Below, one piece after another: positions 1 through 36,060 of a stretch of 36,060 bases of DNA (position 1 is the first letter of the stretch; every line of letters begins with the position of its first letter). Both the position numbers and the translations under genes were made by a program. The stretch is from positions 1-36,060 of IMG/VR virus record IMGVR_UViG_3300023104_000015. One strand, 5' to 3'. The notes beneath the pieces are model-generated. The model saw only the letters and a list, made by a program, of their open reading frames with translations. It was not told the DNA's origin and searched no databases. Source of the DNA: a virus.

Positions 1-292
1 CGAGAATAGCTCCTGCAAGTCCACCGATAGCTGTACCTACAATAGGGACAACTGAACCTAGGGCAGCTCCAGCAGCAGCGCCACCGAGAGCACCACCAAT
101 ACCACCGCCTGTAGGAAGAAGGCTTGTTAAGAAGTTACCCTTGGGTTGAGCAGCTGCGGTGTTCTTTTCTTTTAGTTCTTTTAAGATCCGTTCTTGTTCT
201 TGTTGACGGAAGTAAGCATCCCATGATTGAGGTTGTCCTAATTGTGTCGCTTGAGCGGCAGCTTGATTGTTCCAGTCATCTATAAAACCCAT
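1..292 (-). CDS. Large internal virion protein, N-terminal part (cut by window end)
   Basis: This is the first 97 codons of a gene that runs off the left end. It starts at the ATG at 290-292, overlapping the upstream gene's stop (TAATG). The N-terminus is Gln-rich and charged (residues 1-50). A Gly/Ala-rich hydrophobic stretch follows (about 55-97) that could insert into a membrane. Joined to the right-end fragment at 34303-36060 through the shared seven bases, it gives one protein of about 680 aa. Its position among virion genes and its Ala/Gly-rich composition suggest an internal or ejected podovirus protein. That role is inferred; no catalytic motif is visible. Confidence 0.8.
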   Translation of the reverse strand, partial: MGFIDDWNNQAAAQATQLGQPQSWDAYFRQQEQERILKELKEKNTAAAQPKGNFLTSLLPTGGGIGGALGGAAAGAALGSVVPIVGTAIGGLAGAIL

Positions 293-1137
293 TATCGTAG
301 TCCTAACATTGGAAGTGTACTTATACCAGTAGTGGTTTGTTTGAGAAGTGGACTTTGAACAGTAGTCTTAGGTGCTTGTACTTGGTTATTACCTTGAGTA
401 GCTCCTAGGGCACTTAGAGCAGCACGAACATTCTGAGGTGTCTCAGCACCATATTTCGCGTCGTTACCTACATAGCTAAGGGCAATCTTAGCGTTTTTGT
501 CACCAGCTTTAGCCAATTGACTAAGGATGTCACGATAGCCACGACCCGTAAGTTGTGAATACTGTGCTGCGGTGATCGGCTTACCCACACCGTCATAGAA
601 GTTAAAGGCTTCACCTTTTTGCTCAATTCTCGCAGCACCAGGTGCAGTGCTTGGTGTTGGGGCTGTCGTATTACCGAAATTATAATTACCTAACGCATCT
701 TTTGCAGCTCGTTGCTGTTCATTGAATTGACGTTGAGACTCTTGGAATGTTCGTTCAGCTAGGTCTTGTGCAATACCTGTATCGTAGATAGATTGAGCTT
801 GAGTACGTTTATCTCGCGCTAAAGTAGCAAGAGAGTCTTGTAGTGATAGCTCTTTATTAGCACCCACTGATCGTAGGTTAGCAATAGCTGGGGCATATTC
901 AGTCGCAGCATAGTTTGCTTGTTCAGCTAGAGGGATACCTCCAAATGCAACACCAGTGCCTCGACGACGGGCAGAGTTAAGGATATTTGTATTAGCAACG
1001 CCTAACTTGGCGTCAGTTTGTGCAATACCAGCGTCAATTTCGCCAGGGATGGCGTTTAAACGGGTATTTAAGATGTTTTCGCTAGTAGCGTAAGACGGAT
1101 TAAGTTCCGCAAGGATAGCATCTAATGACCTTGCCAT
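292..1137 (-). CDS. Putative internal virion / ejection protein
   Basis: A 281-aa soluble, Ala/Gln-rich protein. Residues 1-150 look helical, with coiled-coil-like EQQR and QESQRQ stretches; the C-terminus is Thr/Gln-rich and less ordered. It lies between tail-associated genes and the large Gly-rich virion protein, and its stop overlaps the next start (TAATG), indicating translational coupling. Podoviruses often carry a consecutive set of ejection proteins here. I recognise no specific family, so the role rests on context. Confidence 0.7.
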   Translation of the reverse strand: MARSLDAILAELNPSYATSENILNTRLNAIPGEIDAGIAQTDAKLGVANTNILNSARRRGTGVAFGGIPLAEQANYAATEYAPAIANLRSVGANKELSLQDSLATLARDKRTQAQSIYDTGIAQDLAERTFQESQRQFNEQQRAAKDALGNYNFGNTTAPTPSTAPGAARIEQKGEAFNFYDGVGKPITAAQYSQLTGRGYRDILSQLAKAGDKNAKIALSYVGNDAKYGAETPQNVRAALSALGATQGNNQVQAPKTTVQSPLLKQTTTGISTLPMLGLR

Positions 1138-1139
1138 GA

Positions 1140-1607
1140 TTAAACCACAGCCATTCTATCTAACTTCTTTTCAATATATCGTGTGCGAGTGCGGTTAATC
1201 ATGCACGTACGACAATTCCGACCATTTCCGCGACTCGCCTTATAAATGTTATCAATGGTAAATTCATGTCCCCTCAAACAATGTGTGCGCTGGGACTCTT
1301 GCTTCCAGAGTGCATTGCTCCGATGGTTGTTTTCTTTGGGCGTTACGGCCTCCAAATGTTTTGGATTGATACAAGCCCTATTTTTGCAGAGATGGTCTAT
1401 CTGAAAATTGGATGGTATAATACCTGCGAAATATTCATAAGATACTCGGTGAGCAAGCGCAGTGCGCCTTGTGTTGTCTGCGTGTGAGCCAACACCAATC
1501 TGACCATAACCAGAGTTATTCTTGCGTAACTGCCAAACCCAGCATCCCTTGGGGTCTATCTTAACGCTTCTTTTAAGTCGTTCTTCAAGGTTTTGCTTTA
1601 AAGCCAC
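1140..1607 (-). CDS. HNH homing-type endonuclease with Cys-rich C-terminus
   Basis: A 155-aa protein of the HNH_3 type found as free-standing homing endonucleases in phages. The core reads IDHLCKNRACINPKHLE, with the catalytic His in the D-H pair and Cys and Asn/His around it. A second metal-binding module, CLRGHEF followed by CRTC, lies near the C-terminus, as in many phage HNH proteins. The start is GTG at 1605-1607, with a weak AGGAA about 11 bases upstream. It sits between two structural genes with a TATA/ACGGAC motif just upstream, so it may be transcribed independently. A selfish role is inferred. Confidence 0.85.
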   Translation of the reverse strand: MALKQNLEERLKRSVKIDPKGCWVWQLRKNNSGYGQIGVGSHADNTRRTALAHRVSYEYFAGIIPSNFQIDHLCKNRACINPKHLEAVTPKENNHRSNALWKQESQRTHCLRGHEFTIDNIYKASRGNGRNCRTCMINRTRTRYIEKKLDRMAVV

Positions 1608-1632
1608 TAGAGAATATTCCTAAGTTTAACCC

Positions 1633-1653
1633 GTCCGTGTTGTCCTAAATATA
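1633..1653 (-). promoter_or_regulatory. Late-type motif TATATT-N9-ACGGAC upstream of HNH gene
   Basis: On the minus strand a TATATT box (1653-1648) is followed nine bases later by ACGGAC (1638-1633), about 26 bases before the HNH start. The same arrangement recurs near 6.35, 7.45, 19.4 and 34.26 kb. There is no clear -35 box. Read as a -10 element with a conserved transcript start; this is inference. Confidence 0.5.
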
Positions 1654-1680
1654 GCATGCTTATAAATACAAATACAATAC

Positions 1681-2097
1681 CTATGCAAAAGGTGGTAGGA
1701 ATGTGTTCACGTAGTAGTTTATTACCTCATCACCTGATACGCCAGTTAATGGGTCTGAGTATGGATTTTGTATAATGGCTTGGCATCGTAATACGTTCGC
1801 ACTTGGACGCCATACAAAGATGTATACCTCGTAAATAGCACCAAAACCTAACACCGTACCGAACCTTATAAATGAAGTTGCGTTTGTTGAGATGACTTTG
1901 TTCGAGTTTTTGGAAGAACTGATCTGTGCCTTAGCCACTGCACCTTGTCGGCCTATGTTAATATCGGCGTGCCACTCTACTAGAGCGTTGCCAGGAACTA
2001 CTGTCGAGCTAGGAATAGTAACTGTAGCGGTACCTGAATTATCCCCTTTTAAAGTGGCGTAATCAGTTGAACTGGTGAAATTCTCAGGCTTGGGCAT
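1681..2097 (-). CDS. Putative tail or appendage structural protein
   Basis: A 138-aa protein rich in Ser, Thr and beta-prone residues, including a GAIYEVYIFVWRP strand-like segment. The start is the ATG at 2095-2097 (MPKPENF), which lies inside the last codons of the upstream HNH-AP2 gene; an in-frame codon further upstream at 2127 would only add HNH-coding sequence. It lies among virion genes and resembles small beta-rich tail proteins in composition only. No family recognised. Confidence 0.65.
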   Translation of the reverse strand: MPKPENFTSSTDYATLKGDNSGTATVTIPSSTVVPGNALVEWHADINIGRQGAVAKAQISSSKNSNKVISTNATSFIRFGTVLGFGAIYEVYIFVWRPSANVLRCQAIIQNPYSDPLTGVSGDEVINYYVNTFLPPFA

Positions 2098-2563
2098 ATA
2101 GCTCACGACTCTTTTCTTTGTAAGCACGATGAGCTTCTATTGCGGTACCGAATGTACCCAAGTATATTCTTTTACCATCACGACAAATTTCAGAAAAAAA
2201 TCTTCCACTTTGATTCACAGATACACCCTTATATCCAGATTTTGCCCATGTCCTTCTATTATGCTGTTGGGTAGATGTCAAAGCCCAACGTACATTACCA
2301 GGTTCATAATTTTTTTCATTGTCAATTCTATCGAGGCTATGACGTGGAGACGGCCTTGGCCCAATATGTTCGTAAAATTTTACAAAATTTAACCAACTTT
2401 TGTGTACTTTTATACCTCTTCGTCCATAATTATCATAAGATGTGTTTCGTACATTGTTACACCTCTGTATCATCTGATCCCAAGCTTTATACTCTGGGCT
2501 ATAATACATACCATGTTTAGTACTAGCTATTTGTCTTGGAGACATTTTTGTAAGGTCTTTCAT
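2084..2563 (-). CDS. HNH endonuclease with AP2 DNA-binding domain
   Basis: A 159-aa protein. Residues 1-100 carry an HNH core of the phage type (SLDRIDNEKNYEPGNVRWA). Residues 110-155 form an AP2-like DNA-binding module (YKGVSVNQSGRFFSEI, then YLGTFGTAIEAHRAY). This is the standard layout of phage free-standing homing endonucleases. It overlaps the start of the downstream structural gene by 14 bases, as if inserted at that gene's 5' end. Its AT-rich codons and Arg/Tyr/Asn-rich composition differ from the Ser/Thr-rich neighbours, consistent with mobile origin (inference). Confidence 0.9.
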   Translation of the reverse strand: MKDLTKMSPRQIASTKHGMYYSPEYKAWDQMIQRCNNVRNTSYDNYGRRGIKVHKSWLNFVKFYEHIGPRPSPRHSLDRIDNEKNYEPGNVRWALTSTQQHNRRTWAKSGYKGVSVNQSGRFFSEICRDGKRIYLGTFGTAIEAHRAYKEKSRELYAQA

Positions 2564-2580
2564 ATAACAATAATAGCACT

Positions 2581-3246
2581 TTAAGCAGCGCTATCCTGGT
2601 ATATCCTGTAGTACATAGTACCGCTACTGAGAGAGTTGTTGGTAAATACGACTGATGAGCTGGTAACCTCTACTTGTCGACCATCTTCATTTGAATAGGT
2701 AGATGGGTAATTTATCCCTCCTGTTTGAAACCAGGTAGACACTTGCGGCCTATACCCTAAGCCGTGTACAAGAGTGAAGCTTGCGCCTGCTGCAAGGCTT
2801 ACGTGACTAGCACTATACAATTTCAAGTAATTATAATCTGTGTTAAATGAGAAGACATCCCCAGCTGAGGCAGTAGGGGGCAGATCTACGTTAGAGTCAT
2901 CGGGTTGAAAGCCGAATATTCTGTAATAGATCGTGGTTGATCCGAGTGTACCATTGGCATCAAGGGTTATGTTTGTAGCGGTTACTCTTGCAGATACTTG
3001 TAAAGTGAAAAAGAATCCAGGGTTACCTGAAGGGAATGGCCCAACATTATCTTCATATACGACAGCAAAGTCAGGAGTAAGTGACCAGTAAAAGTTAATT
3101 AGAGGGATAAACGGTAAACCATGAGCAATATTAACGCTACCGCCAGATGCAATATTTGTAGTTCCGCTATTCAAATAAACGACCTTATCTAAAGGATAAT
3201 CAGTGTTCTGAAGGAAGTTACGTGCATTAGCTAAGATGGCAGGCAT
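2581..3246 (-). CDS. Putative tail-associated beta-rich structural protein
   Basis: A 221-aa protein with two related halves. Each half has a segment like SGGSVNIAHGLPFIPLINFYW (about 34-54) or AGASFTLVHGLGYRPQVSTWF (about 155-175), ending in TIYYRIFG or TMYYRIYQ. This internal duplication suggests two copies of one beta domain. The HGLGYRP-type motif is common in phage tail and decoration proteins (general recognition). Its stop is next to the start of an HNH-AP2 gene, and it abuts the upstream 137-aa structural gene without a gap. Confidence 0.7.
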   Translation of the reverse strand: MPAILANARNFLQNTDYPLDKVVYLNSGTTNIASGGSVNIAHGLPFIPLINFYWSLTPDFAVVYEDNVGPFPSGNPGFFFTLQVSARVTATNITLDANGTLGSTTIYYRIFGFQPDDSNVDLPPTASAGDVFSFNTDYNYLKLYSASHVSLAAGASFTLVHGLGYRPQVSTWFQTGGINYPSTYSNEDGRQVEVTSSSVVFTNNSLSSGTMYYRIYQDSAA

Positions 3247-3660
3247 CTAGCCTCCTAGTTCTGTTAATACATTCTTACCGATAGGAACAGTCCAGTGTCC
3301 TTGGCGCCCATCATCGGGAGCTTGACCGTCTAGTGAGATAGGGATTCCGTTAGTGTCGTAGTACAGAGTGCCAAAGCGATTATCTCGATATTGTCCATCA
3401 AATCGAACAAGGCGTTCATCTATAAACTGAAACGTGCCTATGCGTCCGTCTGCTGCTCTACCGTAAAGCACATAGCTTCCTGATGAGTCACCAACTTGTA
3501 AACCTGTACTGTCACCAATCTTACCTATAATGACCGTATTATCACCTGACCCAAACTTCTTTGTAACTGATTCGGCATCTAACTTACGAAAGTTATTATT
3601 AATCTGATTAAAAGCAGCCTTCTGATCTGATGTAGTAACGGGAGTGAATTGGTTAGGCAT
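3247..3660 (-). CDS. Putative structural protein, tail-proximal
   Basis: A 137-aa protein. Its N-terminus, PVTTSDQKAAFNQINNNFRKLD, is a helix of a kind often found at the start of tail fibre or appendage proteins that dock onto the virion. The remainder is Gly- and beta-rich. It overlaps the upstream stabilisation-type gene by one base and ends next to the duplicated-domain protein. Functional call is by context. Confidence 0.65.
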   Translation of the reverse strand: MPNQFTPVTTSDQKAAFNQINNNFRKLDAESVTKKFGSGDNTVIIGKIGDSTGLQVGDSSGSYVLYGRAADGRIGTFQFIDERLVRFDGQYRDNRFGTLYYDTNGIPISLDGQAPDDGRQGHWTVPIGKNVLTELGG

Positions 3661-5642
3661 TAGTCGATCCTTTGAATCTCAACTGTAAGCACCTCAGAGT
3701 CAAACTCGAAAGGCTCACGAGCTGCAATATGTTGATAAACCCGTTGCAAACGATTGAACGTGCCAGGAATCCATAGGTTCTTAGGAGTAATCATACGTTG
3801 ACCCGAATACCTCACTCCAGTGTCATATAGTAGCCCAGTATTATAGCGACCACCGTTACCAGATACATCAATCTCTCTTGTAGAACCGTCATCATTAGTA
3901 AATACTTGTTCGCCAAAGTCTTTAGCATACCCAGCTTGAACCGAGTAAGAACCTGTTACAGAAGGAAGTTGCGGACGCTGTTTGGGTACGCGCTTTAGTT
4001 GAGAAGGGGTGTCGAAGTGTGAAAAGGCAGATTCAAGAGATGTTTGCAGTTGACCGCCCAAGTTGTGGTAGTCGTTTGTTGATCGTTCTCCATAGTAGAG
4101 TGCACCAACTCGGTTACTTGCTTGAATGAAGCTATCATCCTGGGTATCACGGCCAAAGGTTCGCCCTACAATAGCGTCCTTGTCTTTAGACTCATAGAGA
4201 CTAAGCGTTAGGTTGTACACGAAACACTCGGTGTTATCTGCTGAACCAGCTGGGGCATACCAGATATAGATACGGTTATTAAAGATGTCTAGGTTGATAG
4301 AGTTTTTGTCTGTAATTCCTACATAGTCTGCTAGGAAATCTTCAGCTAGGTTTCGTTCATCTGATCCATTGTATTGCCAGACACCCTCGTCATCAGCGTA
4401 ATAGATATAATTGGCATCATACACCAGAGATTCTTGTGAGAAAGTACCGCGCTGAGAAGAAGCATCATCTTGTTGGAATGTATCGTTGTCTGAGCCAAGG
4501 AGGATAAACTTGTTCTTTTTACCAAAGAAGTACAACACTCCATTTAATGGGGCGATTGCACGAATACCGTCTGAGCTTTTAGGTCCAGGCATATAAACAA
4601 GATCAGTAGAAGTAAAGACGTCATATTCGGCGAAGTTAGAGTAATTAACGGCTGTATTGTCAGCATCGTTCGTATAGAATAATAGACCCTTGTGTGACAT
4701 GACATTATTTGGAATCACAGGTACGCCGCTCACTTGAGTAACGGTAGTAAAGTCCCATTTATATGGGGCATCTAGTCCGTTGACCCATCGAACAACATCT
4801 TGATCCATTGAAAACCTGTATTTAGTAGCTGCAGGGTTCATGCCTGTTTGCAAGACGGTTGTAGTTCCGTTGGGGTTTGCCTCGTACATTGTTGAACCGT
4901 GAGCGAAGATCGTCCGTACTTGTAGATTAGGGCGATACGCTTTAAACACACCCTTCACTCCACCAGCTGTCGAAGTATAGAGGTTTACGTTGGCTGCAAA
5001 TGCTGCAGGTGTCCACGCAGAGCCATTTGTAGCGCTTGTAAGGGCTGTTGTAGCAGAAGTTGTCGTACTTACCTCATATGAGCCTACTTGATCGTTCTGG
5101 GCGCGTATAACTTGCCAATAGACTGAACCGTTTGTAATAGTTGGGGCGTTTACAAAGAAGTTTGGGATGTAAGTAAAAGATGATGTTACGTCAGCAGGGC
5201 GAATAGAAGACCGTCCGATAAGTGTTCCTGGCATTCCACTATTATTTGTATAGTATTCAACCAATAGAACACCTTTAGATTGCATAGTTGAGCGAATCCT
5301 TACATCTGCTCGCGTTAGTTGACCAGTTGTAGTCGCGGTCACCATTTGTGCAATAGATTGCATCGCATTAACCGTAAATACTCCAGCACCAGTTGTCGAA
5401 GTCACAGAAGCATTAGATGTTTCACCAACAGGAGTAGTAAAGCGATCAAGTCCTTTTCGTGTTTTATAGCGACCAACCTTCACCATACGCGCATCAATCG
5501 CGGCTACTAGTTGGGTGTTCTTTATATCATCGTTATCTTTATACGAATCTACTCCATCTTTAAAAGATAGGTCTTTAGTTTGTCCCTTTTGAGTTGAAAT
5601 AGAAGGAACAGGTGTACGGTAGCCTAACCTAGAACGAACCAT
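3660..5642 (-). CDS. Large tail/stabilisation protein of podovirus type
   Basis: A 660-aa protein. The N-terminal region (about 18-70) reads GQTKDLSFKDGVDSYKDNDDIKNTQLVAAIDARMVKVGRYKTRKG, split here only by reading, and resembles phage stabilisation and tail-tube proteins that begin with a list of initial parameters. The middle (about 240-450) has repeated beta strands suggesting a propeller (GVLYFFGKKNKFILLG, IYYADDEGVWQYNG). It overlaps the upstream head-tail adaptor gene by 14 bases. This pair of adaptor plus large beta protein matches the podovirus tail tubular A/B or stabilisation layout. Exact family not verified. Confidence 0.7.
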   Translation of the reverse strand: MVRSRLGYRTPVPSISTQKGQTKDLSFKDGVDSYKDNDDIKNTQLVAAIDARMVKVGRYKTRKGLDRFTTPVGETSNASVTSTTGAGVFTVNAMQSIAQMVTATTTGQLTRADVRIRSTMQSKGVLLVEYYTNNSGMPGTLIGRSSIRPADVTSSFTYIPNFFVNAPTITNGSVYWQVIRAQNDQVGSYEVSTTTSATTALTSATNGSAWTPAAFAANVNLYTSTAGGVKGVFKAYRPNLQVRTIFAHGSTMYEANPNGTTTVLQTGMNPAATKYRFSMDQDVVRWVNGLDAPYKWDFTTVTQVSGVPVIPNNVMSHKGLLFYTNDADNTAVNYSNFAEYDVFTSTDLVYMPGPKSSDGIRAIAPLNGVLYFFGKKNKFILLGSDNDTFQQDDASSQRGTFSQESLVYDANYIYYADDEGVWQYNGSDERNLAEDFLADYVGITDKNSINLDIFNNRIYIWYAPAGSADNTECFVYNLTLSLYESKDKDAIVGRTFGRDTQDDSFIQASNRVGALYYGERSTNDYHNLGGQLQTSLESAFSHFDTPSQLKRVPKQRPQLPSVTGSYSVQAGYAKDFGEQVFTNDDGSTREIDVSGNGGRYNTGLLYDTGVRYSGQRMITPKNLWIPGTFNRLQRVYQHIAAREPFEFDSEVLTVEIQRID

Positions 5643-6330
5643 TGCTTATACTCGTATTACCGTAGTAAGTTGGGGTATTGCCATATGAAAGACCACGAGT
5701 ACGGGCTTTTCCTGGTCCCATCTTACGTGGGCCGTAGCGTCCTTGCATGTCATCAGACAAGTCTTCAATACGACGCTCATAGAGTGCAGCAACATCAAAA
5801 TTCTCTCGGAACTGCTCAATACCAGCTAGACCGCCTTTAACGAGAATATCTTTATATTCGACAGGTATTTGTGGGCAAGAAGTTGTGGCATCTTTAAGAC
5901 GCTTAGGACGCTCTACATAGCGCATTTTTACTGAGTAGTTCCTATCTAGTGGTGCAGGGAACCAGATTTGACCATCATAGTCTGTGTAATTGAAGGGAGG
6001 GTTAGTAGTATTGTTTTCAGGTGATGGGTAAATATCAAAGAACTCATTAGGTGAGAGGTAGTTTGGTTGGTAGATAGTTGGTTGAACGGTTGAATTGTCT
6101 ACTAAGATAAGTTGGATGATCTCTTGGTGGTCACAATCGTAATCAAAACTAACATCGCCTGATGAGATGATGACTTCGTATGTATCTTCGTTAAACTTAA
6201 ACCGTTGACGCCCTAGTACTGAGTCTTGTGTCCGCTGAACATACTCGAGGACGAGGTCACGAGAGAAGCTAGAGTCTTTAGATTGAGTCAAGATCGAATC
6301 TATAAGGGTGGATGTATTGTAATCTGCCAT
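5629..6330 (-). CDS. Head-tail adaptor / tail tubular A-like protein
   Basis: A 233-aa protein with a helical N-terminus (LIDSILTQSKDSSFSRDLVLEY) and a compact alpha/beta body with DYDGQIWFPAPLDRNY and VKMRYVERPKRL. This matches the general pattern of podovirus gp4- or gp11-like adaptor proteins that join the portal to the tail. The C-terminus is basic and then Gly/Asn/Ser-rich. It begins 12 bases after a conserved ACGGAC motif, with ATGGAG as the likely ribosome site. Family assignment is by position and general pattern. Confidence 0.65.
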   Translation of the reverse strand: MADYNTSTLIDSILTQSKDSSFSRDLVLEYVQRTQDSVLGRQRFKFNEDTYEVIISSGDVSFDYDCDHQEIIQLILVDNSTVQPTIYQPNYLSPNEFFDIYPSPENNTTNPPFNYTDYDGQIWFPAPLDRNYSVKMRYVERPKRLKDATTSCPQIPVEYKDILVKGGLAGIEQFRENFDVAALYERRIEDLSDDMQGRYGPRKMGPGKARTRGLSYGNTPTYYGNTSISNGSF

Positions 6331-6341
6331 GAAACTCCATT

Positions 6342-6364
6342 GTCCGTCTGTTAACTTAAATATA
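6342..6364 (-). promoter_or_regulatory. Late-type motif TATATT-N11-ACGGAC before adaptor gene
   Basis: TATATT at 6364-6359 and ACGGAC at 6347-6342 on the minus strand, just upstream of the ribosome site of the adaptor gene. CCTATGG precedes the TATA box, as it also does at the 34.26-kb site. No clear -35 box. Probable promoter for the tail genes (inference). Confidence 0.5.
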
Positions 6365-6384
6365 CCATAGGCAGGATGCTAATG

Positions 6385-6984
6385 TTAGATGATTTTAATT
6401 TTATGGAAGCCATCGTTTACTTCCTTCTGACCGTATTCTACAATCTTGCGCTGGTTCCCTACTGTTTCGGTTACTTTAACAGGTATACCAAGCTCTCTAA
6501 TCTGCATAAAGAAATGAATGTCATGTTGTCCATAGATCTTCTCTCTTGGATCACGCTTACCTATAAATTCTCCACCAAGATTGTACATATTATCAGTGTT
6601 AAACACGGGTTTATCTACTAATTCAAGCACACCTCGCTCAATCAACAGACAACCTGTCCCTGTATATAGTACGTTTCCGTTTTCGTCTCTCTGAACACAC
6701 ATGATGTTTTCTACTGCTGGATAATCCATCGTTGCAATTGGTGATCGTAAGTCTAGTAGCTCTTGCAGTATTCCTTTAGGAAGCACCATATCTTCTTCTA
6801 CTATCCATACATGGGTGAAATCCCCAGTCAGTATCTTATCCATAGGCTCGTTAAAGCACTCGGGAATAGGGCGCGCATGCGAAAAGAATATCTGATAATC
6901 GAAAGGTGCCACTTCACGCAGCACCTCTTCGATAGTTTCAGAGAAGATCAGACCACGGCTAGGTAGTAAGATCGCTATTCTCAT
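6385..6984 (-). CDS. GT-A-type glycosyltransferase-like protein
   Basis: A 199-aa protein with an N-terminal Rossmann-like strand-helix (MRIAILLPSRG) and an acidic metal-binding-type motif, FTHVWIVEEDMVLPKG (about 57-72), where EED stands in for the DxD of GT-A enzymes. A YTGTGCLLIERGVLELV segment (about 106-122) is also typical of family-2 transferases that act without a membrane anchor. Known members transfer a sugar from a nucleotide sugar. It lies between coat-side and tail-side genes, so the target may be a virion protein rather than host wall (inference). Substrate unknown. Confidence 0.75.
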   Translation of the reverse strand: MRIAILLPSRGLIFSETIEEVLREVAPFDYQIFFSHARPIPECFNEPMDKILTGDFTHVWIVEEDMVLPKGILQELLDLRSPIATMDYPAVENIMCVQRDENGNVLYTGTGCLLIERGVLELVDKPVFNTDNMYNLGGEFIGKRDPREKIYGQHDIHFFMQIRELGIPVKVTETVGNQRKIVEYGQKEVNDGFHKIKII

Positions 6985-6986
6985 AG

Positions 6987-7433
6987 TTATTTCTTTGTAA
7001 CTGATTTCTTGTTACCGACTTTAGGATTACCCTTAGCAGATAGGTCTACACCATTCACATCACGGGGTCGTTTTAGATCCTTAGCATTAGGATTGCCTTC
7101 ATCTGTACGATCAAGTGGATTACCTGGGGTAATTTCAGTCTTGAAGCCCTTTGGGTCGTCTAATTTCTTTCCACCACCTAATTGTTCATCAGGACTAGGG
7201 ATATGTACACCGTAGTCTGTAGCAGGTTCTACGTGGCCTTCCGTTGCATCAGCTGGAATAGGACTTAGGTCCTCTGGGCGAGTACCTTTGTTCACTTCTT
7301 TACTGATTTGTGCACCTGCTTTGCTCTCGTTATCAGATGAGTTATCAGACTTATCAATCTTGATAGGATTCTTGTCGATGTTTGCAAGATTCTCTTCGAT
7401 GGTGTTGTTTCGTGGGGTTGTGTCTTTAGCCAT
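6987..7433 (-). CDS. Low-complexity hydrophilic virion-region protein
   Basis: A 148-aa protein made almost entirely of Asp, Lys, Asn, Pro and Gly, with no hydrophobic core, so probably disordered. It starts about 14 bases after an ACGGAC motif with TTGGAG as ribosome site, and ends next to the glycosyltransferase gene. Its position between a coat-downstream gene and the glycosyltransferase could fit a decoration, scaffold-like or glycosylated linker protein, but nothing in the sequence decides this. Confidence 0.65.
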   Translation of the reverse strand: MAKDTTPRNNTIEENLANIDKNPIKIDKSDNSSDNESKAGAQISKEVNKGTRPEDLSPIPADATEGHVEPATDYGVHIPSPDEQLGGGKKLDDPKGFKTEITPGNPLDRTDEGNPNAKDLKRPRDVNGVDLSAKGNPKVGNKKSVTKK

Positions 7434-7446
7434 TATGTTTCTCCAA

Positions 7447-7465
7447 GTCCGTTACTTCTATTATA
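7447..7465 (-). promoter_or_regulatory. Late-type motif TATAAT-N7-ACGGAC
   Basis: A consensus -10 box TATAAT (7465-7460) stands seven bases before ACGGAC (7452-7447). The ACGGAC is followed by TTGGAG and the start codon of the low-complexity gene. This is the strongest case that ACGGAC marks a transcript 5' end. A separate ACGGAC copy, without a clear TATA box, lies at 7730-7735 before the next gene upstream. Confidence 0.55.
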
Positions 7466-7468
7466 CCC

Positions 7469-7720
7469 TTATTCTAATTCAGTTTGTAGCTTTTCAAGGG
7501 CTTCAATAGCCTTGGTGAGGGTTTTATTCTGACGTTCAAGCTGTGTAACTTTAAGGTCCACCTCTTGCTGTTCGTGCTCATCCCACTTAGCAGTCTTGTT
7601 GATGTAGATGTCTACTTCATTACGAAGATAAATTGCTTTCATCTCTTCGATTTGTGTTTGTACATATTCAAGCTTACGTTCTTCTGGGGTTTGTAGTGCT
7701 TGGTTTAGTGATCCTGACAT
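7469..7720 (-). CDS. Small coiled-coil protein downstream of coat gene
   Basis: An 83-aa protein starting at the ATG at 7718-7720 (MSGSLNQ), with AGGAG five bases upstream. It is nearly all helical, with heptad-like Leu/Ile spacing from about residue 20 to the end (VTQLERQNKTLTKAIEALEKL), so a coiled-coil dimer or trimer is likely. It lies just below the coat terminator and has its own ACGGAC element, which suggests separate expression from the coat gene. Function unknown; a head accessory protein is possible. Confidence 0.7.
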   Translation of the reverse strand: MSGSLNQALQTPEERKLEYVQTQIEEMKAIYLRNEVDIYINKTAKWDEHEQQEVDLKVTQLERQNKTLTKAIEALEKLQTELE

Positions 7721-7729
7721 AGTTCTCCT

Positions 7730-7735
7730 GTCCGT
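7730..7735 (-). promoter_or_regulatory. ACGGAC element abutting ribosome site
   Basis: ACGGAC is directly followed by AGGAG and the start of the 83-aa coiled-coil gene. Only a poor TATA-like box (TAACAT) is found 8 bases upstream, so this is the weakest member of the motif set. It falls between the coat terminator and the next gene, where a new transcript start would be needed. Confidence 0.4.
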
Positions 7736-7758
7736 TAATGGTAATGTTAATTTAACAC

Positions 7759-7784
7759 AAAAGAGAGACCGTTTCCAGTCTCTC
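7759..7784 (-). terminator. Rho-independent terminator after coat gene
   Basis: On the minus strand GAGAGAC pairs perfectly with GTCTCTC around an 8-base loop and is followed by TTTTG. It lies 25 bases after the coat stop. This would cap the coat transcript; the next gene has its own ACGGAC element. Confidence 0.85.
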
Positions 7785-7808
7785 GATTGTATCTCTGCAA
7801 TGAACGAA

Positions 7809-8660
7809 TTAGCTTCGAACAAGAACTGAGAAAGTAGGACGAAGTGTTTTTACTCCGAATACTGTATCTACAGTCAATAGCCAAGCTAGGTATTCTTGCT
7901 TGTACTGCGCTTGTGTACGAGGTTTCAATTGCAATGCAATTCCTAGTGCGTCCTTGTGGAAGGCAACACCAGTTTCCTGTACAGGTGTACCAGCAACTGT
8001 TGGGAAGTTCTGAGACATAACGACGTCGAAGCCGTAGATTGTACCAGTCTTACCGTTAACAATAGCTTGACCTGTTCCAAGAGCGTCGTAACGAACGTAC
8101 TTGTCGATCGCAAGCATTTGGCCATTTTGTGTTGGACCAAGCGCAAGTGTACGATCTGTCATTGGGGCTTTAGCGATGTCAAGTTTAACCTTAGCAGAAA
8201 GGATAACACCGTCAACTAGTGGAGTACCGAATGTACCTACTGGTGTTTGGGTTGATCCAGCTTTTAGCTCTGTAAGGATAGTTGTGTCAATCGCTTCAGC
8301 AATAGCGTAGGCTGCGGCCTTAGTAAATTCAGAACGAAGATCAGCTTTCGCTTGGATCTTAGCGATGTCTTCAATAAGGTATGAGCTTTCGTAGTGTTGG
8401 TCAATTGGGATTGTAACTGAGGTAGCAGTTTGACCGTTTAGTGTCACTTGAGTGTTAGCAACCTTTACGTTTGCTGCACCTAGTGGTACGAATGGTACGA
8501 CAACTGACTTACCGTAGTCTGCGACTTCTGCGTCGAAGTGACGAACACGATCAACGAGAATCAAGTTTGATTTAAGGATGTCCATGACATCGTTCGCCCA
8601 TACGCTTGGTGCGAATTGAGCTGTAGTAGTAACCGTCTGGTTACCTGTTCCAAGTGGCAT
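7809..8660 (-). CDS. Major capsid (coat) protein
   Basis: A 283-aa protein of the HK97/P22-type coat class. Supporting features are the N-terminal FAPSVWANDVMDILKSNLIL segment, the long helix rich in Ala and Glu (FTKAAAYAIAEAIDTTILTEL, about 112-132), and the E-loop-like region with Val/Thr strands. It lies directly after an acidic scaffold-like gene and is the only gene followed by a strong terminator, as expected for the most abundant virion product. It builds the icosahedral shell. Confidence 0.9.
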   Translation of the reverse strand: MPLGTGNQTVTTTAQFAPSVWANDVMDILKSNLILVDRVRHFDAEVADYGKSVVVPFVPLGAANVKVANTQVTLNGQTATSVTIPIDQHYESSYLIEDIAKIQAKADLRSEFTKAAAYAIAEAIDTTILTELKAGSTQTPVGTFGTPLVDGVILSAKVKLDIAKAPMTDRTLALGPTQNGQMLAIDKYVRYDALGTGQAIVNGKTGTIYGFDVVMSQNFPTVAGTPVQETGVAFHKDALGIALQLKPRTQAQYKQEYLAWLLTVDTVFGVKTLRPTFSVLVRS

Positions 8661-8683
8661 AATGTAACTCCAAAATTAATTGG

Positions 8684-9442
8684 CTACTCAGCGAGGATTC
8701 GTTGCAAAGTCGCTTGGTTAGCTGGGTTCTGACGCCCTTCTGTTCCAAGTGAGTTGTACCATTGTTCTACATTATCCCTCGTAAGGGTTGTTGAGCTTTG
8801 AGCACTGCTTGCGTTACCTTTAACTGCGGTAGCACGTTGTTTATTAGCAAGTGATTCAAGAGCTTCTTTGCCACCTTGTTTCTTAATAGCGTCAGTATCA
8901 ATAGGCTTAGAGGCTACAGCCATCGTGCGGTATTGATCCAAACTAATTAATCCGTTCTCGAGTAGAGCTTCCGTTTGAGGATTTTCTATACCATACTGTT
9001 TCATGGCAATTAGATCGTCAACGGGAACTTTTTCAGCGTTAACCCATGTACTAATGATTTGCTGATTATTCAAGTTATTAGCAATTGCTAAGGCTCGTTC
9101 AGCGTCTGAAGCATTAGGGTCTACTTCGGTTTTATTAATTTGCTTAGCTAGTTCAGAAGCTTGTTGGGATTTACTGTGAAAGGCTTTCTCTGATTCGCGC
9201 ATAGATTTCAAAGCTTTCGCTTGTCCTTCTGGTGTCGATAGATCAATACCTTTTTTTGTTGCCCAATCGCTTAAATCTTCTTCTGAGGTATCTGACAGTG
9301 CAGGCTCTTCGGTTGATTCTTCTGGTGACTCTGTCTCAGTTTCGACTGCCTGTTCAACTTCTTGCTCAACAGCTTGTGTCTCTTCGACGGCTGTATCTTC
9401 TGCAGGAATGTCTACTACGGTTGTAGTGTCTTCTTCGTCCAT
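8684..9442 (-). CDS. Capsid scaffolding-type protein
   Basis: A 252-aa acidic protein. The first 65 residues are rich in Glu, Val and Thr; the remainder is helical, with charged heptads and a C-terminal helix (NPANQATLQRILAE). Composition, length and position between portal and coat match phage scaffolds, which guide shell assembly and then leave. No cleavage motif is visible. AAGGAG precedes the start. Confidence 0.85.
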   Translation of the reverse strand: MDEEDTTTVVDIPAEDTAVEETQAVEQEVEQAVETETESPEESTEEPALSDTSEEDLSDWATKKGIDLSTPEGQAKALKSMRESEKAFHSKSQQASELAKQINKTEVDPNASDAERALAIANNLNNQQIISTWVNAEKVPVDDLIAMKQYGIENPQTEALLENGLISLDQYRTMAVASKPIDTDAIKKQGGKEALESLANKQRATAVKGNASSAQSSTTLTRDNVEQWYNSLGTEGRQNPANQATLQRILAE

Positions 9443-9544
9443 AATTGCTCCTTATTTATTGCAACACCTTTTAAGGGGTGCTAATGAGGCATAAACGCAT
9501 AAACGGACGATTGTTAATTTACGCTTACACCTCAATAGCAGCTC

Positions 9545-9826
9545 TTAAGTCTGGTTATTCTCCTGTTTCTTTAGCTTATCTTTCAGTCGTTTAACAATAG
9601 AAGGATTAGAAACAATTTCGGTCGCAGTCTTAAAATACCCTATTTCGTCGTCATAAGCACTAGCTTTTAGTGAAAATGCTCGAGATTCTGATTCAGTAGC
9701 ACGTACATCCTCAGCCTTTTTGCGGTAGTCGTCACGGATCTTCTGTAATCGTGCAAGGTAGTGCTTACCGTATTCACTACGGATAAAGTTGACCGCCTCT
9801 TGTGCTAATGCAAGTGAGTTAGACAT
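9545..9826 (-). CDS. Small helical protein between portal and scaffold
   Basis: A 93-aa highly charged helical protein starting at the ATG that overlaps the portal stop by one base. No motif is recognised. Its place in the head module suggests a head accessory or assembly role. The 102 bases between it and the scaffold gene hold a short hairpin (about 9462-9481) and a plus-oriented ACGGAC element (9503-9508), but no gene. Confidence 0.65.
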   Translation of the reverse strand: MSNSLALAQEAVNFIRSEYGKHYLARLQKIRDDYRKKAEDVRATESESRAFSLKASAYDDEIGYFKTATEIVSNPSIVKRLKDKLKKQENNQT

Positions 9827-11550
9827 TAGATAGGCACTCCCGTAGGTGGCAATCCAGCAAGTGCAGGGTCGGCTGGTTCGGTCATAGCGGCAGGATCGCC
9901 CATCGGTACTTCGGCAGGAGTGATGATAGCGTCAATGTCTTTTTGGTCTAGGTCAAAGATCTTAGGTAGGAAGATACGCTTAATCTCTGACAAGTTGTTA
10001 GTTGGATCTTGGATAAGGATTTGGTACGCCTGTAAGTTTTGTGCTTTACTTTGTTCCTTCTTTTGTTCGCTGTCGATTTCAAGAGTAACATTAGGAATCC
10101 AGTCACCTGTGTATTCATCTGGGTCAAAGACTAGTGTGTCCTCTGGTAGGTTAATAACATCTCCACTTGGCATTGTAAACTCTGTTGGTTGAGTACTTTG
10201 TTCACCTGTCGCACGAACTACAAGAGGCTCTGTGATGTAGAGTTGAATCATTCGGAAGAGTAGTTGTCCCATGTAGAAGAATGGCCCACGCTCTAGGTTA
10301 CGAGCCTTGATCTCAATACGTTGTGAAGCTTGGTTTAGTTGCGCCTTTACCTCTGTAGCTGTAGCATCCTTAACGTTAGCTGCACCCTTAGCGATCTGGT
10401 CAATAGCTGTAGTCTCACGAATCTCATTCTTGATGTTCATGCGCTCGTTGAATGAGTTAGCAGGAAGAATAGGTGGTGTGTAGTAGCCCATTGTGTTCTC
10501 TTTGAATGGATACACAGTGTCAGGGTCATTGTTAATAAGGTCAAGCCAGTCTTCATTTACTGGATCAAGCCAGCGTTGAGGGGCAAGTTGCTTAATGATA
10601 TAGTCACCTTCTTGGTTATCCATGTCGTTAAGACGCTCTTGTAGTGAGGCAATAGGTTCAACATCACTCTTACCGTAGAACAGAGATACATCGGTGTAGT
10701 TACGAAGGAATACGAATGGTAGCAAGCCTTTAGGGTTCTTGTCACCGCGCTTCTCGGCCTGGATCTTGTAAGGATTATCCATGTCTTCAATGACGAACTT
10801 ACGGTTAAGGATAGTAACAACACGATCATAGTCCCAGATCTCAATACACTCTACTTGGTGTTCGGCAGCATCAGGCATTGTAGAACCCATGAACATGTTC
10901 TTTACGTCTTGGTCTGTATCATCGGTCTTAAACTTGCCTATTTCAGCCTTCTTAGGAAGATCGAAGCGTTTAATCATCTCGCCGTATGTTTTGCTCGTCT
11001 CATCAGTGTCGACAACTTCATAGCTCTCAAGGTCTTCAAGGCTAGTGAGGTAACGGCGTCCAGCATAGCCCAGGTTCTCAGGTGAGGTGGCGGTTGGGTC
11101 AATAATTGCATCACGAATAGAGAAGCTCACCATACGAGGGCGGTCAATATCCCAATAGAAGAATAGTGGTGCAGTTCCTAGACAGACGTTCTGTCGTTCA
11201 GCGCCTTCAAGCTTCTCATCCCAACGGTCACCATCCCAGAAATCATCGAGGAGGGAGTTGAGTGAGTCTGTTTTCTTTTGCTGCATTGGGTCGTTTGGTG
11301 TCCAGTCGAAGCGAGGACGAGAGTTACTTAGTGCAGTTACGATAGTTTCAACAGTAGAGAATGTCATAGGTACGAAGGTATTAGTGATTCCTTCATAAGC
11401 TTGTTGCACACGTTGATTGTTATAGAGTTTCCAGTCACGTTCCCAACGATAGTGCCACGAGTCTTTAGCATAATTCCAAGAGTCGTTAAAACGCTTCATT
11501 GTCTTTTGGAGTTGTGGATGTTCGGTAGTAACTTTTTTAGACTTAGCCAT
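9826..11550 (-). CDS. Portal protein
   Basis: A 574-aa protein. It opens with a helical tether and WHYRWERDWKLYNN, then ITNTFVPMTFSTVETIVTAL near residue 55, a pattern common to podovirus portals. The body is rich in acidic and aromatic residues, and the central helix (about 375-425, ATEVKAQLNQASQRIEIKA) matches the portal stem and wing pattern. The C-terminus is Pro/Ala-rich. It follows the large terminase gene, the usual order. It forms the dodecameric ring through which DNA is packaged and ejected. Confidence 0.9.
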   Translation of the reverse strand: MAKSKKVTTEHPQLQKTMKRFNDSWNYAKDSWHYRWERDWKLYNNQRVQQAYEGITNTFVPMTFSTVETIVTALSNSRPRFDWTPNDPMQQKKTDSLNSLLDDFWDGDRWDEKLEGAERQNVCLGTAPLFFYWDIDRPRMVSFSIRDAIIDPTATSPENLGYAGRRYLTSLEDLESYEVVDTDETSKTYGEMIKRFDLPKKAEIGKFKTDDTDQDVKNMFMGSTMPDAAEHQVECIEIWDYDRVVTILNRKFVIEDMDNPYKIQAEKRGDKNPKGLLPFVFLRNYTDVSLFYGKSDVEPIASLQERLNDMDNQEGDYIIKQLAPQRWLDPVNEDWLDLINNDPDTVYPFKENTMGYYTPPILPANSFNERMNIKNEIRETTAIDQIAKGAANVKDATATEVKAQLNQASQRIEIKARNLERGPFFYMGQLLFRMIQLYITEPLVVRATGEQSTQPTEFTMPSGDVINLPEDTLVFDPDEYTGDWIPNVTLEIDSEQKKEQSKAQNLQAYQILIQDPTNNLSEIKRIFLPKIFDLDQKDIDAIITPAEVPMGDPAAMTEPADPALAGLPPTGVPI

Positions 11551-11592
11551 GTGCCTCTATAATGCTATAGCTTGTATACTTTGGCAAGCCTT

Positions 11593-12783
11593 TTATAGTG
11601 GCTTGTTATGTTTTGCACGCGCTACCCATGGTGATGTCTTGATGCGAGGCGTTCCGTTAGTAGGACGCAGTGTTTCATTTGCGTACCTCACTGCATCCAT
11701 AAAGTGATTGAACATGTCGATAGGAGTGTTAAGAATCTTACCTTCTTTGTCGGTCATCCACATATAGTTTCGATATTCTTTGATACCGTTTAGTGACCGC
11801 TTCGTAATAGATACGCGTTGGTCTTGTAGCTTCTGCACTCCCTGAAGTACTGACCCTTGACCTTTATTTGCAGGAATGACGTTGACACCATACGATGATA
11901 ACTCGTCGATAGACTTAGGCTCTGATGAATCAGCGACAACAATTGTATTTGCATTAGGAAGGTTGTTTATTAGGTCGGCTATCTGCTTATTGCTCATGCC
12001 TTTTTGGTATAGCTGCTCGTCGAGAATGATACCACCGTTATAAGAGTACACATCTACGATTGCACTAGGGTCGTTAGAATACCCGAAGTCCAGCCCTCTG
12101 CGTTCTAGGCGTGCTTCAAATGGTACCTCATCAATGATCTGCCAACTAGTGAATATCTTACCCTCGACTTCACCAAGCTTACCTAGACCATATACATTCC
12201 ACCAAGCCTTATTGTTCTTACGGGCTTCAATAGAGTCTACAATGCTCTGTGGTAACCCCTCGTTATCCTTGTAGGTAAGAGTAATGAAATCTACATCTCG
12301 ATTAGGTTGTACTTCTGTATACCACCAAAACTCGTTGGTCGGGTTCCAGTCAAGCCAGATTTCATCCTTTGTACGCACTTCTAGTTGATCGAACGCTTCC
12401 TGTGGGATATTGTTTGCTTCATTGATATAAAGTCGATCACGCCTCGGACCGCGTACCTTACTGGGTTGGTCAACCGAGAAAAACTCTATCTTGCTCCCCG
12501 TTTCAAACGTATAGGTATAGGTAGACTTATTCCAAGCATCGTCCTTGTAGTATCCATGACCTTGCATAATGTTGAGAAAGTCACGCATAGCACCACGACG
12601 AAGGTGTGGCATAGATTCAGATACAATAGAAGTAAGCGTAGGTATTGTATCGCTCTGGGCTTTATCAATTAATATCTGTTCAATAGAGATAGTCTTAGAG
12701 GCACTTGTACCACCAGCAACGCCTTTAATGCGCTTACGAAGCTTCAAGAGCTTTTGTACTGCCGTAGTAGGAACATATAACAT
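11593..12783 (-). CDS. terL: Terminase large subunit
   Basis: A 396-aa packaging motor of the PBSX-like class. The ATPase has a variant Walker A, GGTSASKT (about 24-31), and a Walker B, RLYINEAN (about 116-123). The RNase H-like nuclease follows, with conserved acidic residues in GLDFGYSNDPSAI, VVADSSEP and HFMDAVRYA. It cuts concatemeric DNA and drives it through the portal. It sits directly between the small subunit and portal genes. The window does not show whether packaging is headful or site-specific, although apparent circular permutation would favour headful. Confidence 0.95.
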   Translation of the reverse strand: MLYVPTTAVQKLLKLRKRIKGVAGGTSASKTISIEQILIDKAQSDTIPTLTSIVSESMPHLRRGAMRDFLNIMQGHGYYKDDAWNKSTYTYTFETGSKIEFFSVDQPSKVRGPRRDRLYINEANNIPQEAFDQLEVRTKDEIWLDWNPTNEFWWYTEVQPNRDVDFITLTYKDNEGLPQSIVDSIEARKNNKAWWNVYGLGKLGEVEGKIFTSWQIIDEVPFEARLERRGLDFGYSNDPSAIVDVYSYNGGIILDEQLYQKGMSNKQIADLINNLPNANTIVVADSSEPKSIDELSSYGVNVIPANKGQGSVLQGVQKLQDQRVSITKRSLNGIKEYRNYMWMTDKEGKILNTPIDMFNHFMDAVRYANETLRPTNGTPRIKTSPWVARAKHNKPL

Positions 12784-12825
12784 CTATGATATACCTAAAT
12801 TATATAACGCCGTTATTTTTTGCAC

Positions 12826-13299
12826 CTATGTCTCAATATCAGAGTTATTTATATCATCACTGATATTTTGTTGTGTTAATCCACTAAGAATTGGCGTAGG
12901 TAGATCTTTGCCGTTAGTTGTGATATCTACCTGGTTACCATAGCGACGGGGTTTCAGCTTAGAAGCTACCCACATGCGTGCATCTACCTTAATCTTGGCT
13001 GCAGCAGCACTGTCTTTATCGAAGGCTTTATCTGCTTGCTCAATAATCTCATCGGCGTACCAGTCTGCCTGTTCCTCGCGTGCGCGCGTGTATTGTGCTA
13101 AAAAGTCAGCCTTATTCTTATCCCCTAACCAGTGTCGTACAGTCTCAATTGCAGGCATGTCTCCTCTAGCACACACCTTACGTAAGCTCTCTCCGTCTGC
13201 TATATGGCTGCATAGTTTAGTCACCAATTCAGGTGTATAAATGCTTGGTCGTCCCATTTTTGAAGATTGAGACTGAGTTGTACTTGCGTGCTCTGTCAT
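12826..13299 (-). CDS. terS: Terminase small subunit
   Basis: A 157-aa protein. After a short Ser/Thr/Gln leader it reads MGRPSIYTPELVTKLCSHIA (about 15-34), a helix-turn-helix start typical of the bacteriophage small terminase family. FLAQYTRAREEQADWYADEI and KIKVDARMWVASKLKPRRYG (about 102-121) follow, both hallmark segments. It recognises phage DNA and recruits the large subunit. The start could instead be the internal ATG at MGRPS; neither has a good ribosome site. Confidence 0.9.
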   Translation of the reverse strand: MTEHASTTQSQSSKMGRPSIYTPELVTKLCSHIADGESLRKVCARGDMPAIETVRHWLGDKNKADFLAQYTRAREEQADWYADEIIEQADKAFDKDSAAAAKIKVDARMWVASKLKPRRYGNQVDITTNGKDLPTPILSGLTQQNISDDINNSDIET

Positions 13300-13314
13300 A
13301 GTGAGTATAGAATA

Positions 13315-13452
13315 CTACTTATCTTCTAATAATGCTAGAGCTTCGTTTATATCACGTATGATACGGTTCATTTCGTGATTGTAGTTAATTAATACTTCTT
13401 CGAATGACATACCACTATAAGCAACTGGATTGAATGGTTCTATAGCTTTCAT
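13315..13452 (-). CDS. Small acidic protein, 45 aa
   Basis: The ATG at 13450-13452 has AGGAG nine bases upstream. The protein (MKAIEPFNPVAY...) is mostly one amphipathic helix ending LALLEDK. It lies 15 bases above the small terminase and two bases below a tiny membrane peptide gene. No family recognised. Confidence 0.65.
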   Translation of the reverse strand: MKAIEPFNPVAYSGMSFEEVLINYNHEMNRIIRDINEALALLEDK

Positions 13453-13453
13453 A

Positions 13454-13525
13454 CTAAATAACTCCTGCTGTTGTTAGAACAATTAAAATGATAACGATTA
13501 TGATAATTACGATTGCTACGGTCAT
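13454..13525 (-). CDS. Tiny membrane peptide, 23 aa
   Basis: An ORF of 24 codons whose ATG overlaps the upstream gene's TAA by one base (TAATG), with GGAGAAAG as ribosome site. The peptide (MTVAIVIIIIVIILIVLTTAG...) is almost purely aliphatic and just long enough for one membrane helix. The coupling and ribosome site support translation; function unknown. Confidence 0.6.
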   Translation of the reverse strand: MTVAIVIIIIVIILIVLTTAGVI

Positions 13526-13830
13526 TACTTTCTCCTTTCCCATTTACCTTGTGACCTTAGAAATTTAGGGTCTACAAACATTTCTTCCGTTGCCTTCATT
13601 ACCTTCTTTCCTAAATAATACCCCTCCTCCTCTGGCATAACAAATACATAGTCCCGCATTAATTCTTCGGTTGCCCTTAACTCTCTTAAAACTTCGTAAT
13701 TACTCTGTGTAGATGAATACACAAAAGGTGGTAATTCAATATCAGGTAAGGTCTTCTTACGGGAAAGCAATACTGTTAATACGATAACTATAACAAAAAG
13801 AAAAATAATCAACATGGATAACAATATCAT
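13525..13830 (-). CDS. Single-pass membrane protein, 101 aa
   Basis: A strong N-terminal membrane helix (about 2-23) is followed by a basic RKK stop-transfer and a cytoplasmic charged domain. Start and stop each overlap the neighbouring genes by one base (TAATG). Part of a run of short coupled genes before the terminase. A role in membrane association or host takeover is possible; not recognised. Confidence 0.7.
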   Translation of the reverse strand: MILLSMLIIFLFVIVIVLTVLLSRKKTLPDIELPPFVYSSTQSNYEVLRELRATEELMRDYVFVMPEEEGYYLGKKVMKATEEMFVDPKFLRSQGKWERRK

Positions 13831-13982
13831 TATTTAGGTTCCCTTCCTAGCTTCTCTACTAGTATTAAATACTTCATGCCTTCATGGGTAATCATTTGGC
13901 TTTTCTTGTTAAGATCTACTAACTTGTGTACTGGTTTAAGTATACGGTTAAGTGTTAGTTTGCGAAATAGTTCTGGGTTCAT
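13830..13982 (-). CDS. Small basic protein, 50 aa
   Basis: The ORF starts at the ATG at 13980-13982 (MNPELFRKLTL...), and its TAA overlaps the next ATG. It is Lys/Leu-rich and probably helical, with net positive charge. The ribosome site is weak (GGGGA), so translation may depend on the preceding gene ending two bases upstream. Unknown function. Confidence 0.6.
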   Translation of the reverse strand: MNPELFRKLTLNRILKPVHKLVDLNKKSQMITHEGMKYLILVEKLGREPK

Positions 13983-13983
13983 G

Positions 13984-14073
13984 TCAATCCCCAGCTACCG
14001 ATTCAGGTACTAATAGTTCGCCGTCATCTATTTGTAGTTCATCTAGTGTCTCATGGTGTACGTAAGGTATCAT
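13984..14073 (-). CDS. Acidic micro-protein, 29 aa
   Basis: The ATG at 14071-14073 has a strong AAGGAG ribosome site and a 4-base ATGA overlap with the upstream stop. The peptide (MIPYVHHETLDEL...) is acidic with no membrane helix. The signal and spacing favour translation; the product is not recognised. Confidence 0.55.
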   Translation of the reverse strand: MIPYVHHETLDELQIDDGELLVPESVAGD

Positions 14074-14294
14074 TTCTTCTCCTTATAACTAAGCAGTGCG
14101 TTAAACATCCAAAAGCTTAGTTCAGTGCTAATGTAGAATCCTTCTTTATTATACTTAGATAGCTCTTCGAGAGTGGTTGCTCTACGGCTTTCGTAAACTT
14201 CTCCAGACAAAAAGCTCCTGCTTATAAGCTTCTCCATATCAATGGGATGATTATCTATATGTTGTTCAATTACTTTTTTGTATGGCTGCATCAT
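14070..14294 (-). CDS. Hypothetical early protein, 74 aa
   Basis: A 74-aa charged protein with an aromatic C-terminal helix (STELSFWMFNALLSYKEKK). It is coupled by overlaps at both ends. Length and context fit a host-interaction protein, but nothing is recognisable. Confidence 0.65.
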   Translation of the reverse strand: MMQPYKKVIEQHIDNHPIDMEKLISRSFLSGEVYESRRATTLEELSKYNKEGFYISTELSFWMFNALLSYKEKK

Positions 14295-14524
14295 TTCTTA
14301 TCGCCCTCTATTAAAGTTTTAAACTCTCCACATAGACATACAAAGTGTGCTTTAGCTGGTGTGGTATAAATGTGGTATGTTCCACTAATTTCTGCGGGTT
14401 CAAACTTCCCTAGTATCCATTCATGCTCGTGAGCTTCTTCTTTGGTCTTCTCTTGATAGAAAGCTCGTGTATCTACGTCTGACTCGTACTTAACTTGCCT
14501 CCGATTATCGTTAAGGCTGGTCAT
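14291..14524 (-). CDS. Hypothetical protein with Cys/His pattern, 77 aa
   Basis: A 77-aa protein with EHEWILGKF and a C-terminal HFVCLCGEFKTL. Two Cys (CxC) and nearby His could bind a metal, a common feature of small phage regulators. It overlaps its neighbours by 1 and 4 bases. Function unknown. Confidence 0.65.
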   Translation of the reverse strand: MTSLNDNRRQVKYESDVDTRAFYQEKTKEEAHEHEWILGKFEPAEISGTYHIYTTPAKAHFVCLCGEFKTLIEGDKK

Positions 14525-14880
14525 TACTCATCTCCTTCTTTTTTAAGTTTGGTGAGGCGACTTATACGATTCTGTACAGTGCGAATATCAAACGATAATC
14601 TGCTGGTCGGACTACCCGTCTTCTCTGCTTCACTCATTAGGCGCTTTAAGTTATGTTCCCATTCCGTTAAAAGATCTTGTTCTTTCTGGAATGTTTGTGT
14701 ATGTGCATAAGCCGTAAATAACCGCATAGATTTGTCGGCGTACTTTTGATAAATACGCTGTTGCTCCCTAGGCCAAACCATTACATCCGACTTATCAAGT
14801 GACTGCTCTTCTATGACAGCCTGAATAAATAAACTGTGTAGCTGTTCTCTTAGGTTGTTAGTGGAATCATTAGGATTCAT
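14524..14880 (-). CDS. Hypothetical helical protein, 118 aa
   Basis: A charged helical protein (118 aa) with Gln/Glu-rich segments and no hydrophobic helix. The start codon lies inside the end of the upstream zinc-ribbon-like micro-gene, so the two overlap by 11 bases. No family recognised. Confidence 0.65.
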   Translation of the reverse strand: MNPNDSTNNLREQLHSLFIQAVIEEQSLDKSDVMVWPREQQRIYQKYADKSMRLFTAYAHTQTFQKEQDLLTEWEHNLKRLMSEAEKTGSPTSRLSFDIRTVQNRISRLTKLKKEGDE

Positions 14881-14959
14881 ATGTTACTATCTCCCAGTTA
14901 GCACATGTTACCAGATGGTGAGGTGCATAAATGTCACATATACTACAATATTTTGCCAT
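14870..14959 (-). CDS. Micro-protein with CxxC pair, 29 aa
   Basis: An ORF of 30 codons with GGAGG as ribosome site and a TAATG junction with the preceding gene. The peptide begins MAKYCSICDIYAPHH and has a third Cys near residue 19. The C-x2-C, HH and C spacing resembles a half zinc ribbon. Expression is well supported by the ribosome site; function unknown. Confidence 0.6.
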   Translation of the reverse strand: MAKYCSICDIYAPHHLVTCANWEIVTYES

Positions 14960-15198
14960 TACTTTCCTCCTGTTTCGTTTAATAAACGTATCGTATCAAT
15001 ATCAAATACCTCTTTTGGTTCAAGGTCTAAGACGACATCGGCATTATGTAATTCGATAGACTTGTCATGATACCATTTTTCAGCTTCGTCTTTCGTTTTA
15101 AAGTACTTCTGATACCTTTCCCCATTAAATGTAATGCGACCCATCCAGCGGTCTCTGTGTTTATCGTATGAAGCACCGCTAAATCTTTTTTCACTCAC
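14959..15198 (-). CDS. AP2-like DNA-binding protein, 79 aa
   Basis: The segment SGASYDKHRDRWMGRITFNG followed by YQKYFKTKDEAEKWYHD (about 8-45) has the three-strand-plus-helix pattern of AP2 and integrase arm-type DNA-binding domains. No catalytic domain is attached, so it is unlikely to be an integrase. It could be a small regulator or a remnant of an endonuclease gene. It is coupled to its neighbours by a 4-base overlap upstream and TAATG downstream. Confidence 0.7.
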   Translation of the reverse strand: MSEKRFSGASYDKHRDRWMGRITFNGERYQKYFKTKDEAEKWYHDKSIELHNADVVLDLEPKEVFDIDTIRLLNETGGK

Positions 15199-15497
15199 GA
15201 CTTCCCCTTTGTTTCGTTTAATGATTGGATGCGGTCAGCCATAAGCTCCTCTAAAGTCATTCTATCGGTATTTCCACCGAGTCGTACCAACTCTTTATGC
15301 CTTACTTCGAGTAGGTGCTGTAGTTCTTGTTTGACTTCATTAGCTGCGTGGGTAGAGATAAGCTGCACACCTTCATCAAGTGTTAAGTTATTCTGTATTA
15401 GATCTACAAGTCCTGCTAGATTATTTTCATCTATCCATTGAAGTGCAAGTTTATAGCTCAGTGACTGTTCTTCGCTGTGTACATTATTAGAAGGCAT
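15195..15497 (-). CDS. Hypothetical helical protein, 100 aa
   Basis: A 100-aa acidic protein, mainly helical (LALQWIDENNLAGLVDLI; VKQELQHLLEVRHKELVRL). It has a one-base overlap with the upstream gene and a 4-base overlap with the downstream gene. No domain recognised. Confidence 0.65.
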   Translation of the reverse strand: MPSNNVHSEEQSLSYKLALQWIDENNLAGLVDLIQNNLTLDEGVQLISTHAANEVKQELQHLLEVRHKELVRLGGNTDRMTLEELMADRIQSLNETKGKS

Positions 15498-15814
15498 TAG
15501 AAAAACCTACCAATATATTTATCAAAGTAAACTGCGAATAAGGCTCTTAATGTATAAGTGAACTGGTTACGACTCCTAAACTCTGTAAATTGTGTATGGA
15601 CATCACGAAAACCCTGACTCTTATACTTGAAATACCAGTGTTCAATGTTGGTCTGTTCAAAGTCATACTCTGGTTTGTAGTCAACTTCTACCTCAACCAG
15701 TGGTATACGAAATCCTGCTCTATCAAAGTAAAGCGGTTCTTCGTTATCCATTGAAATACTGACTCTGCCTATCTCTTTAGTAGGGTCTAGGATTGCTTTA
15801 GTTACCTTATTCAC
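15497..15814 (-). CDS. Hypothetical protein, 105 aa
   Basis: A 105-aa protein rich in Tyr, Phe and Arg (HWYFKYKSQGFRDVHTQF; LFAVYFDKYIGRFF) with a beta-rich first half. It ends exactly at the next start. No match to a known family is apparent. Confidence 0.65.
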   Translation of the reverse strand: MNKVTKAILDPTKEIGRVSISMDNEEPLYFDRAGFRIPLVEVEVDYKPEYDFEQTNIEHWYFKYKSQGFRDVHTQFTEFRSRNQFTYTLRALFAVYFDKYIGRFF

Positions 15815-15824
15815 TTTAAATCTC

Positions 15825-16046
15825 CTAACTTTTCTTACTGTTTACTACTCGGTACTGGTCTAGTTCATCTACGAAAAAGTCATAATTCTCTTCTATAACC
15901 TGCTTCATAAACTTAAACAAACTGATTTCTTGCGCAATACGGTGATTACGACTGCCGTCTGCCCTGACTAATAAAGGTGCCAGACGTTGTATGTTCCTCT
16001 CTATAGTTTCGAGTTTGTCCTTTAAGTCAGAAGCTGCGTTACTCAT
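15825..16046 (-). CDS. Hypothetical coiled protein, 73 aa
   Basis: A 73-aa helical protein (DLKDKLETIERNIQRLAPLL; FMKQVIEENYDFFVDELDQY). It overlaps the preceding gene by 8 bases. Likely a small oligomeric early protein; unknown role. Confidence 0.65.
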   Translation of the reverse strand: MSNAASDLKDKLETIERNIQRLAPLLVRADGSRNHRIAQEISLFKFMKQVIEENYDFFVDELDQYRVVNSKKS

Positions 16047-16374
16047 TTGTAGCCTCTAGTGGTTTAGGTGAAAGCTCAGAATCAAATTTTAATATCGCTT
16101 CTTCTAGAAGTGAAATTCTCAGATATTTATGTTTAAGTTTGTCTCTGTACTGATAGATAATGTCGCCGATAGTATTTTTAAAAACACTCTCCACACGGTT
16201 CTTTTCATCAATCCTTGCTGCGTTCTCTCTATTCGTAATGAGGGTGTTGATAGCTTGCTTAAACTTATCCTCTACTGGCTGTGTATCTTCATTTGGGTAT
16301 TCCATTAGGTCAATCTTAAATTGAAGTAACAACTCGTCTAGCTCTTCACTCGTATTATCTGGTAGATTACTCAT
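16039..16374 (-). CDS. Hypothetical helical protein, 111 aa
   Basis: A 111-aa acidic helical protein (EELDELLLQFKIDLMEYPNE near the N-terminus). It shares general size, helical character and position with the genes on either side, which may be relatives by duplication, but identity is not obvious by eye. One-base overlap with the upstream gene. Confidence 0.65.
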   Translation of the reverse strand: MSNLPDNTSEELDELLLQFKIDLMEYPNEDTQPVEDKFKQAINTLITNRENAARIDEKNRVESVFKNTIGDIIYQYRDKLKHKYLRISLLEEAILKFDSELSPKPLEATNE

Positions 16375-16733
16375 TACTTCCTCGCTTCATTTAGAATATT
16401 ACGGACATCACTTAGTGCTTCGTTATAGCTTCCGATACTCCCTACCGTTCGGGTTGTCATGTGCAGCTCTTCTGGTAAAGCCTGTAGGATAGCATCAAGG
16501 AGCTGCTTATTAGCTTCAATCCTGTATTTTTCGACTCCCTCAAGGGCTGCATCTACTTGTTTAGTACCGTCAAGCTCGTAAGGATCTACACCATCGTATA
16601 CATAGGCATATCTTTGCACGTCTTTGCTATCCCTAACTATCTCGTGACGCATTCTTAAATCATTAAAAACCGACTGAAATATACGCTGATGTCGCAATAT
16701 TCTATCTGTTACTTGTCGTTCATAGGTAGCCAT
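16374..16733 (-). CDS. Hypothetical helical protein, 119 aa
   Basis: A 119-aa protein starting MATYERQVTDRILRHQRIF, with long amphipathic helices and a Val/Tyr/Asp segment in the middle (YAYVYDGVDPYELD). Its TAA overlaps the downstream ATG. Unknown function. Confidence 0.65.
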   Translation of the reverse strand: MATYERQVTDRILRHQRIFQSVFNDLRMRHEIVRDSKDVQRYAYVYDGVDPYELDGTKQVDAALEGVEKYRIEANKQLLDAILQALPEELHMTTRTVGSIGSYNEALSDVRNILNEARK

Positions 16734-16753
16734 TACTTTAACCTCGCAATTCT

Positions 16754-16984
16754 TTATTTTGTTTCATAACTAGTACAAATCACTTCCTCTGAATCATACG
16801 CTTGATGGAAGATTGGTATAGTGCTTTTACCTGAAATTACAAACTGTGTCCAAGCATTATGGTGAACGGTCTCTATACGAGAGTCTAAGCACTTAGGTAG
16901 GTTATCAATGTAGTGTTTAACACCAATAACCGATGCTATACCAAGTACTAAGATAATGCCTATGATAGCTATTCCTTTTCCCAT
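16754..16984 (-). CDS. Membrane-anchored small protein, 76 aa
   Basis: A strong N-terminal membrane helix (GIAIIGIILVLGIASVIGV, about 3-21) is followed by a soluble domain with two Cys (in KCLDS and VICTSY). The topology suggests an anchored exported domain that could form a disulphide. It might alter the host envelope or block superinfection (inference). Confidence 0.65.
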   Translation of the reverse strand: MGKGIAIIGIILVLGIASVIGVKHYIDNLPKCLDSRIETVHHNAWTQFVISGKSTIPIFHQAYDSEEVICTSYETK

Positions 16985-17076
16985 TACTTTACCTTCCTAT
17001 TGTTACGTTTAACTTGTGTAAGGGTAAGGTCATACTCGAAATAGAGTGTTATCTTACTTAATTTAGATTTACTCAT
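16984..17076 (-). CDS. Basic micro-protein, 30 aa
   Basis: A 31-codon ORF (MSKSKLSKITLYFEY...) whose ATG lies inside the last codons of the upstream DUF1508-like gene and whose TAA overlaps the next ATG. The ribosome site is poor, so it would rely on coupling. Net charge strongly positive. Modest confidence. Confidence 0.45.
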   Translation of the reverse strand: MSKSKLSKITLYFEYDLTLTQVKRNNRKVK

Positions 17077-17242
17077 AAGGGATATACTTAGCCTTTAGGT
17101 CATGAGCCATCTTCTTTGCAGCACGCTTGGCATTTCCCTTTGACCAGTACTTTTGACTGACGGTTAGAATGCGTCCATTACGGCTCTCAATGGTGTAGTA
17201 GAAACGGAACTTACCTCGGATCAAAAATACTGTATGTGACAT
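17069..17242 (-). CDS. DUF1508/YegP-like protein, copy A (57 aa)
   Basis: A 57-aa single-repeat protein with FRFYYTIESRNGRILTVSQK and WSKGNAKRAAKKMAHDLKAK. The layout matches the DUF1508 (YegP) repeat: beta strand, N-G turn, beta strand, then a helix. It is a clear paralogue of 21688-21861, which has the same length and an almost identical helix (AAKKMAHDLK). GAGGTG precedes the start. Function of this family is unsettled. Confidence 0.8.
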   Translation of the reverse strand: MSHTVFLIRGKFRFYYTIESRNGRILTVSQKYWSKGNAKRAAKKMAHDLKAKYIPYE

Positions 17243-17243
17243 A

Positions 17244-17444
17244 TTACACCTCTTCTTTTTGGTTACGTTTCCTAGTTGCTAGTGCTTTTGCTTGGATTTC
17301 CTTTACTCGTTCAGGGGACATTGCAGAGAAACCTTTTTTAATTCCTGTGACTGATCCACCGATAGAGGCTTTTCGCTTGTAGAACATAGGATCTAGTCTT
17401 AGATTCTCTTGTGCTACTCGTTTAGCTGATTTACTATTGGTCAT
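17244..17444 (-). CDS. Small basic protein, 66 aa
   Basis: A 66-aa Lys/Arg-rich protein. RKASIGGSVTGIKKGFSAMSPERVKEIQAKAL resembles the KGF-type basic motif of NUMOD3-like or homing nuclease-associated DNA-binding segments, split here for length (GGSVTGIKKGFSAMS core). It may bind nucleic acid. Function inferred at low confidence. Confidence 0.65.
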   Translation of the reverse strand: MTNSKSAKRVAQENLRLDPMFYKRKASIGGSVTGIKKGFSAMSPERVKEIQAKALATRKRNQKEEV

Positions 17445-17623
17445 TACTTATTCGCTTCCTCTTCATTTAATAATCTTGCTCTGTGTTCTAGTATTGAATA
17501 TGATCTTTGCTGAACATATACCAGAAGCTCGTTAGATAGTTTGTACAGACTCTTGTCTAGTGACTTCATCCTGCGTACCATCTTTCTGGTTGGTTCGTCG
17601 TCTGTGTATTGTTGGTGTCTCAT
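17444..17623 (-). CDS. Small helical basic protein, 59 aa
   Basis: A 60-codon ORF between two recognised genes, starting at the ATG at 17621-17623, with an ATGA overlap upstream and TAATG downstream. The product (MRHQQYTDDEPTRKM...) is Arg/Lys/Leu-rich and helical, ending RLLNEEEANK. Unknown role. Confidence 0.65.
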   Translation of the reverse strand: MRHQQYTDDEPTRKMVRRMKSLDKSLYKLSNELLVYVQQRSYSILEHRARLLNEEEANK

Positions 17624-17982
17624 GATAGTACTGTCACCAGTTCTCCATTTACTTCTTTAATCATTACTTTCGGTTTTACAATGCTAGCAGTTATGTCGTT
17701 ATTGGATAGTCGCTGTGTCTCGGCCTTGTAACGCTTTGTACGACGTCTTAGTGCGTTAGCTGAGTATTCGATCAAACCTAGCTCATGAAGACGCCTACGC
17801 GCCCTGGCAACCGTCTCGCTGTGCATTACATGACTTAGGTTGTAGTAGAGACTATTAGATTGGCTCCATCCCTGTGATAACCACACCGCTTCAAGTAATT
17901 TTGCTTCGTCGTTCTGTACTCCTTCGTTTGCACGAATTACCTTGAGTACATACTGTTCATTCTTAGTAAGGTGTTTGTCCAT
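17620..17982 (-). CDS. Winged-helix-type DNA-binding protein
   Basis: A 120-aa protein with a helix (TKNEQYVLKVIRANEG) and a recognition-type segment, HSETVARARRRLHELGLIEYSANAL (split by reading, about 53-77). This resembles winged-helix phage regulators, in which a helix-turn-helix precedes a small beta wing. It is the best candidate transcription regulator seen, and it lies early in the leftward operon below a strong promoter. It may switch early to late transcription (inference). Confidence 0.7.
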   Translation of the reverse strand: MDKHLTKNEQYVLKVIRANEGVQNDEAKLLEAVWLSQGWSQSNSLYYNLSHVMHSETVARARRRLHELGLIEYSANALRRRTKRYKAETQRLSNNDITASIVKPKVMIKEVNGELVTVLS

Positions 17983-18224
17983 TAGTAGCTCTTGTCTTGA
18001 ATAGCTTCGTCTTCCTCAACAGCGTGTGCGAGGTCTGTACGAGCTTCTTCGTTATCTTGAACTACTTTATAAAAGGCTTGGTCTAGTTGCCATGAGTAGC
18101 TTGATACGTCGTCAAATGACAGGTTGCTGGTTTCTTGTACGATTACTTCACCATCTTCATCTACTGCTTGGAGGATAAAGGTTACTCCGTGATCTTGAAT
18201 ATATTTGTCTGCTAGTTCTTGCAT
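17982..18224 (-). CDS. Small acidic protein, 80 aa
   Basis: An 80-aa strongly acidic protein, first gene after the promoter at 18252-18280, with an AAAGGAA ribosome site. Acidic early proteins of this size can mimic DNA or block host enzymes, but that is speculation. It ends with a one-base overlap on the regulator gene. Confidence 0.65.
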   Translation of the reverse strand: MQELADKYIQDHGVTFILQAVDEDGEVIVQETSNLSFDDVSSYSWQLDQAFYKVVQDNEEARTDLAHAVEEDEAIQDKSY

Positions 18225-18251
18225 ATTGGTTCCTTTCGAGGTTATGTACTA

Positions 18252-18280
18252 ATAGTAGCATATTCGCTTATTGAAAACAA
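18252..18280 (-). promoter_or_regulatory. Sigma70-type leftward promoter
   Basis: TTGTTT (18280-18275), a 17-bp spacer and TACTAT (18257-18252) preceded by TGC (extended -10). The spacer carries ATTCGCTTATTG in plus orientation (18262-18273), which recurs at other promoters here. It drives the gene starting at 18224 and probably the long leftward operon beyond. Confidence 0.75.
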
Positions 18281-18347
18281 TAGGTAAAATAAAGAAAAAG
18301 ACCATTGTTATGATCTTAAACTTATCCATAATCTGTGTAGTTCGTGT

Positions 18348-18554
18348 TTAAACCAGTTCATTTTGTAAAACCTCTAGCCTTACAACATTTGCTCGTGCGC
18401 ATTGAATCGTATCACGTTGCACATGAATTGAGTGTTTTAGAACACCAAATTGTCCAAGAACAGCAGGGAAACTACTTGAAGGCAATGCCTTTAAATAAGC
18501 GAGGTGAGCGCGAGCCTTAACTAGTTCTGAGTGACAATTGCATTGCTTACTCAT
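18348..18554 (-). CDS. Small Cys-containing protein, 68 aa
   Basis: A 68-aa protein beginning MSKQCNCHSELVKARAHLAYL. A CxCH cluster is followed by two helices. No known family. Last gene before the promoter region at 18.25 kb. Confidence 0.6.
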   Translation of the reverse strand: MSKQCNCHSELVKARAHLAYLKALPSSSFPAVLGQFGVLKHSIHVQRDTIQCARANVVRLEVLQNELV

Positions 18555-18570
18555 TATCTATTACTTCTTT

Positions 18571-18927
18571 CTAAACCTGTTTACGTTCTAGTATATAGGT
18601 ATATCCCTTATCTGGTGACTTAGCGGTTCTGTGATACGTCGCTTTTCCATCAACATCCAACACAGTCACGGGATGAGATTCCTGTTCAACAACCTTACCG
18701 CCATAGTAGTCCTTTATATATACAGCGATGTCATGTTCCCTAGAGATCGTCGGCCAAATATTTGATGCGCTCACGAAGTCATCCATTGCGGTTCCAATTG
18801 TACCAATTCCTTGTAGTGCCTGGTCTTTCAAGAACAGCTTCTCTATTAAGTCAGCTATGCGTGCCTCTAACAACTTATTTTCATGTGTAAGCTCTGCAAC
18901 TTTCTTACTATTAAATATGTCTCTCAT
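18571..18927 (-). CDS. Coiled-coil protein, 118 aa
   Basis: A 118-aa protein with an N-terminal coiled coil (VAELTHENKLLEARIADLIEKL, about 10-31) and a beta-rich second half. The first part would dimerise it; the second is not recognised. Its start lies 34 bases after the upstream 130-aa gene. Confidence 0.65.
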   Translation of the reverse strand: MRDIFNSKKVAELTHENKLLEARIADLIEKLFLKDQALQGIGTIGTAMDDFVSASNIWPTISREHDIAVYIKDYYGGKVVEQESHPVTVLDVDGKATYHRTAKSPDKGYTYILERKQV

Positions 18928-18961
18928 ATTAATTCTCCTATTCTATATTAAGGGTTAGTTA

Positions 18962-19354
18962 CTAATACCTGCTGCTCAATTGTTCTTGTAACATAGAGTT
19001 TTGACTTTTTAGGCGTTGTATAAGCTCTAGGTTGTCTTTATCGAGGTCTTTGATAATTTCGTCACGGTGTTCATTGTAGATTCGCTTACGAAGTTCTTTT
19101 GCAGTTGAGCCACCGATTATTTCGTTATGCTCACCGTAGTTATCCAATAGCCACTGGTTGTACTTTAGGAAGACATTACTGTAAAGGTCTGTTGCAACCC
19201 AAGGTAGATACTCATGGTAGATATTACTGAATAGTGTTTCAGAGTCAGCGAATATCTTAACTCGTGCTTCTTCAACGGCTTTACTCAATACTCCAGCGAG
19301 ACGTTCTTTGTCAGCTTCTAATAGTTCTGCTATTTCTTCTTTTGGATTGCTCAT
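18962..19354 (-). CDS. Hypothetical helical protein, 130 aa
   Basis: A 130-aa acidic helical protein with Trp/Tyr-rich middle helices (HEYLPWVATDLYSNVF) and a terminal coiled coil (LELIQRLKSQNSMLQEQL). It follows the large inverted repeat at 19.4 kb and has GAAGGAG as ribosome site. It could bind nucleic acid or a host complex; no evidence either way. Confidence 0.65.
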   Translation of the reverse strand: MSNPKEEIAELLEADKERLAGVLSKAVEEARVKIFADSETLFSNIYHEYLPWVATDLYSNVFLKYNQWLLDNYGEHNEIIGGSTAKELRKRIYNEHRDEIIKDLDKDNLELIQRLKSQNSMLQEQLSSRY

Positions 19355-19385
19355 CTTATCTCCTTCACTAAATATTGTTATTAAC

Positions 19386-19497
19386 CTTATAAACAGAAAT
19401 GAACGGACGGGACTTTAGGGTTAATTATTCCCAAGGTCATAGCCTTACCCGTTTCACGTTGTTCCTACGCTAGCGTCCGTTCATTACTATCTATAAG
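19386..19497. repeat. 24-bp inverted repeat carrying two facing TATA/ACGGAC motifs
   Basis: The left arm (19386-19409) and right arm (19474-19497) match at 21 of 24 positions, with a perfect 12-bp core ending in ACGGACG. Each arm has a TATA box nine bases before ACGGAC, and the two point towards each other across 64 bases of smaller hairpins. If transcribed leftward, the arms would form a 5' hairpin in the leader of the 130-aa gene. It could also be a protein-binding or packaging site. Confidence 0.8.
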
Positions 19498-19499
19498 TA

Positions 19500-19831
19500 T
19501 TTTTGCTCTAATCTCTTGGTGGTCAGTAGGCTGTAGTATTCGGGCTATGTCATAAATCGAAGAGGCTACATTTATCTTAATCGCTTAAGTACCTACTAAA
19601 CCTTTGCGTGGGCGACCCCAACGGTTCGTTTAAGGCGAGTACCGCAGTACTGCTATTAGGTATGACCTAACGTGACCCCCAGCATTATATAGAGATTAGT
19701 TATTGTTAAGCGTATGGGTCGGATAGTAAGTATTCGTGCTGATGGACACTTGCGCAAACACTCCATCAGATTGCTTGCCCCTTTTCACAGGGCTTACTAC
19801 CCGTCCTACTACGCTCAACTGTTTAAAGGTA
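19500..19831. other. Noncoding hairpin-rich region, possible structured RNA
   Basis: No ORF with plausible coding sequence exists here on either strand. Instead short perfect hairpins follow one another: CTTAA/TTAAG (19576-19589), TGGG/CCCA (19609-19620), AACG/CGTT (19620-19630), AGTAC/GTACT (19638-19651) and TTAGGT/ACCTAA (19656-19670). Then comes a three-way-junction-like fold: a closing stem at 19721-19730 with 19793-19801, an arm CTGATGGA/TCCATCAG at 19739-19769, and an arm GCCC/GGGC at 19777-19793. Which strand is transcribed is unclear; no U-tract terminator was found. Confidence 0.55.
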
Positions 19832-20409
19832 CTACCACCATCGGTTTTGAGACCAAAAGTTGTAAGCTTGTAGCCATGAACCGTAACGATTCGTAGCATA
19901 GTTTGTGAACCAAGCATCCTGACAAGCGTATTCTGTGCGCCAATTAGGACAGCTACTCTCCATTTTACTACATGGTAATGATTGCGCGATTCCGCAAGCA
20001 CCTGATGCTGAGTTAACTGCATCTATGCGATTAGTACTCTCTTTAAAGTAGATGTACTGCTTTGCTTCGTCGTCAGTCGTAATACTTGTAGGTGGGGTGT
20101 AGATTGGTTCTACAGGCGACGGTTCTTGTACTGCCTCCTCGCTGATAGGCTGTACTTCTTCAGGTGCTGTCGCCTGGGGTACTTCAGTAGATACGGCGAC
20201 TTGTTCTACTTCTGGGCTTTTAACTGTGAAACTTGGCTTGATACAGCTGCGTTTACACGAGCCTCATCATTTGACTTTGCAATCCAACCTGTTGCGATAC
20301 CACCCAAGGCGATAACGATACTGATAATAATTGCGTATGGTACGAGTAGTTTTACTTGTACTGTTTTAGGTGCTTTTGCTTCTTTAAATGTGTTCTTTTC
20401 TTTTGACAT
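19832..20409 (-). CDS. Membrane-anchored lysozyme-like protein read through a -1 frameshift
   Basis: Frame 0 starts at 20409 after AAAGGAG and encodes an anchor protein with a membrane helix at about 21-42. It stops at TAG 20208-20206 after 67 aa. The -1 frame is open from above that point to TAG at 19834-19832 but has no ATG, GTG or TTG start before its domain. Shifting at TTAAAAG (20223-20217) gives one 192-aa protein: anchor, a Pro/Glu-rich linker (about 65-115), then a lysozyme-like domain (about 118-192) with a Glu at 124 in YFKES, and CGIAQSLPCS, YACQDAWFTNY, NRYGSW and a C-terminal WW. This is the aggregation-promoting-factor/Rpf-like fold found in Gram-positives. A GC-rich stem lies downstream of the shift site. 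A lost base in the A-run is the alternative. Confidence 0.8.
20169..20223 (-). promoter_or_regulatory. Candidate -1 frameshift site with downstream stem-loop
   Basis: The zero frame reads CAG TTA AAA GCC; slipping back one base gives AAA then AGC and enters the lysozyme frame. Sixteen bases later GTCGCC (20200-20195) pairs perfectly with GGCGAC (20174-20169). The A-run makes a slip or a one-base assembly error equally possible. Confidence 0.5.
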
Positions 20410-20430
20410 TACTGTCTCCTTTTTGTGTAT

Positions 20431-20541
20431 GATAGGTGTCTCTCGACTGAACGCCCTTGACCAATTTCTGTATCGCTTACGAGTGCATTGAGATGGATTA
20501 CACATCTTACTTGGTTGGTATCCAGTAGGGAGACACCTATC
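20431..20541 (-). ncRNA. Structured leader upstream of the lysozyme-like gene
   Basis: A perfect 12-bp inverted repeat (20431-20442 with 20530-20541) closes an 87-base region lying between the promoter at 20.66 kb and the ribosome site at 20.41 kb. Inside, ACCAA pairs with TTGGT and GATG with CATC, suggesting a multi-branch fold. The stem ends about 10 bases before AAAGGAG. It may regulate translation or bind a ligand. An in-frame upstream ATG at 20505 lies within it but has no ribosome site. Confidence 0.55.
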
Positions 20542-20644
20542 GATTTGTTTGTATATTAGAACTTCGATGGTTGAGAAGATTAAATCGTTCTACTACTTGA
20601 ATGCCTTCTGGTTCTTTAGTTGGTCCTTTCGATCAACTACTTGT

Positions 20645-20673
20645 AGTATAGCACGACAGTAAGCGAATAGCAA
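20645..20673 (-). promoter_or_regulatory. Sigma70-type leftward promoter for lysozyme-like gene
   Basis: TTGCTA (20673-20668), a 17-bp spacer and TATACT (20650-20645) preceded by TGC. The spacer contains ATTCGCTTACTG on the minus strand (20668-20657), the reverse orientation to the copies at 18.26 and 24.05 kb. Confidence 0.8.
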
Positions 20674-20712
20674 TAGCTTTATGCTAATAACTCCATAACG
20701 AATACTTAAAAC

Positions 20713-21282
20713 CTACTGCAATAAAGACTTATAATAATCAATTTTCTCTTGTAGTTCTATAACATTCATAGGCTTCAATCGTTGAATATGTAGTTCATTC
20801 AAGTAATCCCAACGATCTGGGAACGTATCAGTGAACCACCTACCTGCTTCTACGGGGTGCTTGTGCCACCAATTGATATGATCGTGATAACAAAGTACTT
20901 TCATATTTAAAGGTTCAAACTGCAAGTAACCTGACCGTGATACTGGTATAACATGGCTTGCGTGACAATTAGAACCCTCTACAACTAGGCCGCAGTGTTG
21001 ACAGGTATAATCGTCCCGCCTCTTAACATAGTCTTTAACAAGCTTTTCTAGTTTCTTCTTTAGTAATGTTTTGTTGGGCTTCTTTACTAATACCCTAGGT
21101 GTAGACTTCTTGCGAGGTTTGTAGTCACTTGAAGACAGTTTTTTTCCTGCGGCGTCGTACATTTTCAAAGACATGTCTCTTTTAATCAGGCTACGCTTTA
21201 TAGGCTTACGTTCTTTGTGGTACATTTTAGTGTGCATTTTACTACCACAATCAGAACATCCTCCTTTAGCTTGGCTAACCAT
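20713..21282 (-). CDS. NinG/Rap-like HNH recombination endonuclease
   Basis: A 189-aa protein. The N-terminus has a Cys pair and basic stretches (GGCSDCGSKMHTKMYHK). The catalytic region (about 95-150) reads YTCQHCGLVVEGSNCHASHVI then LNMKVLCYHDHINWWHKHP, the Cys and His arrangement of lambda NinG, a branched-DNA nuclease helping Red-type recombination. It shares an operon with an ERF annealing protein, which fits joint action on recombination intermediates. Alternative: a generic HNH nuclease. Confidence 0.75.
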   Translation of the reverse strand: MVSQAKGGCSDCGSKMHTKMYHKERKPIKRSLIKRDMSLKMYDAAGKKLSSSDYKPRKKSTPRVLVKKPNKTLLKKKLEKLVKDYVKRRDDYTCQHCGLVVEGSNCHASHVIPVSRSGYLQFEPLNMKVLCYHDHINWWHKHPVEAGRWFTDTFPDRWDYLNELHIQRLKPMNVIELQEKIDYYKSLLQ

Positions 21283-21551
21283 TACGATATACCCATTAGG
21301 TCATGAAGGGCAGCCCTTAGTTCTTTCTCAATTTTTTTCAACTCTGGTGTCCAGGAAATACCATTTATCTCATCTAAGAATGATAGTACTTCAATTGCAT
21401 CTGTCTTATCGGGTGTATAAGTGATTACCCTATGTTCGCCCGTTCCATCATGCCGAGCTTCAACCCTCATGCTTGAATAAACAAGTTGTCCGTTTGGAGT
21501 TATAGGAGACGGTTCCATTATATTTGTGAAGTCTTGTATTTGCTTCTTCAT
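21282..21551 (-). CDS. Hypothetical protein, 89 aa
   Basis: An 89-aa mixed protein (MKKQIQDFTNIMEPSPITPN...) with a C-terminal helical segment (LKKIEKELRAALHDLMGI). It overlaps both neighbouring genes by a single base. Not recognised. Confidence 0.65.
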   Translation of the reverse strand: MKKQIQDFTNIMEPSPITPNGQLVYSSMRVEARHDGTGEHRVITYTPDKTDAIEVLSFLDEINGISWTPELKKIEKELRAALHDLMGIS

Positions 21552-21685
21552 TACTTTTTATCGTTTCCTGCACCAATACTTTTCAGTATATCTCTTAATG
21601 GTCTTGAGTAGACATACCTGTACTTAGGTTTCCAAAACTGGCACCATTTCTTGTGTGTGAGCTCCTTGTATAGTTTTCTTTCCAC
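21551..21685 (-). CDS. Small basic protein, 44 aa (GTG start)
   Basis: A 45-codon ORF in the gap between two genes, starting GTG at 21683-21685 and ending TAATG with the next gene. Strongly basic and aromatic (KKWCQFWKPKYRYVYSRP). The ribosome site is weak. A small nucleic-acid binder is conceivable. Confidence 0.5.
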   Translation of the reverse strand: MERKLYKELTHKKWCQFWKPKYRYVYSRPLRDILKSIGAGNDKK

Positions 21686-21687
21686 GG

Positions 21688-21861
21688 CTAGATACTCTCA
21701 ATATACTTAACTTTTAGATCGTGAGCCATCTTCTTAGCTGCTCTTCGGGCGTTACTTTGAGAGAAGTACTTTTGACTCGTTAATAAGATGTTACCGTTTA
21801 CACTTGTAATCCTGTAATAGAATCGTACAAGACCTTTTCTTAGTTCTACTGTTTTAGCCAT
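21688..21861 (-). CDS. DUF1508/YegP-like protein, copy B (57 aa)
   Basis: A 57-aa protein starting at the ATG at 21859-21861 (MAKTVELRKG), after AAAGG; an in-frame ATG further upstream at 21915 lies in another gene. It shows RFYYRITSVNGNILLTSQK then the AAKKMAHDLK helix, a single DUF1508 repeat. About 60 percent identical by eye to the copy at 17069-17242, so one is a duplicate. Two copies in separate operons hint at early and later use. Confidence 0.8.
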   Translation of the reverse strand: MAKTVELRKGLVRFYYRITSVNGNILLTSQKYFSQSNARRAAKKMAHDLKVKYIESI

Positions 21862-22069
21862 TGTTGTTGCCTTTCTTCTTATAAAATATTTGCCCATCGA
21901 AAGCATAGCAATCAAAAAGTTTATGCGGTGTATCGGGATTCAAGATTATGAAACTTTTGTTTACTCTAGCCCATGTTGTATCAAGACTTCTTTTTAATTG
22001 ATCCTGAAACCTTTTCTTTACAAAGTCAGAATAATTCTTCTTACCGTCTAAATGGGGCTTAGTTGTCAT
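21854..22069 (-). CDS. Hypothetical protein, 71 aa
   Basis: A 71-aa protein (MTTKPHLDGKKNYSDFVKKRF...) with basic N-terminus and a C-terminal aromatic beta segment. An 8-base overlap with the next gene and an ATGA junction above. Unknown function. Confidence 0.65.
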   Translation of the reverse strand: MTTKPHLDGKKNYSDFVKKRFQDQLKRSLDTTWARVNKSFIILNPDTPHKLFDCYAFDGQIFYKKKGNNNG

Positions 22070-22221
22070 TTTTTACCTCTTTTTACACGTTTATTGCGAA
22101 GCTTTTTTGTGTACTTCTGCGGAGATTTTTCGAACGGCACTTCTATAATATGAACACCTGATAATTCCCTATAAAGACCATTTTTGTCTGGTTGCCAGTC
22201 TAAGTGGGGGGAGTTAGTCAT
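22066..22221 (-). CDS. Small basic protein, 51 aa
   Basis: A 52-codon ORF beginning at the ATG at 22219-22221, inside the end of the Thg1-like gene, with an ATGA junction to the next gene. Product (MTNSPHLDWQPDKNG...) has a Lys/Arg-rich tail (KLRNKRVKRGKK). Translation by coupling is likely. Unknown role. Confidence 0.6.
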   Translation of the reverse strand: MTNSPHLDWQPDKNGLYRELSGVHIIEVPFEKSPQKYTKKLRNKRVKRGKK

Positions 22222-22879
22222 TAGGTTCCTCAATTAATTCTGGTAACGATTCATATGTGTGTTTGAGGTGGTTCTTGCCGTATATTGTAATGAATGTACC
22301 GTTTTTGAGTTGGTCATTATATTTCGCCCAGTTAATACCCTTTTCGTGCAACATTTCATGTAAGTCTGGTATCTTCTTATTGTTGCACTCTTTGTGACTA
22401 AAGTGCGCCCTTGCGAGCATTTGGATACTATTTCTTTCCCAGTCCCGTTGTCGCCATATAAAGACGTTCTGCCAGTCGTCTATAGGCACTACGAACGCCC
22501 TACTATCGAACAGAGCATTATTTGAACCATAGTGCTTATTAAAGTAAGCTGTAAACATCGCAGCAGATAAAGACACAATCTTATTCAGTTCATAGCCAAA
22601 CCAGCCTTGAGTTTGTAATGAGTCAAAGTCCGTAAGCATGAAAGTGCATTCATCGGACTGAACATATGCGAGCTTAAAGCCCATCATCTCTTTTGAAGTA
22701 TCTTCCGCAGCACTAACCATTGAATCTATAAGCTTCTGGTCAAACGGTTTCTCACAACCTCTAGTGAAAGAGTGAAAAGCTTTCCCGTCTACACGAATAA
22801 ACAGATGGGAGCGTGGTGTAAACTTGTGGTCATACACTTTCTCATACCTCTTAATTCTATCGCCCAGATTATCGTTCAT
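22214..22879 (-). CDS. Thg1-like tRNA(His) guanylyltransferase / 3'-5' polymerase
   Basis: A 221-aa protein with the Thg1 family signature: FIRVDGKAFHSFTRG with metal-binding Asp (about 27-41), KPFDQKLIDSM, then YVQSDECTFML with the paired Asp-Glu (about 73-83). FDSRAFVVPIDDWQNVFIWR and QRDWERNSIQML follow, at the place of the eukaryotic HxxxLYN-type motif. Family members add nucleotides in the 3'-to-5' direction, repairing or extending 5' ends of tRNA. A strong AAGGAG site precedes the start. Whether this one repairs host tRNAs cut by phage defence, acts on His-tRNA or processes another RNA is not shown. Confidence 0.9.
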   Translation of the reverse strand: MNDNLGDRIKRYEKVYDHKFTPRSHLFIRVDGKAFHSFTRGCEKPFDQKLIDSMVSAAEDTSKEMMGFKLAYVQSDECTFMLTDFDSLQTQGWFGYELNKIVSLSAAMFTAYFNKHYGSNNALFDSRAFVVPIDDWQNVFIWRQRDWERNSIQMLARAHFSHKECNNKKIPDLHEMLHEKGINWAKYNDQLKNGTFITIYGKNHLKHTYESLPELIEEPND

Positions 22880-22902
22880 TGTCGCTCTCCTTATATTTGT
22901 AG

Positions 22903-23079
22903 TTAGACATTAGCTTCCTCTTCTGGTGTCCAATATTTAAACGGCATTTCGTGGATATAGCCTATAATCTGGTCATCTTGTGACAGATACCTTACTTCTA
23001 CATAGGGCATTTCCTTTGTACCATTGCCCTCAAGGACTGATACAACTTGCACTTTATATGTTTCCCGTAAATTATCCAT
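22903..23079 (-). CDS. Small beta-rich protein, 58 aa
   Basis: A 59-codon ORF coupled to the ERF gene by TAATG. It reads MDNLRETYKVQVVSVLEGNG and is mainly beta-strand-prone, with YVEVRYLSQDDQIIGYIHEM in the middle. Alternating polar and aliphatic residues suggest a small barrel. Not recognised. Confidence 0.65.
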   Translation of the reverse strand: MDNLRETYKVQVVSVLEGNGTKEMPYVEVRYLSQDDQIIGYIHEMPFKYWTPEEEANV

Positions 23080-23693
23080 TACTCTTGATTCTCCAAAGCC
23101 ACCGCTACCTCACGCGCTTCTTCAATAGTGTCAATTGATTCCTTACCTATAGCAAACTTAATAAAAGCCTTACGATCATCAATAGATACATAGTTCTGAT
23201 TTATTAGTTCGTTGTTAATATCTCGCTTGGCTTGGGTTAACTGATCCGATTCACCCATAGGACTTGGCCCTGCTTTGGCTTCTTCTGTACGGTTGCGGAT
23301 TTCTTTAGGGGCTTTAGGTTTTACTTGCTCCCCTGCTGCGTCTGCGTCTTCATCAGTAATAAGTCCTAACATGCTCGATAAGCTGTAACGACGTAGGTAT
23401 GTGATTGCGCTTCCCATAACTTGGAAGTCATTCATACTGTTTAATTTAACACCCTGTGGGATGTCTACGGTACTCTCTAGCGTTTCTCCGCTTTCAATGT
23501 GATATAGGATAGTCTTAACGCTATTTCCTGCGAGAGGCTGTGAGTATCCAAGCCCGTGCTTCTGTAGAAGCGGTTTAATGACATCATTAATCTCACCTAG
23601 ATCAGCAAATTTATAGTTGTAACCTTTAGCGTTCTTATAGATGTTTGGGACTTCTTGCTGAAATGCTGCAAGTGCTTTGTATAGTTCTTTCAT
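23079..23693 (-). CDS. erf: ERF-family single-strand annealing protein
   Basis: A 204-aa protein matching ERF-type recombinases of phage P22 and lactococcal phages. The N-terminal two-thirds shows YNYKFADLGEINDVIKPLLQ (about 24-43), the conserved YADL-like core, followed by SAITYLRRYSLSSMLGLITDEDADA (about 97-121, split here by reading), the hallmark region. The tail is charged and variable. It anneals complementary strands during DNA replication and repair, probably together with the NinG-like nuclease and host replication enzymes. It lies early in the operon. Confidence 0.9.
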   Translation of the reverse strand: MKELYKALAAFQQEVPNIYKNAKGYNYKFADLGEINDVIKPLLQKHGLGYSQPLAGNSVKTILYHIESGETLESTVDIPQGVKLNSMNDFQVMGSAITYLRRYSLSSMLGLITDEDADAAGEQVKPKAPKEIRNRTEEAKAGPSPMGESDQLTQAKRDINNELINQNYVSIDDRKAFIKFAIGKESIDTIEEAREVAVALENQE

Positions 23694-23920
23694 TATTTAG
23701 ATTCCTTAATTCTTACTTGGTTGATATGAACAATTGATTCTTCTTTGTTACCATCGAATATGATGGCAATTTGCTGTTTATAGAAACGATTGCGGTGTTT
23801 AATCGTTCGGACTACAGTTCCCGATTTTACTCGTGTCATTCTGTTCTTACCAATAGCGTGTGTGTAATACCAGTCAACACGTATTCCTGGTGCTAAATAA
23901 GCTAGTCCACTATCGTTCAT
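23693..23920 (-). CDS. Hypothetical basic beta-rich protein, 75 aa
   Basis: A 75-aa protein with HAIGKNRMTRVKSGTVVRTI and FYKQQIAIIFDGNKEESIVHI, an SH3-like beta pattern. It begins at a TAATG junction and ends where the ERF gene begins. A single-strand or RNA-binding fold is possible but not shown. Confidence 0.65.
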   Translation of the reverse strand: MNDSGLAYLAPGIRVDWYYTHAIGKNRMTRVKSGTVVRTIKHRNRFYKQQIAIIFDGNKEESIVHINQVRIKESK

Positions 23921-24006
23921 TATGACCTCGGTACGATCGTATAAGTTTGACCGTCTGTAGTTCCTAGTGGGTGGTACGAACTAATAAATGTTACGTTAAT
24001 TTCCAT
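23920..24006 (-). CDS. Operon leader micro-protein, 28 aa
   Basis: A 29-codon ORF, the first after the promoter at 24034-24062, with AAAGGAA as ribosome site and TAATG into the next gene. It reads MEINVTFISSYHPLGTTDG. Being first in the operon with a good ribosome site supports translation. Function unknown; it may simply improve translation of the following gene. Confidence 0.6.
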   Translation of the reverse strand: MEINVTFISSYHPLGTTDGQTYTIVPRS

Positions 24007-24033
24007 GTTGATTCCTTTCGTTAATCTACATCT

Positions 24034-24062
24034 ATTGTATCATTCGCTTACTGAATATGCAA
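24034..24062 (-). promoter_or_regulatory. Leftward promoter of the ERF/Thg1/NinG operon
   Basis: TTGCAT (24062-24057), a 17-bp spacer and TACAAT (24039-24034) with TGA in the extended -10. The spacer has ATTCGCTTACTG in plus orientation (24042-24053). It stands back to back with the plus-strand promoter at 24067-24095, separated by four bases. Confidence 0.85.
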
Positions 24063-24066
24063 TACC

Positions 24067-24095
24067 TATACAAACATGAAATAATCTGCTATAGT
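24067..24095 (+). promoter_or_regulatory. Plus-strand promoter for a small RNA
   Basis: TATACA (24067-24072), a 17-bp spacer and TATAGT (24090-24095) preceded by TGC (extended -10). The predicted start near 24101 coincides with the first base pairs of the structured RNA. Confidence 0.75.
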
Positions 24096-24099
24096 TTCT

Positions 24100-24203
24100 G
24101 TAGAACTGGTGGTAATTATCTTTTACGGCGTGCCCACCTCGTCGTATCATGTTGGTTCTTTCGAGCCGCCAGTCTACAATGAGACTCTTCGGAGTCTTTT
24201 TTG
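24100..24203 (+). ncRNA. Structured small RNA, about 100 nt
   Basis: Seen directly: a long closing stem of 12 pairs with one bulged A (GTAG at 24100-24103 with CTAC at 24174-24177, ACTGGTGG at 24105-24112 with CCGCCAGT at 24166-24173, one wobble). Inside, a 7-bp arm pairs TACGGCG (24124-24130) with CGTCGTA (24140-24146), and a short arm pairs GGTTC (24154-24158) with GAGCC (24163-24167). A UUCG-loop terminator follows. The shape is a closed multi-helix junction, not a tRNA: no T-loop of the right size. Candidate roles: a regulatory RNA, an antisense RNA, or a decoy for a host defence. Function unknown. Confidence 0.8.
24182..24203 (+). terminator. UUCG-loop Rho-independent terminator of the small RNA
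   Basis: AGACTC, loop TTCG, GAGTCT, followed by a run of six T. Perfect 6-bp stem. Only the plus strand carries the T-run, so the small RNA is transcribed rightward. Confidence 0.9.
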
Positions 24204-24448
24204 TTATTGCATTCTTCTTACGCTTACTGTATTGTTCAAGTATTGGCTCGTCTTCCTCCACAAAGCAGGCTAACGTACTTTCCAAGGGCCGATAACCCTT
24301 TAGAGACTTATACCCTCTACTCACATAAACATTAGAACGCTCTACGGCTCACTACTGGGGGCGTTTCTTTTGTGGTAAACTATTAGTATTCATCTTGTAT
24401 GAAAGCACTTGTCGCTAACGCTTGATTTGATGTCGATGTTAGCCGTAT
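24204..24448. other. No confident gene; weak plus-strand signals
   Basis: The only sizeable minus ORF here (24040-24324, GTG start) has no ribosome site and overlaps both back-to-back promoters and the small RNA, so I do not call it. On the plus strand AACGCTC pairs with GGGCGTT followed by TCTTTT (about 24337-24370), terminator-like. A weak extended -10 (TGGTAAACT, 24373-24381) then precedes a GCTAAC/GTTAGC hairpin (24414-24443). A second small RNA ending at 24477 is possible. Confidence 0.4.
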
Positions 24449-24449
24449 T

Positions 24450-24477
24450 AATAGCCCGCAAGGGTTATTTTTATTTT
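24450..24477 (+). terminator. Plus-strand terminator with GCAA loop
   Basis: AATAGCCC and GGGTTATT form an 8-bp stem (one wobble) around GCAA, followed by TTTATTTT. It would stop rightward transcription from 24.38 kb or readthrough of the small RNA, before the control region. Confidence 0.75.
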
Positions 24478-24518
24478 GGGTTGAAATCATGCTGCTTATG
24501 TCGTATAGTGATAAGTAA

Positions 24519-24547
24519 CTATTTGATCTTCTTGCGAAGTTAAATAG
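24519..24547. repeat. Two-tier hairpin in the leftward leader
   Basis: CTATTT (24519-24524) pairs with AAATAG (24542-24547) outside an inner CTTC/GAAG stem. Lies just downstream of the attenuator-like terminator for leftward transcription. Confidence 0.5.
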
Positions 24548-24573
24548 GGCGGTACAAATAATTTAGGGTTTAG

Positions 24574-24596
24574 AAAACCCCGACGTAATATCGGGG
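24574..24596 (-). terminator. Attenuator-like terminator after early promoter
   Basis: On the minus strand CCCCGA, a 7-base loop and TCGGGG are followed by TTTTCT. It lies about 14-36 bases after the predicted transcript start of the promoter at 24617-24645, so most transcripts would end within 40 nt unless an antiterminator acts. Confidence 0.75.
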
Positions 24597-24616
24597 CTGA
24601 TCTTCTTGCTACTTCA

Positions 24617-24645
24617 ATAGTATCAAATATCTTGTGTTTGTGCAA
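24617..24645 (-). promoter_or_regulatory. Near-consensus leftward promoter
   Basis: TTGCAC (24645-24640), a 17-bp spacer and TACTAT (24622-24617). It faces a strong terminator only a few tens of bases downstream. No protein gene is confidently called before 24006, so it may make a very short RNA or a regulated readthrough transcript. Confidence 0.75.
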
Positions 24646-24773
24646 CAGTCTGGGGAGTCGCTGACGTATGCCTTTAGTTGGACTTAAATGAACTATAAAT
24701 GCGCTCAACCTTTTAGGATGTGGTAAATCCTGCTTTTGTACTGAAGTATGAGAGAATAACAATATAGATACCT

Positions 24774-25023
24774 TAACAATTTGGAACTATGTTATAGATA
24801 ATAACAATTAAAGGTATTTATGAGCTTATATCTAGTATATTATCTGAAGTCGGTAGTCTGAGAGAACAGCGCAAATACACAACTATTAACAAATTATTGT
24901 GTATAACAAACTCGATAGTAAGGAAGTAGCTGCAACTTACAAGCTCTTATATACCTTTAATAAATAGTTAACTAGTCCTAATAGAATAACGACGACGCTT
25001 AATACATAATATCGAGTTTCGAT
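24774..25023. other. AT-rich control region with repeats, possible replication origin
   Basis: No gene is visible. Direct repeats of TAACAATT lie at 24774-24781 and 24802-24809. GTTAT and ATAAC form a dyad at 24791-24805, and ATCGA-GTT-TCGAT lies at 25011-25023. The large inverted repeat at 24807-24961 is listed separately. The AT content and clustered dyads resemble phage origins and operator regions, but this is inference. Confidence 0.45.
24807..24961. repeat. 21-bp inverted repeat enclosing a 113-base loop with inner hairpins
   Basis: The arm at 24807-24827 pairs with 24941-24961 at 19 of 21 positions. Inside are ATACACAA/TTGTGTAT (24875-24882 with 24897-24904) and GTAAG/CTTAC (24918-24922 with 24936-24940). 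No T-run follows on either strand, so it could be an RNA, an origin or a protein-binding dyad. Confidence 0.75.
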
Positions 25024-25116
25024 TGATTAAGAGATTTCGCCACACTTCAGGGAATAGCTTCAGTATTAACTCCCCTCCGTTGTTACGGAAGCAAGAAGGG
25101 AGTGCTTAGAGTGCCG

Positions 25117-25125
25117 TGTTATAAT
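25117..25125 (+). promoter_or_regulatory. Extended -10 promoter for the plus-strand gene
   Basis: TGTTATAAT is a perfect extended -10 box. There is no recognisable -35 box. It lies 29 bases before the start codon of the only plus-strand protein gene. A hairpin (CTCCC/GGGAG with inner CCGT/ACGG, 25070-25102) just upstream may be regulatory. Confidence 0.65.
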
Positions 25126-25154
25126 TAAGGTACAGTAACCTTTAAGGAGCACAC

Positions 25155-25337
25155 ATGAGTTTAATTGTTGTAATCTTATCAGTAGCATTAACAGGACTAG
25201 TAGCATTCCTAGCGTTAGACCACTTTCTAAGCCGTTGTGGGGTGAATGAACGGACTTCTTTTGTATCAAGTATTATCTTTGGTATTGTATGTGCTTTATT
25301 CCTTACAATAGCTGCAGGACGCTTTCTACTAAGTTAA
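25155..25337 (+). CDS. Two-helix membrane protein, 60 aa (only plus-strand protein gene)
   Basis: A 60-aa protein starting at ATG 25155 with AAGGAG (25144-25149) upstream. Two membrane helices span about 2-21 and 37-57, joined by a short polar loop with Cys, Arg and Glu (FLSRCGVNERTS). The gene has its own promoter and a terminator. Being the one gene opposed to all others, it may be a separate lysogeny-independent module such as superinfection exclusion, an anti-holin or a host-membrane toxin. Nothing in the sequence decides among these. Confidence 0.8.
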   Translation: MSLIVVILSVALTGLVAFLALDHFLSRCGVNERTSFVSSIIFGIVCALFLTIAAGRFLLS

Positions 25338-25378
25338 AATAGCTAGGTACTTCGGTACTACCACTTGTGTAGAGAAAC

Positions 25379-25418
25379 AAATAAGCCCCTCGTATTACGC
25401 GAAGGGCGTTTCTTATTT
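25379..25418. terminator. Bidirectional terminator after the plus-strand gene
   Basis: GCCCCTCG and CGAAGGGC pair (one mismatch) at 25385-25407, with flanking AAATAAG and CTTATTT. T-rich runs on both sides let it act on either strand. It separates the plus gene from the convergent minus-strand gene at 25.5-25.8 kb. Confidence 0.7.
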
Positions 25419-25478
25419 GCTTAGATAGCGCAACATCGAAGCTGTACTTACATTATACCATGCCTAAGATGCACAGAA

Positions 25479-25496
25479 GCCCCCAATTAAGGGGGC
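25479..25496. terminator. GC-rich hairpin after the minus-strand 99-aa gene
   Basis: GCCCCC (25479-25484) pairs perfectly with GGGGGC (25491-25496) around AATTAA. The minus strand continues with TTCTGT, a weak U-tract. It lies about 46 bases after the stop of the 99-aa gene. Confidence 0.65.
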
Positions 25497-25541
25497 ATTC
25501 ATATATTATACCATTACAACCCCAGCCAAGGTATTATTTAA

Positions 25542-25841
25542 TTATTCTGCAAACTCACGAGGATAACCCCGTAAACTTCTTTCACTTTTTTGGCTATCAT
25601 ATACGTCATAATACCACGTATATATTGTATCTTTTACAAGGCGCTTATGTGCCCTTCTTTGCTCTAGATCGTTGTAAGTAGCATCAATATATGTAAGTAA
25701 ACGTCCAACAAGCTGTGAAAGCTCATCATCACGACCTACTTTAATACCTGGTAGTTCATTGTACGGCAGATCTAACTCTGCTACTTTTGGTTCAAAACCA
25801 CTTTGTCTCATTGCTGTTGTTTTTGAAAATGCTTTACTCAT
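25542..25841 (-). CDS. Hypothetical protein, 99 aa
   Basis: A 99-aa charged protein with helices (DDELSQLVGRLLTYIDATYNDLEQRRAHKRLV) shown here only as a description of a helical, Arg/Tyr-rich body from about 38 to 69. It follows the structured leader at 25.9 kb and its own promoter, so it is separately controlled from the lysis genes upstream. The ribosome site is weak (AGAAGAA). Unknown function. Confidence 0.65.
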   Translation of the reverse strand: MSKAFSKTTAMRQSGFEPKVAELDLPYNELPGIKVGRDDELSQLVGRLLTYIDATYNDLEQRRAHKRLVKDTIYTWYYDVYDSQKSERSLRGYPREFAE

Positions 25842-25888
25842 CTATTCTTCTCTTTTCTTGACTTGGCTGGGAATGTAAAAGTACAGTT

Positions 25889-26003
25889 AAAAAGGTCGCA
25901 ATTGAAGTGTAGCGACTAACCACTGCACGTAACCCAGTGCGGGAGATGTCTCCACCTTCCCTTCTGTAGAACGACTTTGTTCAAAGACTCCTTTCAGTAG
26001 GAT
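25889..26003 (-). ncRNA. Promoter-proximal structured leader / small RNA with attenuator
   Basis: From the promoter at 26010-26038, about 115 bases run to a terminator-like hairpin: GTCGC and GCGAC (25916-25912 with 25899-25895) followed by TTTTT. Upstream lie a CTTT/AAAG hairpin, GGAG/CTCC, and a CACTG/CAGTG stem. The RNA has no plausible ORF. It may end here as a small RNA or attenuate the 99-aa gene. Confidence 0.6.
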
Positions 26004-26009
26004 AAGGAA

Positions 26010-26038
26010 ATAATACGCTTATTAAACAGGTTATGCAA
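26010..26038 (-). promoter_or_regulatory. Leftward promoter inside the gap after the holin gene
   Basis: TTGCAT (26038-26033), a 17-bp spacer and TATTAT (26015-26010). The spacer ends in AATAAGCG next to the -10, a partial form of the ATTCGCTTACTG element in opposite orientation. Confidence 0.75.
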
Positions 26039-26039
26039 A

Positions 26040-26252
26040 CTATTTAGTTTCTGCTTGGTGTTGAAGACTAGACACTCCAGTAATTACACCCAGGAAGGCA
26101 TTGAGAGCCGCTATAGACAGCGAAACCTCCTGAAGCATAGGAAATCCCCATATTGAACCTAGGGCAAGCCACAGGACGTTTAAAGCGGGTAGAAATATAA
26201 GTGAAACATACTTGAATGTATCGTATAGTTTTGCTGAGTTAATAATAGCCAT
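26040..26252 (-). CDS. Holin, Dp-1 type
   Basis: A 70-aa protein with two membrane helices (about 14-37 and 43-61). LYDTFKYVSLIFLPALNVLW and then LGSIWGFPMLQEVSLSIAAL, LNAFLGVITGVSS fit the phage Dp-1 holin pattern (TYD...LPALxxLY, IWGxP, FLGxxxGISS). It opens the host membrane to let the amidase reach the wall. It lies directly after the amidase gene (1-base gap), as in lysis cassettes. Confidence 0.85.
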   Translation of the reverse strand: MAIINSAKLYDTFKYVSLIFLPALNVLWLALGSIWGFPMLQEVSLSIAALNAFLGVITGVSSLQHQAETK

Positions 26253-26253
26253 G

Positions 26254-27039
26254 TTACTTCTCCTTTTTAATGTATAAATCTGTTACCTTTATATACTCAT
26301 CACTGCTCTTAGGGTAGTTCGGTGCGATATAGCTATACCAGAAGTCTTTCCATAACTTACCTTGCTGAGACTTGGCGTCCTTTTTAACAATGTCGTTAAT
26401 ATTCTTTACATCACCACTATTGATGAATTGCTCGCCTTTGAACTGACTTGATCCAAATATCCAATACATCGCATCACCGTATTCTTTACCTACGGCTTCT
26501 TTGAAGTATCCTAGGTCTTTTAAGAATAGGCCAGTATTAGTGTCTCTGCGGTTATCTTCTGTAAATGTTCGCACTTCATCTCCTTGGTTTATCTTTATTG
26601 CTTTACTTACTATTTCATCAATTGGGATCGTTCCACTGCACTGCGTAGCGTAGGGAACTTCTGAATGCTTAATAACATGTTGACGATCAAGTGGTATACC
26701 ATATTCTTTTGCAATCCTTGCGACAAGAGCAGCAGAATTATCAATTGTAGAAGTTGTAGCTTCCCTTCCTGGGGCAGCCGAGTGTTCTATGCCAATACTT
26801 CTACTGTTCATACTACTAACACCTGCGTGCCAAGCTGTATCGCCTTCGTTTACATATTGATGTATATTGTTATCTTCAATGCCGTAGTGTGCAGATGTCT
26901 TACGTTTGCTGTCTTGAAACACTGCGTCGGTTGCAGCAAGTGTACCTGCCATCCAGTGAATAATAATACGATCTATTTTTGCAGACCTACCACCAGTATA
27001 GTTTGGTGATCCGATCCAAGTTATAGCGTTTGAAGCCAT
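26254..27039 (-). CDS. N-acetylmuramoyl-L-alanine amidase (endolysin)
   Basis: A 261-aa endolysin. The N-terminal 150 residues form an Amidase_2 domain with metal-binding His28 (RIIIHWMAG), a SAHYGIED segment, SIGIEHSA, and a second His and Cys in HSEVPYATQC (about 125 and 134). The C-terminal about 110 residues are unrelated and may bind the cell wall. It cuts the bond between muramic acid and the peptide stem. Together with the holin downstream it forms the lysis pair. Confidence 0.92.
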   Translation of the reverse strand: MASNAITWIGSPNYTGGRSAKIDRIIIHWMAGTLAATDAVFQDSKRKTSAHYGIEDNNIHQYVNEGDTAWHAGVSSMNSRSIGIEHSAAPGREATTSTIDNSAALVARIAKEYGIPLDRQHVIKHSEVPYATQCSGTIPIDEIVSKAIKINQGDEVRTFTEDNRRDTNTGLFLKDLGYFKEAVGKEYGDAMYWIFGSSQFKGEQFINSGDVKNINDIVKKDAKSQQGKLWKDFWYSYIAPNYPKSSDEYIKVTDLYIKKEK

Positions 27040-27040
27040 C

Positions 27041-27748
27041 TTATACCTCTCTACAGAGCAGTTTAATTATTCCTACGTCTACAGCACATGTCTGAGTTGG
27101 AGTATCTTCGACGACAGGAGTAGTGGGTTGAGGTGCTGGTTGAGTCTCGGGAGTGGTGAAAGGAATAATCGCTGGTCGAGGTTCGTAAGGTATCACTGTG
27201 TTTACAAATACACCATCGGGGTTAGATTTATTTAAGCTATCAATCTTCTCATTAATGGTTAATAGCAGACTAGTGGTGTCTGGTTCGGCAATAGTGAAAT
27301 ACTGACTCTCAGCTTCTACAGTTATCTTGCGTACATTGAATAGGTAATACTTTACTTTAACAAGCAACTTATATTCTCCTGCAGGAACACTAGAGTCTAT
27401 AGGGAGCTTAATGGGGTCTGAAATACGACATCCTGCATCTTGTAGTGTTTCATCATTGGGATTACCAGATAGTTCTATAGGACTAATAAGAGTCTTATCT
27501 TTAGGCACAAGGAAGCGTGTGATCTCTCGAGGTACACCCTTACCTACGTTCTGGCAATACTCGTTCGTGTATTCTAGTATATTCCCAACTTGGACAGTAT
27601 TCGTAACATTAATTTTCTTGAAGCTTGCTACATCAAATGGAAACGTAAAGAAGAAGAAAAGTGCCACTATCGCAATAATAACGGTTGCACTGAGAATAGT
27701 TGATAGGTGCTTCCAGAAAAATTCTATGATTGAACGTATGGTTTTCAT
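27041..27748 (-). CDS. Membrane-anchored exported protein, 235 aa
   Basis: An N-terminal anchor helix (about 17-36, with TVIIAIVALFFFFTF) is followed by a beta-rich domain with Cys and a Pro/Thr-rich linker near the C-terminus (ETQPAPQPTTPVVEDTPT). A wall-spanning lysis helper, a surface protein or a virion attachment factor could each fit. Its place next to the amidase favours a role in the envelope. No family recognised. Confidence 0.7.
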   Translation of the reverse strand: MKTIRSIIEFFWKHLSTILSATVIIAIVALFFFFTFPFDVASFKKINVTNTVQVGNILEYTNEYCQNVGKGVPREITRFLVPKDKTLISPIELSGNPNDETLQDAGCRISDPIKLPIDSSVPAGEYKLLVKVKYYLFNVRKITVEAESQYFTIAEPDTTSLLLTINEKIDSLNKSNPDGVFVNTVIPYEPRPAIIPFTTPETQPAPQPTTPVVEDTPTQTCAVDVGIIKLLCREV

Positions 27749-28167
27749 CCTATAGTCCCCTTAATAGCTGGATAAAGTGTAAAGATCCCGAATATAATCA
27801 AAGCGATTACACCGATTGCAAGTGCTAGTCCTAGTATACCCCCAATTTTACCAAACACACCATTAACAGTCTTCAGACCGCCTTTATTAACAAGTACTGT
27901 ATCTTCCGCTACCTGATCAATAGTTGGTTTAAATTCAGCACGTACCGTCTCTAAGGCTTCAGCGATCTCTTTTCGTATGTCTCTCAAGTCTCTATCGTGG
28001 TCTTTTTGCGATACGAAGGCAAGCTTACCGATACTTGTTTTAATCTCGTCCAATGCTGGGATAACAATAGTATCCTGTGTCTGAGAAACAGAGTTAACCT
28101 TATCTCTAAGATCTCGGAAATCTTTGTCACTAATTGCCACTTGGACATTCCAATCTGTAATCGTCAC
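27745..28167 (-). CDS. Coiled-coil protein with C-terminal membrane helix, 140 aa
   Basis: Residues 10-75 look like a coiled coil (FRDLRDKVNSVSQTQDT; HDRDLRDIRKEIAEALETV), and residues about 113-133 form a membrane helix (LGLALAIGVIALIIFGIFTLY). This tail-anchored layout occurs in phage lysis accessory proteins. The GTG start at 28165-28167 lies inside the upstream gene and lacks a good ribosome site; a later GTG start at 28138 is possible. Confidence 0.6.
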   Translation of the reverse strand: MTITDWNVQVAISDKDFRDLRDKVNSVSQTQDTIVIPALDEIKTSIGKLAFVSQKDHDRDLRDIRKEIAEALETVRAEFKPTIDQVAEDTVLVNKGGLKTVNGVFGKIGGILGLALAIGVIALIIFGIFTLYPAIKGTIG

Positions 28168-28621
28168 ACTTAACTAAAGTGGTCCATACATCCCAATTAG
28201 AAAGCTTAGACTGAATATTTAAATTATCTGGATTAACTCGTAATTGTTGATACGGAGCATCAACACCCTTTAAGGATGCAATAAAATCGTCTTCTGTTCC
28301 GACATTTCCCTTATCTAGCCATATGTCGTAGGCACTTTTACCAATTTCACCAATAAGTGGAACTTCTTTTACAACCACCTCTGTTTTAGAGAAACTTACA
28401 GAGTTAATGCCATCCTTGCCATTTTCAGGAATCCTATAATCAATGCCAGCTATTGGAGTGTGTCCGTCTTGACCGATATATATGATGGGTTCTTTTGGAA
28501 GTGATTCGATAGAGTTTCGTAAATCTGCGGTTTGTTTAGAACCAGCATATGAGTATGCAAAAGACCCTACATTTAAGAGAACAAGCACTACTATTAGTGT
28601 AGTAGTTAACTTGTTCTTCAT
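28130..28621 (-). CDS. Signal-anchored protein with collagen-like tail motif, 163 aa
   Basis: An N-terminal membrane or signal helix (about 6-26) is followed by IYIGQDGHTPIAG and a GKSAYDIWLDKGNVGTEDDF segment (about 94-113), which occurs in collagen-like phage fibre proteins. The two halves suggest an exported surface or host-attachment protein. Role inferred. Confidence 0.65.
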   Translation of the reverse strand: MKNKLTTTLIVVLVLLNVGSFAYSYAGSKQTADLRNSIESLPKEPIIYIGQDGHTPIAGIDYRIPENGKDGINSVSFSKTEVVVKEVPLIGEIGKSAYDIWLDKGNVGTEDDFIASLKGVDAPYQQLRVNPDNLNIQSKLSNWDVWTTLVKCDDYRLECPSGN

Positions 28622-28623
28622 AA

Positions 28624-28959
28624 CTAATTATTTGCAACCTTAAATGTGACGTTAACAGTTCCTAGTGTATTGACTGTTTTATTGAAGCGGTGATCAGTTC
28701 CACTTGGATTGCTAACATATACGCAAGAGAATACAACTGTACCTGCGGTGTTTTTAATTTCAAGAGCCTTAGCTACTGAGTCAGAGTTACTGGTGACGTA
28801 ACAATAAGAGTTGCCACCAATGACAACCGTACCGCTAGCATGTTGAGTTGTGCCACTACCATGTTCAAGATCAATCACTGTAATACCAGTAAGCTGTAAG
28901 TCTAAGTCTTCATTACCAGTACCAGATGTGAAGCCACCTTTTAGAATTTTCCAAGCCAT
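28624..28959 (-). CDS. Beta-rich virion-region protein, 111 aa
   Basis: A 111-aa protein rich in Thr, Val, Ser and Gly (MAWKILKGGFTSGTGNEDLD...), all beta-prone. It lies at the end of the fibre cluster, just before the lysis-associated genes. A small fibre-tip or chaperone role is possible; not recognised. Confidence 0.65.
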   Translation of the reverse strand: MAWKILKGGFTSGTGNEDLDLQLTGITVIDLEHGSGTTQHASGTVVIGGNSYCYVTSNSDSVAKALEIKNTAGTVVFSCVYVSNPSGTDHRFNKTVNTLGTVNVTFKVANN

Positions 28960-28998
28960 GTTTTTGCTCCTTTGAAATCGTCTAATTTTACTATAGCA

Positions 28999-29193
28999 TT
29001 AACGGTTTAATACGGGTACTACTATTTCTAGTGGTCTTTCGATTTGAAACGATTTATCTATTTTTTCAATATGAACCGTGACAGTCTTAGGTGATAGAAG
29101 CACGAAAGCAGTTGCTACCAATCCTATAAATTGTATAGCAACAAAGATAATAACGAACTTCTTATTAACGATAAATTCCTTGTCGGTAGCCAT
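28999..29193 (-). CDS. Single-helix membrane protein, 64 aa
   Basis: Starts at the ATG at 29191-29193, overlapping the upstream stop (TAATG); a longer in-frame version would start inside the upstream gene. One membrane helix (about 11-31, KFVIIFVAIQFIGLVATAFVL) and a short exported tail. Not recognised. Confidence 0.65.
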   Translation of the reverse strand: MATDKEFIVNKKFVIIFVAIQFIGLVATAFVLLSPKTVTVHIEKIDKSFQIERPLEIVVPVLNR

Positions 29194-29732
29194 TATGCTG
29201 CAATTCCCCACCAGGTAGATTTAATTGTTACGCCATCTGGTATAGCAGGGTTACTAGCTGAACCAAGGACGTTTAATCCTAAAACAACTAGACCTGCAAA
29301 CGATTGTTTTCCAAAGGCTTGAGAGATTGACTTCAAGTTTCCTGCCACAGTGACGGTTCCTGGTGTATATACTCCACTACTATCTCTGTAGTTAGGTTGG
29401 AGTGAATCACCCGATATATAGCTACAAAGTGCTGTACCTGTAGAGAGATGGTCTGAAGTAGCATAGAAAGTAGCACTTCCTCCAGAAGTGGTAACTGAAT
29501 CTGTAAACACGATTATATCCCCAGTAAGAGGAGAGCCATTTTTAAATGCCCCATTCTCATAATATCTAGTGATCGGTTTAGCGTTTATAAGACCAAATAG
29601 AGCAAGATCGCCCTTATATACTTGACTTTCAGATGCTACCTTTGTTGGATCATCTACCATGGGCATAGCATTCGTAACCATGTCCCATGTTAAGGCATTG
29701 CTCGGTGTGTTTGACGGTGAAATCTCAGGCAT
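29193..29732 (-). CDS. Tail-appendage structural protein, 179 aa
   Basis: A 179-aa Ser/Thr/Gly-rich beta protein with hydrophobic strands (AGLVVLGLNVLGSASNP; TGDIIVFTDSVTTSGG). It ends by overlapping a membrane protein gene. It resembles accessory fibre proteins in composition and is adjacent to others of that type. Confidence 0.65.
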   Translation of the reverse strand: MPEISPSNTPSNALTWDMVTNAMPMVDDPTKVASESQVYKGDLALFGLINAKPITRYYENGAFKNGSPLTGDIIVFTDSVTTSGGSATFYATSDHLSTGTALCSYISGDSLQPNYRDSSGVYTPGTVTVAGNLKSISQAFGKQSFAGLVVLGLNVLGSASNPAIPDGVTIKSTWWGIAA

Positions 29733-29740
29733 AGTAACTC

Positions 29741-30319
29741 CTAGGTTTTATATTCTGTAATCTTAATGTTAGACAGGGTAATACCACCATAACGACGAGC
29801 GCCACCCGTACCATTAAAGGTGACTGTACCTACGTTGTCCATACCACCACGAACACGGAAGGTAGTTGCTGAAGTCGTACCAGCTCCCATAGTGTGGCGA
29901 AGCTTCAGGTTAACAAGACCACCTGATGATGCTTGGTAGTAATTAGTAGCAGCAAGAGCATTAGCGGTCGAATCTTGCCAGATACCAGCCTCAATCGCAC
30001 TAGCAGTTGAACCTGACAAGGTAATCACCACTTCAATAACGAGAATATTAGTCGATGACTTAGGTGTAATAGCAAGCGCCATAAACTCTGTACCCTCAGT
30101 AATTTGAGGAATAGTGTCATCGTTAGGGAATAGCGTCGTACCAGTCGATACACCACTGTAGTTGGCTGAGACGATCTGTGCGACCATTCCTGTAGCAAGA
30201 GAAGCATTGTTAATGTTCACTGTCGGGTTATCAGCAGTACCACCAAGTTGATTGGCTAATTTAATCTTACCCTTGCTAGTAGTAGTAGCGTCTGGTGTAG
30301 GTGATGATATTTGTGGCAT
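29741..30319 (-). CDS. Tail fibre or receptor-binding accessory protein, 192 aa
   Basis: Starts at the ATG at 30317-30319 (MPQISSPTPDATTTSKG), which overlaps the upstream stop (TAATG). The opening KGKIKLANQLGGTADNPTVN is typical of repeat-containing fibre proteins, and the rest is a beta jelly-roll-like stretch with Gly/Thr. The C-terminus (GGITLSNIKITEYKT) may be a trimerisation or binding domain. Confidence 0.7.
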   Translation of the reverse strand: MPQISSPTPDATTTSKGKIKLANQLGGTADNPTVNINNASLATGMVAQIVSANYSGVSTGTTLFPNDDTIPQITEGTEFMALAITPKSSTNILVIEVVITLSGSTASAIEAGIWQDSTANALAATNYYQASSGGLVNLKLRHTMGAGTTSATTFRVRGGMDNVGTVTFNGTGGARRYGGITLSNIKITEYKT

Positions 30320-31266
30320 TAGTTTGTCTCCGTAACGCGCATTGTTCCTGTCGCGCTTAACCATATTCCAGTTACAATTCCTGCATACTCTTCACCTTGA
30401 AGTGTAATAGTCGAAAGGCTTGGTACATAGATAGTGAATGAAGTAGCCGATGCGGTTGTTCCATATTTAAGGTAACAGTCAGAAGTAGAATCGTTATAGA
30501 AGATTGCAGAACGCCTTGCGGCATTGGCAGCAAGGATTGGAACACTTGTGACTGAAGCAGTAACATTTGATAATGTTGCAGTATTAGAAGGTGCTTCTTT
30601 GATATAAAGTGATCCAGTACCATCAGTTGCAATAGGACTATAGTCACCTGTCGCACTCGTGAGGGTCGTTGCTGCGTTATCGTTACGAACCGCAAGAGAC
30701 ATGATACCAAGATCACCCGAAGCGTGTGCGGCGTCTTCTGCTTTTAAGGTTGAGTTTGCACCAGCAGCGAATGTACCCGCGTTAGCTGATACGGTAGTTG
30801 TTCCTGTAGTCGTAACAGCACCAGATACGGCCTGAGTTGCCACAGGAAGTCCAACAAATTGTGTCGAAGGATGAATGACAATAGCACCCGAACCTGATGT
30901 AAAGGCGGTAGAACGAACACGAAATTGAGACTGCCCAAGAAGTGGGCTTACTGTCCACACCACTGTTGTGTTAGATGGAATGACACCTGTGGCTCCAGCT
31001 GTCGTCAGTACACCAGTTGATTGGTTTTGTCCTTGAATTGGGAAGAATGTCGTACCGTCTGCTGTCCCCTCAAAGATCATATTAATACCAGCGTGAGTAC
31101 CTGAAATCTGTACTGTCGCCGAACCTACGCCTGTTAGGTCGGTTGCTGTGATACTTGTAGACGATGTAGTTATAGACCCTGTTGTATTCGCTTGAGGTGC
31201 TGCGTTAATAACTGGGACTACATCCATGCTATTTATTGTTTGTTTGACTGGTATATCGTATGACAT
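30319..31266 (-). CDS. Fibre/baseplate-type structural protein, 315 aa
   Basis: A 315-aa Thr/Ser/Ala-rich protein with repeated beta segments. SLAVRNDNAATTLTSATGDY and SPIATDGTGSLYIKE (about 185-220) are a common motif of phage tail proteins near host-recognition devices. It sits next to the large fibre gene. Exact fold not known. Confidence 0.7.
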   Translation of the reverse strand: MSYDIPVKQTINSMDVVPVINAAPQANTTGSITTSSTSITATDLTGVGSATVQISGTHAGINMIFEGTADGTTFFPIQGQNQSTGVLTTAGATGVIPSNTTVVWTVSPLLGQSQFRVRSTAFTSGSGAIVIHPSTQFVGLPVATQAVSGAVTTTGTTTVSANAGTFAAGANSTLKAEDAAHASGDLGIMSLAVRNDNAATTLTSATGDYSPIATDGTGSLYIKEAPSNTATLSNVTASVTSVPILAANAARRSAIFYNDSTSDCYLKYGTTASATSFTIYVPSLSTITLQGEEYAGIVTGIWLSATGTMRVTETN

Positions 31267-31278
31267 GATTAAGCTCCT

Positions 31279-32973
31279 TTAAGTATTAACCCAGTTAGTA
31301 TTGTTGCTCACTAAGTCGCGTGATGACCCAGGTCCAACGAGCATTGAAGCATTACCATCAATGGTTTGTGAGCTAGTTGTAGCAACTGTGATTGTGCCTG
31401 ATCCGCTATTCTTTACGGTGTATAAATTTGTATTACTCACGGCCGTTGGAAGGGTAAGTGTAAAAGTTCCTGTACAGATATACACGTAATCAACTAACGC
31501 AGTAGAGCCAGCAGAAGTTGTACCTGAGATATTTGATACAGATCGTGTAATCCCCGCCGATCCGCCTCCACCTGCGTAGTTAGGAATATTAAGTGTTGCC
31601 CCTATTAAGCTAGCCGCCCCACTTGTACCTACAGTTGTGAGGGTTAGGTTATCTTGTTTAGCTGCAAGATCTGTGACGAGGTTTGTTACTTGTGATTCTG
31701 CGATTTGAATAGAGGTATTGCCAGCAGCAGTTGTAAGACCCTTTGCGTTAACACTGAATGTAGCTACCTGGGTTGCTGTACCAAACGATCCTACATTTGA
31801 GTTAACTGTCGCGAGTACTGTAGCGTTCGTGTTGTTAGCTGAACCGTTGAATGTACTACCAGCACTCGTAACGTCACCTGTGAGTGTTCCAATTGTCCGA
31901 GCAGTTGTAAGGGTAGCTGCCGAGCCTGTAGTGCTTTGGTTAAAGGTAGGAAAGGTATTAGTACCTGATGTAAGATCTTTATTAGTTAGTGTTTGTGTAC
32001 TAGATATACCTACAATATTCGAGTTTGGGATTGTATAAGTATTGATTGTGAGTAGATTTGTAATAGCTTGGTTTCCAGCTACATTAAAGTCTAAGTTACC
32101 AGATGCATAAGTCATTCCAGCTGCTTGTTGAATCAATTTACCTGTCGTTCCATTGAATGTAGCAAATGTATTTGCACTTGAACCAGCTGGACCAACCACA
32201 TCCCCTGAGCCACCGCCACCACCTGAGTATTGAGGGATATTGAGGACACTACCTATTAAAGTAGAAGCACCAGATGTGCCCGTAGTGGTGAGCGTTAAGC
32301 TGTTTTGTTTCGCATTTAATTGAGTTTGAATAGCTGAAGTAACACCACTTAGATAACCTACCTCTGTAGAAGTTGTGGCAGACGGAGATATGAAACCAGA
32401 TCCATCAGAAACAAGGGCGCGGTTTACGGTTGTTGCAGCAAGCTTTGAGAGTGAGATACCAGCCGAAGCGTTCACATCGGCGTTTACGATAACACCAGTT
32501 CCGATAGCAGTTACGAATGAACTAGTGCCCGAACCTGTAACATCGCCTGTTAATGTGATAGTTTGGTCGCCCGTGTTAGTGCCTGACAGGTTAGTACCCG
32601 TAACAGTTCCTGATGAAACAACACTACTCGGAGTAATAGCCCCTAGACCGATCGTAAGGCTACCTGACGAGGTAATAGGACCGCCAGATACAGACACACC
32701 GTTTGCCCCTGAAGCGTTCACTGACGTCACTGTACCGCTTCCGCCACCCGACTGGTTTACCCACTGAGTATTGTAGTTAGTCGCGTCAATCTTAGATAAT
32801 ACTTGTCCAGCCGTACCACCAATAGGTACGCCTACACCATTTGTACCATTAGTTCCGTTAAGTCCCCTTGCTAGGGCTTTGGCTGTGACACGGTTAACAG
32901 TAACACTCGATTTAATAACACTGGTCTTTACCGCTACAGTAACTTTGTTGCTATTTACGTTAGAAGAAGGCAT
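31279..32973 (-). CDS. Tail fibre protein with internal repeats, 564 aa
   Basis: A 564-aa fibre. It has a short N-terminal head-binding region, a collagen-like GLNGTNGTNG stretch (about 37-46), then GGTAGQVLSKIDATNYNTQW. The body contains two near-identical blocks, SLTLTTTGTSGASTLIGS and NLTLTTVGTSGAASLIGA, each ending NIPQYSGGGG or NIPNYAGGGG, coded around 32.21-32.30 and 31.56-31.66 kb. Gly-rich hinges separate them. The C-terminus has a beta-strand domain. The protein likely trimerises and reaches the host surface. Confidence 0.8.
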   Translation of the reverse strand: MPSSNVNSNKVTVAVKTSVIKSSVTVNRVTAKALARGLNGTNGTNGVGVPIGGTAGQVLSKIDATNYNTQWVNQSGGGSGTVTSVNASGANGVSVSGGPITSSGSLTIGLGAITPSSVVSSGTVTGTNLSGTNTGDQTITLTGDVTGSGTSSFVTAIGTGVIVNADVNASAGISLSKLAATTVNRALVSDGSGFISPSATTSTEVGYLSGVTSAIQTQLNAKQNSLTLTTTGTSGASTLIGSVLNIPQYSGGGGGSGDVVGPAGSSANTFATFNGTTGKLIQQAAGMTYASGNLDFNVAGNQAITNLLTINTYTIPNSNIVGISSTQTLTNKDLTSGTNTFPTFNQSTTGSAATLTTARTIGTLTGDVTSAGSTFNGSANNTNATVLATVNSNVGSFGTATQVATFSVNAKGLTTAAGNTSIQIAESQVTNLVTDLAAKQDNLTLTTVGTSGAASLIGATLNIPNYAGGGGSAGITRSVSNISGTTSAGSTALVDYVYICTGTFTLTLPTAVSNTNLYTVKNSGSGTITVATTSSQTIDGNASMLVGPGSSRDLVSNNTNWVNT

Positions 32974-33321
32974 TTAGCAAGCCTCCCCTTTTGGGGGTAT
33001 AACCTCCACTACGTCTGGATCGAATTGAATACTTGTTAGGTTATTGCTTGCATCTTTAAAGCGAGCATACCAGTTGTAATTACCAAGAGCTATGAGTGAA
33101 CTTGCTCCTGGAATAACAAAGTCAAAGCTCGTTACTTCACTAACAAAAGGTCCAAGCTGCACCGTGATAAGCGCAGTAGGGTCGAGATATACATCAGGTG
33201 GAGTAGAGGTTAAAGGAACGACAAATAACGCCACTGAAGCGCCGATAGTGGTCGGGAATAGACTTGGTGTAGGGATTGAGATTGGGGTTGTGTCACCGCG
33301 TACAATTTCTGATTTACTCAT
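32974..33321 (-). CDS. Small tail-appendage protein, 115 aa
   Basis: A 115-aa beta-rich protein with Pro/Thr stretches (TTPISIPTPSLFPTTIG) and strands (NYNWYARFKDASNNLTSI). The general pattern resembles small phage baseplate or fibre-linking Ig-like domains. It is placed directly between two fibre genes, with one-base contact on each side. Confidence 0.65.
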   Translation of the reverse strand: MSKSEIVRGDTTPISIPTPSLFPTTIGASVALFVVPLTSTPPDVYLDPTALITVQLGPFVSEVTSFDFVIPGASSLIALGNYNWYARFKDASNNLTSIQFDPDVVEVIPPKGEAC

Positions 33322-34238
33322 TACGGTGTCTCGTAGAATCCATCAACTGATATTGAATCTGTTGCGCCCCATGTAAATGGAACTGTTGAACTCACATCAC
33401 CCATAAATAGGTAGGTAGAACCAACATTGTAGACTTTAGCCTCAAGACTGTTAGCGTTATTAAAACGAATACCACCCGAGTAGACGAAGTTACCTGCATC
33501 AAAGAAGGTCGCTTCACCAGGGATAGTGCTTTCTGTAGAATAGTACGATGTCGAGATAGTGGTTGGAGGAGTGAAAAAGAACCGTCCTGTTATTCCTGCA
33601 CCAGCGAGTGTGTATTTAAGCTTAAAGTATACAAACTTACCAATTTGCTTGAACACTGCGTAGTTAACCGTACCGCCCGTTGCTCCCGTAATAATAACAG
33701 GCCATGACTGAGATCCAGTACTTAGTGTAGTAACGCGTAGATCAGAGATGTTTGTAACAGTCGATCCGTTGGTGATGACCTTGGCGATAAGTAAGTTATT
33801 AGCTGGGGTAGCTGGTTGAGTAGCACCATTTGTTTGTGCGTTGTATTGAACCGCACCAGCATTATCTACATATACGTAAGTATCTCTGCTCGCTGTGAAG
33901 GTGTTTGAAGCTACGGAAGCTATTGATAAGCGTTTACCAGATACATACGCAACACCAGCGGTCATAGTAGCTCCTAAGCCTGTAGTAGCAGACCAGATAA
34001 GCCCTGAAGCTACAATGTTACCGACTGTTTCATTCTCTCGAGTCTCGGGGTTTGAATTAGTATCAAAGGCAGATACAGGGAGTGTACCAGAACTGATCTT
34101 GCTTCCAGATAATGTGGATACGTTAGTGTCGTCAATGTTACCGTTTACAACAGCAGCGATGGCATTTGGACCTTGGTTGACAGAAAGAGCCGTAACTTCG
34201 TCGTTAGGATTTACTTGAGGTACGGTTACAGTCGACAT
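33321..34238 (-). CDS. Tail fibre/adhesin-type protein, 305 aa
   Basis: A 305-aa protein with an N-terminal NDEVTALSVNQGPNAIAAVV and NIDDTNVSTLSGSKISSGTL, a repeat pattern of phage fibre stalks. Then come beta strands including AGVAYVSGKRLSIASVAS and DTYVYVDNAGAVQYN, typical of fibre-head domains. It is first in its transcript after a TATA/ACGGAC element. Likely part of the receptor-binding apparatus. Confidence 0.75.
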   Translation of the reverse strand: MSTVTVPQVNPNDEVTALSVNQGPNAIAAVVNGNIDDTNVSTLSGSKISSGTLPVSAFDTNSNPETRENETVGNIVASGLIWSATTGLGATMTAGVAYVSGKRLSIASVASNTFTASRDTYVYVDNAGAVQYNAQTNGATQPATPANNLLIAKVITNGSTVTNISDLRVTTLSTGSQSWPVIITGATGGTVNYAVFKQIGKFVYFKLKYTLAGAGITGRFFFTPPTTISTSYYSTESTIPGEATFFDAGNFVYSGGIRFNNANSLEAKVYNVGSTYLFMGDVSSTVPFTWGATDSISVDGFYETP

Positions 34239-34253
34239 TTATGTATCTTTCCC

Positions 34254-34276
34254 GTCCGTGTACTGATTTAAATATA
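34254..34276 (-). promoter_or_regulatory. Late-type motif TATATT-N11-ACGGAC before fibre genes
   Basis: TATATT (34276-34271) and ACGGAC (34259-34254) on the minus strand, with CCTATGG upstream as at 6.36 kb. A CTGAT/ATCAG dyad (34263-34280) surrounds the TATA box. Probably starts the transcript for the tail fibre and lysis cluster (inference). Confidence 0.5.
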
Positions 34277-34302
34277 TCAGACCATAGGCGTTATGAATAG
34301 TG

Positions 34303-36060
34303 TTATTGGTAATTGAGGAACGCTTGCTGTGCATCTGTACTCTGGCTTCCTGGACTAATGCCTCCACCCACTTGGGCGAAGTAGTCACGAACAGCTTTAA
34401 TCTTTTGTGCTTTTACTTCTGGCGAGTCAAACGCTTGTGGTAGTAACTGCTTGTATAGTTGAAGTTCTTCTTTAGTAGCGGCAGCACCAGTTCGAAGACG
34501 AACCATCGCATCTGCGACGTTATCTGCCGCAGCATCGTATGAAGATGTACCAAGGATATTAGCCCCAAGGCCACCAAGTAGATTACGGCCGCCTACTACC
34601 GTACCGAGTGGAACACCTTCATTAGCGATACCCTCTAATTGTCCGAGAGAAGCAAGTCCAGCTTGAGTAATCGCATTAACCTTTGAACCTTCAGCACTGA
34701 GTGGTTTAGTAGCAGCAGTTTGTGAAGTCTCATATTCGTTAATCTTATCGTATAGATCAGATAGGGTAGCATATCCCTTTGTATCACCATTAGCTAAAGC
34801 TACTTGTAGTTGAGAAGCAACATCTGAAAGACTGATACCGAATGGATTAGTTGCCGCAGGAGCAGTTTGACCAAGTGTATTAGCTGAGGTGTCTTGAGAG
34901 AATACTGGATTAGATTGAAGCTGAGTGTAGTCTTCAGCAGTTAATCCGTTTTCGTCTAATTGAACATCGGAAACATTTTCACTTAGTCCTGGGCGTGCAC
35001 CGAATAGACTTTGGCGAGCCGCAGTACCCAATACCCCAGCACCTGTAGCGCCTGCTGCAGCTGGAAGATTGCCAACAGGAGAGAGAAGGTTTGCACCTTT
35101 AGATATAGCACCAGGTATAACTTGAGAACCGACATTATTACCAAGTAGGTTTAACCCACCTGTAGAGCGGTTAGCATTCTTAGCGGTCAACTCTGCAACG
35201 TCTCTTGCCGTAGTATAGGTGCCCTTAGTTGCTTTGTACTCAGGAGAAAGCGCGGTAATTGCTTCATCAATAGACTCACGCACTGATCGAGCTTGAGCTG
35301 CAGCAGAAGTCTTACCAGCACCTGTTTGTGTAAACGCAATCTTATCCGCTTCTTTACGAATAGCTTCAAGACCTTTAATGTCTTTAGCGTTGGCGATCTT
35401 AGTGGCAAATTTATCAAGTGTTTTCGTTGCACCAGTAATAGTAGCGTCCTCTGCCACTCTTGTGGCAGCAGCGGCATTAATGGCTTGGATCTCTTTTTTA
35501 GCAACATTCCTATTAATAGAGTTAAGAGTTGAATCAAGCTGCCCAGTAGTAGATTTTAATAAGTTTTCTGCAGCGACAGCTTGTGCGTTTGGAGTACCAG
35601 CAGATACGCCGTTTGTACGAGCGAAATCAAGCAGTTCATTAGAACGACTTGGTGTGATTGTAGTACCGTTAAGCTTTTGCCCGACACCCAATCCGCTTGC
35701 ACGAGCATCAGCATTAGTAGCTGCTCCTTGAACACGGCTTAATAGGCCATTAGAAGCTTGTGGAAGAGTAGACCCAGCTGTTTGTGCGATTTCCTGTCCA
35801 GCTTTAGCCTGAAGACCACCAGCGAGCTTAGGAATACTTGCTTGTCCAGCTTCTTGAACAAGTTGTTTTGCTGAAGTCTTACCAATACCTGTTGCTACTT
35901 TCGCTCCTGCACGGGCTAGTTTAAATCCAGCACCAAGAGGGGTTGATGTAACACCACCAAGCAATGCCTCTCCAAGTACACCCTTGCCAAGGTCTTCTTC
36001 GCCTTCAGCGGCGTTTTGACCAACCTTACCTAAAGCAGAACCCCCAGCTCCACCGAGAAT
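34303..36060 (-). CDS. Large internal virion protein, C-terminal part (cut by window end)
   Basis: The reading frame is open from the right window end at 36060, in the same frame as the left-end fragment if the shared seven bases are overlapped. This portion is about 585 aa, rich in Ala, Gly, Thr and Leu, mostly helical, with further Gly/Ala stretches (about LLSPVGNLPAAAGATGAGVLG) near the middle. It ends QQAFLNYQ at 34303. No lysozyme or transglycosylase motif is visible. Likely an ejected channel-forming or core protein (inference). A separate internal start near 35964 is unnecessary if the genome is circular. Confidence 0.8.
   Translation of the reverse strand: MLGGAGGSALGKVGQNAAEGEEDLGKGVLGEALLGGVTSTPLGAGFKLARAGAKVATGIGKTSAKQLVQEAGQASIPKLAGGLQAKAGQEIAQTAGSTLPQASNGLLSRVQGAATNADARASGLGVGQKLNGTTITPSRSNELLDFARTNGVSAGTPNAQAVAAENLLKSTTGQLDSTLNSINRNVAKKEIQAINAAAATRVAEDATITGATKTLDKFATKIANAKDIKGLEAIRKEADKIAFTQTGAGKTSAAAQARSVRESIDEAITALSPEYKATKGTYTTARDVAELTAKNANRSTGGLNLLGNNVGSQVIPGAISKGANLLSPVGNLPAAAGATGAGVLGTAARQSLFGARPGLSENVSDVQLDENGLTAEDYTQLQSNPVFSQDTSANTLGQTAPAATNPFGISLSDVASQLQVALANGDTKGYATLSDLYDKINEYETSQTAATKPLSAEGSKVNAITQAGLASLGQLEGIANEGVPLGTVVGGRNLLGGLGANILGTSSYDAAADNVADAMVRLRTGAAATKEELQLYKQLLPQAFDSPEVKAQKIKAVRDYFAQVGGGISPGSQSTDAQQAFLNYQ

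What the first reader, a model, noticed from the sequence alone, without database searches (positions are those of the whole stretch)
24067..24203. Plus-strand structured small RNA with its own promoter and UUCG terminator
A 17-bp-spaced extended -10 promoter, a transcript start matching the first base pairs of a 12-bp bulged stem, a 7-bp arm and a short arm inside, and a perfect terminator all fall in about 140 bases. The RNA lies back to back with the early operon promoter. It is not a tRNA and matches no RNA family I can name. It could be a regulator, an antisense RNA or a decoy against host defences.
Basis: partly seen in the sequence, partly recalled or inferred. Interest (0 to 1): 0.75.

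Follow-up and report, generated by a model that had tools for sequence, protein, structure and literature searches.

The report
Phage antisense RNA against early genes
An uncultivated phage makes a short RNA, read away from its early genes, whose middle stretch is complementary to the translation start sites of two of the phage's own early operons; ten related phages carry the same device with different letters but preserved matching, so it is very probably a built-in brake on early gene expression.

Summary
The RNA is real. Window 24101-24202 (+) has an extended -10 promoter, a closing stem P1, a hairpin P2 and a terminator; it folds 3.85 SD below shuffles. Divergent RNAs with an extended -10 and a stem-closed architecture sit at the same place in ten related uncultivated phages. 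Primary sequence is almost unconserved. What is conserved is base pairing: the loop segment enclosed by P1 (24147-24165) is antisense to the SD-to-AUG leaders of two promoter-led operons of the same phage. These are 24006(-), a 28-aa ORF heading the Erf operon, and 18224(-), an 80-aa ORF. They rank first and second of about 1270 start sites once the site on RNA1's own opposite strand is excluded. Across nine phages, cognate sRNA/leader pairing beats every one of 50,000 permutations, and the controls are null. A prospective test on an eleventh phage found 18 bp to both leaders. Best reading: a multi-target antisense repressor of early translation, working like P1/P7 c4 or P22 sar RNA but not their homologue. 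Repression and expression are inferred, not shown. The role of P2 (CCCACC loop in most) is unknown.

The parts
24067..24095 (+). RNA1 promoter: -35-like TATACA, 17-bp spacer, extended -10 TGnTATAGT
   Evidence: extended -10 TGnTAnnnT in front of RNA1 in 10/10 phages and in the eleventh
24101..24202 (+). RNA1, about 102-nt small RNA
   Evidence: fold z -3.85; same location, orientation and stem-closed architecture in relatives
24101..24112 (+). P1 5' strand (closes the RNA; pairs with 24166-24177)
24124..24146 (+). P2 hairpin, 7 bp, loop UGCCCACCU; a loop with CACC is shared with G001, G002, G004, G005, G033, G036
24147..24165 (+). Antisense segment UCAUGUUGGUUCUUUCGAG, complementary to the leaders at 24006(-) and 18224(-)
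24166..24178 (+). P1 3' strand
24181..24202 (+). Intrinsic terminator with UUCG tetraloop
24034..24062 (-). Early operon 1 promoter TTGCAT-17-TACAAT, divergent from RNA1
   Evidence: sequence
24004..24020 (-). Target leader 1: CGAAAGGAAUCAACAUG (SD to AUG), duplex -20.4 kcal/mol
23920..24006 (-). 28-aa ORF MEINVTFISSYHPLGTTDGQTYTIVPRS, first gene of early operon 1; conserved short protein
23079..23693 (-). Erf-like ssDNA annealing protein, in early operon 1
18222..18240 (-). Target leader 2: CUCGAAAGGAACCAAUAUG, own promoter TTGTTT-17-TACTAT, duplex -23.5 kcal/mol
17982..18224 (-). 80-aa ORF MQELADKY..., first gene of operon 2; followed by 17620-17982 (weak match to phrog_11046, transcriptional regulator)

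Best explanation
RNA1 is a phage-encoded antisense regulatory RNA. It is made from its own extended -10 promoter, back to back with the main early promoter, and ends at an intrinsic terminator (predicted from sequence and conserved in relatives). Stem P1 holds an antisense segment in a loop (predicted). The segment pairs with 17-18 bases covering the Shine-Dalgarno sequence through the start codon of two early mRNAs, whose predicted 5' UTRs are only about 20 nt (pairing supported by covariation and a prospective test; start sites predicted). The consequence, inferred, is that 30S binding is blocked and the duplex may be cut, so RNA1 caps or shuts off translation of the first genes of the Erf operon and of a second operon as it accumulates. 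In relatives the antisense segment and the leaders have changed together, and up to five leaders in one phage share the complementary sequence.
For: In the window the P1-enclosed segment binds 18224(-) at -23.5 and 24006(-) at -20.4 kcal/mol. These rank 1 and 2 of 1273 start sites once the site on RNA1's own opposite strand is excluded; next is -16.6. Both sites have a promoter 14 nt before GAAAGG. Across nine phages the cognate pairing is best in 8 of 9 rows; no permutation in 50,000 reaches it, 2 of 200,000, and p = 0.0017 with the SD hexamer masked. Controls (reverse complement p 0.26, reversed p 0.30, rest of RNA1 p 0.71) show nothing. Prospective test: notebook entry 5 predicted 'ATATCTAACCTTTCATT' for the phage contig of L279 before its upstream DNA was fetched. 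One search found ATATCTAGTCTTTCATTG in a divergent RNA with extended -10, P1/terminator and a C-rich hexaloop hairpin; its two leaders rank 1 and 2 (self excluded) of 1169 sites. Matches tolerate bulges and are rich in G-U wobbles. The antisense segment is more unpaired (0.57-0.80) than the rest (0.30-0.46).
Against: No expression data; the sign of regulation is inferred. G036 does not prefer its own leader (rank 6-7 of 9), and G004 pairs over only 8-10 bp. In G005 the antisense stretch and the CCCACC hairpin are in separate stem-loops, possibly separate RNAs. Part of the complementarity is the SD itself (hence the masked test). Leaders and segments were delimited by me after the pattern was noticed, except in the prospective case. 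An operator at DNA level repeated at several promoters is not formally excluded.
Confidence: 0.82

Rival explanations
1. The repeated sequence is a DNA operator for a phage repressor, placed just downstream of several early promoters and again inside the RNA1 gene; the RNA is incidental.
For: The matching leaders all lie just after promoters, and in G048 up to five promoters carry them.
Against: All copies in RNA1 are in the antisense orientation; the sense-orientation control is null. The matches contain 1-2 nt bulges and wobble-type changes that DNA-binding proteins would not be expected to follow. The copy always sits in a P1-closed loop of an RNA without an ORF. The match runs from SD to AUG.
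Confidence: 0.08
2. RNA1 is a general anti-SD RNA or ribosome/host-mRNA regulator rather than a specific regulator of the phage's own leaders.
For: Nearly every segment holds a CCUUUC-like anti-SD core, and many P2 loops are C-rich.
Against: Specificity extends beyond the SD: cognate preference remains with the SD masked, p 0.0017, and the cognate leaders rank at the top among all start sites.
Confidence: 0.07
3. The early leaders act on RNA1 (a sponge or activator scheme): early mRNAs titrate RNA1 so that another, unknown target is freed.
For: The P2 CACC loop has no target found, so a second function is possible.
Against: Pairing over SD and AUG is the classical repression geometry; no other conserved target was found.
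Confidence: 0.08
4. The locus is a minus-strand protein gene (24040-24324) and the RNA features are chance.
For: A 94-aa ORF is open there.
Against: No homologue in any related locus; promoter, P1, terminator and antisense match recur in relatives without that ORF.
Confidence: 0.01

Closest known systems
c4 RNA of phages P1 and P7
   Same: Small phage RNA that blocks translation of a phage gene by pairing around the ribosome binding site, with the complementary stretches in loops (PMC12197685).
   Different: From my own knowledge c4 is read from the same promoter as its target ant mRNA and is processed from it. RNA1 is read divergently from its own promoter, targets at least two operons, and has no Rfam match.
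sar RNA of phage P22
   Same: Antisense control of phage antirepressor (ant) synthesis (PMC12197685).
   Different: sar is a fully overlapping antisense to one gene (own knowledge); RNA1 does not overlap its targets and pairs imperfectly over 17-18 bp.
OOP and aQ RNAs of lambda
   Same: Small antisense RNAs of phage origin that tune phage developmental genes (PMC12197685).
   Different: Cis-encoded overlapping antisense RNAs to single genes.
Trans-encoded bacterial sRNAs that pair with SD/AUG
   Same: Imperfect pairing with several mRNAs at the translation start (own knowledge).
   Different: RNA1 is phage-encoded and adjacent to one of its targets, and its segment co-evolves with a leader sequence shared by the phage's own operons.

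Membership tests
c4 antisense RNA | Sequence/structure match to the family in Rfam | tested here: not met
   cmscan of the window at gathering cut-offs and of 23901-24500 at E <= 10 gives no such match
c4 antisense RNA | Antisense to the RBS of a phage gene, complementary stretch in a loop | tested here: met
   (by sequence; pairing in the cell not tested)
c4 antisense RNA | Encoded upstream in the same transcript as its target | tested here: not met
   RNA1 is on the opposite strand from both targets, with its own promoter
P22 sar-type cis-antisense RNA | Transcript overlaps its target gene on the opposite strand | tested here: not met
   RNA1 24101-24202 does not overlap the target mRNAs predicted to start near 24027 and near 18247
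tRNA, tmRNA or other known RNA family | ARAGORN or Rfam match | tested here: not met
Hfq-dependent trans sRNA | Binding to and need for Hfq | not testable with these tools
   host unknown

The most novel reading that the evidence does not exclude
These phages run their early gene programme mainly through RNA. RNA1 represses the shared leader of the early operons, and in the same 1-kb noncoding region a leader RNA (RNA3) and a short antisense RNA (RNA4) form a second co-varying pair, with RNA2 a third conserved RNA: an RNA-only control region standing where a repressor gene would be expected.
Probability: 0.3. Interest if true: 0.82.

Novelty: new variant of a known kind. Interest (0 to 1): 0.66.

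Why it matters
Antisense RNAs that control phage development are known from a few temperate model phages. Here a family of uncultivated phages carries a divergently read RNA whose antisense segment co-evolves with a leader shared by several operons, so one RNA could silence several early operons at once. It gives a clear, testable case of co-evolving sRNA-mRNA pairing in phages without cultivated hosts, and a computable signature for finding more.

Tried and rejected
Rfam at gathering and E <= 10: nothing. Phage records by DNA and protein: no match. Thg1 substrate idea: the window's tRNA-His guanylyltransferase gene is absent from the relatives that have RNA1. Target of the CCCACC loop: no conserved partner found. 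Full-length sRNA duplex ranking was uninformative because the GC-rich stems dominate; the segment test replaced it. Gapped local-alignment shuffles gave weaker single-phage p values (0.29 to <0.001). Stem covariation could not be tested. Host search: structural protein A2 gave no host; terL gave an Arthrobacter contig (structural genes only) and two unnamed MAGs. The MAG holding the L279 phage has an insertion-bearing 16S but two 16S contigs, so no host is claimed. RNA2 targets: none convincing.

Full report
Observation. By consensus alone the promoter is not above chance; conservation is what makes it credible. tRNA and Rfam scans are empty.

The genome. The window is a whole virus record of 36,060 bases with nearly all genes on the minus strand. 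Early operon 1 begins at 24006 (28-aa ORF, then Erf) and operon 2 at 18224; terminase, portal and other structural genes follow, with holin and endolysin at 26040-27039. 24000-25460 is largely noncoding. Relatives found through Erf and other genes share this layout. The two searches of the phage reference collection found nothing. No integrase or repressor was found among the genes scanned; the life cycle is open.

RNA1 in relatives. At the same place, reading away from the early operon, each relative has an RNA with TGnTAnnnT at its promoter (10 of 10) and a closing stem; most have a clear terminator. Sequence similarity is almost nil outside close pairs. P2 carries CCCACC in its loop in the window, G001, G002, G004 and G005, and A(U/C)CACC in G033 and G036; in G005 it lies in a second stem-loop. 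G045, G046 and G048 lack it.

Antisense pairing. The stretch enclosed by P1 matches the complement of the SD-AUG leader of the first early gene. In the window CAUGUUGGUUC-UUUCG pairs with CGAAAGGAAUCAACAUG, with one bulged G and one G-U. When all start sites were ranked, a second target appeared, 18224(-), with 18 pairs and one bulge; excluding the site on RNA1's own opposite strand, the two are first and second of about 1270. Most phages have two or more promoter-led genes with similar leaders; G048 has five. Leaders differ between phages, and so does the segment, in step: none of 50,000 permutations reaches the cognate pairing, the SD-masked version gives p 0.0017, and sense, reversed and rest-of-RNA controls give p 0.26-0.71. 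The segment is predicted more open than the rest of the RNA.

Prospective test. A phage contig in an unnamed MAG (L279) was known to have a leader AAUGAAAGGUUAGAUAUG. The expected antisense was written down before the upstream DNA was fetched. The DNA held an extended -10 promoter, a stem-closed RNA ending in a terminator, a P2 hairpin with loop CUCCAC, and AUAUCUAGUCUUUCAUUG, which makes 18 pairs with both leaders. The two leaders are first and second of 1169 sites, self excluded.

Mechanism. Shown by sequence: promoter and terminator signals, fold, complementarity, covariation. Inferred: that RNA1 is made, that it pairs in the cell, and that this represses translation. Pairing over SD and AUG of an mRNA with a ~20-nt leader makes repression the most likely outcome. 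Adjacent to the early promoter, RNA1 would build up with early transcription and act as a limiter or shut-off; in a lysogen, if there is one, it could give immunity like c4.

Known relatives. In function it works like c4 of P1/P7 and sar of P22 (PMC12197685). It is not a member of those families: no Rfam match, own divergent promoter, several targets.

The rest of the region. RNA3 (+, from about 24516) and a short RNA4 (minus, about 24610 to 24560) are complementary over 11-13 bp. The same is true in the seven other phages compared, although RNA4 lies on the minus strand in some and on the plus strand in others. Those segments were chosen by eye for complementarity, so the permutation figure (4 of 100,000) overstates significance.

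Noticed in passing
window 24481-24622: Plus-strand RNA3 (promoter 24481-24509) and minus-strand RNA4 (promoter TTGCAC-17-TACTAT, hairpin terminator) are complementary at GATCTTCTTGC; matching pairs with other sequences occur in all relatives inspected, with RNA4 on either strand. It looks like an antisense-controlled leader.
   Followed up: partly
window 24207-24373: RNA2: promoter TTGCAT-17-TATTGT, about 130 nt, terminator; relatives have a similar RNA with a conserved unpaired stretch UUAUACCUCyCUAUUCAUAAC or AAAUAAACAUUA before the terminator. No target found.
   Followed up: partly
window 24503-24800: Noncoding stretch (CAACAGTCTGGGGAGTCGCTGACGTATGCC...) 82% identical over 300 bases in L004/L005 and partly present in L302, although RNA1 next to it is not alignable.
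   Followed up: no
window 22214-22879 (-): tRNA-His guanylyltransferase (Thg1, PF04446 E 3e-26; phrog_4717 E 5e-84) in a phage without tRNA genes; absent from the relatives held.
   Followed up: partly
window 23920-24006 (-): 28-aa first gene of the early operon, roughly MxIxVxxxxSxxPLGTTDGQxYxI, found in several relatives: a short protein of unknown function.
   Followed up: no
window 25155-25337 (+): 60-aa predicted membrane protein with its own promoter and SD on the strand opposite nearly all genes; similar small hydrophobic ORFs stand at the same place in G033, G036 and G048.
   Followed up: no
L187 16962-17040: In G002 a second CCCACC-loop hairpin with terminator stands just upstream of its promoter-led gene at 17128, whose leader RNA1 also matches.
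   Followed up: no
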